Shown here piece after piece: positions 1-64,000 of a stretch of 64,000 nucleotides of DNA. The DNA comes from Tritonibacter mobilis (GTDB lineage Bacteria; Pseudomonadota; Alphaproteobacteria; Rhodobacterales; Rhodobacteraceae), in NCBI RefSeq assembly GCF_001681715.1, contig NZ_LNWY01000014.1, positions 124,001-188,000 of the forward strand, in the 5' to 3' direction. Numbering within the stretch: position 1 is the first letter of the stretch; each line of letters begins with the position of its first letter. The translations under genes and the position numbers were made by a program. The notes under the pieces are model-generated. The model searched no databases and had not been told where the DNA came from. It saw nothing but the letters and a program-made list of their open reading frames with translations.

Positions 1-298
1 CAATCATGAAGGGGCGCTCTTGGACATGATCCATGCGGCAAAAGGCACGCATGATGGGATCATTCTGAACGCAGGCGCCTATACCCACACATCTGTTGCA
101 CTAATGGATGCGATTTATTCCGTGGATCTCCCGGCTGTGGAAGTTCACCTGTCCAATATCCATGCCCGCGAATCCTTCCGCCAGACCTCTTATATCTCCA
201 AAGCTGTGATCGGCCAGATCTGCGGCTTTGGCTCCTTTGGCTACCTGATGGCGATGGATGCGCTTGTTCAGCATTGCGCGCGGAGTAGCGGGTCATGA
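1..298 (+). CDS. aroQ: 3-dehydroquinate dehydratase type II, 3' part
   Basis: C-terminal portion of a type II dehydroquinase, the third step of the shikimate pathway. The gene begins before the window and the reading frame is entered at base 2. Visible family signatures are [10 protein letters not shown], then [14 protein letters not shown] with the conserved Tyr-Thr-His-Thr-Ser stretch, then the catalytic-region motif [13 protein letters not shown], which carries the conserved histidine and arginine of the family. The stop TGA overlaps the ATG of the LuxR-type gene by four bases, so the two are probably co-transcribed and translationally coupled. That is an unusual partner for a housekeeping shikimate gene. 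Confidence 0.93.
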
Positions 299-1050
299 CC
301 CCGTCCGAATATCTGCACCAACTGACCCAGTTTAAAACCATTGAGGAGCTGTGGCACGCGCATGTGAGCCAGATGAGCCGTTACGGGTTTGATCGTCTCC
401 TTTACGGCTACACGCTGTTCAAAACCCGCACCTCGCTGGGCGACCCTGATGACTTTGTTGTTTTGTCGAACCACAGCCCAGAGTATTTGCAGGGATTTCT
501 CGTTGATGGTCTTTATTCTCATGCTCCAATGCTGACATGGGCGCTGGAGAATGAAGGCCATGCAAGCTGGCGCGCCGCGCAGGATATGGCGGCTCAGGGA
601 CTGTTGGACTGCAAGGCGCGCAAGGTCCACGAGTTCAATCAGGCGATGAATGTCTGCGCCGGCTACACGATCAGCTTCAACTCCGCGACGGACCGATTTA
701 AGGGCGCGATTTCATTGGCCGCCCGCCCCGGACTTGATCAGGACGCAATTGATCAGATCTGGGCGGAGCACGGCTCTGACATCGTGCTGATGAACAATGT
801 GGCACATCTAAAGATCCTCACCCTGCCCTACCACGCCCCCAATCGCGCCCTGACAAAGCGCCAGCGTGAGGTTCTGCAATGGGTCGGGGACGGCAAGACC
901 ACGCAGGACATAGCTTTGCTGATGGGGCTCACACCTGCGACCATTGAAAAGCATCTGCGGCTTGCGCGTGAATCGCTCTGTGTTGAGACCACGGCGCAGG
1001 CGGTTCTGAAGGCTGCATTACACAATCAGATGTACGCGGTCGAACACTGA
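295..1050 (+). CDS. LuxR-family regulator with autoinducer-binding-type domain
   Basis: A 251-aa transcription factor. Residues about 15-165 resemble the N-terminal autoinducer-binding domain of quorum-sensing LuxR proteins. Residues 186-244 are a GerE/LuxR helix-turn-helix beginning [17 protein letters not shown] and containing [12 protein letters not shown]. It starts at an ATGA overlap with aroQ. No luxI-type synthase is visible in the window, so it may be a solo receptor; whether it binds an acyl-homoserine lactone or another ligand cannot be told from sequence. The family assignment is firm and the ligand is unknown. Confidence 0.88.
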
Positions 1051-1404
1051 TCGCCCCCCGGCTATCATCGGGCACGGTCGTCACCAGAAAGTCAGCGCCT
1101 GATTGCAACACAGGCATGACAATTTGATGTGCAAAAGATGTAGTAACCCTCTCTAATGGTAAGGAAAAGCTGACTTTACGGAAAGTTCTCTAACCCTCAG
1201 GATAGCGACGTTCCGTGAGTGGTGGCTAAGCCTGGGAACTTTGGGAAACGACCCCTGATATTGACAGGGCTCTCTGACCTGTCCGGTTATTGGTGTGTAT
1301 TTTTCCGCACCGATGACCGGAACCAACTCTTTTCAAACAGATATTCTCTGCTGCGTCACAACCGCAACCAGCGCAATTGCATCGTTCATTTTTGCATCTC
1401 ACAC
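1051..1404 (+). other. Intergenic region with two adjacent stem-loops
   Basis: No coding sequence is evident between the luxR-type gene and the tsf terminator. Two hairpins follow each other: GACAGG/CCTGTC at 1263-1283, and a 13-bp stem at 1283-1320 made of CCGGTTATTGGTG and CACCGATGACCGG with a 12-base loop. The second is fully paired only as plus-strand RNA, through two G-U wobbles, which suggests a plus-strand structured transcript or 3' UTR. No T-run follows it, so it is not a standard terminator. Confidence 0.35.
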
Positions 1405-1443
1405 AAAAACGCCCCCGAAGCCAGACAGGCGACAGGGGCGTTT
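1405..1443 (-). terminator. Rho-independent terminator of rpsB-tsf
   Basis: On the minus strand the tsf stop is followed by AACGCCCC ... GGGGCGTTTTTG, a GC-rich stem with a T-run, about 35 bases downstream of the gene. Confidence 0.85.
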
Positions 1444-1477
1444 GATATTTCTCGCTGAGCAATACGCTCTGAGGTGA

Positions 1478-2353
1478 TTAGCCCTGAGCGGCTTTGGCCA
1501 CTTCGGCTGCGAAGTCTTCTTTTTCGACTTCGATGCCTTCGCCAACTTCCACACGGATGAAGCCGGTGATGGTAGCGCCCGCTTCCTTGGCTGCAGCTTC
1601 CACGGTCAGGTCCGGGTTCACCACGAACTGCTGGTTCAGCAGGGTGGATTCAGCAACGAATTTCTTCATGCGACCGTCGATCATCTTCTCGATGACCTGC
1701 TCAGGCTTGCCGGATTCACGGGCGATGTCGATTTGAACCTGACGCTCTTTTTCGACGATGGCCGGATCCAGATCTGCCTCAGAGAGAGCGGCCGGGTTTA
1801 CAGCTGCGATGTGCATCGCGACCTGCTTGCCAATCGCCTCATCGCCACCGGTCATTGCAACTAGAACGCCGATTTTGCCCATGCCGTCGGCAGCTGCGTT
1901 GTGCACGTAGGACACAACGGTCTCGCCTTCCAGCTTCGCCATGCGGCGCAGGGTCATGTTCTCGCCGATGGTGGCGATCTTGTCGGTCAGGGTGGTGGCA
2001 ACGGTTTTGCCGCCCAGATCCGCTTCTGCCAGCTCTTCAACGGTGTTCACGGACAGGGCTGCTTTGGCAATGCCAGCAACCATGGTCTGGAACTCGCCGT
2101 TTTTCGCAACGAAGTCGGTTTCGGAGTTCACCTCAACAGCAACACCTTTGCCGCCATCGACGACCACGGCCACGAGGCCTTCTGCGGCGGTACGGCCAGA
2201 TTTCTTGGCCGCTTTTGCGAGGCCCTTGGTGCGCAGCCAGTCAACGGCAGCTTCCATGTCGCCGTCGTTTTCGACCAGTGCTTTTTTCGCGTCCATCATG
2301 CCTGCGCCGGTGGATTCGCGCAGTTCTTTCACCATTGCTGCAGTGATTGCCAT
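1478..2353 (-). CDS. tsf: Translation elongation factor Ts
   Basis: A 291-aa protein, the usual length for alphaproteobacterial EF-Ts, which acts in the cytoplasm as the guanine-nucleotide exchange factor for EF-Tu. The N-terminal UBA-like domain contains [18 protein letters not shown], and the EF-Tu contact motif follows as [13 protein letters not shown]. The dimerisation domains continue to the C-terminus. It lies 80 bp downstream of rpsB, the classical rpsB-tsf operon, and is closed by a strong terminator. Confidence 0.98.
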
Positions 2354-2383
2354 CTTAGGCTCTCCTCAAGTCAAATGCGGTTT

Positions 2384-2404
2384 GGGGCAGGTCTACCCTG
2401 CCCC
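2384..2404 (-). promoter_or_regulatory. rpsB-tsf intercistronic stem-loop
   Basis: A perfect 8-bp stem, GGGGCAGG/CCTGCCCC, with a 5-base loop, sits in the 80-bp gap between rpsB and tsf. There is no T-run. It could be an attenuator, a processing site or an mRNA-stabilising element that sets the S2:EF-Ts ratio. Confidence 0.5.
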
Positions 2405-2433
2405 ACATGTCAAATCGATGACACGCTGTCAGA

Positions 2434-3204
2434 TCAGGCGTCAGCTGCTTCTTCAGCGACGGCTTCCTCGACAGGTGCTTCTTCCAGAGCACCGAGGTCA
2501 ACACCGGCAGCGCCGAGCTGAGCGGACATGCCGTCCAGTGCTGCACGTGCAACCAGATCGCAGTAGAGCGAGATCGCGCGCGCTGCGTCATCATTGCCCG
2601 GGATGATGTAGTCTACACCATCGGGGGAGCAGTTGGTGTCGACAATCGCCACAACCGGAATACCCAGTTTGTTGGCTTCTGCGATGGCCAGTGCTTCTTT
2701 TTTCACGTCGATGACGAACAGCAGGTCAGGAACGCCGCCCATGTCACGGATACCGCCGAGAGACGCTTGCAGCTTCTCTTGGTCACGCTCCATGCCCAGA
2801 CGCTCTTTCTTGGTCAGGCCTTCGGCACCCGCAGCCATACGCTCGTCGATTTCCTTCAGGCGGTTGATCGACTGGGAAACGGTTTTCCAGTTGGTCAGCG
2901 TGCCACCGAGCCAGCGGTGGTTCATGTAGTACTGAGCGGACTTCTCTGCGGCTTCGGCGATCGGCGCTGCGGCCTGACGCTTGGTACCAACGAAGAGAAC
3001 GCGGCCACCTTTGGCAACGGTGTCACGGATCGCGGTCAGAGCCTGGTCCAGCATCGGAACAGTCTGCGTGAGGTCCATGATGTGGATGCCGTTGCGCGCG
3101 CCGTAGATGAACGGCCCCATACGGGGGTTCCAACGCTGAGTCTGGTGACCAAAGTGAACGCCAGCTTCCAGCAGCTGACGCATGGTGAACTCGGGAAGAG
3201 CCAT
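2434..3204 (-). CDS. rpsB: 30S ribosomal protein S2
   Basis: A 256-aa S2 protein of the small ribosomal subunit. It opens with [20 protein letters not shown] and carries the S2 signatures [13 protein letters not shown] and [12 protein letters not shown]. The last 25 residues or so form an Ala/Glu-rich acidic tail beyond the universal S2 core, as is common in Rhodobacteraceae. It is the first gene of the rpsB-tsf operon, with its own promoter and structured leader upstream. Confidence 0.98.
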
Positions 3205-3327
3205 GCTATTCTTTCCTTTCCGGTTTTATCCTCAGCGGGGGTTCAGACACATATGTGTCCAACCGGCGGTCTGTCAGGGATGTCTCCCCTGAACAGGCCA
3301 AACCCCGCCTGCGGGTTCGATGGCGCG
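3205..3327 (-). promoter_or_regulatory. Structured 5' leader of rpsB
   Basis: The roughly 120-nt leader between the predicted promoter and the rpsB ATG contains a perfect 14-bp palindrome GACACATATGTGTC (3246-3259) and a second stem with CAGGG and CCCTG arms (about 3277-3293). S2 autoregulates its own mRNA leader in other bacteria, so this is a candidate leader for such control. No named RNA family is claimed. Confidence 0.4.
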
Positions 3328-3356
3328 CGTATAAGGCAGCTTCGCACACAGCGCAA
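3328..3356 (-). promoter_or_regulatory. Sigma-70-type promoter of rpsB-tsf
   Basis: On the minus strand, TTGCGC (3351-3356) and TATACG (3328-3333) are separated by exactly 17 bases. This fits a housekeeping promoter with a weak -35, typical of this group. Confidence 0.6.
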
Positions 3357-3373
3357 GCGCAAAAGTGCACCCC

Positions 3374-4225
3374 TCACCCATCAAGCAGCGGTTCGCCCTC
3401 CGCCGCGAGTGTATCATGCCCCTCGCGAACGATCTCTTCGCAATGAGCGGCCAACGCCTTGCGATTTGCAAAGTCGGCAACGCGAACCGGCGCATGATAA
3501 CGCAGCACTACCCTGCCCTGCGTCTCTGCGGACAGCACTTTCAAGAGATGCGAGCCAAAATCCATATCGCCCCACCAGCCGTAAAAACGTGGCTCTCGTC
3601 CTTTTGGGGCGTGAAACACCACAGAGACCGGCTGCACATATAATAGATCCCGCAGGTCGTCCTCGAAGAGCGATGCAAACAATGTGGTCTTGAACGGCAG
3701 CACCCGCCGCCCATCGGTGGAGGTTCCCTCTGGGAAAAACAGCAGCTTGTGCCCCGCTTTCAACCGCTCCGCAAAGAGCGCTTTTTGCTCGCTGGCCTTG
3801 GCGCGGTTTCGTTCAATAAACACCGTACCCGTCGCCCGCGCCAGCCAGCCAATACCGGGCCAGCCCGCGACTTCGGACTTTGAAACGAAATAGATGCGTT
3901 TTTTGGCATTGAGCGCAAAAATGTCGAGCCATGAGGAATGATTGGCCACAACGATACCGGGCTCACGCATCTGCGCCCTCGTGGCGCTGAACCCCATGCC
4001 CAGAATGCGAAACGCGTTTCGGCAGACAAACATCGTAATATAAGGTGTCACGGGACGTTTTACGCCACACAGTGGCCTCTCAATCAGCCGCACCAACAAA
4101 AGAAGCGCAAGGCAGCCAAAGACCAATGTCGCCAGTACCGCCCCGCGCAGCACGACCCTGACCCATCCCATCGCAGAGATACGGATCTGCTCAGGTGGTG
4201 TTTCACTGTGCCAGCTGACACTCAT
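3374..4225 (-). CDS. olsA: Lyso-ornithine lipid O-acyltransferase (PlsC family)
   Basis: A 283-aa membrane acyltransferase of the PlsC/LPLAT family. A hydrophobic segment at residues about 18-47 precedes the catalytic NHSSWLD motif (HX4D), and FPEGTSTDG is the substrate-binding motif. Its start overlaps the end of olsB by four bases. This neighbourhood identifies it as OlsA, which adds the second acyl chain to lyso-ornithine lipid at the inner membrane, rather than the essential glycerolipid PlsC. Ornithine lipids are phosphate-free membrane lipids. An additional lysophosphatidate acyltransferase activity cannot be excluded. Confidence 0.88.
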   Translation of the reverse strand: MSVSWHSETPPEQIRISAMGWVRVVLRGAVLATLVFGCLALLLLVRLIERPLCGVKRPVTPYITMFVCRNAFRILGMGFSATRAQMREPGIVVANHSSWLDIFALNAKKRIYFVSKSEVAGWPGIGWLARATGTVFIERNRAKASEQKALFAERLKAGHKLLFFPEGTSTDGRRVLPFKTTLFASLFEDDLRDLLYVQPVSVVFHAPKGREPRFYGWWGDMDFGSHLLKVLSAETQGRVVLRYHAPVRVADFANRKALAAHCEEIVREGHDTLAAEGEPLLDG

Positions 4226-4983
4226 CCGGTGGTGGTTCCACGCGTGTAAATACGGCTCTGGCGTTCATTCATCCGCGCCGTGTCGAGGATCAAACAGACA
4301 TCCGTCGTGTTGAATTCATGATCCACATAAGCGCCATCGCCAACGAAACCACCGAGCCTCAGATAGGCCTTGATCAGCGCAGGTGTCTCCAGCATCGCGG
4401 TGCGGCGATCAATCTGATCGGCCCCCAGCAGATCCATCGACTGGTAGACTTTGGACTTTACCCGCAAATCTTCGGGCGCGAGGTGGTTGGCATAGAGCAT
4501 CGACAAGGGTTGCCGAAGCGACGACGCGTCGGTGCCATGAAAGGAAGCCACCCCAAAGAGCACATCAATCTCATGGTCTGCGACATAGGCCGCAAGCCCG
4601 TTCCAGAGGTGAAACATCGCCATGCCGCCGCGATAGTCAGCATGTAGACAAGACCGCCCCAGCTCCAGCAATTTACGACCGGATTGGCGCAGCGGCGTGA
4701 GGTCATATTCATCTTCGGAATAAAACCGCCCCAGACGTTCCGCCTGATCACTGCGCAAAAGCCGGTAAACACCGACCACTTCGCCAGAGGTATCGTCGCT
4801 GACCAGCATATGATCGAAGTATGGATCAAACTGGTCCTGCTCGAGGCCTGCATCATGATCCACCAGATCACCACTGCCGCCAAGCTCGCGCACAAACACC
4901 TCATAGCGCAGAGCTTGCGCCGCTCTTAGATCTTCATCGGTTTCCGCCATCCGCACGGAAAACTGTGGCGCGCCATCGTGCAT
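4222..4983 (-). CDS. olsB: L-ornithine N-acyltransferase
   Basis: A 253-aa acyltransferase with a GNAT-like fold. It forms the amide bond between 3-hydroxyacyl-ACP and ornithine, the first step of ornithine-lipid synthesis. Family features include AQALRYEVFVRELGG near residue 20, LGRSCLHADYRGG in the middle, and the late segment LLGADQIDRRTAMLETPALI. It is translationally coupled to olsA. No ornithine-lipid hydroxylase gene is visible nearby. Confidence is high because of the olsB-olsA order and the family sequence. Confidence 0.9.
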   Translation of the reverse strand: MHDGAPQFSVRMAETDEDLRAAQALRYEVFVRELGGSGDLVDHDAGLEQDQFDPYFDHMLVSDDTSGEVVGVYRLLRSDQAERLGRFYSEDEYDLTPLRQSGRKLLELGRSCLHADYRGGMAMFHLWNGLAAYVADHEIDVLFGVASFHGTDASSLRQPLSMLYANHLAPEDLRVKSKVYQSMDLLGADQIDRRTAMLETPALIKAYLRLGGFVGDGAYVDHEFNTTDVCLILDTARMNERQSRIYTRGTTTG

Positions 4984-5091
4984 GCTTCTGCTCTACCCTT
5001 GATTTGTGGCGGGCAAATAGCCCATAGGCATATTCGCGCGCAAGATTTATGCACACTTGTATGCGTTTGGTTAACCTTTCATAAACCGTTT

Positions 5092-5274
5092 TTACGGATC
5101 AAAGACTGGAACAAGGGCAATACGCGCGCCGTCAAAGACGACTTTGCCCTGGTCGGGAAAATTGACAGTGATCTTGCCGCCCACGTTTGACTGTACTTGC
5201 CCCAAGCCCCAGTCCGGGTGGTTGGGATGTCGGACAAACATGCCGGGTGCCAGGATCGCATTGAGGTCATTCAT
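5092..5274 (-). CDS. DUF3553 family protein
   Basis: A 60-aa protein with the DUF3553 core PNHPDWGLGQVQSNVGGK followed by VNFPDQGKVVF. The family is small, widespread in Rhodobacteraceae and of unproved function; the predicted all-beta fold resembles the small domains of UvrD/CarD-like proteins. It is divergently transcribed from chpT with only 29 bp between start codons, so the two promoters must overlap. Confidence 0.8.
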   Translation of the reverse strand: MNDLNAILAPGMFVRHPNHPDWGLGQVQSNVGGKITVNFPDQGKVVFDGARIALVPVFDP

Positions 5275-5303
5275 AGTTTGAGTGGCCCTATTGGAGGAAA
5301 GTT

Positions 5304-5900
5304 ATGAGTGTAGATAACGCCAATCTGGCCGCATTGGTAGGCTCACGAATTTGTCACGATCTGATCAGCCCTGTTGGGGCGATTAACAACGGTCTGGAAC
5401 TGCTCGGCATGTCCAACTCGTTGGAAGGTCCAGAGCTGGAGCTGATCTCCGACAGTGTGAATAACGCTAACGCCCGTATTCGCTTTTTCCGCGTAGCCTT
5501 TGGTTCTGCGGGCGAACAGGAGCTTGGCCGCATGGAAATCATGAGCGTGCTCGGTGATGTCAGCAAAGGTGGGCGCATCAAATATAACTGGTCCTCGCAA
5601 GAGGCGGCAGCGCGGCGCGATGTCCGTATGGCGTTTCTCGCCGGTCTCTGCCTTGAGAGTGCGCTTCCCTATGGCGGCAGTATCCAAATCCTACGCAGCA
5701 CCGACGGCTGGACCGTGACAGGCGAGGGTCGCAAGATCAATGTCGACGAAGATCTTTGGTCTGGTCTTGCGTCAGACGCACCCAAAGTCGAGATCACCCC
5801 GGCACTGGTGCAATTCGCGCTGCTGCCCGAAGCGGCCAAAGAAGCCGGTCGTCAGTTGTCGTTCAGCCAATCGGCAGAGAAGATCTCGATCAGCTTCTAA
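5304..5900 (+). CDS. chpT: Histidine phosphotransferase ChpT
   Basis: A 198-aa phosphotransfer protein that in alphaproteobacteria passes phosphate from the CckA hybrid kinase to CtrA and CpdR, controlling cell cycle and, in Rhodobacteraceae, motility and gene-transfer-agent functions. The phosphorylated histidine lies in the motif SRICHDLISPVGAINNGLE at residues about 14-32. A degenerate ATPase-like C-terminal half follows without kinase nucleotide-binding motifs, as expected for the family. A SD-like GGAGGAAAG precedes the ATG. Confidence 0.92.
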   Translation: MSVDNANLAALVGSRICHDLISPVGAINNGLELLGMSNSLEGPELELISDSVNNANARIRFFRVAFGSAGEQELGRMEIMSVLGDVSKGGRIKYNWSSQEAAARRDVRMAFLAGLCLESALPYGGSIQILRSTDGWTVTGEGRKINVDEDLWSGLASDAPKVEITPALVQFALLPEAAKEAGRQLSFSQSAEKISISF

Positions 5901-5920
5901 GCGATCCTGATTGCACTATG

Positions 5921-5954
5921 AAAAACGCCGCTGATCTTCTCAGCGGCGTTTCTT
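5921..5954. terminator. Bidirectional terminator between chpT and proA
   Basis: A perfect 11-bp stem AACGCCGCTGA/TCAGCGGCGTT with a 5-base loop, flanked by an A-run on the left and a T-rich stretch on the right. It serves the convergent chpT and proA genes. Confidence 0.88.
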
Positions 5955-5964
5955 ATTTGCGGGA

Positions 5965-7230
5965 CTATTTGCGCACGGTGCCATCACCGCGCACCAGATA
6001 TTTGAAACTGGTAAGCTGCGTCGCCCCGACCGGACCACGGGCATGCATCTTGCCGGTGGCAATGCCGATCTCCGCCCCCATGCCGAACTCGCCGCCATCG
6101 GCAAACTGGGTGGAGGCATTGTGCATCAGGATCGCGCTGTCCAACTCTGCGAAGAACTGCGCCACGGCTGCGTCATCCTCGGTAATGATGCAATCGGTGT
6201 GGGCCGAGTGGTAGGTGCGGATATGGGCAATCGCCTCGTCGATGCTTGCCACTTTTTTGGCAGCAATGATTGCATCGAGGTATTCCTTGCCCCAATCCTC
6301 GGACGTGGCGCCCTGCATGCTATCCGGGCCGGGCAAGCCCTCTTCGGCGTGGATTTCCACCCCACCCATAGCGAGCAGGTCCAGCACGTCCTTGCCGATG
6401 GTCTCGGCAATATCCTGATGGATCAGCAGGCACTCCGCAGCGCCGCAGATGCCGGTGCGCCGGGTCTTGGCGTTCAGGACCACGTCGATCGCCTTTTTGC
6501 GGTCGGCATGTTTATCGATGTAGATATGTACGATACCCTCAAGATGGGCAAAGACCGGAACGCGGGCTTCGCGCTGCACCAGCCCCACCAGCCCCTTGCC
6601 GCCACGCGGAACGATCACATCCACGTAGTCGGTCATGGTCAAGAGCTCCTGCACTGCCGCGCGATCACGGGTCGGCACCAGTTGCACGGCGTCCTCGGGC
6701 AAACCTGCAGTTCGCAGCCCGGCGGCCAGACAGCCATGGATCGCCTGCGCTGAATGCAGGCTCTCAGAGCCGCCACGCAGGATCACCGCGTTGCCGGATT
6801 TGAGGCATAGCGCGCCCGCATCCGCGGTCACATTGGGGCGGCTTTCGTAGATCACGCCGATCACCCCAAGCGGGGTGCGCACGCGTTGGATCCGCAGGCC
6901 GGTGGGTTGCGTCCATTCTTCCATCACCGCGCCGACGGGGTCATCCTGCGCCGCAACAGCGCGCAAACCATCCACGATGCCCTGAATACGCGCCTCATCC
7001 AGCATCAGTCGGTCCATCATCGCAGAGGACAGCCCCTTTTCGCGGCCAAACTCCAGATCCTTGGCATTGGCGGCGATAATGTCTTCACGCTTGGCCCAGA
7101 CCTCATCTGCGGCAGCGTTCAGCGCCTGTTCTTTCTGTGCCGCGCTTGCGGTGGCGAGCTGTTGCGCAGCCGCTTTGGCGCGCGTGCCGATGTCTGTCAT
7201 CAGCGCGGGAATATTTTCCAGATCTTTCAT
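5965..7230 (-). CDS. proA: Gamma-glutamyl phosphate reductase
   Basis: A 421-aa cytoplasmic NADPH-dependent enzyme that reduces gamma-glutamyl phosphate to glutamate-5-semialdehyde in proline synthesis. It has the aldehyde-dehydrogenase-like fold with the family motifs [30 protein letters not shown] and [12 protein letters not shown], the last carrying the catalytic cysteine. The length is normal. It is the last gene of the leftward obgE-proB-proA series, 90 bp after proB. Confidence 0.97.
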
Positions 7231-7320
7231 GTCTTTGCCCTTTGCTTCCCTAGGCGGGGTCCGAGCCGCACCGCCACATCACGCGGCGGCGGGAAATCTC
7301 GCATGCTCAGAATGACAGGA

Positions 7321-9503
<2,183 letters not shown>

Positions 9504-9626
9504 TCAGGGGATGGCTCAACCCTGCGTCTGTTGTTCTGCCTGCATGGCCGATCTGCGGGACGAGACACAAAAACGCGGACCCGTCCGATGACGCGCCCGC
9601 GAGTGGTGTTGCCTTTGATCTCTGGA

Positions 9627-10163
9627 TCAGAGCTTGCGGCTGTAGGTCCATGTTGGAACATTGGCATCGCGCGCAACGCAGAAATCCTCTGCATCGCCAA
9701 GATACTCAAACCCGCAATGCGCAAGCACCCGCGCCGACGCCGGGTTGTCCTGAAACACGCTTGCAAACATCGTTGCATCGCCCAAGGGGTTGGCCTCTAC
9801 CAGCAACTGAACTGCCATCGACGCAAGCCCCGTATTCCAGAACGGCGGCGCAACCCAATAGCCAACCTCGGACTGGTTGCGATCCATGGATTTCAGCGAG
9901 ATCACCCCCATCAGTTCCGGGCTGCCATCCTTGGTGCCATCCATCGCCCAGATGAACTCTCCCTGCTCGGCCTCAATGCCGCGTTTGACATAGGCCTCAG
10001 CCGCGCCCGGCGGATAGGGATGCGGGATCGGCGCGGTCATCTTTGCGATGCGCGCATCTCCGGCGTAGTGTTCAATCAGACCCGCATCCGACGGACGCAA
10101 AGGCCGCAGATCAAAGCGATCTGCCTCAATGATGGCTTGCTGATCCGTTTGGTCCAAACCCAT
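9627..10163 (-). CDS. GNAT-family N-acetyltransferase (RimJ/RimL-like)
   Basis: A 178-aa acetyltransferase resembling the RimJ/RimL subgroup. Recognisable segments are FDLRPLRPSDAGLIEHY at the N-terminus, ELMGVISLKSMDRNQSEVGYWV in the middle, and NPASARVLAHCGFEYLG near the end, the last being the acetyl-CoA-binding and wall region of these enzymes. The start at 10163 has GAGGAG eight bases upstream; a longer frame to 10295 has no such site. Its substrate is unknown, but ribosomal proteins or small amines are typical. It lies between rpmA and obgE. Confidence 0.88.
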   Translation of the reverse strand: MGLDQTDQQAIIEADRFDLRPLRPSDAGLIEHYAGDARIAKMTAPIPHPYPPGAAEAYVKRGIEAEQGEFIWAMDGTKDGSPELMGVISLKSMDRNQSEVGYWVAPPFWNTGLASMAVQLLVEANPLGDATMFASVFQDNPASARVLAHCGFEYLGDAEDFCVARDANVPTWTYSRKL

Positions 10164-10321
10164 AACCACGCTCCTCCTCAAGAAACTCAAACTTCGGCAA
10201 ATACACTCTGGTATTCTGGGGACTTGTGCTCCTCCATCCCCTTGCCGATGAGATGGGAAGTGCCTGAACGACAAACAAGTCACGTTTTCACGCACTTGCG
10301 TTACGATCCGACAGGTCCATC

Positions 10322-10359
10322 CAAAAACGAAAAGAGGGACCGGTCTTTTAACCGATCCC
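10322..10359 (-). terminator. Terminator downstream of rpmA
   Basis: On the minus strand GGGATCGGT/ACCGGTCCC forms a 9-bp stem (one G-T pair) with a 6-base loop, followed by TCTTTTCGTTTTT. It should end the rplU-rpmA transcript before the GNAT gene. Confidence 0.8.
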
Positions 10360-10390
10360 CCTGAAGATTTTATTACCCTTTGGGTTCGGT

Positions 10391-10660
10391 TTACTCAGCG
10401 GCCTCCGCCGCCGGGAGAACCGAAATAAAGGTGCGGCCTTTGAGGCCCTTGTGGAAGGTCACGTTGCCGTTGGCGGTCGCAAAGATGGTGTGATCTTTGC
10501 CAATACCAACGCCTTCGCCCGGCCAGAACTTGGTGCCGCGCTGACGCACGATGATGTTGCCCGCGATTGCAGACTGACCACCATAAAGTTTCACGCCAAG
10601 ACGACGACCTGCGGAGTCGCGACCGTTACGGGACGAACCGCCAGCTTTTTTATGTGCCAT
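10391..10660 (-). CDS. rpmA: 50S ribosomal protein L27
   Basis: An 89-aa protein of the 50S subunit that reaches toward the peptidyl-transferase centre. The start [20 protein letters not shown] and the segment [20 protein letters not shown] are diagnostic. No extra N-terminal cleavage extension is present, unlike Firmicutes L27. It is 12 bp downstream of rplU in the usual operon. Confidence 0.98.
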
Positions 10661-10672
10661 TCTTGTCTCTCC

Positions 10673-11281
10673 TTAGCCTTGAGCCAGCTCTTTGGCCTGC
10701 TCAACCCACTCGGGTTTGATCTTGACGGCGTCGATACCAGCAATATCCGCTTCGGACAAGGCTGCGATCTGAGCGAAGGTGGTGAGACCAGCGGCCTCCA
10801 GCTTCTTGGCGGCGGCAGGGCCAACACCGGTCAGCTGGGTCAGATCGTCGGAACCAGCAGCAGCTGCGGGTGCAGCGGCTTTGGCAGCCTTGGCTTTCGG
10901 CGCGGCTTTCGCAGCAGGAGCCGCATCGCCTTTACCGGTTGCCACTTTCACGCCGGACGCATCCGCACCAGAGGACAGGATCTCCGTGATCTTGACCAGG
11001 GTCAGCTTCTGACGGTGACCGACAGTACGCTTGGAGGAGTGCTTACGACGACGCTTGACGAACTTGATGACCTTGTCACCTTTGATCTGTTCGACCACTT
11101 CCGCCTGCACGGCAGCGCCGGACACAAACGGAGCACCAACGACGGGGGCATCGCCACCGATCATCAGAACGTCATTGAATTGAACGGTTTCGCCAGCGTC
11201 TGCAGCCAGTTTTTCCACGCGGAGCATATCGCCCGCCTGAACTTTGTACTGCTTGCCGCCAGTCTTAAGGACTGCGAACAT
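10673..11281 (-). CDS. rplU: 50S ribosomal protein L21 with C-terminal HhH domain
   Basis: Residues 1-104 are a normal L21 (MFAVLKTGGKQYKVQAGD; KRRRKHSSKRTVGHRQ). The protein then continues to 202 aa: an Ala/Lys/Pro-rich linker (about 105-142) and a helix-hairpin-helix-like module beginning DDLTQLTGVGPAAAKKLEAAG. Canonical L21 is about 103 aa, so the protein is nearly double length. Such tails are seen in alphaproteobacterial L21; the role of the HhH module is unknown, and nucleic-acid binding is an inference. Confidence 0.96.
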   Translation of the reverse strand: MFAVLKTGGKQYKVQAGDMLRVEKLAADAGETVQFNDVLMIGGDAPVVGAPFVSGAAVQAEVVEQIKGDKVIKFVKRRRKHSSKRTVGHRQKLTLVKITEILSSGADASGVKVATGKGDAAPAAKAAPKAKAAKAAAPAAAAGSDDLTQLTGVGPAAAKKLEAAGLTTFAQIAALSEADIAGIDAVKIKPEWVEQAKELAQG

Positions 11282-11430
11282 TTCAGTCTTTCCTTTTCTA
11301 CCCGCGTCCTTCGGTCCCCTTTCGGGCGTTTGCGACGGGGCCTCGCCCCCTCACCTCGAACAGCGCGCCCCTTGTGCGGGACGGTATGACAATAAAACCC
11401 CGGCGCGGAGAGTCCGGGCCGGGATGCGGG

Positions 11431-11459
11431 CTTTTGACCTTACTGAGATAAGAAGTCAA
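11431..11459 (-). promoter_or_regulatory. Possible promoter of rplU-rpmA
   Basis: On the minus strand TTGACT (11454-11459) lies 17 bases before CAAAAG (11431-11436). The -35 is good and the -10 is poor. A GC-rich inverted repeat follows in the leader at about 11399-11423. Confidence 0.3.
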
Positions 11460-11514
11460 CCCTAGAGCGCAGGCTCAGATCAAAAATATCCACAGCCGCT
11501 GGCCGGATGGGACA

Positions 11515-12390
11515 TCAAAGCTCCTGTACGGGCTGCAGGTCCCGCATACGGTGCGCGAGTTCCTCAAAGCGATTGGCCTGAATTTCATATTGGATCGCAT
11601 TCAGAAGTTCATAGACCTCCTGCATCAGCGGGTTTTCCAGCGCTTTGACATAAGCCGCGACCTCATCGGTCGTAAAGTCGCGATATATATATGCAGATTG
11701 TGCGAGGCTCGATGCTGCCATCTGACGCCGCATCTCACCTTCTTGCGCTTTCATAAGCGCACGCAACCCATCAGCGTCGACCTGCATATCTATGACGCCT
11801 GCGGCCGACGCTGCCATCAAAAAGCGGAACTGGATTTCCTGAACCGCGCGAATGGCGGTCTCGGTGCCGCCAATGGCCACATTCATATCCTGATACAGCG
11901 TGACCCGCGGGTCGCCCTCTGCCACCAGTTTGCTGACGATGCGCTCGCCGGCCTCCACGGTGCCAGCGCCGTCTTCATTCATATGAGAGGCATTCTCGAC
12001 CTCAACCAGACGCTGCCCTAAATCGCTGGCATAAAACTCAGCCGCAAAAAATAAGGCATCGGAGGAGAGCGTTTCTTCCAGAATATCCAGTGCGGTGGCC
12101 TGCATCTTGTTTGTGTCAAAGACCTCAGCCGTGAGACGCTCCCACTCCAGTCCGAAATCACCTGCATCGGCGCCCAGAATTTTAGGCGCATCCCCCGCCG
12201 ATTGCGCAATGCTATTAAGTGCGACGTCAAACCCCGTCACCTCAAGGAAGGCCTTGATCTGCGCCCGATCGGCCGCTTCTGCCTTCGCGGGGTGCAGAAC
12301 CACGATACTAAGTGCGGCAACAAAGATCCCTTTCAACAGGGCTGTCACAAATGCGGCGGGGCGCAGCGGCGCTGAAATCGGTTTGATCAT
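11515..12390 (-). CDS. DUF2059 family exported protein
   Basis: A 291-aa protein with a hydrophobic N-terminal segment (about residues 14-34, ending near AKAEA) that looks like a signal peptide, and an alpha-helical body. The DUF2059-like segment around residues 95-155 contains ALFFAAEFYASDLGQRLVEVE. A further helical region carries FYRDFTTDEVAAY-type sequence near the C-terminus (IYRDFTTDEVAAYVKALENP). No catalytic motif is visible. It is probably periplasmic and its function is unknown. The gene stands alone, upstream of tRNA-Ser on the other strand. Confidence 0.75.
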   Translation of the reverse strand: MIKPISAPLRPAAFVTALLKGIFVAALSIVVLHPAKAEAADRAQIKAFLEVTGFDVALNSIAQSAGDAPKILGADAGDFGLEWERLTAEVFDTNKMQATALDILEETLSSDALFFAAEFYASDLGQRLVEVENASHMNEDGAGTVEAGERIVSKLVAEGDPRVTLYQDMNVAIGGTETAIRAVQEIQFRFLMAASAAGVIDMQVDADGLRALMKAQEGEMRRQMAASSLAQSAYIYRDFTTDEVAAYVKALENPLMQEVYELLNAIQYEIQANRFEELAHRMRDLQPVQEL

Positions 12391-12510
12391 GGTGCAAATG
12401 TAGGGGCAGAAACCCTAACCGCAAACCAAAATTCGACTTTCTTGAACGAACTGTGAAATCGCCCCTTGCACGCGGCGAAAATCACCTTTAAACGCCCTCA
12501 CACCCCCCGC

Positions 12511-12600
12511 GGAGAGGTGCCGGAGTGGTCGAACGGGGCGGTCTCGAAAACCGTTGTGCCTTCACGGGCACCCAGGGTTCGAATCCCTGTCTCTCCGCCA
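12511..12600 (+). tRNA. tRNA-Ser(CGA)
   Basis: A 90-nt class II tRNA. The acceptor arms GGAGAGG and the 3' CTCTCC pair (one G-T position), the anticodon loop reads CT-CGA-AA, a long variable arm follows (TGTGCCTTCACGGGCAC), and the T-loop is GGTTCGAATCC. The CCA end is encoded. The anticodon CGA reads UCG serine codons. Confidence 0.96.
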
Positions 12601-12721
12601 TTTATCATTTGAATATTTCGCTGAAACGTGCGGGCCGTGCCCTGCTAACAGCCTCGTTGCCTTCAGAAATATCACCCCATAGGGTCACAGCGTAGTTGTT
12701 AAGCGCTGAAAGGGCATCAAA

Positions 12722-13135
12722 ATGACGCGCGGCTCCCCCGCATTTGCAAGCGACGAGATCGCGTCCGCATTTGCTGCGTTTCCTGAACCAGAGCGGGCCG
12801 GACTGCTGTCGTTACGCAGCCTGATCTTTGAAACCGCCGCAAAGACCCCGGCAGTGGGCCGCCTGAGCGAGGCACTGAAATGGGGACAACCTGCCTATCT
12901 GACGCCCGAGACCAAGTCGGGCTCGACGATCCGATTGGGCATCCCCAAGTCTGGCGGTTTTGCCATTTACACCCACTGCCAGACAACGCTTCTGACGGAT
13001 TTTCAAATCCTGTTCCCGGATGATTTCCAATACGAAGGCAACCGCGCGATCCATTTTTGCGCAGGAGACGGTCTTCCCTTGGAGAAGCTGGAGATCTTGG
13101 TTCGCAACGCTCTGACCTATCACCTGAAAAAGTAA
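12722..13135 (+). CDS. DUF1801 domain protein
   Basis: A 137-aa cytoplasmic protein. Typical DUF1801 (YdhG-like) features are GRLSEALKWGQPAYLTPETKSGSTIRLG-type sequence (residues about 50-75, of which EALKWGQPAYL is most characteristic) and the central FAIYTHCQTTL. The fold resembles small beta-barrel proteins and no enzymatic role is established. It is monocistronic, between tRNA-Ser and a bidirectional terminator. Confidence 0.8.
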   Translation: MTRGSPAFASDEIASAFAAFPEPERAGLLSLRSLIFETAAKTPAVGRLSEALKWGQPAYLTPETKSGSTIRLGIPKSGGFAIYTHCQTTLLTDFQILFPDDFQYEGNRAIHFCAGDGLPLEKLEILVRNALTYHLKK

Positions 13136-13160
13136 TGCAATTCAAGGGCATCAATAGAAA

Positions 13161-13182
13161 AAGCCGGGCAAGTGCCCGGCTT
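13161..13182. terminator. Bidirectional terminator
   Basis: A perfect stem AAGCCGGGC/GCCCGGCTT with a 4-base loop, preceded by A-rich and followed by T-rich sequence, lies between the convergent DUF1801 gene and the methyltransferase gene. Confidence 0.8.
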
Positions 13183-13202
13183 CATTTGCGCGAACGGATG
13201 CG

Positions 13203-14261
13203 TCATGCGCGGCGGCGGCGACCTCCACCGCGACGACCGCGACCTTCGCCCTCGCCTTCAGCAGCAGGTGCTTTGTTGAATTTGATCCAATCCCCCCCGT
13301 GCGGGTCGTTATTGGTCAGAAGGTTGGCAGCGCGAATGGCCTCCATTTCCTTGCCTGCGCGCGGCTGCGTGGAGCCAAGGCCAAACATGGTCACAAAGGT
13401 CTCATCATCCATACCTTCGGGCAGGATAATACCGGCGGCGGCCACCTGTTCTTTTTTCTCGGCAATCGCCTTTTGCGTCACTGGCAACGCCACCGGGTTC
13501 ATGATCGCGGAGGTCATGCCCGCACCCATCGCCATCGGCAGGAACGCGTTGTTGATGCCGTGACGGTTGGGCAAGCCAAATGACACATTCGACGCACCGC
13601 AGGTGGTGTTCACGCCCAATTCTTCACGGAGTTTGCGCACGAGCGCAAACACCTGCTGACCTGCCGTGGCCATCGCGCCAATCGGCATGACCAGCGGGTC
13701 GACCACAATGTCGTGAGCCGGAATGCCAAAATCGGCTGCACGCTCGACAATTTTCTTTGCCACTGCAAAACGCACCTCTGGATCTTCAGAGATCCCGGTA
13801 TCGTCATTGGAGATCGCAACCACCGGCACATTGTACTTCTTAACCAGTGGCAGAACCAGTTCCAGACGCTCTTCCTCACCTGTGACGGAGTTCAAGAGCG
13901 GGCGCCCCTCTGCCGCAGCCAAACCGGCCTCCAGCGCGCCGGGCACCGAGGAGTCGATGCAGAGCGGAATATCCACAAGCCCCTGCACCAGCTCGACGAT
14001 TTTGGTCATCAGCGGCGGCTCGGTCTCGTTGGGGTTCGGGTTGGAGTTGTAGACAACACCCGCATTGATATCGAGGATGTTGGCCCCGGCCATCACCTGC
14101 GCCAGCGCGTCTTTTTCAACGGTTGAGAAATCGCCCGCTTCAAGCTCCGCAGCCAGTTTCTTACGACCAGTCGGATTGATACGTTCGCCGATCACGCAGA
14201 AGGGTTCATCAAAGCCCAGAACAGCAGTTTTTGTCTTAGATTCTACGACAGTACGGGTCAT
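13203..14261 (-). CDS. Methyltetrahydrofolate:corrinoid methyltransferase-like protein
   Basis: A 352-aa protein with the pterin-binding (DHPS-like) TIM barrel of methyltetrahydrofolate methyltransferases. Motifs are FCVIGERINPTGRKKL at the N-terminus, ANILDINAGV, PLCIDSS, and CGASNVSFGLPNRHGINN. The C-terminus is a short Gly/Arg-rich tail unlike the rest. It follows the MetF-like gene by three bases, so the two probably work together: methyl groups captured on THF, for example from methylated amines or DMSP, would be moved or oxidised. The corrinoid partner protein is not in the window, so the exact reaction is inferred. Confidence 0.82.
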   Translation of the reverse strand: MTRTVVESKTKTAVLGFDEPFCVIGERINPTGRKKLAAELEAGDFSTVEKDALAQVMAGANILDINAGVVYNSNPNPNETEPPLMTKIVELVQGLVDIPLCIDSSVPGALEAGLAAAEGRPLLNSVTGEEERLELVLPLVKKYNVPVVAISNDDTGISEDPEVRFAVAKKIVERAADFGIPAHDIVVDPLVMPIGAMATAGQQVFALVRKLREELGVNTTCGASNVSFGLPNRHGINNAFLPMAMGAGMTSAIMNPVALPVTQKAIAEKKEQVAAAGIILPEGMDDETFVTMFGLGSTQPRAGKEMEAIRAANLLTNNDPHGGDWIKFNKAPAAEGEGEGRGRRGGGRRRRA

Positions 14262-14264
14262 GGT

Positions 14265-15197
14265 TTATCCTTGCTGTTGTGCGGGGCGTGCAGACTCGCC
14301 GCCGTTGTTGATGGCCCAGGTGGCGTTTGTCTTGATACCACCAAGGGGGAAGAAGTGGACGTTGGTGATGTTAAAGTCAGGGTTTGCAGCCTTGTGGGCG
14401 GCAAGCTCGGTCAGAACATCCGTCGGCTCGTAGGGTAGCATCAGTTTGGTGACGTCCATGGCACGTTTCTGCAGCACCTTGAGCGAGGGGCCCACACCGC
14501 AGGCAATCGCAAATTTGATCAGCGTCTGCAGCTTCGCAGGACCGGCGATGCCGATGTGGATAGGCAGATCAACGCCTGCCTCCTTGAGACCATTTGCCCA
14601 TGCGATAATCGGCTTCGCCTCAAAGGCGAATTGGGTCGCCAGAGCCATTTTCGCATCGGTGCGCTCAGAGAATTTCTGTTTCCACTGAAGTGCTTCGGAG
14701 ACGTTCTTCATCGAGCCATCCGGGTCGATGTCTTTATTGCCCTCGGGATGGCCTGCAACATGAAGATTGGTGAAACCTGCCTTGTCGAACAGGCCCGTTT
14801 CCAACAGTTGCATCGAGCTGTCGAAGGCTCCGTGAGGTTTCGCCACACCGCCAGCAAGCATCAGCGCTTGTTTGACATCGGCCTCGCCCTGATACCGCGC
14901 AATCCAATCGGCCAGTGTCGCCTCGTCCTTGATGATCCGCGCGGGAAAATGCGGCATCACCGGAAAGCCTGCGTCATTCAGGCGCTTGGCGGTGGCGACC
15001 ATATCCTCAATCGGGGTCCCTTCGATATGCGCGATGTAAACGCGGGTGCCCGCTGGCAGCAGTTCGCGGAAATCCTCGACCTTCTGTGCCGTGCGCGGCA
15101 TCACTTCGATCGAGTAGTCCTTCAAGAACGCCTCGACCTCCGGGTTTACAGTGACCTCAGTCTCAGTCGCGCGTTTTTTGAAGTTCAGCAAAGCCAT
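14265..15197 (-). CDS. metF: Methylenetetrahydrofolate reductase-like protein
   Basis: A 310-aa MetF-family flavoprotein with the TIM-barrel features VYIAHIEGTP, LMLAGGVAKPHGAFDS, NLHVAGHPEGNKDID and PIHIGIAGPAKLQTL. It interconverts methylene- and methyl-THF. The start at 15197 has GGGAGG five bases upstream; an alternative ATG at 15230 overlaps the preceding stop as ATGA but lacks a SD. The sequence belongs to the catabolic-type MetF set found beside methyl-THF methyltransferases in Roseobacters, where oxidation of methyl-THF after demethylation reactions is the likely direction. That direction is inferred. Confidence 0.85.
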   Translation of the reverse strand: MALLNFKKRATETEVTVNPEVEAFLKDYSIEVMPRTAQKVEDFRELLPAGTRVYIAHIEGTPIEDMVATAKRLNDAGFPVMPHFPARIIKDEATLADWIARYQGEADVKQALMLAGGVAKPHGAFDSSMQLLETGLFDKAGFTNLHVAGHPEGNKDIDPDGSMKNVSEALQWKQKFSERTDAKMALATQFAFEAKPIIAWANGLKEAGVDLPIHIGIAGPAKLQTLIKFAIACGVGPSLKVLQKRAMDVTKLMLPYEPTDVLTELAAHKAANPDFNITNVHFFPLGGIKTNATWAINNGGESARPAQQQG

Positions 15198-15226
15198 GGC
15201 GGCCTCCCATAATCCGTTGAGGGCTG

Positions 15227-15523
15227 TCATGCCCAGCCATCGTTTGCGATCAGCGCCTTGAGCCGCTCTTGATCGTATTCCTCCTCCAGACGCGCGGCCT
15301 GAGAGTCAGCAATATCACCGGGCTCACCCTCAACGCTGAAAGGCGCGGCCTTGCGCCACTCCGCCAGATAAGCGTCGCTGTCCTTGGCGTTCACCTTCAT
15401 GGCTGCGCGATCAATCGCTTGCTCAAACCGTTCTTCGAGCTGGCGTTTGGCGCCGCGCCGCCCCTTGCCCACAATGACCTGAGCCGGGATGTCGCGCCAG
15501 TATACGATGGTGACGTCGGGCAT
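15227..15523 (-). CDS. 'Virulence factor' family small protein (one-carbon cluster)
   Basis: A 98-aa protein starting MPDVTIVYWRDIPAQVIVGKG, with GRRGAKRQLEERFEQAIDRAA and AEWRKAA following. This matches a small family labelled 'virulence factor' in domain databases without demonstrated virulence role. The start at 15523 is preceded by GAGAGG. It heads the three-gene cluster with the MetF-like and methyltransferase genes, so a role in one-carbon metabolism is more likely than virulence. Confidence 0.72.
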   Translation of the reverse strand: MPDVTIVYWRDIPAQVIVGKGRRGAKRQLEERFEQAIDRAAMKVNAKDSDAYLAEWRKAAPFSVEGEPGDIADSQAARLEEEYDQERLKALIANDGWA

Positions 15524-15790
15524 TGCCGTTCCTCTCATTCCGTCTGTCGTACTGCGTTTCTAGTCTGACGTTTCGCGTCCGGTACGTCGGATTTCGACAA
15601 CAAAGATGGGAGGAGCGACGTTTACGACTTTTGCGTAGGCTTCTGTCCCTTTGATCTCAGATTGCAAATTTTGGAATTGCCGCGCACCGCGCGCATCCAG
15701 CTTTCCCACTATTGAACCGATACAGTCCCTTGCAGTGAGGCCAGCGCGGACGTACTGTGAATTCAACACGATAATCGGAGGGCGTGATTC

Positions 15791-16903
15791 ATGGCGCCCA
15801 GGCGTTCCAAAGGTACAGGAGCGTTTCCCAGAGCGGTTGAGACCCCTGTACCGGCCCGGCCAGATCCAGATGCGCTTTATGCGGCGCTGGATCTTGGCAC
15901 CAACAGTTGCAGGATGCTGATTGCCCAACCCAAGGGCAGCGGTTTCCATGTGGTGGATAGTTTTTCCAAGTCGGTGCAGCTCGGCTCCGGCCTGGAAAAG
16001 ACGGGGCGGTTGTCACGTTCCTCCATGGCGCGCACCATTCAGGCGCTGCGCATCTGCCAGCAGAAAATCAGCAGAAACCGCGTAAAACGCATGCGACTCG
16101 TCGCGACAGAAGCCTGTCGCCGCGCCAAAAACGGGCGCGATTTCATGCGTCAGATCAAACGTGAAACCGGCCTCGCGATGGATATCATCCAACCCGAGGA
16201 AGAAGCGCGTCTAGCAGTGATCTCATGCGCGCCCTTGGTGTCGACAAAAACCGAACAGCTTCTCGTGGTGGATATCGGCGGCGGCTCGACCGAGTTGGTC
16301 TGGATCGACATTTCCTCCGTTCCGCGCCGCGACCGCCCTTCGGCCATCATGCGGTTGCATGCCGGATTTCACACCGTTGAAAGCCCGTTTCCCGCAGCCA
16401 AGGTTGTGGACTGGATCTCGGTTCCACTGGGCGTGGCAACGCTTCGGGATCAATTCAACGATGTTGAAGATGACGCTGCACGGTTTGCCTTGATGAGCTG
16501 GTATTTTGAGGAGCATCTCGCCGATTTTGCGCCCTATAAGGACGAACAGGCGCGCGAAGGCTTTCAGATCGTCGGCACCTCCGGCACGGTCACGACAGTT
16601 GCGGCCTCTCATCTGGGCCTCAAGCGCTATGACCGAACCAAAGTCGACGGGCTGCGGATGACATCCGATCAGATCGACAAGGTGATCCGCGGCTATCTGG
16701 AACTTGGCCCCCAAGGCCGCCGTCGCGATCCGAGAATTGGCGAAGACCGACAGGCGCTTATTATGTCAGGTGCCGCTATTTTGCAGGCACTCTTGCGTTG
16801 CTGGCCCACGGATCGTTTGTCGGTAGCTGATCGCGGTCTGCGCGAGGGCTTGCTCTATGCACAGATGAGCGCAGACGGCGTGTTGGAAGACGGCCCTTTC
16901 TGA
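15791..16903 (+). CDS. Exopolyphosphatase / pppGpp phosphatase family protein
   Basis: A 370-aa ASKHA-fold phosphatase of the Ppx/GppA family, hydrolysing polyphosphate or pppGpp. Phosphate-binding and Walker-like motifs are visible: ALDLGTNSCRMLIAQ (residues about 32-46), LVATEACRRAKNG, LVVDIGGGSTELVW, and IVGTSGTVTTVA. The protein ends soon after the second ASKHA half, so it is the short form without the HD-like C-terminal domain of E. coli Ppx. Which substrate dominates cannot be read from sequence. rlmE follows 70 bp downstream. Confidence 0.9.
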   Translation: MAPRRSKGTGAFPRAVETPVPARPDPDALYAALDLGTNSCRMLIAQPKGSGFHVVDSFSKSVQLGSGLEKTGRLSRSSMARTIQALRICQQKISRNRVKRMRLVATEACRRAKNGRDFMRQIKRETGLAMDIIQPEEEARLAVISCAPLVSTKTEQLLVVDIGGGSTELVWIDISSVPRRDRPSAIMRLHAGFHTVESPFPAAKVVDWISVPLGVATLRDQFNDVEDDAARFALMSWYFEEHLADFAPYKDEQAREGFQIVGTSGTVTTVAASHLGLKRYDRTKVDGLRMTSDQIDKVIRGYLELGPQGRRRDPRIGEDRQALIMSGAAILQALLRCWPTDRLSVADRGLREGLLYAQMSADGVLEDGPF

Positions 16904-16973
16904 GCGGCGCGAGATCGGCTATAGCGCCTCAGCCGCGACTTGAGGCTGCGGAGCACGCGAAAGAGGAAAGACC

Positions 16974-17690
16974 ATGGCGAAGAAACCGACAGGAAAGAAC
17001 ACGTCCGGCCGTGGGCAGCGGGATCTGACCGTTAAGGTCAAGACCGCGCGCGGGCGCAGGCTCAGTTCTACGCGCTGGCTGCAACGGCAGTTGAACGACC
17101 CCTATGTCAAACGGGCACAGGCCGAGGGGTATCGCGGACGCGCAGCGTTTAAGATTATGGAACTCGACGACAAATACCGCTTTCTGGTTCCCGGAGCGCG
17201 GGTTGTGGATCTGGGTTGTGCGCCGGGCGGTTGGGCGCAGGTGGCGGTGCCGCGCATCAATGCGCTGGGCGAGAAATCCGGCAAAGCCATTGGACGTTTC
17301 ATCGGCGTCGATCTGCAAGAGGTCGAACCTCTTGCTGGCGCGGAGTTTCATCAGCTCGACTTTATGGACGAAGGCGCTGACGATCAGGTCAAGGAATGGC
17401 TTGGCGGTCAGGCCGATGTGGTGATGTCTGACATGGCGGCATCCAGCTCCGGCCATAAACAGACTGACCACTTGCGGATCATGTCCCTATGCGAGACCGC
17501 CGCCTATTTCGCCTTTGATGTGCTTGAAGAAGGCGGCACTTTTGTTGCCAAAGTCCTCGCGGGCGGGGCCGAGGGTGAGTTGCAAAAGCTCCTGAAGCAG
17601 AAGTTTAAATCCGTCGCCAACGTAAAACCTCCCTCGTCGCGGGCGGATAGTTCTGAAAAATTCGTCATCGCCACTGGCTTTCGTGGGTAA
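16974..17690 (+). CDS. rlmE: 23S rRNA 2'-O-methyltransferase (U2552)
   Basis: A 238-aa SAM-dependent methyltransferase of the RrmJ/FtsJ family that modifies the A-loop of 23S rRNA during 50S assembly. SAM-binding motif [15 protein letters not shown] lies at about residues 75-89, and [19 protein letters not shown] and [11 protein letters not shown] supply the remaining catalytic-core residues. A basic 40-residue N-terminal tail ([11 protein letters not shown]) is longer than in E. coli and typical of alphaproteobacteria. GAGGAAAG precedes the ATG. Confidence 0.95.
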
Positions 17691-17699
17691 CGTCCCGGG

Positions 17700-17903
17700 C
17701 TAACGCGAAACCGGACGCGAATAGGGCGTGCGCAACGAGCGCACTGCAAGATCCCTGAGGTTTTGCATGGCAGAGAGATCAGCCTTTTCGCCATAGCGCT
17801 TCGCTTCACCCGGTTTGGATTGCCGGAACACAGCGCAGTCAGTCTTTGCTCGCGCAAGCTCAAGCAGGCGCGCACGCCCTTTGACCGATACCCTATGTGA
17901 CAT
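17700..17903 (-). CDS. Small basic hypothetical protein
   Basis: A 67-aa open frame reading leftward in the 326-bp space between rlmE and the YihY gene. The segment RARLLELARAKTDCAVFRQ is helical and basic, and the C-terminus has RSLRTPYSRPVS. No domain is recognised. Upstream in-frame ATGs would allow starts up to 17996. Codon choice is not clearly different from non-coding, so reality of the gene is uncertain. Confidence 0.4.
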   Translation of the reverse strand: MSHRVSVKGRARLLELARAKTDCAVFRQSKPGEAKRYGEKADLSAMQNLRDLAVRSLRTPYSRPVSR

Positions 17904-18016
17904 GATGGTTTGCCTCATGCTGTCCTGATGACACAGATCTGGCCAGCAACGGCGACGCAAGCAGGGCTGGATTGCGGCGAAACCCGCGCCTTTCACAACA
18001 ATTTACGCCGATGTCG

Positions 18017-18880
18017 CTATTCTTCCTCGGCGAGCCGGTCGGTTTGCAAGACACCATTGATTTCCGCCCCAAGGATCAGGATCGCGGCGTTCAGATAGAG
18101 AAAAATCAGCGCCGCCATCGCCCCTGCCAGCCCGGCGTAGGTCGCAGAATAGCTTGCAAAACTAGAGACATAGAGGGCAAAACCCGTCCCGGCGGCCCAC
18201 CATAGCAGCAGTGTCACCACAGCGCCCGGCAGAATATGGCGAACCGTTTCGCGCCGTGGCAACAGCACCAGATGATAAAGAAACACCGCCGCGACCGGGA
18301 TCACAGCGACCACCAGACCATTGGCCCCATCCTCCCAGCCTCGCAGAAAGTCGAGGTCGGGAAAAAACCGTGCCACAAAACGGGCACCCAAGGGCAGGAA
18401 CAGCTCAAACACCGCCGTCAGCAATAGCCCTGCCCCGCCCATGATGACCAAGCCCAAAGAGATCAGCCGGTGTTTCCAAAACGGACGCGTCTCCTCCTGA
18501 CCATAGGCCCTGAGCATCGCAATGCGGATCGCATCAACTCCGTTAGAGGCAAAATAAAGCGCAAGCACCCCCCCAAGCGTCATCAGACCGGTGCCCGAGG
18601 TTTCAAGGACAGCGTAAACCTCGCGGGTGATCGGCTCTGCCACCGACTGCGGCCAGCTGCCAAACACCAGATCGACCACATCGTCGACCACCACCCGATG
18701 CGAAAACAGGCTGGCAATCGCCCCGCTGAGGGCAACCGTGAACAAAACAAACGGAAACAGCGCCATCATCATCGACATGGCGATGTGGCTGCTCAACACC
18801 CAGGCATTTTTTCTGCCGAACCGGCCAAGTGCGCGGCGCAATATCCGAATTGCCTGCATGAGTTTTTGCACGGCTGCCAT
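18017..18880 (-). CDS. YihY/BrkB-family inner-membrane protein
   Basis: A 287-aa integral membrane protein with about six hydrophobic segments. Family hallmarks include HIAMSMMMALFPFVLF near residue 35, LGGVLALYFASNGVDAIRIAM around 125, and the late VVTLLLWWAAGTGFALYVSSFASYSATYAGLAG-type block (for example FALYVSSFASYSATYAGLAG). AGGAG precedes the ATG. The historical names 'RNase BN' and 'BrkB' do not describe a confirmed activity; a transport or envelope role is a guess. Confidence 0.85.
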   Translation of the reverse strand: MAAVQKLMQAIRILRRALGRFGRKNAWVLSSHIAMSMMMALFPFVLFTVALSGAIASLFSHRVVVDDVVDLVFGSWPQSVAEPITREVYAVLETSGTGLMTLGGVLALYFASNGVDAIRIAMLRAYGQEETRPFWKHRLISLGLVIMGGAGLLLTAVFELFLPLGARFVARFFPDLDFLRGWEDGANGLVVAVIPVAAVFLYHLVLLPRRETVRHILPGAVVTLLLWWAAGTGFALYVSSFASYSATYAGLAGAMAALIFLYLNAAILILGAEINGVLQTDRLAEEE

Positions 18881-18914
18881 GGTAAACTCCTAAAAACAAA
18901 AGAGGCTTTGCCTG

Positions 18915-19358
18915 TTATTCATCACGAAACGGCCCATGAGCGAGGCCTGAACGCATGACCGCCACCAAAAAAGCAGTGCTGATCCCGAATGCCAACATGC
19001 CGGTCATCGCCGCAAAAGAAGCAAAAATCCGATGTTCTTCATCCAGCACGATGTCGCCGTAGCCCAGCGTTGTGTAGGTCGCGACCGAAAAATACACTGC
19101 GGTGTTCCATGTCTCGAACGTCTGTGCCTTCAAGAGCAAGGCCGCCGACCAAATCCAGATCTGGGCCGTATGCGCCGCAACCACAAATCCGATGGAAATC
19201 AAGAGCACGCCGGTCTGGTGCACCATCGCGGAATAGCGCTGGAACCGCGCGCGGTGACGTTGCAGCGCATCGGCACACCAAAGCAGCATGATCGTCTCAA
19301 GGACCAGACAGACAAACAAAAACAGACCACCCCAGAAAATTTGCTCGATCAATGTCAT
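18915..19358 (-). CDS. Two-pore-helix-type potassium channel subunit
   Basis: A 147-aa membrane protein with N-terminal hydrophobic segments (about 5-27 and 47-75), a pore loop containing the selectivity filter TYTTLGYGDIVL, and a final transmembrane helix (FASFAAMTGMLAFGIST). TLGYGD is the K+-selective signature of the ion-channel 2 family. No cytoplasmic TrkA-N or cyclic-nucleotide domain is present. A GTG 39 bases upstream would extend the N-terminus by 13 non-hydrophobic residues; the ATG is preferred. Confidence 0.85.
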   Translation of the reverse strand: MTLIEQIFWGGLFLFVCLVLETIMLLWCADALQRHRARFQRYSAMVHQTGVLLISIGFVVAAHTAQIWIWSAALLLKAQTFETWNTAVYFSVATYTTLGYGDIVLDEEHRIFASFAAMTGMLAFGISTAFLVAVMRSGLAHGPFRDE

Positions 19359-19483
19359 AGCGGTGTGGGTTCCTTTGGTCGGACAGGATGGCGGCACTAT
19401 GGCGCAGCTTAGAAATCAGGGCTTGATCGTGCAACGTCTGCATTACATCCATGAGACAAGATATTGGTTCAAGGGACATTCTG

Positions 19484-20146
19484 ATGCTTTTGACTGTAAA
19501 AGGCGTGACCCACCGCCACCCCGGCGGTACCCGGGATGTGCTGAGGGATGTGTCCTTTGAGGTTGCGCGTGGTGAAAGTGTCGCCCTGACGGGAGAGAGT
19601 GGATCAGGCAAAAGTACGTTGCTGCATATGCTGGCAGCGCTGGATCACCCCCTGCGTGGGTGCATCGAATTTGGCGGCCAAGACATCACCGCCCTGAGCG
19701 ACAAGGCCGCATCGCAATTGCGCCGCAGCCACATTGCATTGGTGTTTCAACAATTCAATCTCGTGCCGGCACTCTCGGTGGCCGACAATATCGCCCTTCA
19801 TGCCAAACTGGGGCAGCGTTTTGATGCAAGTTGGACAGAAGAGGTCACTGCCCGCCTTGGCCTCTCGGAGCTGGTAGGACGCTACCCGGAGCAAATCTCC
19901 GGCGGGCAGCAACAACGCGTGGCGATTGCACGCGCACTTGCCTTGCGCCCTGATCTGTTGCTCGCGGATGAGCCGACCGGCAATCTGGATGAAACCGCCA
20001 GCGCCGAGGTTCTGCGCCTGATGCTGGATCTGGTTCAGGACACGGGCTGTGCGCTGTTTCTCGTGACCCACTCCGCCGCTATTGCCGCACGCTGCGCCAG
20101 CCATCTGCATCTGAGCGGCGGGCAGGTCCGGGTGCAGTCCACATGA
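19484..20146 (+). CDS. ABC transporter ATP-binding protein (LolD/MacB type)
   Basis: A 220-aa ATPase. Walker A is GESGSGKST (about residues 37-45), the Q-loop [13 protein letters not shown], the ABC signature [15 protein letters not shown] and Walker [14 protein letters not shown]. These match the LolD/MacB/FtsE branch that works with FtsX-type permeases by mechanotransmission instead of classic transport. AAGGGA precedes the chosen ATG; a start at 19451 lacks this. The permease follows with an ATGA overlap. Confidence 0.93.
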
Positions 20147-22554
20147 AGCACGCGCTGTATTGCTTTCTCAGCCACTGGCGACGCGCCCCGCTGCAATTAT
20201 TGTTGCTGATCGCGGGCCTCGCCTTGGCCACCGCGCTTTGGTCTGCAGTACAGGCGATCAATTCCGAGGCACGCGCCTCTTACGCCCGCGCTGTTGAGCA
20301 GCTTGGCGCGGCGCAATTGACGGCGCTCACCTCTCCCGAAGGGACGATCCCGGTTGAAACCTATGTGCGTTTACGCCGCGCGGGCTGGCAAGTTTCGCCC
20401 GTGTTGGAAGGAACATGGCAGGCCGATCAAAACGCGCTCACCCTGCTGGGCGTCGACGCCTTAAGCTACCCCGGCGCGCCTGCGATGTTTCAGGCCGCCA
20501 GCGCGCGCGGATTGGATCTGTCCGATGTGTTGACACCTCCGAGATTGATATTCGCCCACCCGACCACCCTGCCCGACCTCATGGCGTTTGAGCGCTCGAT
20601 CCCATTGCCGCAATTGCCACCACGCGTCGTTCTGGCAGATCTGTCGCTTGCCGAAAGGCTGCTTGATCAGCCTGGGCGGCTCTCGCGTATTTTAATCCTG
20701 CCCAATCAACCAAAGGGACTGCCAGACCTCGCCGAGATTGTACCGGAACTGCGGCAATCACAAAATTCGGATGGCGCGCTCGCGGACCCGCAGCGATTGA
20801 CGCGCAGCTTTCACCTCAATCTCACCGCATTTGGCTTTCTCTCCTTCTGCGTCGGTCTGTTTATCGTGCAAGGCAGTGTCACATTGGGCATCGAGCAGCG
20901 CCGGGGAACGATCCGTACCCTGCGTTGTCTCGGCGTTTCAACCGCGACACTGTTACAAGCGCTGTTTCTGGAACTGCTCATCCTCGCGCTGGTTTCAGGT
21001 GTGTTGGGTCTGGTGATAGGCTATGCGTTGGCGGCCCTTTTGCTGCCGGACGTCAGCGCCACCTTGCGCGGGCTTTATGGTGCTCCCGTTGAAGGCAGCC
21101 TGACCCTGCGCCCCACGTGGGTGATCTCCGGGTTGGTGATGACCTCGCTGGGCACCGGGGCCGCCGGGGCGCAGGCGTTTGTTGCCATGCGCAGGATGGC
21201 GAACGCGCTCTCCCGTTCCCCGGTTGCAAGCGCGCGCATGACTTGGCGCAGTCAACGGATCTTTCTCGGCGCCTCAGCTGTGTTGATCGCTGCCGGTTAT
21301 CTTGCCCTGAAACTGGTGCCCGGGCTGATCGGAGGTTTTGCTTTTCTCGGCGGCACCCTCCTCGGTGCGGCTCTCCTGTTGCCCCCGATCCTGTTTGCAA
21401 TGTCCAGCGCCTTGCTGGGAGTGTTGCGCGCGCCCCTCTGGCGCTGGCTGGTGGCCGACAGCCGACTGCAACTGCCGGGTATATCCCTATCGCTGATGGC
21501 GCTTCTTCTCGCGGTCGCCACCAATATCGGCGTTGGCACAATGGTGTCGAGCTTCCGCCTGACGTTTCTTGACTGGATCGAACAGCGCCTGCCTGCGGAT
21601 GCTTATGTCGAGGTCACATCTGCGACAACGGCCAATCAGATCATGGAGTGGGCGATGCAAAACGATGCGCGTGCGCTGCCACAATACCGCATCGACAGCC
21701 GTACGGACTCGGCCCCCCTGCGCATCTACGGCATCGTAGATGATCCGCTCTACCGTACGCATTGGCCACTGCTTGAGGCGGAGGCGCGGGTATGGGACCG
21801 GATTTACGATGAGGGCGCGGTTTTGATCAGCGAGCAGCTTGCACGTCGTGAGGGTCTGCAGACCGGGGATCAGATCGCCCTCACGCCAGACTGGACCACC
21901 CAGATTGCCGGGATCTACCCGGACTATGGCAATCCAGATGGTCAGGCCGTTGTGGCGCTCTCGACCTTACAGGCCCGGGCCTCCGGCATCACCGTGTCAC
22001 GGGTCGGAGTGGTCGCGCCTCCGGGTGTCTCCACCGCGGATCTGATGCAACGACTGCGGCAAGATCTGAACCTCACCAGTGACAAAGTGGTCGAGGCTGA
22101 GATGATCCAACGGGCTTCTGTAGCAATCTTTGATCGCACATTTGTTGTCACAGGCGCACTCAACATCCTGACGCTGGGGGTTGCAGGGTTTGCCCTCCTC
22201 ACGAGCTTTCTCAGCCAATGGAGCAAGCGGCTGCCGCATCTTGCCCCGGTCTGGGCCATGGGCATCACCCGACCACAATTGGCCAGGCTCGAACTGATGC
22301 GCAGCCTGGCCTTCGCGGTGGTGACATTTGTGCTGGCCCTCCCCCTCGGGTTGCTTCTGGCTTGGGCACTTCTGGCCGTCATCAATGTGGAAGCCTTTGG
22401 CTGGCGCTTGCCGATGTATCTCTTCCCGATGGAATGGGGGCGCTTGTTTGCAATGACGCTGATTGTGGCGGCGCTGGCAAGTCTGCTGCCCGCGTTGCGT
22501 CTGATGCGGATGTCACCTGCCACCTTGCTTGGAGTATTTGCCAGTGATCGCTAA
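20143..22554 (+). CDS. FtsX-like ABC permease
   Basis: An 803-aa inner-membrane protein with an N-terminal anchor (about residues 13-35), a periplasmic region, and two FtsX-type permease modules: one around residues 225-345 (GSVTLGIEQRRGTIRTLRCL) and a second at the C-terminus (about 665-800). It resembles the large AttG/YbbP-like permeases. It is coupled to the upstream ATPase by a four-base overlap, and the lipocalin-like gene starts inside its last codons. The three form a unit that probably moves or modifies a hydrophobic substrate at the periplasmic face; the substrate is unknown. Confidence 0.88.
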   Translation: MKHALYCFLSHWRRAPLQLLLLIAGLALATALWSAVQAINSEARASYARAVEQLGAAQLTALTSPEGTIPVETYVRLRRAGWQVSPVLEGTWQADQNALTLLGVDALSYPGAPAMFQAASARGLDLSDVLTPPRLIFAHPTTLPDLMAFERSIPLPQLPPRVVLADLSLAERLLDQPGRLSRILILPNQPKGLPDLAEIVPELRQSQNSDGALADPQRLTRSFHLNLTAFGFLSFCVGLFIVQGSVTLGIEQRRGTIRTLRCLGVSTATLLQALFLELLILALVSGVLGLVIGYALAALLLPDVSATLRGLYGAPVEGSLTLRPTWVISGLVMTSLGTGAAGAQAFVAMRRMANALSRSPVASARMTWRSQRIFLGASAVLIAAGYLALKLVPGLIGGFAFLGGTLLGAALLLPPILFAMSSALLGVLRAPLWRWLVADSRLQLPGISLSLMALLLAVATNIGVGTMVSSFRLTFLDWIEQRLPADAYVEVTSATTANQIMEWAMQNDARALPQYRIDSRTDSAPLRIYGIVDDPLYRTHWPLLEAEARVWDRIYDEGAVLISEQLARREGLQTGDQIALTPDWTTQIAGIYPDYGNPDGQAVVALSTLQARASGITVSRVGVVAPPGVSTADLMQRLRQDLNLTSDKVVEAEMIQRASVAIFDRTFVVTGALNILTLGVAGFALLTSFLSQWSKRLPHLAPVWAMGITRPQLARLELMRSLAFAVVTFVLALPLGLLLAWALLAVINVEAFGWRLPMYLFPMEWGRLFAMTLIVAALASLLPALRLMRMSPATLLGVFASDR

Positions 22555-23608
22555 CCTCCTGCACCCCGGTAAAATAATAGCAATCACAACGCTCGCATTG
22601 GCACCGCTTGGCGCGTGGGCACAGGGGTTTGCCAATCTTGGCAGCACGGCTGAGGATTTTACCGCGCCCCGGCCCGGTGTTGATCTAATCTTTCCCAACG
22701 ATCACGCGGCACACCCGGATTACCGGATCGAATGGTGGTACCTGACCGCGAACCTCAAGACCGCAGCAGGCGAAGATCTCGGCATTCAGTGGACCTTATT
22801 TCGCTCGGCTCTTGCCCCCAGCGAGGTCGATGGCTGGCAAAGCCCGCAAATCTGGATGGGTCATGCCGCAGTAACCACCAAATCCGATCACCGGTTTTCT
22901 GAGCGTATCGGTCGGGGCGGCACCGGTCAGGCAGGCATCAGCGCCGCGCCGTTTTCGGCGTGGATCGACGATTGGGAGATAACTTCTTCAGATGCAACGC
23001 TTGATGAGCTTACCGTCAAAGCGCGCGGTCAGTCGTTTTCCTACAACCTCCACCTTCGCACCGATGCCCCACTGATCTTGCACGGTGATGCGGGCTATTC
23101 CGTGAAATCCGCAGATGGTCAGGCCAGTTACTACTATGCGCAACCTGCCTATGAGGTGAGTGGAACCATCACCCTGCCCCAAGGCCCCGTCGCGGTCACT
23201 GGAGCCGCTTGGCTGGACCGCGAATGGTCGAGCCAGCCTCTTGCAGAGGATCAGGACGGCTGGGACTGGTTTTCGCTTCGTTTAGATGATGGCGCCAAAC
23301 TGATGGGGTTTGTTTTGCGCGGGGAACGGGGCGATTTCACCTCTGGCACATGGATCACCCCAGACGGCACCGCCCAACCGCTTGCACCCGGCGCGTTTAA
23401 CGCCGCGCCTCGCGCATGGTCGCAGGTCGAGGGGCGGCAAGTCCCGACCTCGTGGCAGGTCTCCTTGCCAGAACGCGATCTAAACATCACCGTGGATGCG
23501 CTGAACCCGCAGGCATGGATGGGGGTCAGCTTTCCGTATTGGGAGGGGCCGGTGCAGGTGTCGGGCAGCCACAGCGGCGTTGGATATCTGGAAATGACCG
23601 GCTACTGA
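22544..23608 (+). CDS. Lipocalin-like / AttH-CrtC family secreted protein
   Basis: A 354-aa protein with a signal peptide ending near GAWAQG (residue about 26). The body has the AttH/CrtC-like double lipocalin fold, with DYRIEWWYLTANL, DLGIQWTLFRS and GAAWLDREWSSQPL as family hallmarks. CrtC relatives hydrate carotenoids; AttH relatives are described as predicted hydrolases. The GTG start overlaps the permease stop and has GGAG upstream; a TTG at 22529 is an alternative. With the ATPase and permease it parallels the Agrobacterium attEFGH order. The stop overlaps the convergent TAXI gene by seven bases. Confidence 0.85.
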   Translation: MIANLLHPGKIIAITTLALAPLGAWAQGFANLGSTAEDFTAPRPGVDLIFPNDHAAHPDYRIEWWYLTANLKTAAGEDLGIQWTLFRSALAPSEVDGWQSPQIWMGHAAVTTKSDHRFSERIGRGGTGQAGISAAPFSAWIDDWEITSSDATLDELTVKARGQSFSYNLHLRTDAPLILHGDAGYSVKSADGQASYYYAQPAYEVSGTITLPQGPVAVTGAAWLDREWSSQPLAEDQDGWDWFSLRLDDGAKLMGFVLRGERGDFTSGTWITPDGTAQPLAPGAFNAAPRAWSQVEGRQVPTSWQVSLPERDLNITVDALNPQAWMGVSFPYWEGPVQVSGSHSGVGYLEMTGY

Positions 23609-24591
23609 GCGTCCCGGTCCAGCAAACCAGTGGAGCGATAATACGCACGCGCTGCGCGGTGGATCGGAGCGGTTTGACCGTTTTCCACCATGGCGGTGGC
23701 CTCCAGCCGGGAAAAGGCCGGATGCGCACGGCGCAGGGTATCAAGATCAGAAAACACCGCGCGCACAAGCTCTTGCACCACCTTCAAGCGCTGCTGACGG
23801 GTGGTGACCAATGTTGCTGCAAAGCCAAAGGAATTTACCGGCATCGGATTGCCGCGATAGAGATTTGCTGGGATCTGAGCGAACTCAAAATACTTGTTTT
23901 CAGCAATCATGGCGCGAATTTCCGGCTCATCCAACGGCACCAGTACGGAATCGCAAGCGGTTGTGGCCTCCTCCACGGATGCCGCCGGGTGACCAACCGC
24001 AAACACCATTGCGTCAAAGGTTCCTGAGCAAAGCGCTGCGGACTGTTCTGCTGCGGATAATTCGTGAACCTCAGAGAAACTCTCCATTGTCCAACCAAGC
24101 GATGCCATCAATGCAAGCATCGTTGCCCGCTGGCCCGAGCCGGGATTGCCAATATTCACCCGCATTCCGCGCAGATCAGAAAAGCTCGCGATCCCGGAAT
24201 CTGCGCGCGCGACCACGGTAAAGACTTCTTCGTGCAGCGAAAAAACGGCGCGCAGATCGGAAAACGGAATGCCGCGTGACAGCTGTGAAGTGCCCTCATA
24301 GGCCTTGGCTTGCCAGTCGGATTGCACCAGAGCAAAATCAACCCGACCATCGCGCAAATCCTGCAAATTAGAGAGCGACCCCTCGCTGGTATCTGCCGTG
24401 CAGCGGATACCGTGGCGCGGCCTGTCTTTGTTCAAAAGGCGGCAAATCGCGTTGCCGAGCGGGTAGTACAGCCCCGAGACTGAACCCGTGCCGATGGTGA
24501 TGAAATCCTCGGCCCGGGCTCGATCAGCAGATGCGCCATACGCAAACGCTACCGCTGCGAGCAATCCCATTGCCCTGTTGATCACACTCAT
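23602..24591 (-). CDS. TAXI-family TRAP transporter solute-binding protein
   Basis: A 329-aa protein with a signal peptide (MSVINRAMGLLAAVAFAYGA..., cleavage near ARAED). The mature start ITIGTGSVSGLYYPLGNAICR is the TAXI-family signature, and VRVNIGNPGSGQRATM-like sequence (MRVNIGNPGSGQRATML) lies in the middle. TAXI proteins deliver glutamate-like or other carboxylate substrates to fused TRAP permeases. No TRAP permease gene is adjacent, so it is an orphan binding protein or works with a distant permease. The start at 24591 is chosen because it begins the signal peptide. Confidence 0.88.
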   Translation of the reverse strand: MSVINRAMGLLAAVAFAYGASADRARAEDFITIGTGSVSGLYYPLGNAICRLLNKDRPRHGIRCTADTSEGSLSNLQDLRDGRVDFALVQSDWQAKAYEGTSQLSRGIPFSDLRAVFSLHEEVFTVVARADSGIASFSDLRGMRVNIGNPGSGQRATMLALMASLGWTMESFSEVHELSAAEQSAALCSGTFDAMVFAVGHPAASVEEATTACDSVLVPLDEPEIRAMIAENKYFEFAQIPANLYRGNPMPVNSFGFAATLVTTRQQRLKVVQELVRAVFSDLDTLRRAHPAFSRLEATAMVENGQTAPIHRAARAYYRSTGLLDRDAQ

Positions 24592-24965
24592 CCTGCCCCC
24601 CCGAACAGATATTTTCGCGCAAACTTTCAAAAGGTCCAAAACCTGTCAAGATCGATAAGCCCGCATATTTAACATCAAACTCGATTGCGACCCAATTCCC
24701 AACCGCTACTCGCTTATAGCGCTAACGAGCAACCTAAGCGTGCGTCATAAAAGCGTTATTCAACACCGATAGCTCAGCACCCATGCCGCCGGAATCATTC
24801 CTGCAGCCCGCCACGGATGCCCAATCCGGAGGCCGCTTGGGGATTGTAACCGGCGCTGATTGCCGCCTCGCTCTGCCATTCGCTCTTCCTGAATGGTGGC
24901 AGCTCTCTGGCATTGAAACAACATATTCAAACTCCGTTCATGGGGTCACAGACTAGGAGATGTCG
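24592..24965 (+). other. ugp upstream regulatory region
   Basis: No gene is visible in these 374 bp between the TAXI gene and ugpB, which diverge from it. The part from 24,650 to 24,760 is AT-rich and should hold promoters for both directions. It contains the Pho-box-like repeat listed separately and an 8-bp palindrome TAGCGCTA at 24717-24724. Confidence 0.5.
24742..24759 (+). promoter_or_regulatory. Possible Pho box upstream of ugpB
   Basis: GCGTCAT-AAAA-GCGTTAT is two 7-bp direct repeats with a 4-base AT spacer. This is the architecture of a PhoB site (CTGTCAT-N4-CTGTCAT), with imperfect matches in each half. Ugp is a known PhoB-regulated system in other proteobacteria. Confidence 0.4.
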
Positions 24966-26273
24966 ATGACATTCTGGAAAATTGCAGCGCTGAACGTCGC
25001 TGTTATCATTTCGGCCAGCGCAGCATTTGCCGAAACCGAAATCACCCTCTGGCACGCAATGGGCGGCAAGCTCGGCGAGACGGTCAACAAGATCGCCGAA
25101 GACTTCAATGCCTCGCAGGATGATTACAAGATCACCCCCGTGTTCAAAGGCTCCTACGAGGAAACCCTGACCGCAGGCATCGCCGCCTTCCGTGCGGGCG
25201 AGCAGCCCAACATCATGCAGGTGTTCGACGCTGGCGCTGCCACCGTGATCGGAGCCAAAGGCGCGACCATCCCGGTTCAGGACCTGCTGACCGACAATGG
25301 CGTCAACTTCGACATCAATGATTACATCTCCGGCGTGCGTTATTTCTACGCCGATAGCGATGGCAAGATGATCGGCATGCCGTTCAACTCTTCCTCACCG
25401 ATCATGTACTACAACGTCGATGCACTGGAAAAAGCAGGCGTCACACCGCCAAAAACATGGGAAGAGTTCCAGTCCGTCACCGCACCTGCGCTGAAGGAAG
25501 CGGGCTATATCGGCATGAGCCAGTCGCATTTGCCCTGGATCTTCACCGAGAACTTCATGTCCCGCCACAACCTACCGTTCGCGACCAACGACAACGGCTA
25601 CGATGGCGCAGAAGGCACTCAGATCCTCGTCAACAACGACGCGATCAAGGCGCATTTCACCGCCCTGACCGAATGGAAAGACAGCGGTTTCTTTGAGTGG
25701 TACGGCACCGGTTGGGACGACAACCAAAAGCCGTTTGAAGATGGAGATGTTGCGATCTGGCTTGGCTCCTCCGGCTCTTTCGGCGGCCTGATGAGCAAAG
25801 ACCTCGGCTTTGAATTCTCTGCGACCTACCTGCCGTATTGGGAAGCCGTGACAACCGAACCCAAACAGACCTTCATCGGCGGTGCCTCCCTTTTTGCAAT
25901 GTCGGGCAAAAGCGCTGAGGAGAACGAAGCCACCGCGAAGTTCTTTGAATTCCTGACCTCTGCGGATGTGCAATACTTCTGGCACAAAGAAACCGGCTAT
26001 GTGCCGATCACCGAAGCCGCTTATGAGCTCGCCAAAGAAGACGGCCACTATGATCGCTTCCCCGCCGCCGAAGTTGGTATCCAGCAGCTGTCCCTGCCCG
26101 GTGGTGACAACACCAAAGGCTACCGCATGGGATTCTACGTTCAGATCCGTGACGTGATGAACCGCGAATACGGCCGCATCCTGACCGGTGAAACCTCGGT
26201 CGAGGACGCCTTCAACAACATCGAGAAAGAAGCCAACGACCTGCTGGCCCGCTTTGCCAAGACCCAAGGCTAA
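24966..26273 (+). CDS. ugpB: sn-Glycerol-3-phosphate ABC transporter, binding protein
   Basis: A 435-aa periplasmic binding protein with a signal peptide ending at SAAFAE. Mature sequence ITLWHAMGGKLGETVNKIAEDFN, YKITPVFKGSYEETLTAGIAAFR, MPFNSSSPIMYYNVDAL and FIGGASLFAM align with E. coli UgpB across the whole length. It captures glycerol-3-phosphate and related phosphodiesters for the UgpAEC permease. An ATG six bases upstream (24960) touches the SD, so the second ATG, with GGAG six bases before it, is the better start. A possible Pho box lies about 205 bp upstream. Confidence 0.93.
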   Translation: MTFWKIAALNVAVIISASAAFAETEITLWHAMGGKLGETVNKIAEDFNASQDDYKITPVFKGSYEETLTAGIAAFRAGEQPNIMQVFDAGAATVIGAKGATIPVQDLLTDNGVNFDINDYISGVRYFYADSDGKMIGMPFNSSSPIMYYNVDALEKAGVTPPKTWEEFQSVTAPALKEAGYIGMSQSHLPWIFTENFMSRHNLPFATNDNGYDGAEGTQILVNNDAIKAHFTALTEWKDSGFFEWYGTGWDDNQKPFEDGDVAIWLGSSGSFGGLMSKDLGFEFSATYLPYWEAVTTEPKQTFIGGASLFAMSGKSAEENEATAKFFEFLTSADVQYFWHKETGYVPITEAAYELAKEDGHYDRFPAAEVGIQQLSLPGGDNTKGYRMGFYVQIRDVMNREYGRILTGETSVEDAFNNIEKEANDLLARFAKTQG

Positions 26274-26348
26274 GCTCTCTCATATCCGGGGCAATCCGCG
26301 TCACGCACGCGGGTTGCCCCATCTTCTTTTGCCGATGGAATACCCCTC

Positions 26349-27230
26349 ATGAAACGTGCCGGATTTACCACCGTCTGGTTGCCCATAGCATTGCTGTTGC
26401 CGCAGTTGATGATCATTGCGATCTTCTTCTACTGGCCAGCCGCATGGGCGGTGCAGTCGTCTTTCTACCTTCAGGACCCGTTTGGGTTTGGATCAACCTT
26501 TGTCGGGGTCGAAAATTACACCGACCTGATGACAAATACCGAATACGGCAAGGTGGCGCGTTTCACCCTGATCTACACCGCGTTGGTGACATTCTTCTCG
26601 CTTTCGATTGCCCTGCTGCTGGCTGTGAAGGCCGACAAGGTCATCAAGGGTGCCAAATCCTACCGCACATTGTTGATGTGGGTTTACGCCATCGCCCCCC
26701 CGGTTGCGGGGTTTCTGGGGTTGATGTTCTTCGATCAGCGCAACGGGCCGATGACGGAGATGTTTCAGACGCTGGGCTGGGATTTCCGCCTGGGCGCTGA
26801 TTACAACTCCACCGCCACCGCGATGGTGATCGTGGCAGTGTGGAAGCAGATCCCGGTCAATTTCATTTTCTTCCTCTCGGGGCTTCAGTCGATCCCGAAA
26901 TCAGTGCGTGAGGCCGCGTTGATCGACAACCGCTCCGCCTCAGGGCGCTTCTGGGACGTGACCTTTCCCCTGCTCGCGCCGACCGCGTTCTTCCTGCTGA
27001 TCATCAACATCACCTATGCGCTGTTCGACACCTTCGGGATCATCGACACGCTGGTGCGGTCAGAACCCGGCAACAACCCGGTGACGCTGGTCTACAAGGT
27101 CTTTGTCGATGGGTTCCGCGGCAATGATCTGGGCGGGTCCTCCGCACAATCGGTGATCCTCATGGTGCTGGTGCTGCTGCTCACCGTGTTTCAGTTCCGG
27201 CTCATCGAGCGCCGGATTCACTACACCTGA
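26349..27230 (+). CDS. ugpA: Glycerol-3-phosphate ABC transporter permease UgpA
   Basis: A 293-aa inner-membrane permease with six predicted transmembrane segments. The EAA loop contacting the ATPase is VREAALIDNRSASGRFWDVT at about residues 190-210. The start MKRAGFTTVWLPIALLLPQL leads straight into the first helix, as in MalF-type permeases of the Ugp group. It lies 75 bp after ugpB and 12 bp before ugpE, forming one operon. Confidence 0.93.
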   Translation: MKRAGFTTVWLPIALLLPQLMIIAIFFYWPAAWAVQSSFYLQDPFGFGSTFVGVENYTDLMTNTEYGKVARFTLIYTALVTFFSLSIALLLAVKADKVIKGAKSYRTLLMWVYAIAPPVAGFLGLMFFDQRNGPMTEMFQTLGWDFRLGADYNSTATAMVIVAVWKQIPVNFIFFLSGLQSIPKSVREAALIDNRSASGRFWDVTFPLLAPTAFFLLIINITYALFDTFGIIDTLVRSEPGNNPVTLVYKVFVDGFRGNDLGGSSAQSVILMVLVLLLTVFQFRLIERRIHYT

Positions 27231-27242
27231 GGGGGACGGATC

Positions 27243-28151
27243 ATGACAGATATCACCGAAACACACGTCACAAGCCCCGCACCTTCGCGCTCGACCAAAC
27301 GCATACGCTGGTCGCAAGTGTTTGATCATACGATCCTGTGCACGGGCGCATTTTTCATGCTGTTTCCCGTGCTTCTGGTGCTGATGACCACCAGCTTCGA
27401 GGACGCAGATATCGTGCGCAACGGGCTTCAGTTCGGGTTTGAAGGCCAGATGCTGGAAAACTTTGACGCCGCGATGTTTGAGGCCGCCGGGTTCAGCAAG
27501 GCGATCACCGGCACCCGGATGCTGATGAATTCGCTGATCCTCGGTTTTGGCTTTGCGATCGGCAAGATCGTCATTTCCATGATGGCCGCCTACGCCATTG
27601 TGTATTTTCGGCTGCGCTTTGCGACTTTTGCCTTCTGGATCATCTTTACCACGCTGCTGCTGCCGCTGGAGGTGCGCATCCTGCCCTCTTACGAGGCGAT
27701 CCAGAGCCTTGGCCTTGCCAACACTTACAGCGGCCTCATCATCCCGCTGATCGCCTCTGCGACGGGTACGTTCTTCTTCCGTCAGTTCTTCCGCTCGATC
27801 CCCGAAGAGCTGGTCGAGGCCGCACGCATTGATGGCGCTGGGCCGATCAAGTTTTTCATCGACATTCTGGTGCCGCTAAGCCGCACCATGATCGCGGCGA
27901 TCTTCATCATCATGTTTGTCTATGGCTGGAACCAATACCTCTGGCCCACCTTGATCACCACCGATGAGGGCATGTTCACCCTCGTGCGCGGCATCAAGCA
28001 GATCGTGCAGGTGCTGAGCCAGACCGGCGCGATGATCCCCGAATACGGCAAGGCGCTGGCGCTCTCTCTGATCGCCATGATCCCGCCTGTCCTCATCGTC
28101 ATTTTCTTCCAGAGCTGGTTCGTCAAGGGCCTGACGGAATCCGATAAATAA
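27243..28151 (+). CDS. ugpE: Glycerol-3-phosphate ABC transporter permease UgpE
   Basis: A 302-aa second permease subunit with six hydrophobic segments. The EAA motif is LVEAARIDGAGPIKFFIDIL at about residues 197-216. An additional 25-residue hydrophilic N-terminus precedes the first helix. It pairs with UgpA to form the channel driven by UgpC, whose gene starts 12 bp downstream. Confidence 0.93.
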   Translation: MTDITETHVTSPAPSRSTKRIRWSQVFDHTILCTGAFFMLFPVLLVLMTTSFEDADIVRNGLQFGFEGQMLENFDAAMFEAAGFSKAITGTRMLMNSLILGFGFAIGKIVISMMAAYAIVYFRLRFATFAFWIIFTTLLLPLEVRILPSYEAIQSLGLANTYSGLIIPLIASATGTFFFRQFFRSIPEELVEAARIDGAGPIKFFIDILVPLSRTMIAAIFIIMFVYGWNQYLWPTLITTDEGMFTLVRGIKQIVQVLSQTGAMIPEYGKALALSLIAMIPPVLIVIFFQSWFVKGLTESDK

Positions 28152-28163
28152 GGAACTGAACCT

Positions 28164-29213
28164 ATGGCACAGGTAACACTGGACCGTGTCCGCAAGACCT
28201 ATCCCAATGGCTTTGAAGCCGTGCAGCCCTGCTCTGTTAAGATCCCCGATGGTGAACTGGTGGTGCTGGTCGGCCCCTCGGGCTGCGGGAAATCCACTTT
28301 GTTGCGCATGATCGCAGGGCTTGAGGACATCACCGATGGGGCGCTCTCGATTGGCACGGATGTGGTCAACGACAAGGACCCGGCAGACCGCAACATCGCG
28401 ATGGTTTTTCAGAACTACGCGCTCTATCCCCATATGAGTGTTGCAAAAAACATGGGCTACGGGCTGAAGAACCGCGGTGCCTCCAAAGCCGAGATCGACG
28501 CCAAGGTGCAGGAAGCCGCCCGTATTCTGAACCTCGGCGACTATCTTGACCGTCGCCCGAGCCAGCTGTCGGGCGGACAGCGGCAGCGCGTCGCCATGGG
28601 GCGCGCCATCGTGCGCGATCCGGAGCTGTTCCTGTTTGATGAGCCGCTGTCGAATTTGGACGCCAAGCTGCGCAACCAGATGCGGATCGAAATCCGGGCG
28701 TTGCAGCAACGCCTTGGCGTGACCTCGGTCTATGTCACGCATGATCAGGTTGAGGCCATGACAATGGCCGACCGCATTATCGTCCTGAACGCCGGGCGCG
28801 TGGAGCAGATCGGCACCCCAACCGAGATTTATGAGTACCCTGCCTCTACCTTTGTGGCAGGTTTTATGGGTGCGCCTCCTATGAACCTCCTGACCGCTCA
28901 GATCTTTGAGGGCGCTTTAAAATTGAATGAGGACACCGTTCTTCCGATCACGGCTCCCGCAGGAATGGGCCATAAGGTACTGGTGGGGTTGCGGCCAGAG
29001 GATGTACGCCTCGGTGGCGATGGCTCTGTTCTGTTCAACGTCGAAATTGTCGAAGAGCTTGGAGCCAATCGCCTGCTGCACGGCAAACTCGGTGGCCAGG
29101 ATTTCTCGCTGAGTGTGGGCAAGGACGAAGCGGCAAGAACCGGCGTGCAGCCGATTACCCTGCCAGTTGCGCGCGTGCATTTCTTCGACCCGGATCGCGG
29201 CACGCGTATCTAG
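28164..29213 (+). CDS. ugpC: Glycerol-3-phosphate ABC transporter ATPase UgpC
   Basis: A 349-aa MalK/UgpC-type ATPase. Walker A is GPSGCGKST (residues 37-45), the Q-loop [14 protein letters not shown], the signature [15 protein letters not shown] and Walker [15 protein letters not shown]. The C-terminal region from about 240 is the TOBE/regulatory domain, with [13 protein letters not shown]. It completes ugpBAEC. In other bacteria the C-terminal domain is the site of inhibition by phosphate; whether that holds here is not visible. Confidence 0.95.
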
Positions 29214-29219
29214 AAATAC

Positions 29220-29237
29220 GGGGGCGTTTATGCCCCC
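29220..29237 (+). promoter_or_regulatory. Stem-loop after ugpC
   Basis: GGGGGC-GTTTAT-GCCCCC is a perfect 6-bp stem seven bases after the ugpC stop. It lacks a T-run, so it may protect the 3' end or terminate weakly. Confidence 0.5.
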
Positions 29238-29261
29238 GCCGCATCAAACCCGTCTCACGCC

Positions 29262-29289
29262 TTGCCTCGCGTTTCAGAACCTATAGACT
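29262..29289 (+). promoter_or_regulatory. Possible promoter of the 34-aa membrane protein gene
   Basis: TTGCCT (29262-29267) and TAGACT (29284-29289) are 16 bases apart. Transcription would begin at or next to the ATG at 29296, implying a leaderless message; no SD is visible. Confidence 0.3.
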
Positions 29290-29295
29290 CGCGTC

Positions 29296-29400
29296 ATGAC
29301 GGTTGCGCAGATCATAGCCTTCGCGCTGGGGATCAGCACGGTTGGTCTTATCCTTTATGGGCTGAGCTATTACCTCATGTCTGATGATGACGAGGACTGA
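29296..29400 (+). CDS. Small single-pass membrane protein, 34 aa
   Basis: A short open frame with a clear membrane-protein layout: a short N-terminus (MTVAQ), one hydrophobic helix (IIAFALGISTVGLILYGLSY) and an acidic tail ending SDDDED. It lies between ugpC and a strong terminator that would end its transcript. The amphipathic design and the dedicated terminator argue for a real gene, but no homologue is recognised. It may be a regulatory or accessory subunit of a membrane complex; no specific partner is indicated. Confidence 0.5.
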   Translation: MTVAQIIAFALGISTVGLILYGLSYYLMSDDDED

Positions 29401-29455
29401 TCAGCCGCACCTGCGCCGGGCGTCCACCGGATGCCAGACACAATAGTCAAAACGC

Positions 29456-29497
29456 ATGGCATGCCCTCAGTTTCCCAAGGGCATGCCATTTTTCTTT
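29456..29497. terminator. Strong terminator before the chemoreceptor gene
   Basis: A perfect 12-bp stem ATGGCATGCCCT/AGGGCATGCCAT with a 10-base loop, followed on the plus strand by TTTTCTTT. On the minus strand it lies just after the chemoreceptor stop, with GCGTTTTG following, so it can serve both convergent genes. Confidence 0.85.
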
Positions 29498-29501
29498 GGT
29501 A

Positions 29502-31496
29502 TTAACCGCCTGACACCAAGCGCATAGTGCGTGTCGACGCGGCATCATGGCTGATGTGGAAGCTCGCGACGGCCTGCTGGATCAGGTTTGCCTCATTCAA
29601 TACTTCCGTGGTGGTGCGCGTCGTGTCATGCACCATGCTGGTGTTTTGCTGCGAGTTTTCATCCAGACCGGTCAGCGCAACGGAGACCTCGCTCAAGCGG
29701 GTAGATTGCTGCTCGGCCTCATCGGCAACCGCATCGACAAGGCTCGAAATATTCCGAATTTCGGACCCGATCTGGGTGATCGCTTCACCAGCTTGTTGGG
29801 CAAGTTTGCTGCCTTCCATGATCTGATTGCCACTGGTTTTGATCAGCTCGCTAATCTGAGCAGCAGAAGACGACGTCCGCTGCGCCAGCGCCCGCACTTC
29901 GTTGGCCACCACGGCAAAGCCACGTCCAGCCTCGCTTGCTCTGGCCGCCTCGACGCCTGCGTTCAACGCCAAGAGGTTGGTCTGGAACGCAATATCGTCA
30001 ATCAGATCAGAGATCTTCGCGATCTCAGCCGAGGAGGACTCGATACCAGTCATCGCGTTGATCACCTCTTGGAAGAAGTCCTTCGCCCGATCCGCGCCCT
30101 CGCGGGCAGAGGTGGTGGCAATCCGCGCCTCATTGGAGCGATCCGCCGCGATGCGCACCGAATTGGACAGCTCCATACTGGCAGCGGTGGTCTCTTCCAA
30201 AGCCGCCGCATTGGATTCCGAGCGCAAGGCGACCTGATCAATGGCCTCGTTCAACTGCTGACATTGGCGCGTCAACGCATCCGCGCCGCTGCGCGCCCGC
30301 GACACAATCTGAACCAGCGATGCTCGTGCAGCCTCAGTGTGGGCCAGCACTTCGCCAAACCGACCTTCCAGATTGGACGAGAACTCATGCGTCAGATCCC
30401 CTGCCGCAACTTTCTCGAGCGCAAAGGCAATCTCATCAAACGACGCGTCAAGCTGCTCCATCAAACCGTTCACCGCACCCGCGATTTCCTGGCTTTGTGC
30501 ATCCTCCATTTCAATCTCAGCGCGGCGCGAAAAGTCGCCTTGCTGAGCGTGCAGAGCAATGTCCAAAACAGATTTACTCAGTTCGCGATTGGCTTGTGAG
30601 CTGTGGATCGATTTCTCCAGATTGCGCGCAAGGATGCCGTATTCATCGTGACGCTTCGCACCGGGTACATCCTCAATGGTTTCGCCACCTGCAAACCGCT
30701 CCAGAACTCTGGTCAACTGCTGCAGGGGGCGCAGCATAATCCAGAAAATGACCCACGCGGAACAGGCCGCAACGGCGATCATCACAATCGACGCAATGCG
30801 CGCCAGAACGGCCAGACGGTGATACTCTGACGTCAACGCGGCCAGCTGTTTGTCAAAGCGGACCTCAACCGCATTCAGGAACTTGTTCACCGGAACCATG
30901 ATATCGGCCTTAAAGGCGTGATATTCCTTGGAATGCAGCAGGTCCCGCGCGAGTTTCATGTCCGGTTCGCCCTTGACGGTATAGGCGCCGGAGGCATCCG
31001 GGTAGAGACCTTTTACAGCGTTCATCGCCTGAACTTCCAGATTTACAAGCCCGTCAGAATTGGCCTGCGCTTCAACCAGATAGTCGAATTCCTCTTCGGT
31101 AAACCCGGCTTCTCGCATCAGATCCTGTAGCGGCCGCGTCACACCACTGCCGCCGGGCACCTCGCGATCTGCGGCGACGAAATCCCAATAAATCTGATGA
31201 TAGTTCGCGGGCCGTTCTTTATCACCGTTACGGATGGCCAGAATGTCCAGATACTGCGCCTCGTAGGACGCGTCCCCGGTGACGACATAGGTTCGGGCAA
31301 GGCGAGTCAGATCATCGCTGGATTGTCGCAATTCGTCAGCAAGCAGATAGGATGTGTAGCGGCTCTTGCCTGCGGCGGTTACTTGCTTGCCTGTGTTTTC
31401 CAACCACAGGTTGGTGAGGGCGACAAAGAGTGCAGAAACAAGACCGCAGAGCGTTAATGTGACCCCAAGGACACGTATTCTATGGTTCTTCAGCAT
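29502..31496 (-). CDS. Methyl-accepting chemotaxis protein
   Basis: A 664-aa transmembrane receptor. TM1 spans about residues 9-31, a periplasmic helical sensor domain extends to about 230, TM2 covers about 231-257, and a HAMP domain follows ([17 protein letters not shown]). The cytoplasmic coiled coil contains the highly conserved hairpin tip with [20 protein letters not shown] followed by [17 protein letters not shown]. The sensor domain has no recognised ligand motif. There is no C-terminal CheR-binding pentapeptide; the tail ends RLVSGG. No che genes are adjacent. Confidence 0.94.
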
Positions 31497-31803
31497 GTAA
31501 GGTTTCCTGGGCAGATTTACTCATTACAAGCCCAAACTATACACCTATTTTATTTTGAATAACTTAACTTGCCCCGGGTATAAGCATATCCACCTGACCA
31601 ATAGGATAGGCACATAAGGCGGCGTGCCCTCGCCCCGCAACCTCTCGTTATACGCGGATCAATTTTGAATTCCGTAAAACTCCATTGCTCCTGAGGTCGC
31701 TATCAGATCGAGTTCGGATTTACAGCAGCGCGATACGAGGACCCGCACCGATGCGGCAGGCAACTTCGCATGCCCGCCGCAAGACCCGAGCTACCCAACT
31801 GAT
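31497..31803. other. Intergenic region between chemoreceptor and amidohydrolase
   Basis: No gene is seen in these 307 bp. The first 100 bp are AT-rich and must hold the promoter of the leftward chemoreceptor gene, with CAGGAAACC as its ribosome-binding region. The rest, downstream of the amidohydrolase stop, contains an imperfect GC-rich inverted repeat around 31753-31785 (GATGCGGCAGGC and GCATGCCCGCCGC) but no T-run terminator. Confidence 0.45.
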
Positions 31804-33504
31804 TTAATCAATGCCCAAATAGGCTTTGGCGTTTCCAGACATGATCAGCTCGGGCGCGTCTGAGATGCACAGTTCAGGGTTTTGGAAGTCCGGGTGCTCG
31901 AAAAACTCCAGAAACACATTAAGGAAAGACCGGGTCTCCCCGATCATCTGCGGCATGGACCAATCCGTTCCAAAGATAAGTTTCGTTTTGATCGCATGAC
32001 CACCACGCAAAGCTGGATCTTCTTGTTTGAAGACAGATCTCAACCGTTTAAGGATCTTATCACGCCCCGCCGATTTCAGCAGCGGGATCAGGTAACCAAG
32101 TCCCATATAGACATTCCGGTAGGTCCTGCACATGAGCAAGCCACGATAAGCCATTGTCTTTGGCCAGTCTTCCTCTTCGGCCAACCAACCTCCGAAATCC
32201 ACATTTGTCGCTCCGCCACCGTGGCCAAGGCACAGGCGCAGGTCTGTCGCTGCGTACTCCTCCATCGCCGAAGCCCAGAAAGCGGGGTGACAGTTCACGC
32301 CAAAGCCCTCTCTGGCTTCAAAGCCTAAAGGCGTGCAATGGGTGAAGAGCCCGAGGTCATTTTCGGAAAAATACCTGATGATATCGGCCATAGCGCGTTC
32401 GGTTTCTGGTTCATTTTTGACCTTAATCTGCTTTACGTATTCGCGATACTCGGGCGCTGGTGAGAGCTCTATTGGAGCAAAGATTGGATCTTCGGAATCG
32501 TGCAAGCGGCTGATCGGTCGAAATCCCATTGGCGGGTAGATCTTGAAATGTGTGACACCAAGATTCTGCGCGTGGCGCACGTTGGTTTTCCAGCCATGAC
32601 CACGAAACGGGTCCACCGTTCCAAATGGGATAATCACCCCATCCGTCTCCTTCGAAAGGGACACGGTGCGGGCAACCTGAGTGCTGGCGCTGAAATAGGG
32701 CTTTTTCGGGCTCCCATCTATGACGCGCTCATAAGCGCGCCGCATATCCGGCAGGAGTGAAATCAAATGCTCAGGATCATATCCGTCCGCCGGTTTATTC
32801 CGCGCGTAGTCGCGTTGCAGAGCCCGATATCTATTGCGTTCTGACAGAAACATACTGAGGAAGAAGATCAGCATTTTAAGGAGCGTTCCGGCCTGCTGCG
32901 CTGGAAAGGCCTTGTTGCCAAACCCATCGAGATCCGCATCCGCGCTATGGGGGTCATGACCATGATCATGGCCCTCAAAGTAGCCATTCCCCTCGGCATG
33001 ATGCGCCGCGTCCAAAAACGCAGGCATTAATATCTCGTCCAATTGCTCCAGAAGTTCAGATGGCTCATCTGACGTATCATCTGGCTCGGAACTTTTCTGA
33101 ATCAACAAGTTGGATGATAGAGTGAAGGTGTTCTTCTCATTGACGTATTGGCCGTAGAGATCCTCAAGCGCCAGCATCATGTCTTGCAGATTTTCCGCAT
33201 GGCTTTGGTCGTCAAGGCTGCTTTTCGCAGACTTGCGCATCGCCTTTTCAAGACGCTTTAAGATTGTCCGATGAATGCGCCCGACCGTTCCGTCCTCGAG
33301 CGCAGCAATGACGTCGTCCTGATTGTCATCACTTTGCGGGCCGTACTCAAAGCGGCTCTTTCCGACCAACGGCACAAGGAGCACCGTGAGGGCGCGCGCC
33401 GTAAGACGAGGCACGCCCCAAGATCGCAGTATCCCGTGCAATGGCAGATATCGACCATTGAACAGATGTGTATGGATGTCGATGAAAGGAATTTGTCGGG
33501 TCAT
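31804..33504 (-). CDS. Amidohydrolase-family metal-dependent hydrolase
   Basis: A 566-aa protein with amidohydrolase-2-like TIM-barrel features: FIDIHTHLFNGRYLP at the N-terminus (metal-binding HxH), VTHFKIYPPMGFRP, NDLGLFTHCTPLG, LCLGHGGGATNVDFGGW, and FGTDWSMPQM with a conserved aspartate near the end. A long poorly conserved insertion, including an acidic stretch with a His-rich element GHDHGHDPHSADAD, lies around residues 180-215 and could bind metal. The start at 33504 has AGGGGGA upstream; a start at 33597 adds a basic tail without support. The substrate is unknown. It is the last chromosomal gene before the prophage. Confidence 0.8.
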   Translation of the reverse strand: MTRQIPFIDIHTHLFNGRYLPLHGILRSWGVPRLTARALTVLLVPLVGKSRFEYGPQSDDNQDDVIAALEDGTVGRIHRTILKRLEKAMRKSAKSSLDDQSHAENLQDMMLALEDLYGQYVNEKNTFTLSSNLLIQKSSEPDDTSDEPSELLEQLDEILMPAFLDAAHHAEGNGYFEGHDHGHDPHSADADLDGFGNKAFPAQQAGTLLKMLIFFLSMFLSERNRYRALQRDYARNKPADGYDPEHLISLLPDMRRAYERVIDGSPKKPYFSASTQVARTVSLSKETDGVIIPFGTVDPFRGHGWKTNVRHAQNLGVTHFKIYPPMGFRPISRLHDSEDPIFAPIELSPAPEYREYVKQIKVKNEPETERAMADIIRYFSENDLGLFTHCTPLGFEAREGFGVNCHPAFWASAMEEYAATDLRLCLGHGGGATNVDFGGWLAEEEDWPKTMAYRGLLMCRTYRNVYMGLGYLIPLLKSAGRDKILKRLRSVFKQEDPALRGGHAIKTKLIFGTDWSMPQMIGETRSFLNVFLEFFEHPDFQNPELCISDAPELIMSGNAKAYLGID

Positions 33505-33830
33505 GAGTTCCCCCTGAAAACTGAAAATCCATAAATGCAGTGCGCACCGAGCCAAACGATTGGGTCGCGCGCCAAGCCTATGACGGTTCCAACTCACATG
33601 CCAAGTTTTATATCTATCCTGTCCGTGCAGCGCGTTTTTGCTTCGGCCTGTCGGGGGTGGACCGCCTCATCTTTCGGGTCCAACGGAAACGGCTTTCAAT
33701 GGCTTCGGCAATTGGCCGAGCGCCGAAATATTGAGCAACTGTTATGAACACACAGCCCAGAGCAACAGCGCACAAGAGCGACGCGAGTGAAAAAACACTG
33801 AAAGAGGCCGGGTGAGATACACTACACAAA
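33505..33830. other. Region between amidohydrolase and prophage boundary
   Basis: No firmly supported gene. A plus-strand frame with a GTG start (33540-33734, 64 aa, beginning MRTEPNDWVARQ) is open and overlaps nothing, but has no SD and no recognised domain. It could be a degenerate gene. Confidence 0.35.
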
Positions 33831-33862
33831 GAAAAACCGCCGATCTTTCGACCGGCGGTTTT
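33831..33862 (-). terminator. Terminator of the original tRNA-Leu gene
   Basis: A perfect 10-bp stem AAAACCGCCG/CGGCGGTTTT with a 10-base loop lies 25 bases beyond the CCA end of the tRNA-Leu fragment on the minus strand, and is followed there by a T-run. It belonged to the intact tRNA transcript. Confidence 0.75.
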
Positions 33863-33887
33863 CTCAAGCGAAAGCAATGCTTTGCGA

Positions 33888-33942
33888 TGGTACCCAAGGC
33901 CGGACTCGAACCGGCACGCTGTCACCAGCGGGGGATTTTGAA
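33888..33942 (-). repeat. attL: 3' fragment of tRNA-Leu(CAA)
   Basis: Read on the minus strand, this stretch is the 3' part of a leucine tRNA. It starts at the anticodon loop TTCAAAA, continues with the 3' side of the anticodon stem, the variable arm, the T-arm GCCGGTTCGAGTCCGGC, the acceptor strand CTTGGGTA and an encoded CCA. The 5' half is absent: sequence just upstream does not form a D-arm, and the 5' anticodon stem does not match. This is the pattern left at the distal end after phage integration with crossover in the anticodon loop. Confidence 0.88.
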
Positions 33943-33973
33943 CCCTATCGAAACTATTTAGATTCAACAATTT

Positions 33974-34025
33974 AGGGAAAAGAACTCCCACAGACATAAC
34001 AAAAACAAAGGGTGAAAGTGGGAGT
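33974..34025 (-). terminator. Terminator of the prophage late operon
   Basis: On the minus strand ACTCCCAC (34018-34025) pairs with GTGGGAGT (33984-33991), followed by TCTTTTCC, immediately after the stop of the D gene. The loop is long (26 bases). Confidence 0.55.
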
Positions 34026-34031
34026 CGCCGC

Positions 34032-35036
34032 CTAAATCTGCTCAGCCGTAATTGCGGTGCGATATCCGCCACTGTCGAGGCTGTGAACTGCTCGGCTGAT
34101 CAGCCACTCGCCATCGATGTAGGATCGAAACCCACTCGCTTGCAGCCTAGCCTCCGCGACCGCATCGGGGTTACCCGGCATGGTCAGCGACAGAGTGCGC
34201 CCAGCGCGACCCAAGCGTTTCAGCTCTGCGTCTGCGGATCGCTGGGCACTGGCCTTGTCCGGAAATCGCCGTTTCAATCGCGAGATCGGTTCGCCGGCGC
34301 CCGCCTCGACGTCGACCGGCTTGCCTTCCTTGAGATCCTGCGTCGTGGCAATCACGCGCCCGACCCTTTCGCGCAGGCTGTTTCGGTAACGCCATTCGGT
34401 AACCGCTTTTTTGTGGACTTCGACAACCGGCATAGGCTGCCCAGATGCCGTTACGCTCTCACCGCGTCGGGTGAAGATCAGTCGCCCGTTGCCGGGCTTT
34501 GCTATCGCGTCAAAGTCACGCGCGATCCTCGAAAGGAGATTGATATCGCTCTCGTCGATCTGATCGATGTGCGGCAATACCTCTGCGCGCAGGCTTTCCG
34601 ACACCATGGCGTCAAGCCCATGCTCGCCCGCGATCTTGTCCACCATCGCGCCGATGGTGGTGCCCTCGCGCCAGCTGCGCTTTTTCTGATCGGTCAACGC
34701 GGTTTTGCCGCTAGTCGTTTCCCCGTTCACTGAGGCGGTGCCCGTGATTGTCACGGCGTCGGGCGGGCCAGTGACTTCGACCGTGTCAGCGATGAATAGG
34801 CCCATGTAAGACAGGCTGAACGGGAAGCCCAACCAGACCTTGATTTCAGCCCCCGCGCGGGGCTCCTGGATCTTTGCAAGATAGCCGGTGTCGCTCAACG
34901 TGATCTGCACACTATCAGACTGCACCCCTGCCCCATCTGTAACGCGCAGACTGACCAAGCGCGGTGCCAGCACGTTGCTAATGTCCTGGCCGTCGACGAT
35001 GATCCGAAACAACGGTCGGAAATCAATCAATCCCAT
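34032..35036 (-). CDS. Phage late control protein D (tail/baseplate)
   Basis: A 334-aa homologue of P2 gpD, a gp27-like baseplate hub component. Characteristic parts are RIIVDGQDISNVLAPRLVSL at the start, ALTDQKKRSWREGTTIGAMV in the middle, and the late GPD-type segment KRRFPDKASAQRSADAELKR. In P2 this protein, with the V spike, forms the central hub. It is the last gene of the operon and overlaps X by 10 bp. Confidence 0.92.
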   Translation of the reverse strand: MGLIDFRPLFRIIVDGQDISNVLAPRLVSLRVTDGAGVQSDSVQITLSDTGYLAKIQEPRAGAEIKVWLGFPFSLSYMGLFIADTVEVTGPPDAVTITGTASVNGETTSGKTALTDQKKRSWREGTTIGAMVDKIAGEHGLDAMVSESLRAEVLPHIDQIDESDINLLSRIARDFDAIAKPGNGRLIFTRRGESVTASGQPMPVVEVHKKAVTEWRYRNSLRERVGRVIATTQDLKEGKPVDVEAGAGEPISRLKRRFPDKASAQRSADAELKRLGRAGRTLSLTMPGNPDAVAEARLQASGFRSYIDGEWLISRAVHSLDSGGYRTAITAEQI

Positions 35037-35251
35037 AGGCGCAGGCTCTCGGCTTTTTTCGGTTCCTCGATCTCCGGCAAGAGAACCCGCGTACCAACCG
35101 GCAGGATAGGCCCAAGCGCCGCGATACCTCGGTTCGCCTCGATCACGATCTCAATCGCGCCGCGGATTCCGGCGTCGTAGTGCCGCCAAACGATTTCGTC
35201 GAGGGTTTCCCCCTCTTTAGAAAGGTAGAAGACTGCGGAGCCCACCGTCAT
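35027..35251 (-). CDS. Phage tail protein X
   Basis: A 74-aa LysM-like protein of the P2 gpX family, with FYLSKEGETLDEIVWRHYD followed by ANRGIAALGPILPVGTRVLLPE. Such proteins attach to cell wall or baseplate. GGAGG lies only one base before this ATG, so an in-frame GTG six bases downstream (35245) with ideal spacing may be the real start. The gene overlaps U by 35 bp and D by 10 bp. Confidence 0.88.
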   Translation of the reverse strand: MTVGSAVFYLSKEGETLDEIVWRHYDAGIRGAIEIVIEANRGIAALGPILPVGTRVLLPEIEEPKKAESLRLWD

Positions 35252-35630
35252 ACCTCCGAATGCTGATGCCAAAGTCCTGCCGCAGGGGTGCCCCTTGCGG
35301 CCCAAAGGTCCGTTGCCCCTCGCGGACGCTCTCCACCACCCACACGCCCAGAATGCGGCCTGTGCCTGCCACCAGCGGCAGGGGAATACCGATTGAGGCT
35401 TGCCGGCGTATCTTGTCGAGCTGCTCGAGGCCCCCCTTGTAGTGGGGATAGATCACGCCGCGCAGCGAAATCGTGTCTGCGCCGAAGCCGGTGAACTGCA
35501 AAGCGTCATGTGCACCAACGCGTTCTTGCGCGGCCCAGCGATATTCGGTCGACCGCTCTAGGCTCTGATAAGCAGCATTGTCGACGCTGAACTGATAAGC
35601 GCCCAGCTGCATCATCGTCTCAGCCATCAT
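35217..35630 (-). CDS. Phage tail protein U (tail terminator)
   Basis: A 137-aa protein of the P2 gpU family with MMQLGAYQFSVDNAAYQSLE and GVIYPHYKGGLEQLDKIR as hallmarks, and FGPQGAPLRQDFGISIRRY near the end. It caps or completes the contractile tail. The position between the tape measure and X genes matches P2 order exactly. Confidence 0.93.
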   Translation of the reverse strand: MMAETMMQLGAYQFSVDNAAYQSLERSTEYRWAAQERVGAHDALQFTGFGADTISLRGVIYPHYKGGLEQLDKIRRQASIGIPLPLVAGTGRILGVWVVESVREGQRTFGPQGAPLRQDFGISIRRYDGGLRSLLPF

Positions 35631-38404
35631 GTGCCCCCATATTGGCCGTAATCATGCGGCTGATCGTAGAGCGCACCAGCTTGCGCATCGCGCCCGCGCC
35701 GTTCCAGCTCGTCGATCAGGTTTTGCGGATTCATATGGCCCGCGTGAATTTGCGCGTGAATGATGACCGGCGCGGGCTGTGCAGGTTGTGCGGGTTGTTG
35801 CATGGCAAGCCCCTGCGCGTTGCCCGTTTGCACCTGGACGCGCTGCACCACCGGCGCGACGGTTTGCTGCGCACCTGCAATCGCTCTCTGCAATCCAGTC
35901 CCCAAGGCATCCAGGACAGGCCCCGCACGATCCGAAAGCCGTGCCAAACGCTCCGTGGCATTGGCATGCGCCACATAACCGCCCTTTGAGGTCCAGATCG
36001 TTTCTGGCCCCTGCTCTCCGACCTCCCGAAACCCGCGCCCGATGGTGCCGCCCAGATAAGAACCCGAGATTTTCTGCGGCGCTGCTTTCCCGCTACGGGG
36101 ATTCTGTCGCGGCGAGGTGGTTTCACCGACTTGCGTTGTAGGGCGCTGATCGCCCTGCGGCGATTGTTCTGGACCTCCAACACCGAATAGATCGCGGACA
36201 CCAGTGCTGATGCTGTCTCCGATGCCTTTAACGCCCTCGACAGCACCAGCGCCTTTGTCGCGCAACCAGCTCAGGCCATCGAGAACCGGCTGCAACCTCC
36301 CCATCAGCAGATCAAACTTTTCGATCAACCAATCGACAACGGCACCGACGGCTTTCTTGACCTCCTGCCATGCGCTCGAGATCCCGCCGGTTGCCCCCAT
36401 CGCCTCGATAACAGGGCCTATTATCTCATCATAGCCGGATTGCAGCGCCTTGCCGATTTGGCCAACGGCACCGCCCACGGCTTCGCGCGCAGCGCCCCAA
36501 GCTTTCGTGATCCCACTGGTAATACCAAGCTTGTCGGTCACCGGTTTGATCAGGTTTTCCCATGTACTGCGGAACACGCTGCCGATGCCGCCTAAGATGT
36601 TGGACAAGATCGCCTTGCTACCGGCCCAAACCTCACCGATACCAGCGGCGGCTGCATCCATATCTCCACTCCAGACACCGGAAACATACCGGCCAAAGCC
36701 GCCAAAGATCGTTTTGACGCCGTCCCAATGGCGCAAGAAAAAACCGCTTAGCCTACCCCAAGCTGCGGTGATGTGGCTGGTGATCCCGAGTTTATCGGTG
36801 ATCGGTTTAATGCCCCGTTCCCACGCAAACCTGAACACGCCCCCGATGCCGTCGAGCGTGGTGGATAGCAGCGCCTTGCCGCCTTCCCAGGCATCGGCAA
36901 GCCCTGCGGCGGCGGCATCCATATCGCCGCGCCAGATGCCGGAGACGAACTGGCCAAAGCCGCCAAAGGTGGTTTTCACCCCATCCCAGAGACGCCCGAA
37001 CCACGGCCCGACGGTCTCCCAATTTTCATAGATCAGATAGGCCGCACCCGCGATCCCGGCGACAGCAAGGCCAATGGGGTTCATGAGCAAGGCTCGCCCG
37101 ACAGCACGAATGCCCGTCTTGACCAGTGCAAGCCCGCCCGCGAACAGCTTCATTGCGCCCGCGCCAGCCGTGCCCCATGGCACCAGAGCCGCCATAGACA
37201 CCCCAAGACGCCCGACAGCCCAACCGAAGTTGAGCACGCTTGCAATGGTGCGCCCTGCAAGGACCGCGCCAACAACGATGCCGAAGTTCTTCCAGCCCCC
37301 GACCATTTCCGCCGTTTTGGAGATCACACCCCCGACCGTCCTAGAAACCTCGCCCATGCCCTCGGCGACCTGGCCGATCACTGGCAAAGCCGCCTCGAGC
37401 CTGGTTGCGGCGGTATCGGCGAACGCCGCCACGTCCTCGCGATTTGCCACCGCCCAATCGCTGAACCGCTGCATCGACCGGGTAACCACTGGCATCAATT
37501 CCGCCCCGATGGTGTTTTTCAGACCTTTGACGGTCAGTTGAGCGTCGAGCTGCGCATCGGCGAACTTCTCGGCATCGCGTGCGGCTTCCTCGCTCAGCAC
37601 ATAACCGGTGCGCCGCGCATCCTCGCGCAGCTGTGTCAGCGCATCGGACCCGTTGCCCAGCATGTTCACCATGCCTATGCCCGACCGGCTGAACAGGGCG
37701 GCGGCAATGGCCGCGCGTTCTGCAGGTGCCTCGATCCCTTGCAGTTTGTCTGCGATTGCGCCCATGGCGCGCTCAGGCCCCATGGCGATCAGGTCGCTTG
37801 CGCTCAACCCGATCTGATCCAGCGCCTTTTTCGCGGCACCGGTGCCCTGCGCAACCTCGCCCAGCCGCTTCTGCATCGCGGTCAGTGAACTATCGAATGT
37901 CGCGGTCGAGATCCCCGACCGTTCCGCCGCATATCGGAACTCTTGCAGCGCCTCGATCCCGATGCCCAGCTTGCCGGCCGTTTTGGCCACCTGGTCTCCA
38001 TAGGCCGCGGTCGAGCTGGTGAGCGTAAACACACCGGCCCCGGCTACCGCGAGACCAACGCCCACCTGACGGCCCAAGCGCCCGATGCGGTGTGTCATTG
38101 TGCTGAACGTGTCGCCGACGCGGGCGCTGTCACGCATGGCGCGTTCCCAGCGCCGTTGCTTGCGCACCAGATCCTCGAGCGTCCGCTCGAGCGCCTCATA
38201 TTCGCGATCAAGATGCGCAACCGACTGCCCCTGTTTGATCAGGGTTGACCGCTCACGCGACAGTTCTTTTTGCCGCGCCTTCACATCGCGGATGCTTTGC
38301 CCGACCTTGTCAAAGCCGGACCGGACAAAGCCGATGCCTTTGCGGAAGGAGTTTTCGACGACTCCGCCGATGGTGACCGTAGCATTAAGGCGCTGATTTG
38401 ACAT
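35627..38404 (-). CDS. Tail tape measure protein
   Basis: A 925-aa protein of the TP901/P2 gpT type. The N-terminus (residues about 35-95) is a charged coiled coil. Residues 115-135 and 375-460 are hydrophobic, the latter resembling the membrane-inserting segments of tape measures. A tandem repeat lies at residues about 473-550 and 560-637: both copies contain DGVKT, GDMDAAAAG and PxTDKLGITS. The length sets tail length. The start overlaps the E' reading frame by 20 bp. Confidence 0.93.
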   Translation of the reverse strand: MSNQRLNATVTIGGVVENSFRKGIGFVRSGFDKVGQSIRDVKARQKELSRERSTLIKQGQSVAHLDREYEALERTLEDLVRKQRRWERAMRDSARVGDTFSTMTHRIGRLGRQVGVGLAVAGAGVFTLTSSTAAYGDQVAKTAGKLGIGIEALQEFRYAAERSGISTATFDSSLTAMQKRLGEVAQGTGAAKKALDQIGLSASDLIAMGPERAMGAIADKLQGIEAPAERAAIAAALFSRSGIGMVNMLGNGSDALTQLREDARRTGYVLSEEAARDAEKFADAQLDAQLTVKGLKNTIGAELMPVVTRSMQRFSDWAVANREDVAAFADTAATRLEAALPVIGQVAEGMGEVSRTVGGVISKTAEMVGGWKNFGIVVGAVLAGRTIASVLNFGWAVGRLGVSMAALVPWGTAGAGAMKLFAGGLALVKTGIRAVGRALLMNPIGLAVAGIAGAAYLIYENWETVGPWFGRLWDGVKTTFGGFGQFVSGIWRGDMDAAAAGLADAWEGGKALLSTTLDGIGGVFRFAWERGIKPITDKLGITSHITAAWGRLSGFFLRHWDGVKTIFGGFGRYVSGVWSGDMDAAAAGIGEVWAGSKAILSNILGGIGSVFRSTWENLIKPVTDKLGITSGITKAWGAAREAVGGAVGQIGKALQSGYDEIIGPVIEAMGATGGISSAWQEVKKAVGAVVDWLIEKFDLLMGRLQPVLDGLSWLRDKGAGAVEGVKGIGDSISTGVRDLFGVGGPEQSPQGDQRPTTQVGETTSPRQNPRSGKAAPQKISGSYLGGTIGRGFREVGEQGPETIWTSKGGYVAHANATERLARLSDRAGPVLDALGTGLQRAIAGAQQTVAPVVQRVQVQTGNAQGLAMQQPAQPAQPAPVIIHAQIHAGHMNPQNLIDELERRGRDAQAGALYDQPHDYGQYGGT
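36494..36988 (-). repeat. Tandem duplication inside the tape measure gene
   Basis: Two copies of a roughly 261-bp unit (36755-36988 and 36494-36727 plus spacer) encode two similar segments of about 78 residues. Adding or losing a unit would change tail length. Confidence 0.7.
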
Positions 38405-38537
38405 TGATGTTCCTCAGACCCTCAAGCCACCATTTCATGCGGCTGACGCTCATCGCGGAGATCTCGGCACAGGACCAGCCCGTTTCCCGCGCGATCAGCA
38501 GCGCGCCTTGACGCGCTGCCTCAGGCGTCACCCATTT
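38385..38537 (-). CDS. Tail assembly protein E' (expressed by -1 frameshift)
   Basis: A 50-aa reading frame that has no start of its own and is open from the slippery site. The translation begins KWVTPEAARQ, includes ETGWSCAEISAMSVSRMKWW and ends KSAP. This resembles the short GpE' family of P2-like phages (conserved Trp residues, Met-Ser-x-x-x-Met-x-Trp). Fused to the first 97 residues of E it gives a 147-aa product. The stop lies 20 bp inside the tape measure gene. Confidence 0.8.
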   Translation of the reverse strand, partial: KWVTPEAARQGALLIARETGWSCAEISAMSVSRMKWWLEGLRNINVKSAP

Positions 38538-38827
38538 AAAAAATCCAGCGCCTCTTGCAGGCGGGTATAGTCCCGCATTTTTGCAGAGCGGATTTCCTCA
38601 GGCGATAGGCCAGCTAGGTTCGCCAACAGATTGACCTCGTGCCCGGCATTGTCGCCTTTCGCGCTTTGGCGAGCAGCCATGTTGTCGCCGACGGTCGGTT
38701 CGCGCAGAGTAATTTCCGTGCGCTTTTCACCGCCTGCCATGATGCCCTTTGCAAGGGTGACCGTGATCGTTTCCTCGTCGCCGTCAACGTTGTGTTTGCA
38801 ATAGTCAGGGAGTGCAGGGTTTTGCAT
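38528..38827 (-). CDS. Phage tail assembly chaperone E
   Basis: A 99-aa protein homologous to P2 gpE / Mu-type tail assembly proteins. Features are EETITVTLAKG, KRTEITLREPTVGDNMAARQ and LLANLAGLSPEEIRSAKMRD. It binds the tape measure during tail assembly. Translation ends two codons after the slippery heptamer, or shifts into E'. The gene lies between the tube gene and the tape measure gene, as in P2. Confidence 0.9.
   Translation of the reverse strand: MQNPALPDYCKHNVDGDEETITVTLAKGIMAGGEKRTEITLREPTVGDNMAARQSAKGDNAGHEVNLLANLAGLSPEEIRSAKMRDYTRLQEALDFLNG
38537..38543 (-). promoter_or_regulatory. -1 ribosomal frameshift heptamer T TTT TTA
   Basis: On the minus strand the E gene reads GAT TTT TTA AAT GGG TGA. 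The in-frame heptamer T TTT TTA fits X XXY YYZ, and sits two sense codons before the zero-frame stop. Slippage continues into the E' frame. P2 uses T TTT TTG at the same point. Confidence 0.85.
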
Positions 38828-38836
38828 GGTTTCTCC

Positions 38837-39340
38837 TTAGATGCCCAACGCGGCGCGCTGTTCTGCCAGCTGGTCGACGCCGTCGATGATCCGTTTCATG
38901 TTGATGACGTCGATATCGCAGACCACGCGGCCCCCGATGGTCTCCTTGAAGGCCTCAAGCGTCATGTTGAACGTCAGGGTGGCCGACTGGCCCGGTGACC
39001 AGGTGCCCCGATCCCCCACGATGATCTTGCCGCGCATGTTGTGGATCGCCGGTGTGACTGTGCCATCCTCGCTTTCCAGCGCGCCGCGTGCGGTCACCTG
39101 GACCAAACGCCCCGGCGCCACGCCCCAGAGCGCAAGCACGTCGGCGGTGTAATTGCGCAGGACAAACGACGTGGTCATTTTCTCCTGGCCCATGTCGATA
39201 TCGATGGGGCCATTCATGCCGCCTGCGCGATATTCCTCGGCAGCGATGGACGGGTTCGCGGGGGTATAGTCGCCCAGCTCGCCCGCGAACCCCCGACCGT
39301 CAACGAACAGATTGAAGTTTTTCAGGATGTTGCGGATCAT
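38837..39340 (-). CDS. Major tail tube protein FII
   Basis: A 167-aa protein matching P2 FII across its length: MIRNILKNFNLFVDGRGFAG at the start, IDIDMGQEKMTTSFVLRNY and TLTFNMTLEAFKETIGG later. It builds the inner tube of the contractile tail. It overlaps the sheath gene by four bases (ATGA). Confidence 0.95.
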   Translation of the reverse strand: MIRNILKNFNLFVDGRGFAGELGDYTPANPSIAAEEYRAGGMNGPIDIDMGQEKMTTSFVLRNYTADVLALWGVAPGRLVQVTARGALESEDGTVTPAIHNMRGKIIVGDRGTWSPGQSATLTFNMTLEAFKETIGGRVVCDIDVINMKRIIDGVDQLAEQRAALGI

Positions 39341-40554
39341 GCCAGCGCCTCCGAAATGTAGTCATTCACAAGATGCGAGCGGAACGTCACCCGCTCAGCC
39401 GGATAGACGGGCGTGAAGTCGAAGTTGAACCAGACCTGCCCGTTCTGGATGCTCGCGGCGTTGTTGAGATCTGGGTCAGCCCAGCACTCGCCACCCAGCA
39501 ACGCACCCTGCGCAACCAGGTTTGCGATGAAACCATTCACGCCCTCGACGACGTCCTCGAGATAGGTCTTGGTAATGCCGCGATCCACCGCCCACAGATG
39601 CGCGCGCTGGATGCTCTCGTTCAGAACGTCGGCGGTACGGCGCACGCACAGAAATTGCCATTTCGGATCGGACGTCGGCACGCGGTTACCCCAAAGGCGG
39701 TAGCCGTCCTGGCGGATGATGGTTGCGACGTCGTTTTCGTTGAGCAGATTGGCCCGACTCGAGATATCGCCAAGCTTGAAATCGACCGGGCGCGAGGTGC
39801 CGATGATGCCGAAAATCCCTTTGTTCGACGGGGACACCCAGAACCCTTCGTCATTATCGGTGCGCGCAATCACGCCCGCGACGCGTGCAGATGCGGGCTG
39901 GTCGACAATATCCCCCGCAGCGTTCAGCACCTTCACCCAAGGGTCGACCACGTAGATGCGGGACGACGTGCCCCAGTCGCCGGCATAAAGCTGCGCGGCG
40001 GCATCAGTTGTGTTGGGGCCATCGGCGATGACAACGGCAGCCATGCGGTCAGCGAGCCCCTCAAGCTCTGCGACAACGGGGTTCGCAAAATAGGTGCCGG
40101 GGTTACCCTCGTCTTCGGGCCGCTGATGGGTCCAGCCCGGCGCGCAAAGGATGCGCGGCGCGTGCCCAACGACACTTTCTGCACCGACCAACGCGTGAAC
40201 GCCCTCGAGCTGCCCGGTGTTTGCATTCACACCCCCGATGATATTTGCAAGGGTCTCGCCCTCGTCCGCCCCCTCTTCGACGCGGACACAGATCACGACA
40301 GCGCCCGCCTGATCCATGATGCCATCGAGCGCGCCAGGCAGCGTGCCGCCCCCAGTGCCGTCCTCGGTCGTGTCCAGTAGTGCCGCCTCGCGACGACTGC
40401 CGGCGATCAGAACGGGAGTGTCGAAAGGAAAGGCATCAGCGTCTGCGCCCGGCGCGGTGCCTACGATGCCAATGACGCCGGTGCTGATGGTGCGGATCGG
40501 GCGCGGGCCCGAGTCGATCTCAAGCACTTCGACGCCGTGGAGAAAACCAGCCAT
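39337..40554 (-). CDS. Tail sheath protein FI
   Basis: A 405-aa contractile-sheath subunit. The N-terminal FLHGVEVLEIDSGPRPIRTI and IGIVGTAPGAD, the central AGVIARTDNDEGFWVSPSNK, and the C-terminal NRVPTSDPKWQFLCVRRTAD region are all typical of P2/Mu-like sheath proteins. The conserved C-terminal fold occupies about residues 260-400. Together with FII it shows that the phage is a myovirus. Confidence 0.95.
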   Translation of the reverse strand: MAGFLHGVEVLEIDSGPRPIRTISTGVIGIVGTAPGADADAFPFDTPVLIAGSRREAALLDTTEDGTGGGTLPGALDGIMDQAGAVVICVRVEEGADEGETLANIIGGVNANTGQLEGVHALVGAESVVGHAPRILCAPGWTHQRPEDEGNPGTYFANPVVAELEGLADRMAAVVIADGPNTTDAAAQLYAGDWGTSSRIYVVDPWVKVLNAAGDIVDQPASARVAGVIARTDNDEGFWVSPSNKGIFGIIGTSRPVDFKLGDISSRANLLNENDVATIIRQDGYRLWGNRVPTSDPKWQFLCVRRTADVLNESIQRAHLWAVDRGITKTYLEDVVEGVNGFIANLVAQGALLGGECWADPDLNNAASIQNGQVWFNFDFTPVYPAERVTFRSHLVNDYISEALA

Positions 40555-40599
40555 TTTGCCCTCGCTGCTAATAGAGTGTTGCAGCGATTATCGGCCATA

Positions 40600-40641
40600 A
40601 AAATACCCGCGCCCTCTGGCGGAATTCCACAGAGGGCGCGG
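40600..40641 (-). terminator. Terminator between fibre genes and sheath gene
   Basis: A 12-bp stem CCGCGCCCTCTG/CAGAGGGCGCGG with an 11-base loop; on the minus strand it is followed by GTATTTTTA. It separates the baseplate-fibre transcript from the FI-D transcript and suggests FI has its own promoter. Its loop side carries one copy of the CCTCTGGCGG motif. Confidence 0.75.
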
Positions 40642-40656
40642 TTGAAGCATGGGGGG

Positions 40657-41055
40657 TCAGAATCGTTCGATTAGGGGCGGGATTTCGGGTGGCAGCGCAG
40701 GCCAAGCCGCGTCGCTCATGAAATCCGCATCGGGATCTGCAGCCAAAGCCTCGAATGCCGCACGCATGTCAGCAACCCAAGCAAGCGCCAGATGCACGCC
40801 ATCCAGCACCGTTTTGTCATCTTCGGTGCGGTCAGCTTCTGCCTTCGCAGAAGTGATTGCAGCAGCGGTCGCCATGTTCATTTGCGCTTCGGCGGATGCG
40901 GCAGCGTAGATGCGGCGGCGGCATTCAGCACTGACTGCACGGCGGCGCACATCCTGCTTTGCTGCTGCGATAGTCTCCGGAGGGACGCCCGCACCCAATG
41001 CATCTTGCTCTGTCCAGCCCTCGTAGCGTCGGCCATTGTAAGTGAAGTTCAACAT
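40657..41055 (-). CDS. Hypothetical protein after the tail fibre gene
   Basis: A 132-aa protein starting MLNFTYNGRRYEGWTEQDALG, then a helical Ala-rich region (RRRAVSAECRRRIYAAASAE) and an acidic, Pro-rich end. No certain family is recognised. Position directly after the fibre gene, where P2-like phages carry tail-fibre assembly chaperones, suggests a fibre-associated role. That is inference from context only. Confidence 0.65.
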   Translation of the reverse strand: MLNFTYNGRRYEGWTEQDALGAGVPPETIAAAKQDVRRRAVSAECRRRIYAAASAEAQMNMATAAAITSAKAEADRTEDDKTVLDGVHLALAWVADMRAAFEALAADPDADFMSDAAWPALPPEIPPLIERF

Positions 41056-41067
41056 TGCCTGCCCTCC

Positions 41068-41853
41068 TTAAAGCGTGGCCATGGTGGTCTGAATAAACCG
41101 GACATAGTCGTCAGAAACGGCAGCGGCGGGCACTTCCGGATGTACCTTGCCCGCGATGTCGCCGTTGATGGTCAAGGCAGTGGTCAAGAGATACCAACCA
41201 ATCCCTGCACTGAAGATCGCGCCGTAGTAATCTGCAGGAACGATTAGCTCGCAATAGCGCAGCGCCACCGAACCTGCGCGCCCGTGTGAACTTGACCGAA
41301 TAGCAAACAAGCCGCGTGGATTAGTGCTTCCGGTATTGGAGCCGGGCAATGCAGCCGTGACATCGGCCAGACTTGGAAGCTGAATCTTGAAACCAATCAC
41401 GTCGATGTAAGTATCATACCCACAATGAAAGCCCGCAACTTCGGCAAACCCGCTGATGTCGTAGTATCCGATGGTTAGGGTCGGGCGCTGTGCTGGGTCA
41501 TCCGCTGTGGCCCATTCCGATCCGGCAATGCACCCAATGATGCTCAACATACGGCCATTGGTGACGACGCGCACTGTGGCGGTGTAGTTGCCTCGCACTT
41601 TGATCATATTGAAACCGTCATGGGGTGAGAGATCAATCGCACGCTGGATCGATGCAACGGGCGCGTCAGCAGTGCCGTTGTTGGCGTCATTCCCGGCTGC
41701 TTGATCGACATGGACAGTCGAAAAGAACCCCTGATAGCGAGATGCAGCAGCGGCAAGTGCATCTTCAATGCCGTCCTTTGCACCTTCGAAATAGACTTTC
41801 AGGTCCGTATAGGCCCCGATCAGATTGTTGATTTGCTCTGTGCTGGTCGCCAT
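41068..41853 (-). CDS. Putative tail fibre / receptor-binding protein
   Basis: A 261-aa protein. Residues 1-40 are helical (INNLIGAYTDLKVYFEGAKD) and probably attach to the baseplate. From residue about 45 the pattern VHVDQAAGNDANNGTADAPV followed by SIQRAIDL is the usual opening of right-handed beta-helix (pectin-lyase-like) fibre domains. The protein is short for a full beta-helix fibre. It lies next to the collar-fibre gene and is the most likely host-range determinant. Confidence 0.7.
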   Translation of the reverse strand: MATSTEQINNLIGAYTDLKVYFEGAKDGIEDALAAAASRYQGFFSTVHVDQAAGNDANNGTADAPVASIQRAIDLSPHDGFNMIKVRGNYTATVRVVTNGRMLSIIGCIAGSEWATADDPAQRPTLTIGYYDISGFAEVAGFHCGYDTYIDVIGFKIQLPSLADVTAALPGSNTGSTNPRGLFAIRSSSHGRAGSVALRYCELIVPADYYGAIFSAGIGWYLLTTALTINGDIAGKVHPEVPAAAVSDDYVRFIQTTMATL

Positions 41854-41864
41854 CCTTTGGCCTC

Positions 41865-42386
41865 CTAGATGAAGAACGTGCCTTCAGCCTTGCGGATGGC
41901 ATCCGCTTGGCGCAGCTGTTCAAGTTGCAGGTTTGCGATTGCGGTGCCGGTGGTGACAGCAAGGTCGAACACCACGTCATCCGGTGCGTTGACGATGACC
42001 AGGCCGTCCTGAACGCGAGTAAAGCTCAGCACATGGTCGACCAAATAGGTGATCGCTCCGGTCTGGCGCGCCACCACATCGTCGCCAGCCCAGATCGCAA
42101 TCAGGTCGCCGTCGGCATCGAAGAACCCCATTTCACGCACGAAGAATGACGGTGTCTCCGGGCCGAACTCCGCTTTGACGCGCCAGGCATTGTTCCCGAC
42201 AATGTGGCGTGTCTCGATGGGTTGCCGCGCCAGCTCGCGCTGCAAGGCAGTCTGTCCAAATCCAGGGCCGTAATTGCCGCCGTTGCCGTCTCCCAGTGCA
42301 ATGTGAGTGATTGCGACCTGAGTGCCAGAGCCAGCGGCGGCAGTCAGCTTTGCCTCGGCGATATCGGTAAGAAGCGTTGTGGGCAT
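41865..42386 (-). CDS. Tail-collar fibre protein (gpH N-terminal type)
   Basis: A 173-aa protein with the P2 gpH-like N-terminal domain: TAAAGSGTQVAITHIALGDG, WRVKAEFGPETPSFFVREMG and FFDADGDLIAIW. In P2 this domain is fused to a long fibre; here it stands alone and the distal part is encoded by the next gene. Its ATG overlaps the stop of I by one base. Confidence 0.88.
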   Translation of the reverse strand: MPTTLLTDIAEAKLTAAAGSGTQVAITHIALGDGNGGNYGPGFGQTALQRELARQPIETRHIVGNNAWRVKAEFGPETPSFFVREMGFFDADGDLIAIWAGDDVVARQTGAITYLVDHVLSFTRVQDGLVIVNAPDDVVFDLAVTTGTAIANLQLEQLRQADAIRKAEGTFFI

Positions 42387-43120
42387 TACGCTACGGCCCT
42401 CCTTTGAACGTCGTGAAGCTGTTGACTGATAAGGAATACGCGTGCGCCTGTTTGAGCGGCGACCGCCACAGACCCCCGCCGCGAACGTGGTCTAGGATCT
42501 AGCTCCAGGGCTGCAACAGTTCGCACCCTTGGCGCTGTCCGCATGACCAGCTCGGCGCTGGCCGTTGCTGGGCGCGGTTCTGGGTCAGTGTCCAGCCGGT
42601 GCGAGTATGCAGGGCGAGTGCCGCTGCGGATTTCGCATTCAGACCTGAACCCCTCTCCTATCCTCAAATCAAAATGAGACCGCGCGGGCTTTACGTGCTC
42701 AATCAGGTTCGTGATCCGCGCAAACAGATCGCTGTCGATCTGATATCCGGCATCAAAGATATCTTCGCCAAATGCATCAATGCGGAAGGTATGCGGATCG
42801 CCCCCGTATTCGAACCATTCGCTAAGGTCGACATTGAAGCCCACAGCCCCTAGCGCGCGCTCGACGGCCTGCCTTGTGCCCTTGTGCTGATGAACCTCAA
42901 AGCTCCGCCGAATGGCCTCGCGTTGCGTTTCCTCAGGCCATTCCGCGTCCCAAACGTCGACCGAGAACGCAAAGGCCAACCAGGGCAGCAGCTCGACCGG
43001 GCAGCTCACCGGGTCCCAGATCGCACGGAGAAGCACTGGCGGCACCTGAGCCGGTCCCGTCACGGCCTCGAGGGCGCGCTCTGGTGGCGTTGCGTTGTGA
43101 GGGAGAAGGCTATCAGACAT
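42386..43120 (-). CDS. Phage tail protein I (baseplate wedge)
   Basis: A 244-aa protein of the P2 gpI family. Hallmarks are LLRAIWDPVSCPVELLPWLA and RRSFEVHQHKGTRQAVERAL; EYGGDPHTFRIDAF follows. The N-terminal two thirds are family-like, the last 60 residues are Arg-rich and diverged. The chosen ATG has GGGGGCAG upstream and overlaps J by eight bases. Confidence 0.9.
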   Translation of the reverse strand: MSDSLLPHNATPPERALEAVTGPAQVPPVLLRAIWDPVSCPVELLPWLAFAFSVDVWDAEWPEETQREAIRRSFEVHQHKGTRQAVERALGAVGFNVDLSEWFEYGGDPHTFRIDAFGEDIFDAGYQIDSDLFARITNLIEHVKPARSHFDLRIGEGFRSECEIRSGTRPAYSHRLDTDPEPRPATASAELVMRTAPRVRTVAALELDPRPRSRRGSVAVAAQTGARVFLISQQLHDVQRRAVA

Positions 43121-44015
43121 TCTGCCCCCCGACGGTAATGTCGATCCCGGTGCAGTAGCTTGCCTGGGTGTCATCTGCGACAACGTCCGCCACCGGCGAA
43201 ATCAACGAGACGTTCTGGACGCCTGGTTGATGCAATGCGGCATACAGCCCCGACAGGGTGACGTCGCGCCCCAGCCTATGCTGTTCGGTGACAAAGGCCT
43301 CTGTCGCGGCCTGTGCCGCTGCCAGCACGATCGCGCTGTCCGGCCCCGGGTAGACCGTGAGAACGGCCTCGACCACATAGGGGAGGATCTGCCCGGCTTG
43401 AACCGTTACAAGATCCGTCAAAGGTCGAACATCATCGGCGTTTACAGCCGCCTCAACGGCGGCGATCAACTCGGCGGAGGGCGTCCCGTCGCCTTGGCGC
43501 GACAGGACAGTGACCAGAACCTCGCCCGGAACAGGACTCAACACACTTGCGTCAGCGACGTCCGGGTCAGCCCCCAGCGCGTGAAACACGTAGGCACCGA
43601 CAGGCCCTGCGGTGCTCAACCCCTCAAAGGCCAGCAGCATCCGGCGCCGAAAATCCTCGTCGCCTTCCATGGTCGGCAACACCGGCGGCAGCGCGTCCGG
43701 ATCGCCGGCATCCAGTACCAGGCGCGCCACGTTGTACCGCGCCGCGATGTGATCGAGATCGGCACCTTGCGCGTATGCAGGCATGACAGCCCGTGCAGCG
43801 TCGTTGAATTGCTGAATCGCGAGCATCCGATAATAGGCAGCGATTTCGAGGATCTTGTAAGCTGGATCGCTCTCGACCAAGGCGTCAAAAGCGGAGTCCC
43901 TAGCGCGGAGCTCGGCGAGCATATCCGAAAGCGTGGCCTCATAGTCCACCAGCTCCAACACGTCAGGCGGCGGCAAGAGAGACAGATTGATCGCGGTGAA
44001 GCCTGCCCCCATCAC
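43113..44015 (-). CDS. Baseplate assembly protein J
   Basis: A 300-aa P2 gpJ / Mu gp47-type wedge protein. Typical features are INLSLLPPPDVLELVDYEAT near the N-terminus, AILEIAAYYRMLAIQQFND-like sequence (YKILEIAAYYRMLAIQQFND), and VLVTVLSRQGDGTPSAELI in the middle. It links the hub to the fibres. It overlaps W by four bases and I by eight. Confidence 0.93.
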   Translation of the reverse strand: MMGAGFTAINLSLLPPPDVLELVDYEATLSDMLAELRARDSAFDALVESDPAYKILEIAAYYRMLAIQQFNDAARAVMPAYAQGADLDHIAARYNVARLVLDAGDPDALPPVLPTMEGDEDFRRRMLLAFEGLSTAGPVGAYVFHALGADPDVADASVLSPVPGEVLVTVLSRQGDGTPSAELIAAVEAAVNADDVRPLTDLVTVQAGQILPYVVEAVLTVYPGPDSAIVLAAAQAATEAFVTEQHRLGRDVTLSGLYAALHQPGVQNVSLISPVADVVADDTQASYCTGIDITVGGQNV

Positions 44016-44350
44016 GTCACCTCGAGCCCATCAAGGTTGACTGTCTCGCCGGTTGGCAAATACCGCCCCACCAGATCAATGATCACGTTACCAGGTTCCG
44101 AAACCCCGACGTTGACGCTCTCAAGAGCGAGGCGCGGCTCCCAAGTTTCCAAGGCCTCGTAGGTTGCCGCGACCATGTCGAGACGGGTTGCCGCATTCAT
44201 CGGCGCATCGACAAGGCGATAGATACGGCTGCCGTAGTCGCGCCGCATGACCCGCGTCCCAATGGGGGTGGTAAGAATATCGCGCACAGACTGCCGCAGA
44301 TGCGCCAGTCCCGAAATGTGCTTACCCGTGGTTGTGTCGATGCCAATCAT
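44012..44350 (-). CDS. Baseplate assembly protein W (gp25-like)
   Basis: A 112-aa protein of the gp25/gpW lysozyme-like fold family that starts sheath polymerisation. Hallmarks are SVRDILTTPIGTRVMRRDYG (residues about 24-43) and the C-terminal PTGETVNLDG. ATGA overlap with J. The 69-bp space upstream holds one CCTCTGGCGG motif copy, then the DUF4145 gene. Confidence 0.93.
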   Translation of the reverse strand: MIGIDTTTGKHISGLAHLRQSVRDILTTPIGTRVMRRDYGSRIYRLVDAPMNAATRLDMVAATYEALETWEPRLALESVNVGVSEPGNVIIDLVGRYLPTGETVNLDGLEVT

Positions 44351-44419
44351 GGGGCGATCTTTGCTGAGATCGCTCCCTCCCGCCTCTGGCGGTTTTCCTG
44401 AGTTGGCAGCAGGTCGTTA

Positions 44420-45115
44420 TTACGCTTTTTTACGGCTCCTCAGCCTGTTCACCAGCGTTTGCAACTGGTACCGCGATTTAAGAATCTCTTTTGCCAGACC
44501 AATAGAGTCCTCCGACTCGTTCTCTCCGATATCTAGATAGTTCTTCGCTGTAATATGCGCTGCATCATTTCCCAGCGCCTTGAGTTCACCCATCGCTTCA
44601 AAGAGTTCATGAGGCATAGAGATTTTATTCTTTAGCGTTTCCAATCGATCATGAAGTGTTTTTCCAGTAGCGTCACAATCTTCACATAACTCTTCCAGTA
44701 GTCTGCGAACCATCATGGCAGCCGCCCTGTATGCTCCGACTGAATGACACAGGATTGCTTCTTCTAAGGTTGTTTTCAGACGTTCCGGGATGTCGGTATT
44801 GTCATAGTCGATGACCTCAGGCGGGAATGACTTAACTAGAGTTGGCTTAACCCAGCTATTTGTCGTTATCGCAAACACAAGTCCGCGGCACTCACCGTTG
44901 GGGCATACTCTGATCCCAGCTACGAAACCTTCACTTTCGCTGTCTTCGATCTTCTTGTGTTTGTACCAGCGTATGCCACTCGAAACCCCCGAGAATGTAC
45001 CAATATGCCGGCAGTGAGGACATCGCATACTAATTGATCCAAATAGATTTTCTTCTTTTTCAATAATTCCATCAGGCTGAAGAAGATTGGCGTTAACGAA
45101 CTGGATTTCGTGCAT
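44420..45115 (-). CDS. DUF4145 protein with Cys4 zinc motif (moron)
   Basis: A 231-aa protein inserted between V/PAAR and W, where P2 has no gene. Cysteines 32, 35, 71 and 76 (CPHC and CPNGEC) look like a zinc site. Residues about 120-210 are helical and of DUF4145 type, with EAILCHSVGAYRAAAMMVRR and ALGNDAAHIT. The gene is visibly AT-richer than its neighbours. Domains of this kind occur fused to restriction-type and other defence proteins, so a superinfection-defence role is a fair hypothesis. It has no known virion role. Confidence 0.8.
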   Translation of the reverse strand: MHEIQFVNANLLQPDGIIEKEENLFGSISMRCPHCRHIGTFSGVSSGIRWYKHKKIEDSESEGFVAGIRVCPNGECRGLVFAITTNSWVKPTLVKSFPPEVIDYDNTDIPERLKTTLEEAILCHSVGAYRAAAMMVRRLLEELCEDCDATGKTLHDRLETLKNKISMPHELFEAMGELKALGNDAAHITAKNYLDIGENESEDSIGLAKEILKSRYQLQTLVNRLRSRKKA

Positions 45116-45221
45116 GTATCTTACCGTTCTGGATTGAGTTCACCGCCGTAGGGTTAACGAAAATGGTAGACTTAGAACTCAATTGTTTCTCGATTGTCAC
45201 TAACAACCTACCCTAAGGACT

Positions 45222-45512
45222 TTATCCTCCAGCTTGAACATCATGTGAACCCATCGCAACAACCGAACCACAAGAAACTGGATCACCTACACGACCGATC
45301 TGTTTTCCTTCAACAAATACTGTTCCCGATCCTGCTGCGAGACTGCCGCCATGACAGGCATTCAGCGGGTTGCAATGCACCGCCCAGGCATCGCCTCGGC
45401 GGTGAACAGGCTTTCCGTTGACAAACACTGTGCCGCTGCCGCCGGTGCTGGGTCGAGGTGGAAAATCCCCGTGGCCGGTGCAGCTATCTCCTTTTCGGGT
45501 CACCGCTGGCAT
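45222..45512 (-). CDS. PAAR-domain spike tip protein
   Basis: A 96-aa PAAR protein. The pattern MPAVTRKGDSCTGHGDFPPR followed by TVFVNGKPVHRRGD, HCNPLNACHGG and VFVEGKQIGRVGDPVSCGS contains the His/Cys residues that bind the metal at the cone tip. It sharpens the V spike for membrane puncture. The gene is adjacent to V with one base of overlap. Confidence 0.93.
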   Translation of the reverse strand: MPAVTRKGDSCTGHGDFPPRPSTGGSGTVFVNGKPVHRRGDAWAVHCNPLNACHGGSLAAGSGTVFVEGKQIGRVGDPVSCGSVVAMGSHDVQAGG

Positions 45513-45889
45513 CAGTTCAAATCAATCTTGGGGGCTTTGATGCGGATTCCGCTCGCGTCGATCTCTATCGACGACGGGCCGACCTGGATCTTAAACAGGC
45601 CAGCGCTTGCGGCTGGGCTCGCATTGCCATTACTGAACGCTGATCCAATTATTACGCCCTGCGCGGTATCGCCGGACTCCGAAAGAACGATCACCTGCTC
45701 CCCCTCGCTGGGGGGAGCCCAGACACTGATCGCAGCCGCCCGGGGAGCAAGCCAGGGCAACCAGCCGCTTTCACTCTCGCCCCCGAAACTGACCTTCGCT
45801 CGCGCCGCCCCTGGGTCCAATGCGGTCACGACACCGAAACGAACAATCCCCTCGCGCGCCTGTTCGCTCCTAGCGGCTCCGTAACTCAT
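45512..45889 (-). CDS. Baseplate assembly protein V (central spike)
   Basis: A 125-aa P2 gpV-type spike. The OB-fold N-terminal half has GVVTALDPGAARAKVSFGGE and SVWAPPSEGEQVIVLSESGD; the C-terminal part has short repeats typical of triple-beta-helix spikes (IEIDASGIRIKAPKIDLN). P2 gpV is about 210 aa; this one is short, matching a separate PAAR tip. Confidence 0.9.
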   Translation of the reverse strand: MSYGAARSEQAREGIVRFGVVTALDPGAARAKVSFGGESESGWLPWLAPRAAAISVWAPPSEGEQVIVLSESGDTAQGVIIGSAFSNGNASPAASAGLFKIQVGPSSIEIDASGIRIKAPKIDLN

Positions 45890-46422
45890 GGCGCAGCCTC
45901 GACGCTGTCGGAATAGTCGGCTTCATTGCCCGGGCCGATATCCGGCGACCACCCTACCTTGACCACCTGCGGAACAACGCCCTCGCCGGTCCAGACGCTT
46001 TCCCCCAGGTCGATCTGTTGATCCCATTCAACCGCCCAAACCTCGAACTTGTCAAAATCAGGGTCGAAGGCGTCCGGGCCGATATAGGTCACCTGCGCGG
46101 GGCTCACAGCCTGGCCCCACCGCTGCTGATGCACTTTCGCTCCCAACGCCGCGGCAAGTTTGCGCACCTCGCGTTTCACGTCTTCCGCTTTGGAGCCAAG
46201 GATTACCCGCGCGACCCATTTGGAAACGAAAGGCGCTTGACCGGTGCCGGGGTCTGCATCCGGGTCGCCTTCCATATCGATCAATTCGATCAGAACCGCC
46301 GGAACGGATAGCGTTCTGCGATCCTCCTGATAGTCGCCGACGGTCTCGAGAGTTGGAAACCATGCTCCAATTTGCGCGATAATCGCGTCGTGCATCACAT
46401 CAAGGTCAACAGTTCGGGTCAT
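45886..46422 (-). CDS. Phage tail completion-type protein
   Basis: A 178-aa protein with PTLETVGDYQEDRRTLSVPA and AVLIELIDMEGDPDADPGTG near the N-terminus and a helical middle (VKREVRKLAAALGAKVHQQ). It resembles Gp37/DUF1834-like proteins found between head and tail modules in Mu- and P2-like phages. ATGA overlaps on both sides tie it to V and the gp10-like gene. The exact role is not certain. Confidence 0.72.
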   Translation of the reverse strand: MTRTVDLDVMHDAIIAQIGAWFPTLETVGDYQEDRRTLSVPAVLIELIDMEGDPDADPGTGQAPFVSKWVARVILGSKAEDVKREVRKLAAALGAKVHQQRWGQAVSPAQVTYIGPDAFDPDFDKFEVWAVEWDQQIDLGESVWTGEGVVPQVVKVGWSPDIGPGNEADYSDSVEAAP

Positions 46423-46976
46423 TTTTTGCCCACTCCGTAGATCGTTCGGGCGCGCACCTCGGCCCGGAAATAGTGGAAAAACACCTCTTCGATGCCGTCG
46501 AAAACCTCGTCCTCGATGTAGGTCTCGGCTACGTCGTCGATTGGCATTCTGGCCTCTTTGACAGGATAGGCGCGCGATCCGGCACGATGCTTTACCGTTG
46601 GTCGACCCTTCGCGTTCCGACCGATGAAACCGCCCTCAAACGCCTGACCTGCGAAGCTCGCGCCGGTCGCAGTCTTTACAGCCCGACCTTTGAAAGCCGA
46701 AACGCGCATGTCATTTAGGCCAAACCACATGCGAACGGTCCCCATGTTAGCGGTGCGCTTAAATCGAAATCCCTGCAAACGACGTCTCAGCTCCGCCGCA
46801 GTGCGCAGGTGAAGCTTGGTGCGTAACCCCTTGCGCGCGCGGGTTTTCATGGTCTGCGCTGTACGTCGTAATGCGCGGGAGTATGCCGCGCGCAGGTCCT
46901 TCTTGCTGGCGTCGAACTCGTCCGCGATCCGCTGCAACTCGCTTTCATCAAAAGTTTCGATGATGGGGCGGAACAT
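46419..46976 (-). CDS. HK97 gp10-like / minor tail protein Z-like protein
   Basis: A 185-aa basic protein. The segment ALRRTAQTMKTRARKGLRTK (residues about 35-55) is typical of the lambda Z / gp10-like head-tail connector proteins, as is AFEGGFIGRNAKGRPTV-type sequence later. It probably acts at the head-tail interface. The start at 46976 is chosen because homology begins at MFRPIIETFDE; a frame to 47078 is open but overlaps the neighbouring gene by about 100 bp. Confidence 0.78.
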   Translation of the reverse strand: MFRPIIETFDESELQRIADEFDASKKDLRAAYSRALRRTAQTMKTRARKGLRTKLHLRTAAELRRRLQGFRFKRTANMGTVRMWFGLNDMRVSAFKGRAVKTATGASFAGQAFEGGFIGRNAKGRPTVKHRAGSRAYPVKEARMPIDDVAETYIEDEVFDGIEEVFFHYFRAEVRARTIYGVGKK

Positions 46977-46980
46977 CGCG

Positions 46981-47292
46981 CTATTCCGGCACCAGTCGCA
47001 GCACCGCCAAACCGGTGCCGTCGGCTTGCGGATAGGTCGCAAGGTAGTAGGCACGGCCAGCCACCTCGACGGAGTCATGCGGGGCTAAATCCGTGACGTC
47101 CAACTCGTTGCACGTTAGGCGCGGCTCGGAACTGTCAGCCTCATATTCGCCCAGTTGAGCATTGAAATAAGGCTCGTCGAAGATGCCTCGCACCGGACGC
47201 GAAACGCCTCCCTGTGGCGTGATGTTCGCCTCGAGGGCAAAATCATCAACGGACAGGAAGGCGTCGGGATTATCCCAGCTCGGCGTTGGCAT
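46981..47292 (-). CDS. Head-tail joining protein
   Basis: A 103-aa beta-rich protein. ALEANITPQGGVSRPVRGIF and the late DSVEVAGRAYYLATYPQADG fit the lambda FII-like head-tail joining family. It lies in the expected place between capsid and tail genes, four bases before the gp10-like start. Confidence 0.78.
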   Translation of the reverse strand: MPTPSWDNPDAFLSVDDFALEANITPQGGVSRPVRGIFDEPYFNAQLGEYEADSSEPRLTCNELDVTDLAPHDSVEVAGRAYYLATYPQADGTGLAVLRLVPE

Positions 47293-47525
47293 TAGGCGGG
47301 CGCTTTGGGCGCTGCTGCCGTGCCGGATTTGGCTGCGTCGGTCGCTGCCGCCTTCTTGCTGGCTGGTTTCGCCGTTGGCTCTTCGATCTTGCCGCGTGCT
47401 TTCAGCCCGTGGGCTTCGGCTGCGGTCAGCTCGACCTTGTCGCCTGGCTTCTTGATCGCCTTGTCCCAGACAAAAGCACTGGTGACGGCGTAGGTATCTT
47501 TCTGCGGTTTCTTGGTGTCAGCCAC
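47292..47525 (-). CDS. Small phage structural-region protein
   Basis: A 77-aa protein: a short folded part (VTSAFVWDKAIKKPGDKVEL, then TAAEAHGLKARGKIE) and a low-complexity Ala/Lys/Pro tail. The N-terminal part resembles small proteins downstream of capsid genes in Rhodobacterales phages; its function is unknown. Stop and next start overlap by one base. Confidence 0.7.
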   Translation of the reverse strand: MADTKKPQKDTYAVTSAFVWDKAIKKPGDKVELTAAEAHGLKARGKIEEPTAKPASKKAAATDAAKSGTAAAPKAPA

Positions 47526-47594
47526 TTTTTCGATCCTTTTTCAGGGGGTGTTGCCCCTGGCCCGATCCGGCCAGAGGTCTAATTCGAGCGCCGG

Positions 47595-49676
47595 TTAGCT
47601 GGCGTCGGTGCCGTAACAGAGACCCGCAGGGTGGCGCAGAACATAATCCGCGTCCTGCATGGTCACGATACGCAGGCGCCCGCGACGGCTGTGTGTGTAG
47701 GGGTCGACGGTGATATCGAGACCACCCCACATGCCCACCAGAACATTACCGAAATCACCATGGAACACGTCGCCGTTTGCGATCTGGTTCGTGACTTCGC
47801 CGCGATAGCCGTTGACGGTGTTGTCGCTTTCCCAGATCGGAGCGCCGTTGGTGCCGTCGAATTTCTGGGTGCTCTTGAAATGGCCGCGCATTTTCGCGTT
47901 CTGCACATAGGCCATACGGTTCACGTCAGCATTGGCGGCAGCGATATCGCTTTCCATCTGGATCACTTCGGCCCAGGTCGGCATTGCAACGCCGCCACCA
48001 GATCCGGCCCCCGCAAAATCCACCACGTTCACGCCGTTTGTATTGGCAATCCCAAGCGGCTGATCGTCGGTGCCAGTGCCATAGAATCCGGCCAGATCCA
48101 GCTTTGACGCCAAGGCGAGGGCAAGGTCACTGCGCACAAGCGCCTCGATATCCATGCTCGACTGTTTCAAGGTGCGGCGGGTAATCTCGGAATAGGCTGC
48201 GACGGTCTTCGGCGAAAACTGGCGCTGCCCGAGGCTCAAAAGGTCCTCTGCCGCCTCGTCGTCCTCTCCGATCCAGTAGCCTGCGGCGCCGCCTTCTTGC
48301 GTCGGAATATCCGGATTTCCCACCAGCCCCATCAACGGCGTCGCGAGCTGCAACAAGATCGTACGCGCACGCAACATCTGAATAAAACTCTGCGTCAGCA
48401 GCGGATTTGCGATGGTGTTGCCGCCGGTGTCCGCCGCTGTGGCCCCGCCACTGCCCGTGTTGAGCGGCGCGCGCATCAACACATCCATCGGCACCATGAC
48501 ACCCTGTGCATCACGGCCCTGCGCCTCCGCAGCCGCGTCGGACACCTCGAACTCGAACGCTGCGGCTTCCTGCGCGCTGCGGTCTGTCGGATTCGCCAGC
48601 GCCCGGATCGCGCGCAGGAAAGAGAATTGCTCGGTTTCGCTATCGGTCAGGCCGATGCCGGAACGTTCGGACAGCTGGCGGTCCTGAGTGCTGCGCTGGT
48701 GCAGGTGGTCCAGCAGCCGTTCGCGCATATCGGACACACCATGGCGACCGGCGATCATTTCGGTTGCGAGATCCGGCGCACCGTATTCGCGGCCCAACTC
48801 GGTCAGCTCACGCACGCGGGCCGCTTCCTGTTCTTGGGCGCGCTGCACAATCGCAGTTTCCGCCGCGCCTGCGCGTTCGAGCACCTCGATCACTTCGATG
48901 ATCTGATCGTTTTCGTCGACCTTTGCCCGGACAAGATTGCCCTCGGCGTCGCGGGTGATGATGGTTTTCATCTGTGTTTCCCTTTGTCCTGTATCGTTGG
49001 GCTCGGCCACCGCGCCCGCATTCTCTCCGCCAGTTTGCCGGGCTTCTGCACCGCCTGCCTCTGGCGGATTTTCCAATCCCCGACCGATGCCGACGGTCGG
49101 ATCAGCTGGCACCGGCACAACCGAAATCTCGAACGGCTCCCAGCGCGTGACCGTGACAAGGTTTGGCTGACCTTCCCGAATTTCCTCGCTGATCGTGATC
49201 ACCCGATAGCCAACCGAGACGTGCTGCCGAATGCCATCGACAATGTCTTGAAAGATCTCGTTGGCGCGGGCGCTCTTGCCGAACCGCACGACAGCGCGCC
49301 CGACGCCGTCGGAATCGACGCGCGCACTTTGCACAACGCCGACCTGATCGTCCCAATTGTGCCCGACCAATACCGCCCCGCCGTCGAGCAGACGGTCGAG
49401 AACCACGGCATCGGCGTCATGGGAAAGCACCTCATCGCCAAACCAGCGCCGCACCGGCGTCGTGCTCGAGAACGCAAGTTCGACCGTGCGCGCCTCGACG
49501 TTGATCTCGCGCACCTCACCCATGCGGCGCATGGCACCGCCTTCTCCCCGCGCGTTGATTTGCTCGGCAGTGACTTCCCGGGTCAAAGACCGCCCGATAA
49601 CATCACTCGCCTTTGTCGGGGTCTGGGTCGGCGTCTGGATCGGTTTCTCCGGTGCCGGTTTTGGCTGGCTGTCCAC
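47595..49676 (-). CDS. Prohead protease - major capsid fusion protein
   Basis: A 693-aa fusion. Residues about 50-200 are an HK97-type S78 protease with catalytic-looking His106 (LVGHNWDD) and Ser154 (HVSVGYRV). After a low-complexity linker, residues about 236-693 hold a scaffold-like coiled coil and an HK97-fold major capsid protein (TPLMGLVGNPDIPTQEGGAA; RRTLKQSSMDIEALVRSDLA). The start is GTG with AGGAGGG seven bases upstream and overlaps the portal gene by 74 bp. An internal ATG at residue 236 (48971) with GGGA upstream could yield a separate capsid chain. Confidence 0.92.
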   Translation of the reverse strand: MDSQPKPAPEKPIQTPTQTPTKASDVIGRSLTREVTAEQINARGEGGAMRRMGEVREINVEARTVELAFSSTTPVRRWFGDEVLSHDADAVVLDRLLDGGAVLVGHNWDDQVGVVQSARVDSDGVGRAVVRFGKSARANEIFQDIVDGIRQHVSVGYRVITISEEIREGQPNLVTVTRWEPFEISVVPVPADPTVGIGRGLENPPEAGGAEARQTGGENAGAVAEPNDTGQRETQMKTIITRDAEGNLVRAKVDENDQIIEVIEVLERAGAAETAIVQRAQEQEAARVRELTELGREYGAPDLATEMIAGRHGVSDMRERLLDHLHQRSTQDRQLSERSGIGLTDSETEQFSFLRAIRALANPTDRSAQEAAAFEFEVSDAAAEAQGRDAQGVMVPMDVLMRAPLNTGSGGATAADTGGNTIANPLLTQSFIQMLRARTILLQLATPLMGLVGNPDIPTQEGGAAGYWIGEDDEAAEDLLSLGQRQFSPKTVAAYSEITRRTLKQSSMDIEALVRSDLALALASKLDLAGFYGTGTDDQPLGIANTNGVNVVDFAGAGSGGGVAMPTWAEVIQMESDIAAANADVNRMAYVQNAKMRGHFKSTQKFDGTNGAPIWESDNTVNGYRGEVTNQIANGDVFHGDFGNVLVGMWGGLDITVDPYTHSRRGRLRIVTMQDADYVLRHPAGLCYGTDAS
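49058..49074 (+). repeat. CCTCTGGCGG-type dispersed motif (one of six)
   Basis: The motif CCTCTGGCGGATTTTCC. Near-identical copies lie at 40613-40628, 44393-44408, 51824-51839 and 55883-55899 on the plus strand and at 61913-61929 on the minus strand. All are inside the prophage, in both coding and non-coding sequence. Confidence 0.6.
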
Positions 49677-51213
49677 TGCCCTGCCCTCCTTTTGATTTTG
49701 CTGTGATCAAGGCCTCAATCACGTTCTCGGGGATCTTCGCCTCACGCATCGCCGCGATATCGGCGGCAATCTCGGCATAGACTTCGCGCGGGTCGCGCCC
49801 GCGCTCGCGGATCACCTGGCCGCGCGACTTGAACAGATTATCGACGGCGTCGGTGTCGGCCTTCACGTCTTTTGCAGGATCAATCCACTGCCAGCGGCGC
49901 GCCTGAAACGTCACCGCGAGGAATTTCGACCGCTTGCCCGCCGGAAGCGGTGAGCCGTTTTGCAGCGTGATTTTCTGTTGCAACAGCGCATGGGCGAGCC
50001 AACGCTCATATATCGGCAGGGCAAAGGCCTCGATCAGGCTCTCTTGCAGCTCCATCCATTGATCGCGCTCACTCAGAACGCCATGCCGGATGCTCGACAG
50101 GTTCACCCCCTCGAGGTCATTGGCAAGATCGTTGTAGGCAACGCCCAGACCGGTCGCGACACCGCGCAGCATGTGTTTTGAGAACACCTGCATTTCACCG
50201 TTTGGATACCCGGTTTCCACCCGTTTCAGGCGGGCGCCCGCTGGCAATTGGTGGTAGACGCCGCTTTCGCTTTCCAGCTCGATATCGACAAGACTGCCGT
50301 CTTCGTTCTGAATTTCTTCGTCATCGATGTCCGGGCCCATGCCCTCGGCCCACTCGATCACGCCAACCTTGTTCGCGCCTTCACGGGCATTATTGAGGGC
50401 GCTTTTCTCAAACTCGCCCAGCTGACGCATCCGCAGCAACGCCGTCGCCATCCACGGCAAGCCGCGTTTCTGGCCTACAAAATCCTCTTCAAACCAGTGA
50501 ATGATTTCATCGGCGGGCACGCGTAGAAACGCCCGGCCGGAATAGTGATAATCCGCCTGCGACTGATCCAGAGTCGTGAAGTAGTAGGCCACCGGTCGGC
50601 CCATCTTGGTATATTCGATGCCGGCACGGACAAACCCGCCACCGGGGCGCCGATCTTCGTCGAAATCCACCGGGCACAGAACCGGATCGAGGACCTGCAA
50701 CGCAAAGCCCCACGGGCCTGCATCAGCCCCATAGACCATGCGCACCATGAACTCGCCGTCGGTGCAAAGCCCGTTGACGATTGTTTTCTGGATCTGGCGA
50801 AAGGTGCGGCGCCCCTTCACATCGCAATTCATGGCCTGGCACCATGTGCGCCAGGCGGTCTCGATTGCCTTGTTTGCCCCGGCATCCAGGGCATCGCCCA
50901 AATCCGTAGCCTGAGCCTGGAGCACAAGCCCCTTTTGCCCGATCAGGTTGCGCCGGGCGCTGGCTTTGAATGCCTTGGCATAATCGTTGTTCGCCGACTG
51001 CTCGCGCGACCGCGCCACCAGCACGCGCCAGTTACGGCGAATGATTTGATCCGCCGGCATTGGTGCATTGGTCCAACCGCTCGTCATGCGGTCGGTCTCT
51101 GCGGCGGCGAACATACGTTGGCCACGACGCCGCGGCACCGTAAGCATCGGAGGCGGCTTGCGCCCCGGTTCCGGCGCAACAGGATCTTCGCGTCTGAACA
51201 GCCGCCCGATCAT
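49603..51213 (-). CDS. Lambda-type portal protein
   Basis: A 536-aa portal of the lambda gpB family. Hallmarks: NNDYAKAFKASARRNLIGQK, DPVLCPVDFDEDRRPGGGFV, FLRVPADEIIHWFEEDFVGQ and LGVAYNDLANDLEGVNLSSI. The portal forms the dodecameric DNA channel at one capsid vertex. The C-terminus is an acidic Asp/Pro-rich tail. It overlaps both neighbours, as in lambda. Confidence 0.95.
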   Translation of the reverse strand: MIGRLFRREDPVAPEPGRKPPPMLTVPRRRGQRMFAAAETDRMTSGWTNAPMPADQIIRRNWRVLVARSREQSANNDYAKAFKASARRNLIGQKGLVLQAQATDLGDALDAGANKAIETAWRTWCQAMNCDVKGRRTFRQIQKTIVNGLCTDGEFMVRMVYGADAGPWGFALQVLDPVLCPVDFDEDRRPGGGFVRAGIEYTKMGRPVAYYFTTLDQSQADYHYSGRAFLRVPADEIIHWFEEDFVGQKRGLPWMATALLRMRQLGEFEKSALNNAREGANKVGVIEWAEGMGPDIDDEEIQNEDGSLVDIELESESGVYHQLPAGARLKRVETGYPNGEMQVFSKHMLRGVATGLGVAYNDLANDLEGVNLSSIRHGVLSERDQWMELQESLIEAFALPIYERWLAHALLQQKITLQNGSPLPAGKRSKFLAVTFQARRWQWIDPAKDVKADTDAVDNLFKSRGQVIRERGRDPREVYAEIAADIAAMREAKIPENVIEALITAKSKGGQGSGQPAKTGTGETDPDADPDPDKGE

Positions 51214-51737
51214 GTCAAACGCACCTTTATCGAGCGCCCGAAACCACCACGTCGCCGCGTCTTCTTGGCTGCCAGCTCAGTGCGATACTGGTTGCGCAAT
51301 TTCACCAACTCAGACAACGGTGTGCGTTGCAGGGATCGGTTGTTGATGGTGTAGCTCTGCTGGTCGATAGTCGCGCGGTTTTCGATCACCGCCTCGATTG
51401 CGTCCAGCACCTTGCGCACGTGATCGCGACTGTCAAAACCCTGCGCCTGTGCCGCGATATCCTGGCCGATCAAAACCTCGCCCTGCGCGACCTGCTGCAC
51501 ATCGCTGCCGTCGGTCGCACGGATCACATAAGCATAGCGCCCCGGTGCCCAATCCTTTGTAACCGTGGCCGCCGCTTCGAATGCATGGGCTGACCCGGTC
51601 GCGATGCTTTCCAGGTCAATTGTCCCCGGCCCCCGCAAGAACAGGGTCAAACCCCATTCAGGCGCCGGATAATGCGGCTGCTCGACGACGGCCCGAAAAG
51701 TCAACCCAGCCCCGATTTCGTTTGGAATGTCGCCCAC
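51210..51737 (-). CDS. Phage head protein with gpW-like C-terminus
   Basis: A 175-aa protein. The N-terminal half (residues about 10-90) is beta-rich, with PAPEWGLTLFLRGPGTIDLE. The C-terminal part, QQSYTINNRSLQRTPLSELV followed by KLRNQYRTELAAKKTRRRG, resembles lambda gpW-type head-completion proteins. It sits between terminase and portal, where lambda has gpW. The fused N-terminal domain is unlike lambda gpW, which is only 68 aa. Confidence 0.7.
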   Translation of the reverse strand: MGDIPNEIGAGLTFRAVVEQPHYPAPEWGLTLFLRGPGTIDLESIATGSAHAFEAAATVTKDWAPGRYAYVIRATDGSDVQQVAQGEVLIGQDIAAQAQGFDSRDHVRKVLDAIEAVIENRATIDQQSYTINNRSLQRTPLSELVKLRNQYRTELAAKKTRRRGGFGRSIKVRLT

Positions 51738-51749
51738 GCTTCGCCCCGC

Positions 51750-53711
51750 CTAGTGCCTGCGGCGGCGCTTCTTCGCTGCCCAGCCGCGCTTTTTGACAGG
51801 TTGCCGGGTTTCCGGCTCTGGTTCCTCTGGCGGATTTCCTTCTGCCGTAGCCTCTGTCGGCGCGACCGGATCGGCGGCGGTGTCTTCGATCTCCGCCTCG
51901 ATCTCATGGTCCTGTGGATGCAGGGCCTCGACCAGACGTTTCACGTTCGGGCGCAAAATCCGCAGCGCGGCATAGGCATAGACGCGACAGTCAAAGGCTT
52001 CGTTGCGCGGGCGCACATTGTGCCATTCCCGCACGGCGAACCCCTTCACATAGCGGGTGCGCAGAGCCTCGGCGGTGAACATGTCGAACCATGCCGGATC
52101 GCGATGTTCTGGAAAATGGCAGTGACCCGGCCCCGGATCTTTGATCCGCGCCCGCTGGGCAACCACCGCTTTCGCCTCATCAACACCGACAGAGTGCAGA
52201 TAGACCGGACGTGTTCCGCGCTGCTTTATTTTCGACGGCGCGGTCACGATAGGACGGCCCCAACCGCCAACACCCTTGATCGCCCAGACCTTGCGGCCCA
52301 GCCGCTTGCGCGCGTAGTCATAGGCCGCTTGCGTGCGCCCGCCCTCACCGCCGGTATCGAGGCACGCCGCAGAGATCCGCAACTCGGCGCCGCTCTCATG
52401 TTGCCATGTTTCCGACAGCAGAGCGTCCAGTTCGTCCCATACATCCTGTTGCAGAGGATCGCCCCAGAGCGTTTTGTAATCGACAGACCAGGACTCCTCT
52501 CCCAGCCCCCAGGCAACGATTTCCACCTCGAGCCGGTCATTCTGCATGTCGATCCCGGCAGTGAGTACGCCTGCCCCCATCGGCACCGGTGCCGCGAATT
52601 TCGCGGCACGCGCCATCAAGACCGACGCCTCAAGCTTGTCGCCCTCTTCTTCCCATGTTTGGGCCAGGGACACGTTCACAAAGGTTTGCAGATCCCCCGC
52701 CGCCCTTTTTTCGAGGAAGGATTGCACAATATCCTCGAGCCGCCGAAAGCAGGAATACAGCTCAGACAGATGATAGGACGCATGACCGCGAAACGGCTTC
52801 GTCGCGATCCAGCCACCGCCCTCGCGCTCTGCGTTGCGGATCGCGGCGCAGCGCTCGCCGTCGCTCCACACCGTGCCGCAGCCGTCACCAGCGCACAGAT
52901 AGCCGGCTGTTTCGGCGAGGTGCACACCGTCGGCATCTTTGGACCAGGTCACCTGCGACCAGTCCAGCTTTTGCAGGTGGCCGCAATGCGGGCAGCGCAC
53001 ATAGAAATACCGCTGGTCGCCCTGATCAAAGGCCTTTTCGATCCAGCTGCCGCCCTTGATCGTCGGCGTGCTGATTTCCAGCAAGAGCCGCTGATCGCCA
53101 AAGGTCGCCGCCCGCTGCCACAACAGGCCGACCGGGTGGCCCTCATTGGTCCGGTCATAGCCGTCTGTCTCGTCGCAGACGATAAACGGCGCTGACCGGC
53201 CCCGCATGGTTTTGGGCGATCCCGACCAACTGAACATAAGGAACCCGCCGGGGTAGCTCTTCATTCGCTGATTGTTGACGCCATGCCGCGCCCGGGGCTT
53301 GGCGAGCACCTCGGCCAAGCCGTCGTTTTCCTCGACCAGCGGATTAAATTTGGTCTCGAGCCACGTCGTCAAGTCGCCTTGGCTGGGCTGCATCATCATT
53401 TGGGAAACAGGATTGAACCCGATCCGAAACGCCTGTGCGGCAAGCGCGGTCTGCGTCTTGCCAACCTGCGCGCCCCACATGAGCGAGATCCGATTGCAGC
53501 GCGGATCTGCCGTCATGTCGATGACTTCGCGCTGATACGGCGCGTTATCGAACCGCATCGGCCCCGGCACCGCATTGCCGATGGGAATTTTGATATTCTG
53601 TTCGGCCCACTCCGACGGCTTTAGGTCAGGTGGCGGGCGCAAAAACGCCCGGGCGCGCCGGGTGCTGCGGACAAGCGCCCGCGCATTGGAGAAATCAGCC
53701 CGGGCGTTCAC
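51750..53711 (-). CDS. Terminase large subunit (GpA family)
   Basis: A 653-aa packaging motor-nuclease of the lambda GpA family. The ATPase domain has the Walker-A-like MWGAQVGKTQ (residues about 79-87) and Walker-B-like FIVCDETDG. A zinc-finger pair follows (CPHCGHLQKLDW and CAGDGCGTVW). The C-terminal half is the nuclease, with GVLTAGIDMQNDRLEVEIVA and the conserved CLDTGGEGGRTQAAYDYARK. It overlaps the small subunit gene by four bases. Confidence 0.96.
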   Translation of the reverse strand: MNARADFSNARALVRSTRRARAFLRPPPDLKPSEWAEQNIKIPIGNAVPGPMRFDNAPYQREVIDMTADPRCNRISLMWGAQVGKTQTALAAQAFRIGFNPVSQMMMQPSQGDLTTWLETKFNPLVEENDGLAEVLAKPRARHGVNNQRMKSYPGGFLMFSWSGSPKTMRGRSAPFIVCDETDGYDRTNEGHPVGLLWQRAATFGDQRLLLEISTPTIKGGSWIEKAFDQGDQRYFYVRCPHCGHLQKLDWSQVTWSKDADGVHLAETAGYLCAGDGCGTVWSDGERCAAIRNAEREGGGWIATKPFRGHASYHLSELYSCFRRLEDIVQSFLEKRAAGDLQTFVNVSLAQTWEEEGDKLEASVLMARAAKFAAPVPMGAGVLTAGIDMQNDRLEVEIVAWGLGEESWSVDYKTLWGDPLQQDVWDELDALLSETWQHESGAELRISAACLDTGGEGGRTQAAYDYARKRLGRKVWAIKGVGGWGRPIVTAPSKIKQRGTRPVYLHSVGVDEAKAVVAQRARIKDPGPGHCHFPEHRDPAWFDMFTAEALRTRYVKGFAVREWHNVRPRNEAFDCRVYAYAALRILRPNVKRLVEALHPQDHEIEAEIEDTAADPVAPTEATAEGNPPEEPEPETRQPVKKRGWAAKKRRRRH

Positions 53712-54268
53712 TCACTGTTCGCCCCCTCGTCGTCGTCTTCCTCGTCGTCTTCGACCTCAAGATCGGTTTCGTGGATCAGGTCGGAATCCGACAGAACCAG
53801 GAGGATCTGATCAACTTCGTCGATCAGCACCTCTTTCATCTTGGTCTCGTCGCTCTCGCCGATCAGGCGCCGCGCGGCACGGCTGGGCAGCACATTGCGA
53901 AATCCCGCCCGCACTTCGCCAAATGCCTTTGTCATCGCGCGGTCAAATTGCTCGACGGGCACCAGCTCATTGCGCGCCTTCGACAGATCAAGCTCGGCTT
54001 GTTCGGTCTCGGCTCTCAGCTTGCGCAGGATCAATTCGTCTTTCGTGGCCGGGCCAGCCTCAACAGCCTGTGCGCGAATATCGTCGTCGCGCCAGTTCCG
54101 CACCTCGGCAGTGTTGAATTGCCAGGCGCGCCCACGCGCACCCCGCTGCATCACTGGGCAGCCACGGCGCACCCAATCGTCAATCGTCGGCAGCGACACG
54201 CCGTTGATATTGGCGAGGTCCGCCCGGTTTACTACCTGTCCTTTTGATTTCTTATTCTTGTCAGACAC
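53708..54268 (-). CDS. Terminase small subunit (Nu1-like)
   Basis: A 186-aa DNA-packaging recognition protein. Residues about 10-50 are a winged HTH of the Nu1 type (NRADLANINGVSLPTIDDWV, then RRGCPVMQRGARGRAWQFNT). A long helical region and a strongly acidic tail follow. GTG at 54268 has AAGGGG upstream and is preferred; an ATG at 54307 lacks a SD. The upstream region carries repeated GCCGAAATTTAT, possible binding sites. Confidence 0.88.
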   Translation of the reverse strand: MSDKNKKSKGQVVNRADLANINGVSLPTIDDWVRRGCPVMQRGARGRAWQFNTAEVRNWRDDDIRAQAVEAGPATKDELILRKLRAETEQAELDLSKARNELVPVEQFDRAMTKAFGEVRAGFRNVLPSRAARRLIGESDETKMKEVLIDEVDQILLVLSDSDLIHETDLEVEDDEEDDDEGANSE

Positions 54269-54282
54269 TTGAGGCCCCTTCG

Positions 54283-54418
54283 ATAAATTTCGGCCAAACC
54301 TCGGCATGGATGCCGACTTTATGTCTCAAAGCGATTTTGTCGTTCTCTCTCAATCGCTTGCGCGATCTATATAATAAACAACCCCATCGCCCGGCGGCAC
54401 GCACACATAAATTTCGGC
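54283..54418 (-). repeat. 12-bp direct repeats upstream of terminase (possible cos/cosB)
   Basis: GCCGAAATTTAT on the minus strand occurs at 54283-54294 and again at 54407-54418. The two flank an AT-rich stretch. Lambdoid phages keep cos and terminase-binding repeats at this position, so packaging-site function is plausible. Confidence 0.4.
54366..54380 (-). promoter_or_regulatory. Possible late promoter
   Basis: On the minus strand the sequence TTTATTATATAG offers good -10 hexamers (TATTAT or TATATA) with no clear -35. Promoters needing an activator such as Mor look like this. It would drive terminase and virion genes. Confidence 0.35.
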
Positions 54419-54439
54419 GCGTACGGCTACCCACAGACG

Positions 54440-54823
54440 TCACCCCCCAGGGAGGGACCCGCGAAAGGGTCTGATGATCAAAGCGAACAGCCCGGCGCCG
54501 ATCTGTCCTGGCGTCGGCAACAGCCAGCCCAACAGCGCCACAAGCAAGAGCCAAGGCGGCGGATCTTCGCGGACAATGATGGTCTGGACGCTCTCGGTCC
54601 TGACGCGCGTATCGCCCGTGCTCTGCTCTATGTCGCGTGCCTCTGTCGCCTCGATCCGCTGATCGCTGACGACGCTCTGTCCGACGGTCTGGGCATTGGT
54701 GCGCCCGGCCTGGACGTTCGTGGCAATGCTGGGTCTGCTGCCGATAGCCCCGCCTACGATCCCGGCAACCTTGGAACACGAGGCCAGAACTGCGCAGATC
54801 AACAGGAGGGACAGCCAGCGCAT
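54440..54823 (-). CDS. Lipoprotein with C-terminal TM, u-spanin candidate
   Basis: A 127-aa protein. The N-terminus MRWLSLLLICAVLASCSK is a lipoprotein signal with lipobox LASC (Cys16). A hydrophilic stretch (about 20-85) follows, and the C-terminus has a hydrophobic segment PPPWLLLVALLGWLLP. One lipid anchor in the outer membrane plus one inner-membrane helix is the layout of unimolecular spanins such as T1 gp11. Position right after the endolysin supports a lysis role. The start overlaps the endolysin stop. Confidence 0.65.
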   Translation of the reverse strand: MRWLSLLLICAVLASCSKVAGIVGGAIGSRPSIATNVQAGRTNAQTVGQSVVSDQRIEATEARDIEQSTGDTRVRTESVQTIIVREDPPPWLLLVALLGWLLPTPGQIGAGLFALIIRPFRGSLPGG

Positions 54824-55551
54824 CAGGTCAGCCCCTCTAAACAAAGAGCCTGTTTGCTATCGGCGCGGCGATTGGCGAGCCCACGCACACGTTGGCCACC
54901 TGCGATGACCCAGCGGCGCAGCTCATCACACGCGGCACGATACCGACCCGCATTGGCTAGCTGCATCATGGTAGAACGGCAAACCGACGGCACGCCCACG
55001 TTATAGGCCAATTCCAGCATGGAAGCTTGAACGCCTGGCGGAATGTTCGGGTTCGTCATGCAAGGACGGATCTCGGCATAGAAAGCTCGAACGTCACGCT
55101 CGAGCCGGTCGACACAATCGGCCATAGTCGCGGTCTCGCCCATCTGGACGCCGTGTGTGTCGCCAAAGCAAATCGTCGGCACGCCTACGATATCGCGGTA
55201 GGCCTCGAGCCTCACGCCTTCCCATTTGGCAATGAATGGTGTTGCCAGTGCAGCTACCAGCGCACCGACGCCAAGCCCGACCGCTGCCCGTGTTCGGATA
55301 GCACCGCTTGTGTCCCGCCGGAACTCTGCCAGCATGTCCGACAGCCCCGCCTGCGCCAGCAAACGCGCCGGAATTGCAAGCGCGTTGACCACCAACGCCC
55401 CCGCTGCAAACATCACTGGGTCAACACCCAACAGGTCCGGCGAAATCAACGAGAGGAATACCGGCACCGCCGACAGAAGACAGGCGAGGAAAATCAACTT
55501 GATCGACCACGCGCCTTTTGCGGTTTGTTTCCATTTTTGAATGAGTTGCAT
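54823..55551 (-). CDS. Endolysin (GH24 lysozyme) with N-terminal TM domain
   Basis: A 242-aa protein. Residues 1-85 contain two long hydrophobic helices (about 18-38 and 44-66) in a holin-like region. A third weakly hydrophobic segment (VGLGVGALVAALATPFIA, about 91-108) leads directly into the GH24 catalytic core: Glu111, Asp120 and Thr126 follow the E-x8-D-x5-T pattern of T4-type lysozymes. It degrades peptidoglycan. The third segment may be a signal-arrest-release anchor. AAGGAG lies eight bases before the ATG. Confidence 0.88.
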   Translation of the reverse strand: MQLIQKWKQTAKGAWSIKLIFLACLLSAVPVFLSLISPDLLGVDPVMFAAGALVVNALAIPARLLAQAGLSDMLAEFRRDTSGAIRTRAAVGLGVGALVAALATPFIAKWEGVRLEAYRDIVGVPTICFGDTHGVQMGETATMADCVDRLERDVRAFYAEIRPCMTNPNIPPGVQASMLELAYNVGVPSVCRSTMMQLANAGRYRAACDELRRWVIAGGQRVRGLANRRADSKQALCLEGLT

Positions 55552-55592
55552 GTCAAAATCTCCTTTTGCCCCAGTCAGGGGCATTGCCCCGG

Positions 55593-55829
55593 TTATCTGC
55601 GGTGAAGGATGTCGCGGATCTCGCGCACGTCTGTTCTGACGTCGGCGAGCGCCTCGCGGTCTTCGTCACGCTGCCGGTCGCGATCTTCCAGCGACCGTTG
55701 CAGCATTTCGATCTGCTTTTGATTGGTGAAGATACGGCGCACCAACCAGATACTGCCGGACGCCGCGCCGGTGATCGCAGTCACCACCAGCCCGGTGGAT
55801 GCCTGTTCAATGCGTTCAATAAGCGACAT
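55593..55829 (-). CDS. Small TM protein, holin candidate
   Basis: A 78-aa protein with one N-terminal hydrophobic helix (about residues 11-30, STGLVVTAITGAASGSIWLV) followed by a charged coiled coil (QIEMLQRSLEDRDRQRDEDR). Single-TM proteins with a charged tail next to an endolysin often act as holins or antiholins. Family membership is not certain. Its ribosome-binding site lies in a strong hairpin. Confidence 0.6.
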   Translation of the reverse strand: MSLIERIEQASTGLVVTAITGAASGSIWLVRRIFTNQKQIEMLQRSLEDRDRQRDEDREALADVRTDVREIRDILHRR

Positions 55830-55830
55830 G

Positions 55831-55867
55831 CGCGCGACCCTCTGCCCGTTTTGGGCAAGGTCGCGCG
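55831..55867 (-). promoter_or_regulatory. Hairpin enclosing the holin ribosome-binding site
   Basis: On the minus strand CGCGCGACC pairs with GGTCGCGCG (9 bp) around an inner GCCC/GGGC stem. The SD-like AGAGGG falls partly inside the second arm, and the stem ends one base before the holin ATG. Translation should be low unless the hairpin opens. Confidence 0.6.
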
Positions 55868-55962
55868 TTTAGGTTAGGGGATCCTCTGGCGGTTTTACCT
55901 TGACCGAGCCGCTATCACTTCAGCTCATTGACCGCCACTTGTAGCTGATCCGCAAAGTCTAT

Positions 55963-57252
55963 TCACCTTACGATAGGATCGAGCACTGACCCAGCTTCAT
56001 AACCTACAAGGCGAGAGTGGAGACGACTGATTTCCCGCTCGGTGAGAGAAGACAGGCAGTCAGCGACGAACCGAGCTAGGCTTTCCGAAAGATCGATGAG
56101 GTATTCCAATCGCGGCGGCAAATAGTTCGGGACCTTGCGGTTGCCGACATCACCCCAACAAGTATCATTCATAATCATCTGAAAGAGTTCGCGCAGTATC
56201 CTTTCTTGCCCTTTCTGCTGGGCCGCCAAGGATGGGTTTGAGATAATATAATCTCTAGCCATCGTTTTTAATAGTAGGACTTTTCGCTCAGTTTCCGGTG
56301 GAACATCTATCGACATAGGCCACTTTAACTTGGTTTGCTGGATGAAGTTGCCCACAAGCGCAGACGTCATCTGTCGCAGTCCTACCCGGACGCTACGACT
56401 ACCATCGTATCTTTGTTGCAAAATTTCTTGATAGAGATCTAGTTGCTCAATGAGCTGTGCGAGAGCTTCTTGAAGAACTTCGATCGCGTTCTCAGGTCCA
56501 CCATGCCACTTTTTTGCTGTACGATGAACGATCTGGAGCTGCTCATCCTGGTCGTTTAGGATTTTCGTCCATGGAATAAGGTTACACCGGTGAAAATCCT
56601 CCAAGTCGTGGACGGAATACGCGATGTCATCAGCCCAATCCATGAGGGCCGCTTCTGGAGACGGAACGTCTTCTTTCTGACCCTTTCGAGCCCATTCAAA
56701 CTCGTCTTTCTCGCTAGCATACGCAGACCATTTCTTCGATTTATTCGGATTGTGCGCATCCCTGAGCCACGGGTACTTGAGAACGCCACAAGCTACCGCT
56801 CGAGTAAGGTCCAGACCGTCTGTTTCATTCCATCTGACTGCTAGCTTGGTGATGATTCTGAACGTTTGTGCGTTGCCTTCGTACCCTTCTTCACCTGCCT
56901 GCTGAACGAGATCATTAAGAGTGTATTCGCCCTTATGACCGAAAGGTGGATGTCCCAAGTCATGGGCAAGGCTTGCAGCCGCAACCACCTCAGGATCTAG
57001 CTGAGGACATTGTATGTTTCTTTCTTCGCACTTTCGAAGCAGATGTTGGCTAAGCCTTCGACCGATTTGAGCAACTTTGTGCGTGTGTTGCTGACGCGTA
57101 TGAAATATGTCCTCTTCCCCAGCCCGCACAATCTGCGTCACACCGGCCAACCTCTGAAAATATGAGGAATATAAAATTCTATCGTGATCAGTCTCAAATG
57201 GCCGGCGCTGGTCGCGTACACCAGCGCCGGAAAAACGATCCATTCTCATCAT
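55963..57252 (-). CDS. dGTPase-like HD-domain dNTP triphosphohydrolase
   Basis: A 429-aa protein of the deoxyguanosinetriphosphate triphosphohydrolase family. HD metal ligands are His56 (QQHTHKVAQIGR), His97-Asp98 (ASLAHDLGHPPFGHKGE) and a later Asp in ALMDWADDIAYSVHDLED. The N-terminal RRPFETDHDRILYSSYFQRL is also typical. It would cleave dNTPs to deoxynucleosides and triphosphate. Base composition is lower in GC than flanking phage genes. It follows a small wHTH gene by 37 bp. Bacterial dGTPases can protect cells by depleting dNTPs during phage infection, so a lysogen-protecting role is a reasonable inference. Confidence 0.88.
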   Translation of the reverse strand: MMRMDRFSGAGVRDQRRPFETDHDRILYSSYFQRLAGVTQIVRAGEEDIFHTRQQHTHKVAQIGRRLSQHLLRKCEERNIQCPQLDPEVVAAASLAHDLGHPPFGHKGEYTLNDLVQQAGEEGYEGNAQTFRIITKLAVRWNETDGLDLTRAVACGVLKYPWLRDAHNPNKSKKWSAYASEKDEFEWARKGQKEDVPSPEAALMDWADDIAYSVHDLEDFHRCNLIPWTKILNDQDEQLQIVHRTAKKWHGGPENAIEVLQEALAQLIEQLDLYQEILQQRYDGSRSVRVGLRQMTSALVGNFIQQTKLKWPMSIDVPPETERKVLLLKTMARDYIISNPSLAAQQKGQERILRELFQMIMNDTCWGDVGNRKVPNYLPPRLEYLIDLSESLARFVADCLSSLTEREISRLHSRLVGYEAGSVLDPIVR

Positions 57253-57289
57253 AGGTCCCCCGCATTGCTCAAAGCAGGAGATATGCGGA

Positions 57290-57508
57290 TCAACCAGTCG
57301 CAGTCAAATGCAATTTAAAGTTGCGGTCGGTGCGTAGTTCGCCTTTGTCGATCGCCAAACGTACGGCATACCGAGCTTTTTGAGCTGGAATCTGTCGAAC
57401 TTTCGACAGTTCTTCGACAACATCAGAAATTTTCACACCCGAGTCGCCGTGCATGCTCACAACTCTTGATATTTCGTCAAACTCTTGGCTATGCTTTATC
57501 ATTTTCAT
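57290..57508 (-). CDS. Small winged-helix-like protein, partner of dGTPase
   Basis: A 72-aa protein. GVKISDVVEELSKVRQIPAQ, then KARYAVRLAIDKGELRTDRN and a beta end (FKLHL) look like a compact winged helix. It precedes the dGTPase gene by 37 bp on the same strand, so the two form a cassette. It could repress the cassette, sense phage DNA, or control the enzyme. AGGTG precedes the ATG. No family name is claimed. Confidence 0.65.
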   Translation of the reverse strand: MKMIKHSQEFDEISRVVSMHGDSGVKISDVVEELSKVRQIPAQKARYAVRLAIDKGELRTDRNFKLHLTATG

Positions 57509-57567
57509 GGTGACACCTAATCTTCGAAACAGACGTTTTCGCCGACCTTCGCCTCTTCATACCAGCG

Positions 57568-57617
57568 AACGCTAGGCGTTCCAACCAATACTTTGTTAAT
57601 TGGTATATCCAATTAAC
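57568..57617. promoter_or_regulatory. Two palindromes upstream of the wHTH-dGTPase cassette
   Basis: A perfect inverted repeat GTTAATTGG-N5-CCAATTAAC lies at 57595-57617, and a second palindrome AACGC-N3-GCGTT at 57568-57580. Both are within 110 bp upstream of the wHTH start and are likely operators. Confidence 0.6.
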
Positions 57618-57668
57618 TCACCGCACGCCATATTGTTCCGCAGAGGTTCTACTATCTGTTTTTAGCCT

Positions 57669-57678
57669 CCCCCCCCCC
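57669..57678. repeat. C10 homopolymer
   Basis: Ten consecutive C (plus strand) just beyond the stop of the Mor-like gene and about 160 bp upstream of the wHTH gene. A tract of this length is prone to slippage. Confidence 0.8.
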
Positions 57679-57683
57679 GGCTC

Positions 57684-58247
57684 TCAGCCTTCGAGCTTTC
57701 TACGCCAGTAGTCGGCCTGATACAGCAACGTCCGCGCGGTCTTGATCTCGACTCCCATTTCCTGGGCGATCTCAGTGACTGATGCTCCGGCATCCCCTTG
57801 GCGCAAAGCGTGATCAGCCATGTAGGCCTTGCGCAGCCCGTGACAGCTCGGCAGCTCAAGGATGCAGTTGGCGTGGCTGTGACTGAGCTTTATCGCGGCC
57901 TCAATCCCAATCATGGTGGCGATGCGGTGATCATCGGGGATGCTTCCGGGGACATAGAGCTGACGCCGCCATTTCCGAGCGCCGGTCGCCCGAGTGCCCT
58001 CCACAAGTCGCACAGCATTTCGGCGACCGATCACCTCGGCAATTTCCTGGACGCTCTCGGGCAGCGGCACATTGCGGCCCCGACCTGCGGCAAACTCCGC
58101 CAGCGGATAGCGCACCACCGCCGGCAGATCGGGTTGATAAAGTGCAGGTGCCGAGGCGGAGGCTTTCCGCTGTCCGGAGCGCTGCGCCTGATCGAGCAAT
58201 TTGCGCAGGTTCGACACTTCGTGTTTCAGATCCTCGACAACACCCAT
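57684..58247 (-). CDS. Mor-like transcriptional activator
   Basis: A 187-aa protein. A short N-terminal coiled coil is followed by two Mor/C-type half domains: VQEIAEVIGRRNAVRLVEG with RRQLYVPGSIP (residues about 66-104), and IATMIGIEAAIKLSHSH with CILELPSCHGLRKAYM (109-143). A C-terminal HTH (SVTEIAQEMGVEIKTARTLL, 156-175) ends it. In Mu, Mor and C activate middle and late promoters that lack good -35 boxes. Its position upstream of lysis and packaging genes fits a late-operon activator. Confidence 0.75.
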   Translation of the reverse strand: MGVVEDLKHEVSNLRKLLDQAQRSGQRKASASAPALYQPDLPAVVRYPLAEFAAGRGRNVPLPESVQEIAEVIGRRNAVRLVEGTRATGARKWRRQLYVPGSIPDDHRIATMIGIEAAIKLSHSHANCILELPSCHGLRKAYMADHALRQGDAGASVTEIAQEMGVEIKTARTLLYQADYWRRKLEG

Positions 58248-58249
58248 GG

Positions 58250-58663
58250 TCAGCCCTTGGCCCGGGTGATGTGGATCTCCATGCCCTGCGCGGCCAAGAT
58301 CGCTTTCTTGAGCTTGAACACCTCGGTTTCATGGCCTTTTCGATCCTCGATCACGGTCACGCCGAGACGGTTGTCGACATAAACAAAGTCTGCGCGATAG
58401 ACGCGCTGCTTTGCTCCGCTGTCGGTCATGATCGGGCCGTCACGTCCGGTCAGGCCGATATCGACCTGGCGACGCAGGCCGCAGATTTCGCCCGCCTCCT
58501 GCAGCAGTTTTAATTCCTGCCAGCGTTGGGCCTCTGTCTTGCTGTCGTGCGTTACGCCGTCTGCCGTTGTGGTCCGTTTGGTGCCGCGCACCCGGCGCTT
58601 ATCTTCCCCTATCGAGGGGAGTTGGGCGTCCCTGTATTCCTCTGCTGTCATGCGTTCCGTCAT
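58250..58663 (-). CDS. DUF1064 family nuclease-like protein
   Basis: A 137-aa protein. The DUF1064 pattern begins KRRVRGTKRTTTADGVTHDS, continues KTEAQRWQELKLLQEAGEI and ends with YRADFVYVDNRLGVTVIEDR and KGHETEVFKLKKAI. The Glu, Asp and (E/D)xK residues fit a PD-(D/E)XK-type active site (KTEAQR; YRADF; IEDRKG). A Holliday-junction-resolvase-like role in replication or recombination is likely. The start at 58663 has AAAGG upstream and overlaps the next gene by four bases. Confidence 0.85.
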   Translation of the reverse strand: MTERMTAEEYRDAQLPSIGEDKRRVRGTKRTTTADGVTHDSKTEAQRWQELKLLQEAGEICGLRRQVDIGLTGRDGPIMTDSGAKQRVYRADFVYVDNRLGVTVIEDRKGHETEVFKLKKAILAAQGMEIHITRAKG

Positions 58664-59088
58664 TGCGATGCCTTTCTCTTCTTGGCCTCTGCCTCCATTC
58701 GCTCTCGAAGGTCCTGCTCGAAGAACTGTGCGAGCGAGATCGTCTGAACCCACCCACCTGTTTTGCCCGTGTCGGTACTGCGCGACCGGCGCGGCAAGCC
58801 CATGACGCCGGCACGTGAACCAATCGCAGAGCGGTGCAAGTATCCGAAATGCTGCGCCATTTCTGTCGAATTGACCCCGGCGAGCCACATCCGGCGAAAC
58901 GTCTCGTTGTCACAGAGCTGTTTGCGCACTTTCGCGCGGCTGGGCAGACCAAGTGTGCGCGCCTTGGAGCTGATCGCCTGCCGGGTCACGCCCAGCGCCT
59001 GGGCAATGCGTTCTGTTGGGATATCCTCGCGAGCCCATAGCGGAGCGAGCGTTTCACGGGTGATGTTCTTGAGGAGCTGCGCGGTCAT
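58660..59088 (-). CDS. Tandem GcrA-like HTH protein
   Basis: A 142-aa protein with two similar helix-turn-helix units. Residues 13-52 read LAPLWAREDIPTERIAQALG then VTRQAISSKARTLGLPSR; residues 62-102 read FRRMWLAGVNSTEMAQHFGY then LHRSAIGSRAGVMGLPRR. The pattern W-x7-IA-x-LG-x3-A-x4-K/RA-x2-LGLP recalls the DNA-binding part of the alphaproteobacterial cell-cycle regulator GcrA. A basic, acidic mixed C-terminus follows. It may redirect host transcription or regulate early genes. Confidence 0.7.
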   Translation of the reverse strand: MTAQLLKNITRETLAPLWAREDIPTERIAQALGVTRQAISSKARTLGLPSRAKVRKQLCDNETFRRMWLAGVNSTEMAQHFGYLHRSAIGSRAGVMGLPRRSRSTDTGKTGGWVQTISLAQFFEQDLRERMEAEAKKRKASQ

Positions 59089-59093
59089 GACGA

Positions 59094-59666
59094 TCACCCC
59101 ATGCCCAGGCATTCTTTGTACATATCGAGTACCGCCTCTTCCTCGGCGATATCGTTTTCGTCGCGCTTGCGCAGCGCGATCAGCTTGCGCAATACCTTGA
59201 CGTCGTATCCGCGCCCCTTGGCCTCTGCCATGACCTCTTTCTGTTGCTCGGCAATGGCCTTCTTCTCTTCGTCCAGGCGCTCAAACCGTTCGACGAATTG
59301 GCGTAGCTCACTCGCATTGGCGCGATAGGCGTTGTCTTTGGCGCCTTCCCTGACAGCGCGGTCCTCGGCTGTCTCTCGCATATGGGTGGTCTTCTGCCCG
59401 GCCACCTGGTCGGCAGCCATGGCAAACAGACGCGCTGGCACCTCATTCGCGACAATCTCACGACGTCCGACGTGATCAGATGCGGTCACCACGCCCAGCG
59501 CCTCGAGCGCATCTATCAGGCGGGCTGCTTTGTTGTACCCTATGGCGAGGGACCGCTGCACATGTGTCGTGCTGGCCTTTTGGTCCTCTATGAGGATCTG
59601 AGCCGCCTTTGCTAGGAGCGCGAAATCAACCGGGGTCTTTTGCAGTTCCTTGTATGCGTCAACCAC
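59094..59666 (-). CDS. FtsK-gamma / GapR (DUF2312) fusion protein
   Basis: A 190-aa protein with two recognisable parts. Residues about 18-72 match the winged-helix gamma domain of FtsK/SpoIIIE (AAQILIEDQKASTTHVQRSL, then AIGYNKAARLIDALEALGVV), which in FtsK reads KOPS sequences. Residues about 112-190 match GapR/DUF2312 (ELRQFVERFERLDEEKKAIA; EVMAEAKGRGYDVKVLRKLI), an alphaproteobacterial protein that encloses overtwisted DNA. No FtsK motor domain is present. A charged linker joins them. The gene lies between replication and resolvase-like genes, so a role in replication, topology or host chromosome interaction is likely. Confidence 0.85.
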   Translation of the reverse strand: MVDAYKELQKTPVDFALLAKAAQILIEDQKASTTHVQRSLAIGYNKAARLIDALEALGVVTASDHVGRREIVANEVPARLFAMAADQVAGQKTTHMRETAEDRAVREGAKDNAYRANASELRQFVERFERLDEEKKAIAEQQKEVMAEAKGRGYDVKVLRKLIALRKRDENDIAEEEAVLDMYKECLGMG

Positions 59667-59958
59667 GGCGCTTCCTTTCCTGTTCTGCTTTCAGGAGTTG
59701 ACCGGCGAACTTGAGCGCGCGCGCCATATCTCCGGCATGTGGGTGTTGTTGTGGTTTCCGGCTCAACCAGTTCTGCGTTCGATGGGCCGCATAGATCTCA
59801 TCGAGCGTGTTGAGCCGCGTCTTGCGCTCTACGGTAGACACCGGGCCTTTGCAGGGTTGTGGGGCACGGATCATGCAATCACCGGCCACAAGGTCGACCG
59901 TGACAACCACAGCGCCGAAACGGTGCCCGTGTGCGGCAGGATCAGCGTGCACGCTCAT
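59659..59958 (-). CDS. Hypothetical early phage protein
   Basis: A 99-aa protein. The N-terminal part (HRFGAVVVTVDLVAGDCMIR) is beta-like, the C-terminal part is helical and basic, with RTQNWLSRKPQQHPHAGDMA. No family is recognised. ATGA overlap with the replication gene upstream and an 8-bp overlap with the FtsK-gamma/GapR gene downstream show it belongs to the early operon. Confidence 0.65.
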   Translation of the reverse strand: MSVHADPAAHGHRFGAVVVTVDLVAGDCMIRAPQPCKGPVSTVERKTRLNTLDEIYAAHRTQNWLSRKPQQHPHAGDMARALKFAGQLLKAEQERKRRG

Positions 59959-60962
59959 TGCGCCACCTCGAGCATGGCCCGTGCGTCTGCATCGGAGATC
60001 CCAAGCCCAGCGCGACGGCAATCCTCGGCAGTCACGGTACGGGCGGTGAGGCACTTGGTGACCGTGTCGCGGCTGATCTTGCCGAACATGAAATGCCCGG
60101 AACCAGCCTTGCCAACCTCAAGGATCGTCTTGCCCCACTGCTCGACGAATGCAGCCGCCTCAGCGCTGGGCGTGGATTTCTGGGCCGGGATGTAAGCCCG
60201 CCAGAAATCATCCGCGAAGAACCGTTCGCTGCGCCGGATGTATTTCGGATCATTGCCCCGCTGCTCGGCGGCATAGGCGCGGGCAGCGTCGAGGATCTGG
60301 TCAGATGTTGCACCGGTGGCCAGGGCCTTGCTGATCGCCTTTCGAGTTGCCTGCGCTGTCCCCAGCTTGGGAAACACGCGCTCAAACTCCCTCAACAAAT
60401 CATCAGAACAATCATCAAGCGTGGGCGCGGGCTCAGCCGCGCAACTTGTTTGTTTTTCTTTTTGTCTGTTGTTCTTTCTTATGGGGCCGGTTTTTCCGGC
60501 GGGCGGGGTCAACCGGCGGGCGGGTTTTTCCGGCTCACGGTGAGAGGGTTCGACCGGCTGCGCACCGGTAGCCGGTTTTTCCGGCTCACGGTGGTTACCG
60601 CTTTCCCCTGCATCTTGTGGCTCACAGCCCCCAGCTGACACTGCATCTGGTGCCTGCGGTTCGTCGAACACTTCCCAGATATAACCTTCCAAGCGCCCGT
60701 TTTCGCCGTTCTTGGCATGAACGCGCAAATAGCCTGCCTCGATCACCTCACGGCGGATGCGCTGCCACTTGTCTTTTTTACAGCCCAGGATGCGCTGACA
60801 TTCGGAAACGTAGAACGTCCAACTGCCACTGCATGACATGATGTAACAAAGCAGGAGCCGCGCCTCTGGCGAGATCTCCACATCGCGGATCAGAGCGTTC
60901 GGGATTGTCGAGAATGCGGTACGGCGGCGAATGCTGACCGATGCCTCTTTCTTGGCCGTCAT
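59955..60962 (-). CDS. Phage replication initiator-like protein
   Basis: A 335-aa protein. The N-terminal domain (residues about 10-105) is a winged-helix of the replisome-organiser type: IRRRTAFSTIPNALIRDVEI, SPEARLLLCYIMSCSGSW, and KKDKWQRIRREVIEAGYLRV. A low-complexity Pro/Glu/Lys middle with repeated EPEKPA follows, then a helical C-terminal domain (DDLLREFERVFPKLG). This resembles lambda O or DnaD-like initiators, with the origin possibly inside the gene at the DNA repeats. The ATG at 60962 has AGGGGGCGG upstream. Confidence 0.78.
   Translation of the reverse strand: MTAKKEASVSIRRRTAFSTIPNALIRDVEISPEARLLLCYIMSCSGSWTFYVSECQRILGCKKDKWQRIRREVIEAGYLRVHAKNGENGRLEGYIWEVFDEPQAPDAVSAGGCEPQDAGESGNHREPEKPATGAQPVEPSHREPEKPARRLTPPAGKTGPIRKNNRQKEKQTSCAAEPAPTLDDCSDDLLREFERVFPKLGTAQATRKAISKALATGATSDQILDAARAYAAEQRGNDPKYIRRSERFFADDFWRAYIPAQKSTPSAEAAAFVEQWGKTILEVGKAGSGHFMFGKISRDTVTKCLTARTVTAEDCRRAGLGISDADARAMLEVAQ
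60489..60585. repeat. Iteron-like repeats inside the replication gene
   Basis: Three exact copies of GGTTTTTCCGGC at 60489-60500, 60523-60534 and 60574-60585. The last two extend to GGTTTTTCCGGCTCACGGTG. The arrangement inside an initiator gene recalls the lambda origin. Confidence 0.5.
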
Positions 60963-61186
60963 GACCGCCCCCTGACCTGCGCCCAGATCTGCGCCCAGAT
61001 CTGCGCCCAAAACCGAAGGGTGAAAGCGCGGTGATCCCGCGCCGACTGAGGTTTCGGCGGATCTCTCACGATGCCGTGCGTGATCTCTCTCGCGCGTTCG
61101 GTCGCGGCGTACTCAAGCCGGGTGTCGCGCCGCTCCTTTGCAGCCTTCACAGCTGCGCAGACCTGCTCTCTGGGATTCATGCTCAT
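60959..61186 (-). CDS. Small hypothetical early phage protein
   Basis: A 75-aa basic protein beginning MSMNPREQVCAAVKAAKERR. The C-terminus contains a WAQI repeat (WAQIWAQIWAQ) encoded by a 12-bp tandem DNA repeat. AGGGAGG precedes the ATG. Four-base overlaps with the methyltransferase gene upstream and the replication gene downstream place it in the early operon. Confidence 0.6.
   Translation of the reverse strand: MSMNPREQVCAAVKAAKERRDTRLEYAATERAREITHGIVRDPPKPQSARDHRAFTLRFWAQIWAQIWAQVRGRS
60978..61013 (+). repeat. 12-bp tandem repeat x3
   Basis: TGCGCCCAGATC is repeated at 60978-60989 and 60990-61001, with a variant third copy TGCGCCCAAAAC at 61002-61013. Copy-number change would keep the reading frame. 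Confidence 0.8.
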
Positions 61187-61716
61187 GCCCTCCCTATGAA
61201 TTCGGTGCGCCCGTGGCCCTCTGCTGTGAACAGATGCCAGGCGCAGTTGTCTTTTCCGGTGTGCTTGCTGCCCTCGATCCATTTGACCCGCCCGACCGAG
61301 ACGATCTTGCGGCAATGGCGCAGGTACGGGCGCGCCTGCTGGGTGTGGCTCCAATCCGCATCGAACAGCAGCCACGTCGGGCTGATCTGAACGCAACGCA
61401 TGATCAGCGGATGCAGGATCTCGCGCGACCACGGCGGGTTGGTGATGATGAAATCCAGGGGTCGCAGCGGGCGTTGCAGCGGTTGCCAACACAGGGCGTC
61501 TCCCTGCCCTACGTCCCCGCGCCCCGGATTGATATCGACGGCCTCGGCGCACGCCCCACCGATCCGGCGCAGGTGGTCAACCAGCTTGCCGTTGCCGGCG
61601 CAGGGCTCCGCGAACCGAAACAGGGCGGGCAGATGACGTTTAAGGACCGGGACCGCTTCCCAAGGCGTGCGATACAGATCGTTTTTGCGGCGTTTGAAGG
61701 AGCTGCGCTTACCCAT
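61183..61716 (-). CDS. Phage DNA adenine-type methyltransferase
   Basis: A 177-aa class I SAM-dependent methyltransferase. FAEPCAGNGKLVDHLRRIGG (residues about 33-55) holds the SAM-binding loop, and FIITNPPWSREIL holds the NPPW catalytic motif of N6-adenine or N4-cytosine enzymes. No target-recognition domain is evident, so the sequence specificity is unknown. The ATG at 61716 has AGGAGG eight bases upstream; a GTG nine bases further upstream overlaps that SD. It may protect phage DNA from host restriction. Confidence 0.85.
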   Translation of the reverse strand: MGKRSSFKRRKNDLYRTPWEAVPVLKRHLPALFRFAEPCAGNGKLVDHLRRIGGACAEAVDINPGRGDVGQGDALCWQPLQRPLRPLDFIITNPPWSREILHPLIMRCVQISPTWLLFDADWSHTQQARPYLRHCRKIVSVGRVKWIEGSKHTGKDNCAWHLFTAEGHGRTEFIGRA

Positions 61717-62041
61717 GGGCGGCACCTCCTGAGAATAGCTGACGGTGGCGGGAGAACCCGCCTCTGGCGCCCGTCCGCGCCCCGGTGATCGCGCTTATCA
61801 GGCAACTCTCTGCCCTTAGGCCACGCCGGGTCCTGACGTCAGCACGTTCTTGGTGTTCCGCTGTCCCGTGATGTTCAGCGGGGAAGTATCCCAGCGCGTG
61901 TTCGCAATTGATGGAAAAACCGCCAGAGGCGCAGGCAAACGAATCGCCGGATGCTTGGGGTTCGTGCAATCGTGGGATGCGCGGCGGGGCTGCAACCCCA
62001 CCGCGCGCATTCATCCCGCCCAACGAAAAGGAGACAGCAGG
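61717..62041. other. Early regulatory region between divergent genes
   Basis: No gene is convincing in these 325 bp between the leftward methyltransferase and the rightward 40-aa frame. The region holds one CCTCTGGCGG-type motif (61913-61929, minus orientation), a partial one near 61761, and a strong hairpin listed below. Promoters for both directions probably lie here. Confidence 0.5.
61978..62009 (+). promoter_or_regulatory. Leader hairpin of the plus-strand cassette
   Basis: TGCGCGGCGGGG and CCCCACCGCGCGCA form a long GC-rich stem with small bulges and a 6-base loop, 33 bases before the ATG of the 40-aa gene. It may be an attenuator. Confidence 0.45.
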
Positions 62042-62164
62042 ATGAAAGCTGTTGAGCCGCATGGAGCGGCATTCAAAACCATTGATCATTTGTGCCAACC
62101 CCCTCGAAACGAGGCCGGATGGACTCTGGCGACGTATCCCTCTCGCGCGAAAGATGCGAGCTGA
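62042..62164 (+). CDS. 40-aa hypothetical protein (plus-strand cassette)
   Basis: A short rightward frame with a very good ribosome-binding site (AAGGAG eight bases before the ATG). The product starts MKAVEPHGAAFKTIDHLCQP and ends SRAKDAS. It has no recognised domain. Its TGA overlaps the ATG of the next gene, so it may act as a leader or translational coupler. It runs opposite to the early operon. Confidence 0.55.
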   Translation: MKAVEPHGAAFKTIDHLCQPPRNEAGWTLATYPSRAKDAS

Positions 62165-62658
62165 TGGGTATCACGCTGGACACCGCGAAAGCCGCGCTGG
62201 ATCTTACGACTTCTGGCGCAACGACAATCCAAGCGATTATCGGAACTATCCGGGCGCTCGAGAAGAACACGCAGACGCCGCAAGCGACACCAGAACCGGA
62301 GATCGCGGGTGCCCTCGAAACCTTGAAAACACAGGTACTCGAGGCGCAAGAGCAGAACATAGCGCTGCGCAAGGCGATACTCGAACTTGAGCAAGAGTGC
62401 CTCGAGCTGAAACGCGCAACGGACAAGTTTGTCGGCTACGAACTGTGGAAAACGCCCGCTGGGCATCTGGTCTACAAATCGGGCGCAGGCATAGAGCCCG
62501 TCCACTACCTTTGTCCCAGCTGCCATGACGCAGGTATTAAATCGATCCTGCACGGCAATGGCGCATTGAAGGCCTGCAAGCACAACTCGCGTCATGGCAG
62601 CTTTCGATTTGAGCTGCGAAACCCAAATTCGGGCTGGGCTGCGAAACGGCGCAGGTGA
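62164..62658 (+). CDS. Coiled-coil / zinc-motif protein (plus-strand cassette)
   Basis: A 164-aa protein. Residues about 45-90 form a strong coiled coil (EIAGALETLKTQVLEAQEQN and ELEQECLELKRATDKFVGYE). Residues 117-144 carry CPSC and a later ACKHNSRHG, a probable Cys/His zinc site. The chosen ATG overlaps the preceding stop; upstream starts at 62092 (GTG) and 62119 are possible. Similar coiled-coil plus zinc-ribbon proteins occur in phage and host accessory regions without known function. It may be a lysogenic or superinfection function. Confidence 0.65.
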   Translation: MGITLDTAKAALDLTTSGATTIQAIIGTIRALEKNTQTPQATPEPEIAGALETLKTQVLEAQEQNIALRKAILELEQECLELKRATDKFVGYELWKTPAGHLVYKSGAGIEPVHYLCPSCHDAGIKSILHGNGALKACKHNSRHGSFRFELRNPNSGWAAKRRR

Positions 62659-62669
62659 CCGCAGCCCAC

Positions 62670-62993
62670 TCATGCCGCCACCTCGGTATCCTGCGCGAAA
62701 AACTCAGGCGCGCCGGGGTCGGTCAGCATGACGAGCAGCGCGATATGGCTGGCGGGCGCTGTGACGGCGCCCCACCAGTTCAGCGCGGTCTGAAACGATA
62801 CATCGCAGAACAGCGCGACCTCGCGCGGGCTGTGGAACCGGGCGCGGAAATAGCTCGACCATAGGTCAGGCGCATTGACCTTTAGGGCGTGCGGGTCAAA
62901 CTGATTTGACCAAGACTTTTGCCCAGCGCCACGCGCATCATCACCGCATGGCACATCATTGTTCACAATCAGGGTTAGACGTGGGCGGCTCAT
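62670..62993 (-). CDS. Phage regulatory-region protein, HTH-like
   Basis: A 107-aa protein immediately downstream of cro with a four-base overlap. The C-terminal half (SSYFRARFHSPREVALFCDV, then SFQTALNWWGAVTAPASHIA) has the spacing of a Cro/CI-type helix-turn-helix, including the central A-x3-C-x-VS-x-QTA segment. The first 35 residues are polar and diverged. It may be an early regulator or antirepressor. The family is not certain. Confidence 0.6.
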   Translation of the reverse strand: MSRPRLTLIVNNDVPCGDDARGAGQKSWSNQFDPHALKVNAPDLWSSYFRARFHSPREVALFCDVSFQTALNWWGAVTAPASHIALLVMLTDPGAPEFFAQDTEVAA

Positions 62994-63199
62994 GCGGCGT
63001 CTCCAAAGATGCTAGCCAGATCTGGGCGAAGGTCACGAACAGAAACGCCAAGGGCTCTCGCCAACTTCTCAACAGTGTGGAGCCCGGGCCTGCGCGCACC
63101 ACTTTCAATCAGGCTGAGAAATGTGCGCGATATCCCTGCCTCTTCGCAAATTTCTTCCCGAGACAGGCCCCTAGCACTGATATGTTCGCTGATATTCAT
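62990..63199 (-). CDS. Cro-like XRE-family repressor
   Basis: A 69-aa HTH protein. LSREEICEEAGISRTFLSLI followed by ESGARRPGLHTVEKLARALG is a classic XRE/HTH_3 domain that fills almost the whole protein. It is divergent from the CI-like gene, with overlapping promoters between them. This is the genetic-switch layout of lambdoid phages, so it most likely acts as Cro. Its transcript may be nearly leaderless. Confidence 0.85.
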   Translation of the reverse strand: MNISEHISARGLSREEICEEAGISRTFLSLIESGARRPGLHTVEKLARALGVSVRDLRPDLASIFGDAA

Positions 63200-63205
63200 T
63201 CCAAA

Positions 63206-63259
63206 TATTTACTCTATGTGAATTTTTGGAACAAGCGAATTTTTACATAATGTATATGG
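63206..63259. promoter_or_regulatory. Immunity switch: overlapping divergent promoters
   Basis: Leftward for cro: TTGTTC (63229-63234), 17-base spacer, TAAATA (63206-63211). Rightward for cI: TTGGAA (63226-63231), 16-base spacer, TAATGT (63248-63253). The two -35 boxes overlap. GAATTTTT occurs twice, 18 bases apart, starting at 63220 and 63238, and may mark operators. Confidence 0.5.
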
Positions 63260-63291
63260 ATGCGCAGGTGCCCTTACCGCATAGAGTGGGC

Positions 63292-63903
63292 ATGAAATTC
63301 AGCATACGTGAAAAACGCCTCGCTGCTGGCCTCACCCAAGAGGACATGGCAGAAAAGTTGGAGATTTCGACAGGCCTCTACAACGGCTTGGAGAAAGGCA
63401 AACGACGTATGAATGAGACCTACCTTGAGGGTATCGCTATCATCCTTGGGGTAATGGTGTCGGATCTTATCATCGAGGATAAGCCGACAATATCAATCGC
63501 GGGCAAGGTCGGTGCCGGTGCTCAAGTGCCCTTGTTCGACGCCTACGAGAAGGGTGACGGCCCGCAGGTGGAGTGCCCACCCGGCATCGGGCCGCATGGC
63601 GTAGTGGCAGTTGAGGTCGAAGGTGACAGCATGGAGCCGGTATATTCCGACGGGGATCTGCTGTTCTACTCACGCAACGGGCACGACAGCGTTCCTGATG
63701 AGGTGATCGGCCATAAGTGCGTTTGCGAGGATGCGGACGGCATGGGTTGGGTGAAACAGGTGAAGGCCGGTGATGAACCTGGACTGTTCCACCTGATATC
63801 GATTAATCCATCCGGCAAGAACATGCACAACGTGCGTCTCAAGTGGGCTGCCCGCGTCCGGCTGCATTGGCCTGCGGAGTTTGCGAGGAAGAAGTGGTCC
63901 TAG
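63292..63903 (+). CDS. CI-like repressor with S24 autocleavage domain
   Basis: A 203-aa lysogeny repressor. An XRE HTH (residues about 3-58, IREKRLAAGLTQEDMAEKLE) is followed by a LexA/S24 peptidase domain: Ala-Gly candidates for self-cleavage in ISIAGKVGAGA, Ser113 in VEGDSMEPVYSDGD, and a lysine in GWVKQVKAG. RecA-stimulated cleavage during DNA damage would induce the prophage. Starts at 63250 and 63256 are possible in frame, but the HTH homology begins at MKFSIREK. Confidence 0.88.
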   Translation: MKFSIREKRLAAGLTQEDMAEKLEISTGLYNGLEKGKRRMNETYLEGIAIILGVMVSDLIIEDKPTISIAGKVGAGAQVPLFDAYEKGDGPQVECPPGIGPHGVVAVEVEGDSMEPVYSDGDLLFYSRNGHDSVPDEVIGHKCVCEDADGMGWVKQVKAGDEPGLFHLISINPSGKNMHNVRLKWAARVRLHWPAEFARKKWS

Positions 63904-63991
63904 TTCGCTCACCATATTAGAGGCAAAAGCCCGACACTCGATCATAAATCACTTAAGCATTTAAGAAATAAAGTAAAACAGGAGGTTAAAT

Positions 63992-64000
63992 TTGACCGAC
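63992..64000 (+). CDS. Start of a further rightward gene (partial)
   Basis: AGGAGG (63980-63985) lies six bases before a TTG that opens TTG ACC GAC and runs off the window. The AT-rich 90 bp before it contain a small inverted repeat CTTAA-N4-TTAAG (63952-63965). Only three codons are visible, so the product cannot be judged; recombination or integration genes are expected here. Confidence 0.35.

Follow-up and report, generated by a model that had tools for sequence, protein, structure and literature searches.

An FtsK gamma domain fused to a GapR domain in a prophage of Tritonibacter mobilis: a candidate address-tagged DNA clamp

What could a phage gain from a small protein in which the gamma domain of FtsK is joined to a GapR domain and the FtsK motor is missing? 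The question was raised by one gene in the window, by which we mean the whole stretch of 64,000 nt from Tritonibacter mobilis that was analysed (contig NZ_LNWY01000014.1, positions 124,001 to 188,000). A 190-aa ORF on the minus strand (59094-59666) runs from a GTG start at 59666 to the end of its stop codon at 59094, and the Shine-Dalgarno-like AGGAAAGGA lies a few bases 5′ of the GTG. Pfam, PHROGs and PDB sequence matches identify its product as a gamma-GapR fusion protein. Pfam matched FtsK_gamma (PF09397) at residues 17-73 (E 2.4e-20; 72.4 bits against a cut-off of 30.6) and GapR_DNA-bd (PF10073) at residues 118-188 (E 6.3e-31; 106.3 bits against a cut-off of 22.6), and none of the five families among the matches listed was the FtsK_SpoIIIE motor (ATPase) domain. 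The preliminary description had placed a gamma domain at residues ~18-72 and GapR at ~112-190, and had noted the absence of a motor, without naming a strand; the profile search agrees on all three points, both domain scores lying above their cut-offs. Like the gamma of FtsK/SpoIIIE (PF09397; 2j5p, 2ve8/2ve9), that of the fusion is a nearly full domain with the KOPS-reading residues, one of them as Asp, but FtsK/SpoIIIE have a motor, whereas the fusion has none and is only 190 aa long. By its domain content, a protein without the motor is not an FtsK.

The gamma winged helix (59448-59618, minus strand) is supported by Pfam, by residue alignment and by the structure model, and its PDB sequence matches were FtsK gamma 2j5p (E 1e-10) and also 2ve8. 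The AlphaFold monomer model of the fusion, built on a 10-row alignment, has a mean pLDDT of 72; its gamma fold is confident and superposes on the KOPS-bound FtsK gamma 2ve9 at 0.6 Å over 57-58 columns. The linker of residues 74-117 (59316-59447, minus strand) was delimited on the same model, and its second half is mostly low-confidence structure, with pLDDT < 50 at residues 94-99 and 101-116. The GapR DNA-binding clamp domain (59103-59315, minus strand) was modelled as helical, and no GapR chain appeared among the 50 Foldseek matches listed; therefore this half rests on sequence, namely on Pfam, on NCBIfam and on the PDB sequences 6cfx (E 1e-23), 6ozx and others. The fusion scored 98.8 bits for the NCBIfam GapR model PRK13694, above the cut-off of 94, and 80.6 bits for the equivalog NF052541 (Caulobacter-type nucleoid protein GapR), below the cut-off of 140. 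The host has its own GapR, and these scores mark the fusion as a GapR-domain protein and not as a GapR ortholog. Both halves are under purifying selection: with few changes in each comparison, dN/dS against the relatives L002 and L003 was 0.10 and 0.11 for the whole fusion, 0.11 and 0.23 for the gamma half, and 0.05 and 0.03 for the GapR half.

The gene lies within a 36.5-kb prophage bounded by two exact copies of a 94-bp repeat, one at 33849 and one at 70332 if the window numbering is carried on along the contig. The left attachment repeat (33849-33942) is identical to the repeat 36.5 kb on, beyond the window; the latter overlaps tRNA-Leu(CAA), and the integrase gene is found just inside it (Phage_integrase, 38.4 bits against a cut-off of 27.1). 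Xer-dependent integration at dif without an integrase of its own was considered and discarded in view of this integrase gene and the 94-bp repeats at tRNA-Leu. Repressor and Cro-type genes, a methyltransferase gene, a replication initiator gene and a small ORF precede the fusion. After it come a gene for a GcrA-like protein, one for a resolvase-like protein of the DUF1064 family, one for a late activator and one for a dGTPase-like protein. The upstream phage replication initiation protein (HTH_36; 59955-60962) is encoded on the minus strand, as is the fusion, and so is the small ORF between them (59659-59958), whose 3′ end overlaps the start of the fusion by 8 bases and which gave no family match; by eye, a look-alike of this ORF stands at the same place in the relatives L006 and L004. 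Directly downstream on the minus strand are the GcrA-like regulator (58660-59085; Pfam GcrA E 4e-7, just above that cut-off and below the NCBIfam one) and the DUF1064, Holliday-junction-resolvase-like protein (58250-58660), identified by a profile match. Judged by eye, the order in L006 is methyltransferase-like, initiator-like, small ORF, fusion, resolvase-like and activator-like, with no GcrA-like gene, and L004 is similar with a different-looking gene at the initiator place. The gene thus sits in a replication module or operon of a phage, in agreement with the preliminary description of a phage protein. From this gene order, the fusion would be expressed jointly with the module and is therefore most likely made at the time of replication.

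Several other genes of this prophage and its relatives may be recorded here. The GcrA-like gene and the fusion place two relatives of Caulobacter cell-cycle and nucleoid factors side by side in a phage operon. The dGTP triphosphohydrolase-like gene (55963-57252, minus strand) matched the PADLOC dGTPase model at E 6e-92, stayed below the NCBIfam cut-off for anti-phage dGTPases, and is a possible defence gene, and 44420-45115 (minus strand), within the structural-gene region, weakly resembles PD-T7-4, another defence protein (E 1.5e-8). Farther along the contig, an SDH/ClpP-type serine protease gene adjoins the repressor gene (L053:1992-2930, or 63992-64930 continued, plus strand; above the Pfam SDH_protease cut-off and below that of NCBIfam), and a phage DNA polymerase III beta sliding clamp (TIGR00663) is encoded at L053:4822-5967 (66822-67967 continued, plus strand). 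A gene annotated as beta subunit also lies directly 3′ of the GapR-matching gene of Paracoccus phage Psul1.

N1296 of E. coli FtsK gamma has a role in KOPS reading, and the fusion has N45 at this position. R1300, E1303 and E1306 are described as contributing to the reading of KOPS (PMC2680272), and their equivalents are R49, D52 and E55, the Asp being a conservative replacement. This fits the earlier statement that the gamma is of the KOPS-reading type. We aligned 31 motorless phage gamma stretches: 21 come from GapR fusions, among which near copies are frequent, 6 from RdgC fusions and 2 from Gordonia and Mycobacterium phages, and 2 are stand-alone gammas. With near copies included, N1296 was retained in 28 of the 31, R1300 in 27 and E1306 in all 31, and an acidic residue, E or D, stood at the E1303 position in 28; in place of R1300, L015 has Gln and L078 has Ala. 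The Arg equivalent to the XerD-contacting R1289 was kept in 29/31.

The C-terminal 71 residues of the fusion belong to the same family as GapR of Caulobacter and other Alphaproteobacteria (PF10073), with the DNA-contact lysines largely kept; GapR itself has neither gamma nor linker, both of which the fusion adds on the N-terminal side. The DNA contacts of GapR are given as K34, K42, K49, K56, K59, K60, R63 and K66 (PMC7498317). Six of these eight positions are Lys in the fusion, K59 is replaced by Arg and R63 by Ala, and the loss of R63 to Ala is found in host GapR too. Over the GapR core, contact positions included, the fusion and host GapR are identical at 67 of 70 residues, with a dS of 1.26 and a dN/dS of 0.04; the best of the 81 gamma-less GapR loci compared reached 64/70, in collections that may omit host-near records. 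Mixed rings of fusion and host GapR are plausible from this likeness.

That the fusion is a one-off, as the preliminary description might suggest when it speaks of a new kind of nucleoid or replication factor, is not supported; the same architecture occurs in the PHROGs family phrog_4212, in Ruegeria phage 45A6, in Rhodobacter phage RcMamaDuck and in 15 of the 47 viral-contig loci that carry a relative of the fusion (gamma and GapR in one ORF, judged by motif). Seven of these 15 carry a further N-terminal domain, while 3/47 have this domain with GapR and no gamma and 29/47 have GapR with neither. The independent cases are fewer than 15, since L001 repeats the window copy exactly and L006-L013 count as near copies. 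The unnamed phrog_4212 matched the fusion at E 5e-47 in two stretches, best at profile positions 251-351, and the protein of phage 45A6, in which Pfam matches both gamma and GapR and which is annotated ‘cell division protein FtsK’, spans positions 1-351. Thus in phrog_4212 and 45A6 gamma is followed by GapR in one protein, as in the fusion, but the 45A6 protein has an extra N-terminal domain that the fusion lacks. The RcMamaDuck protein (L052:5623-6945; 441 aa) has two gamma stretches and then GapR, the first stretch being degenerate at the KOPS-reading positions. In L006 (4566-4980), L024, L032 and L034 as well, GapR is fused to an N-terminal domain of ~130 aa, whether or not gamma is present; PHROGs assigns this domain to the unnamed phrog_1229 in L006 and phrog_15291 in L024, and for the L006 protein the first 138 residues had no PDB match and Pfam gave only gamma and GapR. 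At least 80% of the fusion query was matched in one place in 13 phage records, one of them Psul1, which we rejected as a one-ORF fusion since its match crosses a stop. The architecture is present in members down to 49% identity.

In cellular genomes the fusion is scarce. Among the best 80 of 582 loci on genome contigs, three matched over both domains, in Phaeobacter sp. HF9A (L056), Celeribacter halophilus (L057) and Cypionkella (L078); of the 394 genomes from the host's family, 3 did so at E 1e-50, a strict threshold that can miss distant ones. The window's own copy was the only match over both domains among the matches listed for 385 genomes of the host's class, and 0 of 291 matching plasmid records had 80% of the fusion query. 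The gene is a rare accessory gene, and the cases with a named host are all Rhodobacterales. The preliminary description had allowed that this might prove a long-described family of known function; gamma-GapR is instead a phage family that stands in the databases without name or function. A 2025 paper (PMC12185513) presents GapR in a phage as a first. Our searches of the open-access literature showed no description of a gamma-GapR or gamma-RdgC fusion, which does not prove its absence from print. The fusion is real, recurrent and under purifying selection, an unnamed variant among GapR-domain proteins that adds an FtsK domain as a proposed address tag, and we infer its mechanism from domains and residues.

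We propose, at a probability of about one half, that the fusion is an address-tagged DNA clamp, in which gamma would deliver a GapR-type ring to KOPS-like sites. GapR proteins form tetrameric rings on DNA, with a preference for overtwisted DNA, and the GapR half would likewise encircle the double helix as a tetramer, either of its own chains or of these together with host GapR; up to four gamma winged helices would be held on this ring by the flexible linker. By binding the host KOPS octamer GGGCAGGG or a close relative, the gammas would set the ring on that site, or keep it there, with a fixed orientation, much as gamma does with the motor ring of FtsK. The gene has the phage replication initiator and a resolvase-like gene as neighbours, and its product would most likely serve DNA topology and recombination during phage replication. 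Its sites may be the few KOPS that phage DNA carries; the counts speak rather for the several hundred of the host chromosome. In favour of this reading are the scores of both domains, the kept KOPS-reading and GapR contact residues, the fit of the gamma model to 2ve9, the near-identical core of host GapR, the abundance of KOPS in the host, the neighbouring initiator and resolvase-like genes with their like placement in L006 and L004, and the fusions of gamma to RdgC treated below.

The host carries the KOPS code in abundance. Its genome has 678 copies of GGGCAGGG against 155 of the reversed controls, and 952 of GGGNAGGG against 528 of the reversed control. Among the first 100 places listed, GGGCAGGG was confined to one strand on contigs C2 and C4 and lay mostly on one strand on C1 and C3. 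An 80-kb stretch that includes the prophage has 14 GGGNAGGG, every one on the minus strand; three of these fall in the prophage, for which 5.1, 4.2 and 3.7 were expected under first-, second- and third-order models. KOPS were also counted in phage records, completely in RcMamaDuck and in Vibrio phage HY01, over 49.9 of 53.2 kb in 45A6 and over 50.0 of 61.8 kb in Pseudomonas phage CF24a. RcMamaDuck had 11 (7 and 4) where 9.3-9.8 (5.3-5.9 and 3.9-4.0) were expected, the 49.9 kb of 45A6 had 0 where 4.8-5.3 were expected, and HY01, which encodes an RdgC-gamma protein, had 0 and 1, as expected. CF24a, likewise with RdgC-gamma, had 1 and 10 where about 2 and about 3.5 were expected and was the sole enriched and polar case among the phages tested; polar KOPS in a prophage may also come from residence in a chromosome, so we do not build on this case. 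Nine fusion loci were counted, with L056 excluded and also L002 and L007-L013, which nearly duplicate L001 or L006; they had 2.58 KOPS per 10 kb, 20/21 on the majority strand, with 12 for the reversed control. The 27 GapR loci without gamma, from which L023, L027, L028, L034 and L045 were excluded, had 1.78 per 10 kb, 39/45 on the majority strand, with 26 for the control. The KOPS-to-control ratio was thus the same in both groups (21 to 12 and 45 to 26). KOPS enrichment on phage DNA as a general rule is not supported by the prophage, the four phage records and this comparison of 9 with 27 loci. A shared KOPS position in the replication module was rejected as well, the site in the methyltransferase gene common to L001, L002 and L056 being absent from L003.

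Hence the KOPS code is in the host and the reading residues are in the phage protein, and we saw no sign of phage DNA marked for the fusion. The idea that GapR-like clamps would sit at KOPS-like sites ahead of phage forks gains no support, with three GGGNAGGG in the prophage against 3.7-5.1 expected and fusion loci behaving like gamma-less loci. The octamer count in phage and host favours the other half of that early guess, the host chromosome with its abundant and polar GGGCAGGG, which holds the most numerous candidate targets of the fusion. We counted against the address-tagged clamp the lack of KOPS enrichment in the prophage, RcMamaDuck and 45A6, the likeness of fusion loci to gamma-less GapR loci, the replacement of E1303 by D52 and of R1300 in L015 and L078, and the rarity of the fusion among host species of the family. 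The strongest alternative is that the fusion interferes with the host: it would join host GapR rings, occupy KOPS, or both, and so disturb GapR or block FtsK loading, such that division stalls during phage replication. The near identity to host GapR (67/70) at a high dS would suit such a role, as would KOPS that are abundant in the host and not enriched in the prophage, and a neighbouring gene that resembles the cell-cycle regulator GcrA. However, Rhodobacterales GapRs are alike in any case (median identity 0.81 over the 81 loci compared), so that the closeness may mean only capture from a near host, and the gene sits among replication genes. We consider host interference unlikely, though it deserves more weight than the three other rivals discussed below.

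The address-tagged clamp would find a parallel in other phage proteins that carry gamma without the motor. A phage search with the gamma half returned 344 records, and 10 gamma-bearing proteins, chosen by annotation and not at random, were inspected. In six of the ten, a single ORF encodes RdgC and, at its C-terminal end, gamma (L188, L189, L190, L191, L196 and L197), from Vibrio phages K449, HY01, D80 and SHOU24, Pseudomonas phage CF24a and Achromobacter phage CF418P1. The RdgC part matches 2owy/2owl in the PDB, and in CF24a and HY01 genes for SSB, a helicase or a methylase are found close by. RdgC homologues are described as dimeric rings with a presumed DNA-binding pore (PMC11077077). Phage RdgC-gamma is thus, as is the fusion, a motorless gamma on a DNA-binding ring protein, but its gamma is C-terminal and its ring is RdgC where the fusion has GapR. 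A Burkholderia plasmid gene annotated as RdgC matches gamma as well. Small terminases, for their part, form rings. A small terminase with an N-terminal FtsK_gamma has been published for Bacillus phages Sam46/Sam112 (PMC8190038); it is an earlier case of a phage gamma joined, without the motor, to a different protein that handles DNA, although there the partner is a packaging protein and not GapR. FtsK itself is reported to be loaded as a hexamer once three gammas bind KOPS (PMC5052618). Because the gamma partners with known structure are rings, gamma may be an address tag for DNA-encircling rings, that is, a general module that would position rings on KOPS with a chosen polarity, whether or not DNA is translocated. 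We offer this analogy tentatively and at less than even odds, because there are exceptions. Two stand-alone Vibrio gammas of 112 and 164 aa lend no support to a ring rule. Neither do the Gordonia (346 aa) and Mycobacterium (355 aa) phage proteins, in both of which Pfam matches gamma alone and the gamma has Ala at N1296; gamma was the sole PDB match of the Mycobacterium protein, and the N-half of the Gordonia protein has a RusA-like label in PHROGs.

A sequence-specific transcription regulator at phage promoters, with gamma as the winged-helix DNA reader and GapR as a multimerising DNA-binding handle, would be a different use of the same two domains. The weaker Foldseek matches of the model were MarR-type regulators and a GcrA-like gene lies 3′ of the fusion, but the MarR matches are weak (E > 0.01, rmsd mostly > 7 Å) and KOPS have no common promoter position among the relatives. 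Other phages fuse gamma to RdgC, and we know of no role of RdgC as a promoter protein. A precedent may be seen in T4 DsbA, a possible recruiter of RNA polymerase to late promoters, which has been called a GapR homologue (PMC7824862). On balance a regulator seems to us somewhat less likely than host interference. It is improbable that gamma works on XerCD, as activator or competitor of XerD, for example in resolving phage or chromosome dimers. Recombination is reported to be activated when XerC carries no more of E. coli FtsK gamma than the nine residues 1289-1297 (PMC5052618), the fusion has RSLAIGYNK at the equivalent place, and the Arg equivalent to R1289 is widely kept. However, KOPS is bound by the same gamma surface (PMC5052618), so this conservation does not discriminate; moreover, the prophage lies between repeats at tRNA-Leu with an integrase inside and not at dif, and a GapR clamp would bring no obvious gain. 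A chance mosaic without joint function, two DNA-binding modules joined by phage recombination and tolerated, would suit the modular family, in which the N-domain or no partner at all accompanies GapR at many loci, but is the least probable reading of all, given purifying selection on both halves, the retained contact residues and an architecture that persists down to 49% identity and with two gamma stretches in RcMamaDuck.

If the address-tagged clamp is right, the two jobs of FtsK, site finding by gamma and pumping by the motor, would be split. The fusion would then offer a natural means of parking a topology-sensing clamp at sites whose position and orientation are set, and gamma as a general ring-addressing device would become testable. 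Moreover, phages of Alphaproteobacteria would read their host's own chromosome-orientation code.
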